A program made the translations under genes and the position numbers. 5,904 bases of DNA from Candidatus Tectimicrobiota bacterium (lineage in GTDB: Bacteria; JACPSX01). The stretch covers positions 1 to 5,904 of the forward strand of contig JACPSX010000169.1 in assembly GCA_016193065.1 (NCBI GenBank), given 5' to 3'. Positions 1 through 5,904 of the stretch are shown here, piece by piece (within the stretch, counting starts at the first letter, position 1; each line of letters begins with the position of its first letter). A model generated the notes under the pieces. The model had not been told where the DNA came from. It searched no databases and worked only from the letters and a program-made list of their open reading frames with translations.

Positions 1-235
1 CATTCTTTTCAAAGCGGCCTACATCCCTTGCTGTATCGAGTATACCCTCCGCCCCTCTAGCCACGCCTCCGCGATCCACCGTATGGACAATTCCCGCGTC
101 ACTGTCGGCTGGGCCCCAATCGCGGCCAAGCCCCTTTTCAACTTTCCCTTCGGAAACCTCACGCTTCTCAGCAATGTTGCGCACGGCCTCGAGGTGTGAC
201 TCCTCCTGTCCTTGGCAACGTCGGTTCAAAACCAT
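1..235 (-). CDS. Open frame running off the left edge, hypothetical protein (partial)
   Basis: Reading on the minus strand from an ATG at 235-233, there are 78 codons with no stop before the window ends. The next in-frame stop upstream is a TGA 15 bp before this ATG, so the protein cannot start much earlier. The predicted product is hydrophilic and rich in Glu, Arg, Gly and Asp, with no signal peptide or membrane segment; it includes the stretch EAVRNIAEKREVSEGK. I do not recognise a family. No Shine-Dalgarno sequence sits at a usual distance from the ATG; an AGGAGG lies inside the frame but no start codon follows it closely. It lies 28 bp after the end of the broken gene at 264-689, so it could be the third gene of the same unit or another decayed piece. 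Supported only by its open frame and protein-like composition. Confidence 0.35.
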   Translation of the reverse strand, partial: MVLNRRCQGQEESHLEAVRNIAEKREVSEGKVEKGLGRDWGPADSDAGIVHTVDRGGVARGAEGILDTARDVGRFEKN

Positions 236-263
236 TGAGGTGGAACATCAGTTAAGGAATCTG

Positions 264-689
264 CTATCCATTTCCTTTGCCACTCCGCCGCCGCCTGGCT
301 TTTCTTTGAACCTCCTGCCTGCGAGGCCACGGTGCCTTACCGTCAAAGATGGGTCCGATCCGCTGCATCACAACTGGTAAGATCTCGCGGATCTGGGGCA
401 CCGTAAGGGCATGTGCATACTTTCCTCTGTAGACACAGAAGAACAGTACCTCTCGGGTCTTACGGACCCAAACGCGATCAGAGTATAGGCGACCCTCACG
501 GACGGTCTCAATAAGCACGGGGCGGTCAAAGATCACTATGAGGCCAGGGCCCCCACCGGGATGGGGTTGCACGTCTTTGACGCGTAAGTCTTCCACTGTA
601 ACGCCTTTGTATCGTTATCCTCTGTGTCCCACGACCTGCGTCACCGGGTGGAGGAGCCAGGTCTTGAAGACGTCAATTGAGTCAGGCAT
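264..689 (-). pseudogene. Unknown small protein gene interrupted by an in-frame TAA
   Basis: An ATG at 689-687 follows the end of the C39-like gene with one base between its TGA stop and this ATG, an arrangement typical of translational coupling. The frame runs 24 codons, meets TAA at 617-615, then continues in the same frame for 116 more codons to a TAG at 266-264. The part after the stop is protein-like, with alternating hydrophobic segments (PGLIVIFDRPVLIETV; EVLFFCVYRGKYAHAL) and a basic Arg/Lys-rich tail. A GTG at 596-594 with AAAGGCG about 6 nt upstream could restart translation and give a 110-residue product, so a shortened functional protein is possible. Alternatively the real gene always began at the GTG and the first 24 codons are chance. 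I do not recognise the family. The upstream coupled gene is clearly decayed, which favours a pseudogene. Confidence 0.45.
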
Positions 690-690
690 C

Positions 691-1461
691 TCACTTTCCA
701 CGGGGGCGCCTCTCCTTCTGCGGGGCGACCCCGTTCAAGACTGGGAGGTAGTCCAGAACACCCACCGTGATGCCCAGGTATCGCGGAAGGCCACCAAGCT
801 CCACGGTAGTGCCGAACAGCAATGTATCCAACTCAGGCAACAGGTACCCCCTGTTCCGATACTCGGCAGGGTCCATCAGCGCATACTCTCCCAATCTGTC
901 GAGCGCGACCAAGTAGGTAATGCAGATTCACTCGCGCCCCAACCGGGACCATGGTCACGAGCATCAATCGCCACCCCTGGTGCATAAGGCCAGCGAGGGT
1001 AATCGCATCATGCCTGCCCCGTGTGATAATGACGCCATTTGCCTCGGCCTCAACCAGAGCGGATTCGTGCTCAGTGAACTACCCCGGAGCAAGCTGCGGG
1101 GCATCAAGTGCCAGAACAGGAAGAGCCCTGCGCGGCGAGCCGCGGGGAATGAACCCCCTTCGATTCAAGTGGCTCACGGCCTCAAAGGCCACCAGTTCTG
1201 CACGGACGGACCTCCGGATCCTCTGCAAGCGTTCGTCATCCTGCCAGATTCCAGATACTATCCCGTAATCTCGTCGTGCAGTGATGGCCAACCTCCCAGG
1301 GACTGACCATATTTCGTCATTCCCCTGACCCGACGCCAGACTCGTTCCTCTGCTTCATCGGTGTTTGGCTCAGCATGAAGTTCGGCCAGAGGAACCGTCA
1401 CCGCCGCTGCTCCACAAGAATCCTGGTATTGCTGCCGACGCGCTAACAGGTCATCATCCAT
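691..1461 (-). pseudogene. C39-like (DUF3335/PF11814-type) cysteine peptidase, frameshifted
   Basis: The start is ATG 1461-1459, with GGAGAG (1475-1470) 8 nt upstream. Codons 1-57 contain QQYQDSCGAAA: Cys16 with Gln10 six residues before it, the nucleophile and oxyanion pair of C39 and other papain-fold peptidases. At about 1291 the frame shifts (one base missing) and continues as LAITARRDYG through WQDDERLQRI. A TAG at 1081-1079 interrupts the same frame, which resumes with FTEHESALVEAEANG and reaches VNLHYL. At about 913 a second shift (one base extra) leads to VALDRLGEYALMDPAEY, then a TGA at 693-691. The LHYL histidine and the MDP aspartate stand where the C39 family has its other two catalytic residues. 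From memory of the family, the order SCG / WRR...GG / LA..ARR.G...W / HY / DP fits the Peptidase_C39-like DUF3335 group better than bacteriocin-export C39 domains. No ABC transporter or membrane segment is attached. Three separate lesions make this a decayed gene; the family call is inference. Confidence 0.65.
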
Positions 1462-1561
1462 CGCCGCCGCTCTCCGGAAACAACAAGGCCCTGGGCGTAC
1501 GGCAGGAAGCCACACCCATGGCCGCAAACCGGAAGGTCAGAGCCTCCCGGAACCTATTCAT
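1454..1561 (-). CDS. Possible 35-residue leader peptide overlapping the C39-like start
   Basis: An ATG at 1561-1559 opens a frame of 35 codons ending in TGA at 1456-1454, overlapping the ATG of the peptidase gene by 8 nt in another frame. Such an overlap can couple or attenuate translation of the next gene. The peptide begins MNRFREAL and contains several Arg; no signal or known motif is visible. The SD is weak (GGCGG about 9 nt upstream). In the second leader copy the matching position is ATA, not ATG, and the frame continues into the downstream ORF, so the peptide is not conserved as an independent unit. It may be a by-product of the structured RNA. Confidence 0.2.
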   Translation of the reverse strand: MNRFREALTFRFAAMGVASCRTPRALLFPESGGDG

Positions 1562-1576
1562 TTACTGCCGCCGTGC
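1470..1576 (-). promoter_or_regulatory. Structured leader RNA, copy 1 (upstream of the C39-like gene)
   Basis: Stem A pairs GCACGGCGGCAG (1576-1565) with a segment at 1508-1497; I count 10 of 12 positions as Watson-Crick or G-U. Between the arms, an 8-bp hairpin CCGGGAGG/CCTTCCGG closes a CTCTGA loop. Stem B pairs GGCCATGGGT (1523-1514) with GCCCAGGGCC (1496-1487), with one A-G mismatch, and is followed by TTGTTGTTT. The 3' arm of stem B begins at the base right after the 3' arm of stem A, so the two stems are interleaved. The SD of the peptidase gene (1475-1470) comes just after the T-rich run. The sequence aligns with 5156-5269 and is the less well paired copy, as expected beside a decayed gene. 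I recognise no known riboswitch class. Confidence 0.55.
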
Positions 1577-1588
1577 TTGAGTTGTCTC

Positions 1589-1618
1589 AGTGAAGCAAGC
1601 CTTTCCGCATCCTGTCAA
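1589..1618 (-). promoter_or_regulatory. Sigma-70-type promoter of leader copy 1
   Basis: A perfect -35 box TTGACA lies at 1618-1613, followed by an 18-nt spacer and a weak -10 TTCACT at 1594-1589 (matching T1, A4 and T6 of TATAAT). The -35 is exactly 36 nt from the first base of the leader stem, the same distance as in copy 2. Transcription would start a few nt before the leader stem. The poor -10 may reflect decay or a need for an activator. Confidence 0.45.
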
Positions 1619-1934
1619 TATGAAACTGCCATTCTCCGCTTGGTTGCTCCGTGACCTCCGATGCAACTCCGCCGTCCGGTTGCGTGGATCTGGCGTCAGG
1701 GGATGGTTTGGTGAAGAGGGATGTGTGCGACGGGACCCAAGCCGGCCTTTATTCCAGCCACCCTTTTTTCGGGGACCCCCTGGATCCCGCATCCACTTTA
1801 GGAATCTGAAGGCATTCGTCGCTGTCAGGCACGGCCGATCCACCTGCTGGGCTACTGGAAGTCTTCCATCCCATCCGCCTGGCCCAGTTCGATTTTCGCG
1901 ACGTGCTTGTCAGCATTGCAGCCCCCGTGGATGA
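1619..1934. other. Gene-free stretch downstream of the M48 gene
   Basis: About 315 bp between the stop of the M48 gene and the promoter of leader copy 1. Both strands have open frames here, but their predicted products are rich in Pro, Arg, Ser and Trp and do not look like proteins, and no SD precedes them. I see no convincing terminator for the M48 operon: there is no GC hairpin with a T tract in the minus-strand direction. A TTTTTT run at 1765-1770 has no hairpin before it. The part around 1775-1830 (CTGGATCCCGCATCC on the plus strand) has the look of a dispersed intergenic repeat, which one window cannot prove. Confidence 0.4.
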
Positions 1935-2993
1935 TCATCGAGGAGTACCTTCGTGCACTACAGAGCCAACAGTGGTCTTCCGAATGAAGAGCGTGGATTC
2001 ATCGTGTTGAAGCACCACCTCGAACATCTCGTCATCACGCTCATTGACCCACCCCGCTACCTCCCACCCATTCATCCGCTGGAGACGCATAAGGGGCAGC
2101 ACGCGGAGGCGGTCCCGCTGCTCTGGAGCAGGTTGACGGTAATGGCGCAGCTCAACCACATCGGTGTGGGCGACGGTTACTGTCCCCTCAGCGGTGCGGA
2201 TCAGGTACGCTCCCCGATCAACTTGCTCCAACGTGCCTGAGTAACTCAAACCGCTGGATGTCAGTATTACCACGCGCCCCCCAGGTGGCAAGTCAATTGG
2301 CTTGGGCTGCGGCTGGACCCTGACGACTGCTGGAAGAGGGTCCGCCCTAGGCTGCAACTTGGCGATTTCGGCGATCCTATCCTCGATGTTCGGATGGGTT
2401 GCGAACAAGCCTCCGCCTGTTCGCCCATACCGATTTCGGAGGAGCGTCAGTACCTGGAGCATCGTGCGCTCCGGTTCCGCGTAACCCGTCTTGCGGAGGA
2501 TTTCCACTGCTTTCTGATCTGCCTCAAGCTCCTGCGACCGTGAAAAGGCACGGACGACGAGCGGGTTTACAAGCTCGTCGGCGTGCCTAAGGCCTGGGAG
2601 CTTAGTGTCCAGGACCGCGAACACCGTGCTGATCACCACAGACGTGACAATGGACTTGCCCACATGGCCTAGAGCCTCATGGGCGACCTCGTGCGCGACA
2701 ACCCCATCGATAGTTTCCTGATCTTGAGTCGCTAGCCCATCTGTGAAATAGAATACACCCCCTCCCGCATTCGCCGCGTTGATCTCATGAGACCGGATCA
2801 TGCCCATCTTAAAGGCTCGAGGGTTCTCCCCAGCAGCCATCCCTGCCCGGTAGAGGGATTGGGCCAGCCGTTGATGCTGCGGAGATGAGGCGTCAGCCCG
2901 GTAGGCACCTTTGGGGACGGCTGTCCCGCAGGCAGCGAGGGCGACCGCGAAGGAGGCGAGGAGAGCGGCTCCGAACCTTTTTCCAATGTCCAT
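1935..2993 (-). CDS. M48-family zinc metalloprotease, outer-membrane lipoprotein
   Basis: A 352-residue protein. Residues 1-22 are a lipoprotein signal (KR, a hydrophobic core, lipobox LAAC) with Cys22 to be lipidated; Gly follows the Cys, which favours outer-membrane sorting under the E. coli rule. The catalytic domain runs from about 36 to 215: an INAANAGGGVFYFTDGLA segment (the usual NAF..GG region of M48), HEVAH at 101-105 (two zinc-binding His and the catalytic Glu), the third ligand in ELEAD with Glu155, and THPNIEDR at 199-206, the conserved distal THP. The family (BepA/Oma1/HtpX-like) cleaves misfolded or mistargeted envelope proteins. Residues 228-290 form a separate small beta-rich segment (GGRVVILTSSG, GAYLIRTAEGTVTV) like an SH3/LSm-type barrel, and the rest has no name I can give. 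The ATG is 15 bp after the stop of the PDZ lipoprotein gene, and the SD AGGAAG overlaps that stop codon, so the two are an operon. All key residues are intact. Confidence 0.93.
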   Translation of the reverse strand: MDIGKRFGAALLASFAVALAACGTAVPKGAYRADASSPQHQRLAQSLYRAGMAAGENPRAFKMGMIRSHEINAANAGGGVFYFTDGLATQDQETIDGVVAHEVAHEALGHVGKSIVTSVVISTVFAVLDTKLPGLRHADELVNPLVVRAFSRSQELEADQKAVEILRKTGYAEPERTMLQVLTLLRNRYGRTGGGLFATHPNIEDRIAEIAKLQPRADPLPAVVRVQPQPKPIDLPPGGRVVILTSSGLSYSGTLEQVDRGAYLIRTAEGTVTVAHTDVVELRHYRQPAPEQRDRLRVLPLMRLQRMNGWEVAGWVNERDDEMFEVVLQHDESTLFIRKTTVGSVVHEGTPR

Positions 2994-3002
2994 TTGAGCT
3001 CG

Positions 3003-3011
3003 CTCTTCCTA
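3003..3011 (-). promoter_or_regulatory. Ribosome binding site overlapping the upstream stop codon
   Basis: On the minus strand the sequence TAGGAAGAG contains both the TAG stop of the PDZ lipoprotein gene and the AGGAAG SD for the M48 gene, whose ATG is about 11 nt further on. Termination and initiation on the same bases suggest translational coupling and fix the ATG at 2993 as the start. Confidence 0.6.
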
Positions 3012-4223
3012 CGGTCGCCCCCGAAGGATGACCATCGGCTGTTCGATCTGACGCTGATACTGCCCGCGAAAGGCCTTGACCAGGACAGTTGACCCCGCGC
3101 TCTTGCTTGCTAGGAGTGCGGCGACGTGACCCGGGCCTTCAAGATCAATTCCGTCAATCGCCACGATCACGTCACCGGGATCCAAATCGATAGGGGGCAG
3201 GTCTGGATTCCGGGCAAAAGGTAAGACTACAGCGCCGCGACCGGGTCGGAGGCCGACTCGTTCGAGGGTCTGCTGGTCCGGAGAACCGAGAGGGACCCCG
3301 AGCCAGGGCCCGGTGGGGGGCACCGGTGCTGTGGGCGGACTGGCCTTTGCCAAAGGTTGAGTCGGGCTGGCAGGCACGCTGGGCGTGGGGGCGGATGCTT
3401 GCGCGGACGGTGAGGGTAACTGGGCTGGCGCACTGGGGGGCGTATGACCCTCGGGAGCGAGTGAGAAGCCAGTCAGCTCGGCGATAATCCACCCTTCGTT
3501 CATGTAATTAACCAGCTTCACATGGCGACGAACCTTTGGCGAGTACCAAGCTTCCGAAACTCGTGCACCAAAATCGGATGTGGAGAGCAGATAGAATGCT
3601 TCGAACTCGCCTGCTGGCACCCGGACGACCCCGTACCCCTTCACCTCAAAGTTCGTGGAGGTGTTTATTTTTCCAGTCTGGGTCTCCATCTCCCCTTTGG
3701 ACTGCCAAGTTTTTCCGACCTCCAATGGCCAAGCATAGCTCTGCAAAGGCGGCGTATGGGTAGCCGTGATCTTATCCTTCTCCTGGACCTGAATTGTCTG
3801 CAAGTCCTCACTCAGGAGCAGTTTGTTTTCACCGAACTTGACCACATACGCCGTCAGGCCCTTAGCAAGTTCCTTCCCTATGACCTCTTGTCGGCTGGTG
3901 CCACTTCTAATCCCTGATAGCTGGTAGGTCCACACGTAGCCAGTTTCCCATAGTGGGCGACCGACCTTGGACGGGCTGACCCCCATACGCTGCTCTACCT
4001 TCGGCGCTTCGGTCCTTTCGAAATCCTCCAGATCCACAAACCCGAGCGCTTTCTGTTGGTTCACGCATTCCAAATACGAGCCGACTGCGACCGTAGTGCC
4101 AATGACACCAAACCCGAATGACCCACATCGCACCTGCCTTCCCCGCGCACTGATCATGACTTTGGGAGGTGCGGCGCAGCCTATGAGAGTCAGGAGGATC
4201 AGAAGGGAGAGGATGGCCTTCAT
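3009..4223 (-). CDS. Lipoprotein with C-terminal PDZ domain
   Basis: A 404-residue protein. I start it at ATG 4223-4221, with AAAGGGGG (4236-4229) 5 nt upstream, because the protein then opens with a textbook lipoprotein signal (MKAILSLLILLTLIGC, lipobox LIGC, Cys16). The frame stays open 36 codons further upstream to 4331, but that extension looks non-coding. Residues 20-60 hold two more Cys (33, 53) around a Gly/Val-rich stretch and could form a disulfide. Residues 90-255 are a beta-rich domain (YVWTYQLSG, LEVGKTWQSKG, VRVPAGEFEAFYL, AWYSPKVRRHVKL) like the lipoprotein domains with a VPAG..F..Y motif near DUF3108; this is a resemblance, not an assignment. A Pro/Ala/Ser/Thr-rich linker spans 257-305. 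Residues 306-400 are a PDZ domain with GPWLGV at its start and the core LDPGDVIVAIDG at 347-358. PDZ domains bind peptide C-termini or exposed chains, so the protein may present substrates to the M48 protease encoded 15 bp downstream. No protease motif of its own is seen. Confidence 0.9.
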   Translation of the reverse strand: MKAILSLLILLTLIGCAAPPKVMISARGRQVRCGSFGFGVIGTTVAVGSYLECVNQQKALGFVDLEDFERTEAPKVEQRMGVSPSKVGRPLWETGYVWTYQLSGIRSGTSRQEVIGKELAKGLTAYVVKFGENKLLLSEDLQTIQVQEKDKITATHTPPLQSYAWPLEVGKTWQSKGEMETQTGKINTSTNFEVKGYGVVRVPAGEFEAFYLLSTSDFGARVSEAWYSPKVRRHVKLVNYMNEGWIIAELTGFSLAPEGHTPPSAPAQLPSPSAQASAPTPSVPASPTQPLAKASPPTAPVPPTGPWLGVPLGSPDQQTLERVGLRPGRGAVVLPFARNPDLPPIDLDPGDVIVAIDGIDLEGPGHVAALLASKSAGSTVLVKAFRGQYQRQIEQPMVILRGRP

Positions 4224-4406
4224 GGAAGCCCCCTTTCTGTATGCCTGATCGTTGTGGGTATGAGAACCGGGGGCGAGGAAGTGGCCCCTGGATGCACCTC
4301 GGGGCGCGAAAGATAACCAAATGGCCAGCATGACCCGCTGAACACGCCGGGGAGTAGGCCAGAGTCCCCTCGGGACACCGGGCGAGGGGGGGGCCGCTCG
4401 CCTTTG

Positions 4407-4436
4407 AGGCTAACCGAGACCGTTCTTGTGTGTCAA
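4407..4436 (-). promoter_or_regulatory. Probable promoter of the PDZ lipoprotein-M48 operon
   Basis: A perfect -35 TTGACA at 4436-4431, an 18-nt spacer and a -10 TAGCCT at 4412-4407, which keeps the key T1, A2 and T6. Transcription from here gives a 5' leader of about 175 nt before the ATG at 4223. That leader contains small GC hairpins: GGCGAG/CTCGCC with a C-run in the loop (about 4382-4403), and GTCCC-GAG-GGGAC just after. No recognisable riboswitch. The weak -10 keeps confidence moderate. Confidence 0.5.
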
Positions 4437-4444
4437 CAGGGAAG

Positions 4445-4505
4445 CCATCCCCGGCCAGGGCCGCGGGAGGGCCTTTTCCCGTCGCGAACGCTAGGCCGGG
4501 GATGG
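4445..4505. repeat. Perfect 12-bp inverted repeat next to the operon promoter
   Basis: CCATCCCCGGCC at 4445-4456 and its exact reverse complement at 4494-4505, separated by 37 nt. The interior has a weaker inner pairing around GCGGGA and TCCCGTCGC. The repeat lies just upstream of the -35 box at 4436-4431. It could be two operator half-sites, a structured RNA on the plus strand, or the stem of a small dispersed element. No T tract follows either arm, so it is not a terminator. Confidence 0.5.
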
Positions 4506-4586
4506 GTGGTTAACCCGCCAGTTTCACTGAGACTCTACGATCCGAAAATTCCCCTTGACTTTTCCCGCCCAGAGTATGAAGCTTCC

Positions 4587-4709
4587 ATTGTCGCCCCAAC
4601 CAGGAGACACGGGAAACCGTGGTTTCGGGCGAGCCGACACGCGCAAGTCGGTCATTGCCTGGATGGGCCAGGGACCTGCGAAAGCAGCCCCTGGCCGCTT
4701 GTTTTTTAT
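4587..4709 (+). ncRNA. Candidate small structured RNA ended by its own terminator
   Basis: A row of hairpins on the plus strand. The outer stem TCGCCC (4591-4596)/GGGCGA (4627-4632) encloses CACGG-GAAA-CCGTG with a GNRA tetraloop, AAC/GTT pairs below it and a one-sided 7-nt bulge CAGGAGA. Then come CCGAC-N8-GTCGG (about 4634-4651) and a terminator (4666-4709). No protein-like frame fits between them. A TATGAA at 4575-4580 is at the right distance to start RNA near 4587, but the nearest -35-like TTGACT (4555-4560) is only 14 nt away, so the promoter is doubtful. It matches none of SRP RNA, 6S, tmRNA, RNase P or the riboswitch classes I know. The start is inferred; the end is set by the terminator. 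Confidence 0.38.
4666..4709 (+). terminator. Rho-independent terminator with no annotated plus-strand gene
   Basis: The arm GGCCAGGGACCTGC (4666-4679) pairs with GCAGCCCCTGGCC (4684-4696), with a small internal mismatch, across a GAAA tetraloop at 4680-4683. It is followed by GCTTG and six T (4702-4707). The T tract is on the plus strand only; on the minus strand the hairpin is followed by CATCCAGG, so it does not serve the minus-strand ORF that ends at 4706. It points to plus-strand transcription arriving from the left. Confidence 0.72.
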
Positions 4710-5125
4710 GGCCAGATCCGCGGGTGGGTCCGGATCTTCAAAATCGTACTCGTTCCGGCTGAGTATGCCGTGATGAAGTGCGACACCCCCTTGCGGTTAG
4801 GAGTCTGTATCACCACAGCAAAGTCCTCGCCCCAACCGGACCCGGTAAGTAGGTAGACCTCCCGCCCCTTGACGTGGGCTTGTCGAATCTCCTCTGGCCT
4901 CTGAAGTGCCTCTAAGATCCACGGCATCCGCTCAGCCCGCTCAAGATCGAAATACTGTCCGTTTCTCCAGAACACATGGGCCCAGTTGTGGGCGGTAAAG
5001 ATCACGCGCACCTGCGTGCCACCCCGGGAGGCGAACACCTTCGCCCAGACGAAGTGCTTGAAGAAGTACGCCTTGAAATCATTCTCGCTCGTGAACCCAA
5101 GGACCTGCGGCGGCGGCCTGGTCAT
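4706..5125 (-). CDS. Small protein resembling BECR/PBECR nuclease-toxin domains
   Basis: The frame gives 139 residues from ATG 5125-5123, or 142 from an in-frame GTG at 5134-5132. The SD GGGAGG (5143-5138) is 12 nt from the ATG and 3 nt from the GTG, so neither spacing is ideal; I prefer the ATG. No signal peptide or transmembrane segment: a cytosolic or delivered protein. Counting from the ATG, residues 39-54 (VRVIFTAHNWAHVFWR) form a beta strand with two His. Residues 62-81 carry ERAERMPWILEALQRPEEI, the 'R..R..WI..tl..P..I' helix, and 89-93 and 102-107 are strands (VYLLT, FAVVIQ). Then comes GVSHFITAYSAG at 113-124, the 'hhTaY' motif. This order is what I recall from the barnase/EndoU/colicin E5-D/RelE (BECR) fold and the phage-linked PBECR families, which are RNases or toxins. 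No antitoxin-like gene is adjacent. It sits behind leader copy 2, and its TAA overlaps the T tract of the plus-strand terminator. Family is inference; that it is coding is more secure. Confidence 0.6.
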   Translation of the reverse strand: MTRPPPQVLGFTSENDFKAYFFKHFVWAKVFASRGGTQVRVIFTAHNWAHVFWRNGQYFDLERAERMPWILEALQRPEEIRQAHVKGREVYLLTGSGWGEDFAVVIQTPNRKGVSHFITAYSAGTSTILKIRTHPRIWP

Positions 5126-5155
5126 CCTGGGCACCTGCCTCCCTACGTCTTCATA

Positions 5156-5269
5156 CCTCCCAGAAAACAGCGAGGCCCCGGGTGCACGGCGGGCAGCCAG
5201 AACCCAGGGCCTCGCGTACCGGCAGGCCGGAGCCTCCCGCCACCTTATGCCCTTGTGTGCCCGCCGTGC
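5156..5269 (-). promoter_or_regulatory. Structured leader RNA, copy 2, with attenuator-like hairpin (upstream of the nuclease-like ORF)
   Basis: Stem A is a perfect 12-bp pairing of GCACGGCGGGCA (5269-5258) with TGCCCGCCGTGC (5195-5184). Stem B is a 13-bp pairing of CGAGGCCCTGGGT (5214-5202) with ACCCGGGGCCTCG (5183-5171), one G-U included, followed by CTGTTTTCT: a Rho-independent terminator shape. The 3' arm of stem A fills the loop of stem B and ends on the base before stem B's 3' arm. The stems are therefore either alternatives (aptamer versus terminator) or an H-type pseudoknot with coaxial helices. CGGGAGGCTC between them is shared with copy 1. GGAGG at 5160-5156 follows, with a stray ATG AAG ACG TAG mini-frame, then the ORF's own SD. 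No known riboswitch consensus is recognised. Confidence 0.6.
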
Positions 5270-5281
5270 TTTCGTTGAGCC

Positions 5282-5311
5282 CTTCTACCTACAGCCTCTC
5301 GATTTTGTCAA
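5282..5311 (-). promoter_or_regulatory. Sigma-70-type promoter of leader copy 2
   Basis: A perfect -35 TTGACA at 5311-5306, an 18-nt spacer and -10 TAGAAG at 5287-5282 (4 of 6 to TATAAT). The first base of the leader stem (5269) is 36 nt from the -35 box, as in copy 1, so transcription would begin at the very start of the structured leader. Confidence 0.6.
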
Positions 5312-5474
5312 GCTCGTTTCGTCCGTGGATGATTTGAAAAATTTGGGGAGGATGCCCGTGCGAGGGAGCCCCATCCCCTTCTGTTCCACCCCTCCGGGTG
5401 CTTCCGGGTTCCCCCCCCCTCCCTGACCGATTCACGATCCCCGATCCGGGGCGATTGCAGGGTGGCCTCCGTTG
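5312..5474. other. Gene-free stretch between leader promoter and tandem repeat
   Basis: No supported gene. It holds a run of nine C (5411-5419) and a short palindrome CCCCG-ATC-CGGGG near 5436-5448. The minus-strand frame that runs through it (from about 5511 to 5308) is rich in Arg, Gly and Pro in this part and does not look coding. Confidence 0.4.
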
Positions 5475-5498
5475 CTGGTGTCAGTTCTGGTGTCAGTT
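5475..5498. repeat. Perfect tandem duplication of a 12-bp unit
   Basis: CTGGTGTCAGTT occurs twice with no gap (5475-5486 and 5487-5498). On the minus strand it encodes LTPELTPA in the frame that runs on from the tRNA side. Four-residue duplications like this arise by slippage. It lies about 105 bp downstream of the tRNA 3' end, the side on which integrated elements usually sit. Confidence 0.8.
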
Positions 5499-5548
5499 GC
5501 ATATGGTACAAGCTCGATTTCCAGCATACTCCATCACAGTCGTCTGAC

Positions 5549-5583
5549 CAAAAGAAAACCCGCGTAACTGCGCGTCACGCGGG
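5549..5583 (-). terminator. Rho-independent terminator of the tRNA transcript
   Basis: On the minus strand CCCGCGT (5583-5577) pairs with ACGCGGG (5565-5559) across an 11-nt loop, followed by TTTTCTTTTGG (5558-5548). The hairpin starts 20 nt after the encoded CCA end of the tRNA, as expected for a tRNA terminator, and separates the rpoD-tRNA unit from the accessory genes downstream. Confidence 0.85.
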
Positions 5584-5603
5584 CTATCTGGTTGGTTTCT
5601 CTA

Positions 5604-5679
5604 TGGTGGGCCCACCAGGATTCGAACCTGGGACCGTCCGGTTATGAGCCGGTGGCTCTGACCACTGAGCTATGGGCCC
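5604..5679 (-). tRNA. tRNA with CAT anticodon, probably tRNA-Ile2 (lysidine type)
   Basis: A 76-nt cloverleaf. The acceptor stem GGGCCCA pairs with TGGGCCC, followed by A73 and an encoded CCA (5606-5604). The D arm is GCTC/GAGC, the anticodon loop CTCATAA has CAT at 5646-5644, and the T arm is CCAGG-TTCGAAT-CCTGG. As I place it, the first pair of the anticodon stem is A-A (27-43), a small irregularity. CAT can belong to elongator Met, initiator Met or Ile2. An initiator is unlikely because the 1-72 pair is a normal G-C and the anticodon stem lacks three G-C pairs ending in GGG/CCC. C4-G69 and C5-G68, with GGCTCATAACC, resemble the Ile2 tRNAs of E. coli and B. subtilis, whose C34 is changed to lysidine by TilS to read AUA. 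Elongator Met is the alternative. Confidence 0.95.
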
Positions 5680-5723
5680 ACGCCAGGCGAATGCACTTGC
5701 AAGGCCATCTCTTCACCGACTAA

Positions 5724-5748
5724 CCGAAATGCCTCCAAGGCTTCTCGG
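5724..5748 (-). other. Stem-loop between rpoD and the tRNA
   Basis: On the minus strand CCGAGAAGCC (5748-5739) pairs with GGCATTTCGG (5733-5724), with one mismatch, across a 5-nt loop. No T tract follows, so it is at best a weak terminator or a processing/stabilising hairpin at the rpoD mRNA 3' end. rpoD and the tRNA may be cotranscribed, with the tRNA cut out later. Confidence 0.35.
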
Positions 5749-5763
5749 CTCTCTCGTCTTCCG

Positions 5764-5904
5764 CTAGCCCTCCACGAAGCTCTTCAGCTTCTTGCTCCGG
5801 GTCGGGTGGCGCAGCTTCCGCAGGGCCTTGGCCTCGATCTGGCGGATTCGCTCGCGGGTGACGTCGAACTGCTGTCCGACCTCCTCCAGGGTGTGGTCGC
5901 AGCC
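5764..5904 (-). CDS. rpoD: RNA polymerase primary sigma factor, C-terminal end (partial)
   Basis: The last 46 codons and a TAG stop; the gene continues beyond the right edge. The visible part is sigma region 4.2: [20 protein letters not shown], then [20 protein letters not shown] and the end VEG. The helix-turn-helix with [10 protein letters not shown] reads the -35 box TTGACA. The LRHPxRSKKLxSF ending is diagnostic of primary (RpoD/SigA) sigma factors, as against stress or heat-shock sigmas. Codon use is GC-rich and clean, as expected for a housekeeping gene. The TTGACA boxes found in this window fit this sigma factor. Confidence 0.94.

Follow-up and report, generated by a model that had tools for sequence, protein, structure and literature searches.

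The window, that is, the whole stretch of 5,904 nucleotides analysed here, contains two homologous elements (C1 and C2) which we interpret, with a probability of roughly 0.55, as copies of a mobile transcription attenuator: a leader RNA, about 110-115 nt long, made from a promoter of its own. The computed homology of the copies, the position of their promoter, the conservation of two hairpins (P2 and P3), a pair of complementary segments and the association with mobile cassettes point to this reading. The leader RNA probably sets whether transcription reaches the gene behind it; these genes are accessory genes, possibly with an anti-phage role.

Copies of the element and their distribution

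Local alignment of C1 with C2 gave a score of 73, against a mean of 16.5 and a maximum of 28 in 1000 dinucleotide shuffles. The original prediction that 5156-5311 and 1470-1618 (minus strand) align along their full length is borne out by this score, which lies far above the shuffles and indicates homology over about 150 bases. The insertions and deletions between the two copies were also, as claimed, not multiples of three. The coordinates of all the features are collected in Table 1.

Table 1. Positions of the elements, their parts and the adjoining features in the window.
Feature	Position	Strand	Evidence or remark
C1, -35 box TTGACA	5306..5311	-	42 nt (start to start) before GCACGG
C1, -10-like box TAGAAG	5282..5287	-	18-nt spacer; identical hexamer and spacing in C7 (G099)
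C1, type A element, predicted leader or short RNA	5162..5278	-	homologous to C2, C3, C6 and C7; model R1 (built from C1 and C2) gives 141.4 bits
C1, GCACGGCGGGCA, 5' 'antisense' segment, 5' strand of P1	5258..5269	-	perfect 12-nt complement of 5184-5195
C1, P2 hairpin with CTCCGG loop	5219..5240	-	95% of cells paired, five copies
C1, predicted P3 intrinsic-terminator hairpin	5170..5215	-	arms 5202-5215 and 5170-5183; 95% of cells paired
C1, TGCCCGCCGTGC, target strand in P3 loop, 3' strand of P1	5184..5195	-	complement of GCACGGCGGGCA
C1, U-tract TGTTTTC, end of conserved block	5163..5169	-	identity to G099 climbs to 97-100% just past it
Gene A, PDC-M04B-like/PBECR2-like nuclease candidate behind C1	4706..5134	-	PADLOC PDC-M04B, E=1.4e-14; Pfam PBECR2, E=0.008, under cut-off
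Cassette block common to G000 and G099 (Methylomirabilota)	4490..5177	-	blastn and sliding identity
Truncated type B site closing the shared cassette	4434..4501	-	17-nt CGCGACGGGAAAAGGCC, exact match shared with C4 and C5 only
C2, -35 box TTGACA	1613..1618	-	42 nt before GCACGG
C2, -10-like box TTCACT (weak)	1589..1594	-	18-nt spacer
C2, second type A element	1475..1585	-	131.7 bits with R1
C2, P2 hairpin	1529..1550	-	pairing across copies
C2, predicted P3 terminator hairpin	1487..1523	-	minimum-energy fold of C2
C39-like gene start behind C2	1258..1459	-	DUF3335/Peptidase_C39-like, E=0.085, under cut-off

BLAST of C1 against its own genome (G000) and 97 others missed even C2, as exact 11-mers common to the copies are few, and covariance models were therefore needed. 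Two were used, R1 built from C1 and C2, and R2 built from four sequences, and the source was the sole representative of its phylum in the genome set compared. In G000, which is 86% complete, R1 found no third full copy, and a motif search agreed. A pattern scan of the genomes of 84,980 species returned 112 stretches, nearly all of them chance matches; the sole true relative among these (C3, 95.7 bits) lies on L129, a Candidatus Methylomirabilota contig of genome G098, which also carries a second full copy (C6) and short relatives. Across 95 Methylomirabilota genomes, R2 added one copy, C7 in G099 (94.7 bits), and no other convincing one, and a pattern search with the 3' half of the element returned sites of G098 only. 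We did not accept the weak model matches (E 0.002-0.04) in G104, G135, G139, G154 and other genomes as real; G104, when inspected, had no sequence in common with the element. Full copies number two in G000, two in G098 and one in G099. The genome-wide regulon that had been suggested does not agree with two full copies in the own genome and real copies in two of 95 Methylomirabilota genomes.

The five full elements (C1, C2, C3, C6 and C7) are designated type A. Four further sites, designated type B, differ from them in the 5' half: C4 (L129 4435-4518), C5 (L129 ~7095-7178), B2 (L195) and the truncated site of the window. CGCGACGGGAAAAGGCC is exact in three of the four, and the 3' half of C4, C5 and B2 resembles that of type A. 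The conserved block ends in TGTTT in eight of the nine sites and in TGTT in the truncated one. In this sample of nine sites from three genomes, the 5' and 3' halves may be separate in history.

The type A element is absent from Rfam and matches no catalogued RNA family; searches of Rfam 15 gave no match for C1 and C2 (even with E up to 5), C3 or C6. The int-alpA motif (RF02996) reached 30.0 bits in the truncated type B site (4447-4501), below its gathering score of 35.8, and did not match C4, B2 or type A. The identification of type B with int-alpA was consequently not upheld beyond the window copy, itself sub-threshold.

Promoter, hairpins and complementary segments

The promoter-plus-leader module of the original prediction is supported, since the promoter position, the hairpin and the terminator are conserved in the relatives. 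A -35 box was found in four of the five full copies, as TTGACA at 42 nt before GCACGG in C1, C2 and C7 and as TTGATA at 41 nt in C3. The claimed 36 nt are those between the two motifs in both window copies, and the claimed 18-nt spacer is likewise the same in C1 and C2. The position of the -35 box is fixed despite the divergence of the spacers between copies; the -10 boxes are weak and differ from copy to copy. Consensus scores of the promoters were 10 (C1), 9 (C2), 8 (C3) and 10 (C7), and a score of at least 8 was reached by 25 of 734 60-mers along these sequences. In C6, neither the promoter nor most of P1 is preserved.

CGGGAGGCTC, which had been placed between two stems, is instead the 5' arm and loop of the P2 hairpin in both window copies. 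The GGGCC-type arm followed by a T-rich run and a Shine-Dalgarno sequence (SD) was recovered as the 3' side of a strong hairpin, P3, followed by TGTTTTC or TGTTTCC and a purine-rich SD. Across the five copies, 95.1% of the cells of P3 and P2 hold standard pairs, compared with 40-60% when partners are slid, and the three P3 arm pairs altered between C1 and C7 are all still canonical. Most changes are one-sided exchanges between G-U, A-U and G-C, with no two-sided change in P2 or P3 and one in P1 (C6), and column shuffles matched the P3 and P2 covariation score in 297 of 500 cases; because the changes are one-sided, covariation is not proof of these stems. The original prediction had staked itself jointly on further copies and on covariation: the copies were found (C3, C6, C7 and the four type B sites), while the covariation is thin.

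When trimmed to the element, C1, C2, C3 and C7 all have P3 as their minimum-energy fold, with z from -1.6 to -3.5, and a longer C1 sequence folds with P1 in place of P3. These folds suggest that P1 and P3 could compete as alternative structures. The complement between the GCACGGCGGGCA-type segment and the terminator-loop strand, which makes up P1, is perfect over 12 nt in C1 and C3 and extends over 11 nt in C7. An 11-nt complement was reached by 3 of 2000 shuffles of C1 and by 3 of 2000 of C3, and one of 9 nt by 8 of 2000 for C7; the cis complements of 6 nt in C2 and 4 nt in C6 do not exceed chance. Furthermore, GCACGGCGGGCA is complementary to the loop strand of C3, of C7 and of the type B site C4, which stands in the same array as C3 and carries the same 12-nt target. 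The P1 pairing, a candidate antiterminator, is complete in both C1 and C3 and almost complete in C7, but C2 has a weak version of it and C6 a broken one; a single two-sided change was seen. In a different pairing, the 5' arm of P2 would bind the 3' arm of the terminator; C1, C2 and C3 allow this, but C6 and C7 do not, and the pairing was therefore dropped.

The weak P1 of C2 and the broken one of C6 could also be expected of an ordinary constitutive promoter and terminator, forming a stand-alone sRNA gene or a passive leader, that were copied with their neighbours and in which the P1 complement has no regulatory part; P3 alone would account for the end of the conserved block. However, an unregulated terminator between promoter and gene would silence that gene, and the complement is exact over its 12 nt in C1 and C3, and over 11 nt in C7, despite the diverged sequence in between. 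We consider this explanation quite improbable. In agreement with an attenuator, a predicted terminator lies between the promoter and the gene, which starts 12-60 nt downstream in C1, C2 and C3.

Downstream genes, shared cassette and mobility

All sites share the orientation of the gene that follows them. The nuclease-like and C39-like genes that had been described behind C1 and C2 were found again as weak Pfam similarities (PBECR2 and DUF3335, respectively), both under the curated cut-offs. Gene A is also present behind C7, the two proteins being 98% identical, and its single-sequence structure prediction had a pLDDT of 39. The C39-like gene (window 264-1459, minus strand) is split over several reading frames, which indicates that it is decayed or affected by assembly errors. 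C3 precedes a frameshifted DUF3800 gene (E=2.1e-6), C4 a DnaJ-like gene and, after it, a TPR gene, and C5 a DUF5677 gene; C6 lies between what we take, reading by eye, to be a Phd/VapC-type pair upstream and the start of a HigA-like gene downstream. With regard to the PADLOC system PDC-M04, gene A resembles the M04B component (Table 1), a better assignment for it than PBECR2, and the DUF3800 gene behind C3 weakly resembles M04A (E=0.039), but M04A-like and M04B-like genes never occur together in one array here. Our literature search found no paper on PDC-M04, which is listed as a candidate defence pair only.

A small gene with a DDLVYGDILDLDPG motif is common to the arrays of G099 and G098 (L195 7944-8414, minus strand, and L129 6044-6364, plus strand; 46% identity over 98 residues). 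ARAGORN reported a tRNA-Arg at window 4718-4797 (plus strand), opposite to and inside gene A, which had no Rfam support and is probably false.

The modules sit on mobile DNA. The neighbours of C7 are a phage-type integrase, two HTH_17 excisionase-like genes and a replication-initiator-like gene. Between G000 and G099, gene A and its surroundings are 93.7% identical over 859 bp, and a block of about 690 bp within them is about 98% identical, with 97-100% over most of its length. At one end this identity drops within C1 and at the other within the type B site, and the elements C1 and C7 are 82.5% identical. Because gene A is 98% identical while the elements are not, and the identity breaks at the sites, the element and gene A differ in history; this would resemble the exchange of phage immunity modules, or would follow if the site serves as an exchange border. 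These cassette borders were mapped from one cassette pair only.

The same borders, together with the placement of the sites between cassettes in gene orientation in three genomes, would suit a DNA recombination site that joins cassettes as in integrons, where the hairpins are folded single-stranded DNA and a cassette spans the stretch between the end of a site and the start of the next one. The TGTTT end common to all but one of the sites agrees with it, as does an integron integrase in G098 above the TIGR02249 family cut-off (G098:C130:14426-15404, 370.7 bits); G000 and G099 gave partial matches only. Like attC sites, the elements are structured and stand between accessory cassettes in a single orientation, attC sites being 60-120 nt long, but they lack the R''/R' boxes and have their own promoter and a U-tract terminator, neither of which a recombination site needs. 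A scan for canonical attC pairs (RYYYAAC...GTTRRRY, 50-150 nt apart, at least 6/7 complementary) found none in the window, L129, L195 or L196, whereas it did find a textbook attC at L233 644-703 in G098, beside an integrase fragment. Moreover, the G098 integrase is on contigs other than those of the elements. A recombination site is thus an unlikely explanation. A second, frameshifted integrase was observed at G098:C7:9740-10370.

Two copies lying 3.7 kb apart before unrelated genes, with similar copies in other genomes, might also be taken for a MITE-like miniature repeat that inserts itself and carries a promoter. Such a repeat should occur in many copies regardless of genes, and this genome has two full ones; the cassettes move with the gene and not with the element (98% identity of gene A, 82.5% of the elements), and the copies are always oriented with the following gene. 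We hold this very improbable. The dispersed repeat raised in the original prediction does not fit either, as all copies adjoin accessory genes in the orientation of the gene and one is on a recognisable integrative element. Searches with gene A, the neighbouring L195 proteins and the motifs of the element gave no matches in viral contigs, plasmids or phages.

The region just upstream of C1, window 5604-5904 (minus strand), holds a tRNA-Met together with the terminal part of a sigma-70 factor gene. The array was apparently inserted at this tRNA site, since the tRNA terminator of G100 precedes a different gene; a second tRNA end was looked for in the window and not found. The best match of the rpoD-tRNA flank is in Methylomirabilota, with 84% identity to G100, which indicates that the host is near Methylomirabilota or that the contig was binned with such an organism.

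Proposed mechanism and similarity to known regulatory RNAs

If the element is an attenuator, RNA polymerase would start a few bases before GCACGG and most transcripts would stop at P3, releasing a short RNA, while some would read through and express the accessory gene. GCACGGCGGGCA could pair with TGCCCGCCGTGC in the terminator loop, either in cis or in trans on a related copy, and this pairing would shift the balance between terminator and read-through, so that the 5' segment may be a cis antiterminator or a trans recogniser. In Methylomirabilota-like bacteria, integrative elements or cassette islands would carry the modules together with their accessory genes. A bolder possibility, which we put forward as distinctly doubtful, is that the cassettes are RNA-controlled as a group: the 5' segment would be a specificity tag for the terminator loops of sister copies, RNA pairing would coordinate the arrays or repress incoming relatives, and the sites would double as exchange borders for defence genes.

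To our knowledge, the regulatory RNAs of phages and satellites, such as P4 CI, P1 C4 and IsrK, are known from a few Gammaproteobacteria. The P4 CI and P1 C4 immunity RNAs are antisense RNAs processed by RNase P which pair in trans with their targets. The type A element may be functionally akin to these mobile-element RNAs, to judge from its layout, and no test made placed it in the IsrK, P4 or P1 C4 families; C1, C2, C3 and C6 gave no match to the Rfam families C4 or c4-2. In P4, the CI RNA pairs with seqA, upstream, and seqC, downstream, and causes termination (PMC4825925). The element would share with it the leader of a mobile operon, the short segment complementary to similar targets and the proposed premature termination, but the antisense of P4 is the processed CI RNA located between the targets, whereas in our case the upstream element carries the complementary segment at its 5' end. 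Part of the transcripts of IsrK, from the prophage Gifsy-1, pass its terminator into the downstream mRNA (PMC4825925). IsrK is also an RNA of a mobile element with its own promoter, an intrinsic terminator, partial read-through and alternative structures, which for our element are predicted; this likeness is drawn from descriptions and not from a direct sequence comparison, the two differ in host, downstream genes and structure, and the dual action is that of IsrK.

If the proposed mechanism is true, accessory genes that are candidates for anti-phage functions can travel with their own RNA switch in Methylomirabilota-like bacteria. The promoter, the 12-nt complement and the terminator, taken jointly, give a search pattern for further arrays of this kind, and cassette borders at the elements make a dual role of the RNAs as exchange points testable.

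Other structured RNA candidates were observed on the strand opposite to the genes behind the elements. One, a strong candidate at 4581-4707 of the window (plus strand), is convergent with gene A and ends in a predicted terminator (z -2.74), its hairpin being GGCCAGGGACCTGCG...CCTGGCC, then GCTTGTTTTTT. The sequence of this candidate does not differ between G000 and G099 (100% identity), while gene A shows several changes; the TTGACT and TATGAA upstream of the candidate are only 14 nt apart. The DUF3800-IX motif of Rfam (RF02968), which does not match the type A element, is present in the G098 array at L129 4302-4364 (minus strand) with 55.9 bits, directly downstream of and convergent with the DUF3800 gene behind C3. 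The DUF3800 and int-alpA motifs were reportedly defined by Weinberg in 2017. The leaders showed no better predicted pairing in trans than shuffles did, either with the opposite-strand RNA (4581-4704) or with DUF3800-IX. Upstream of DUF3800-IX in L129 there is TTGACG-18-TAACGT, and its layout matches that of the opposite-strand RNA behind gene A.
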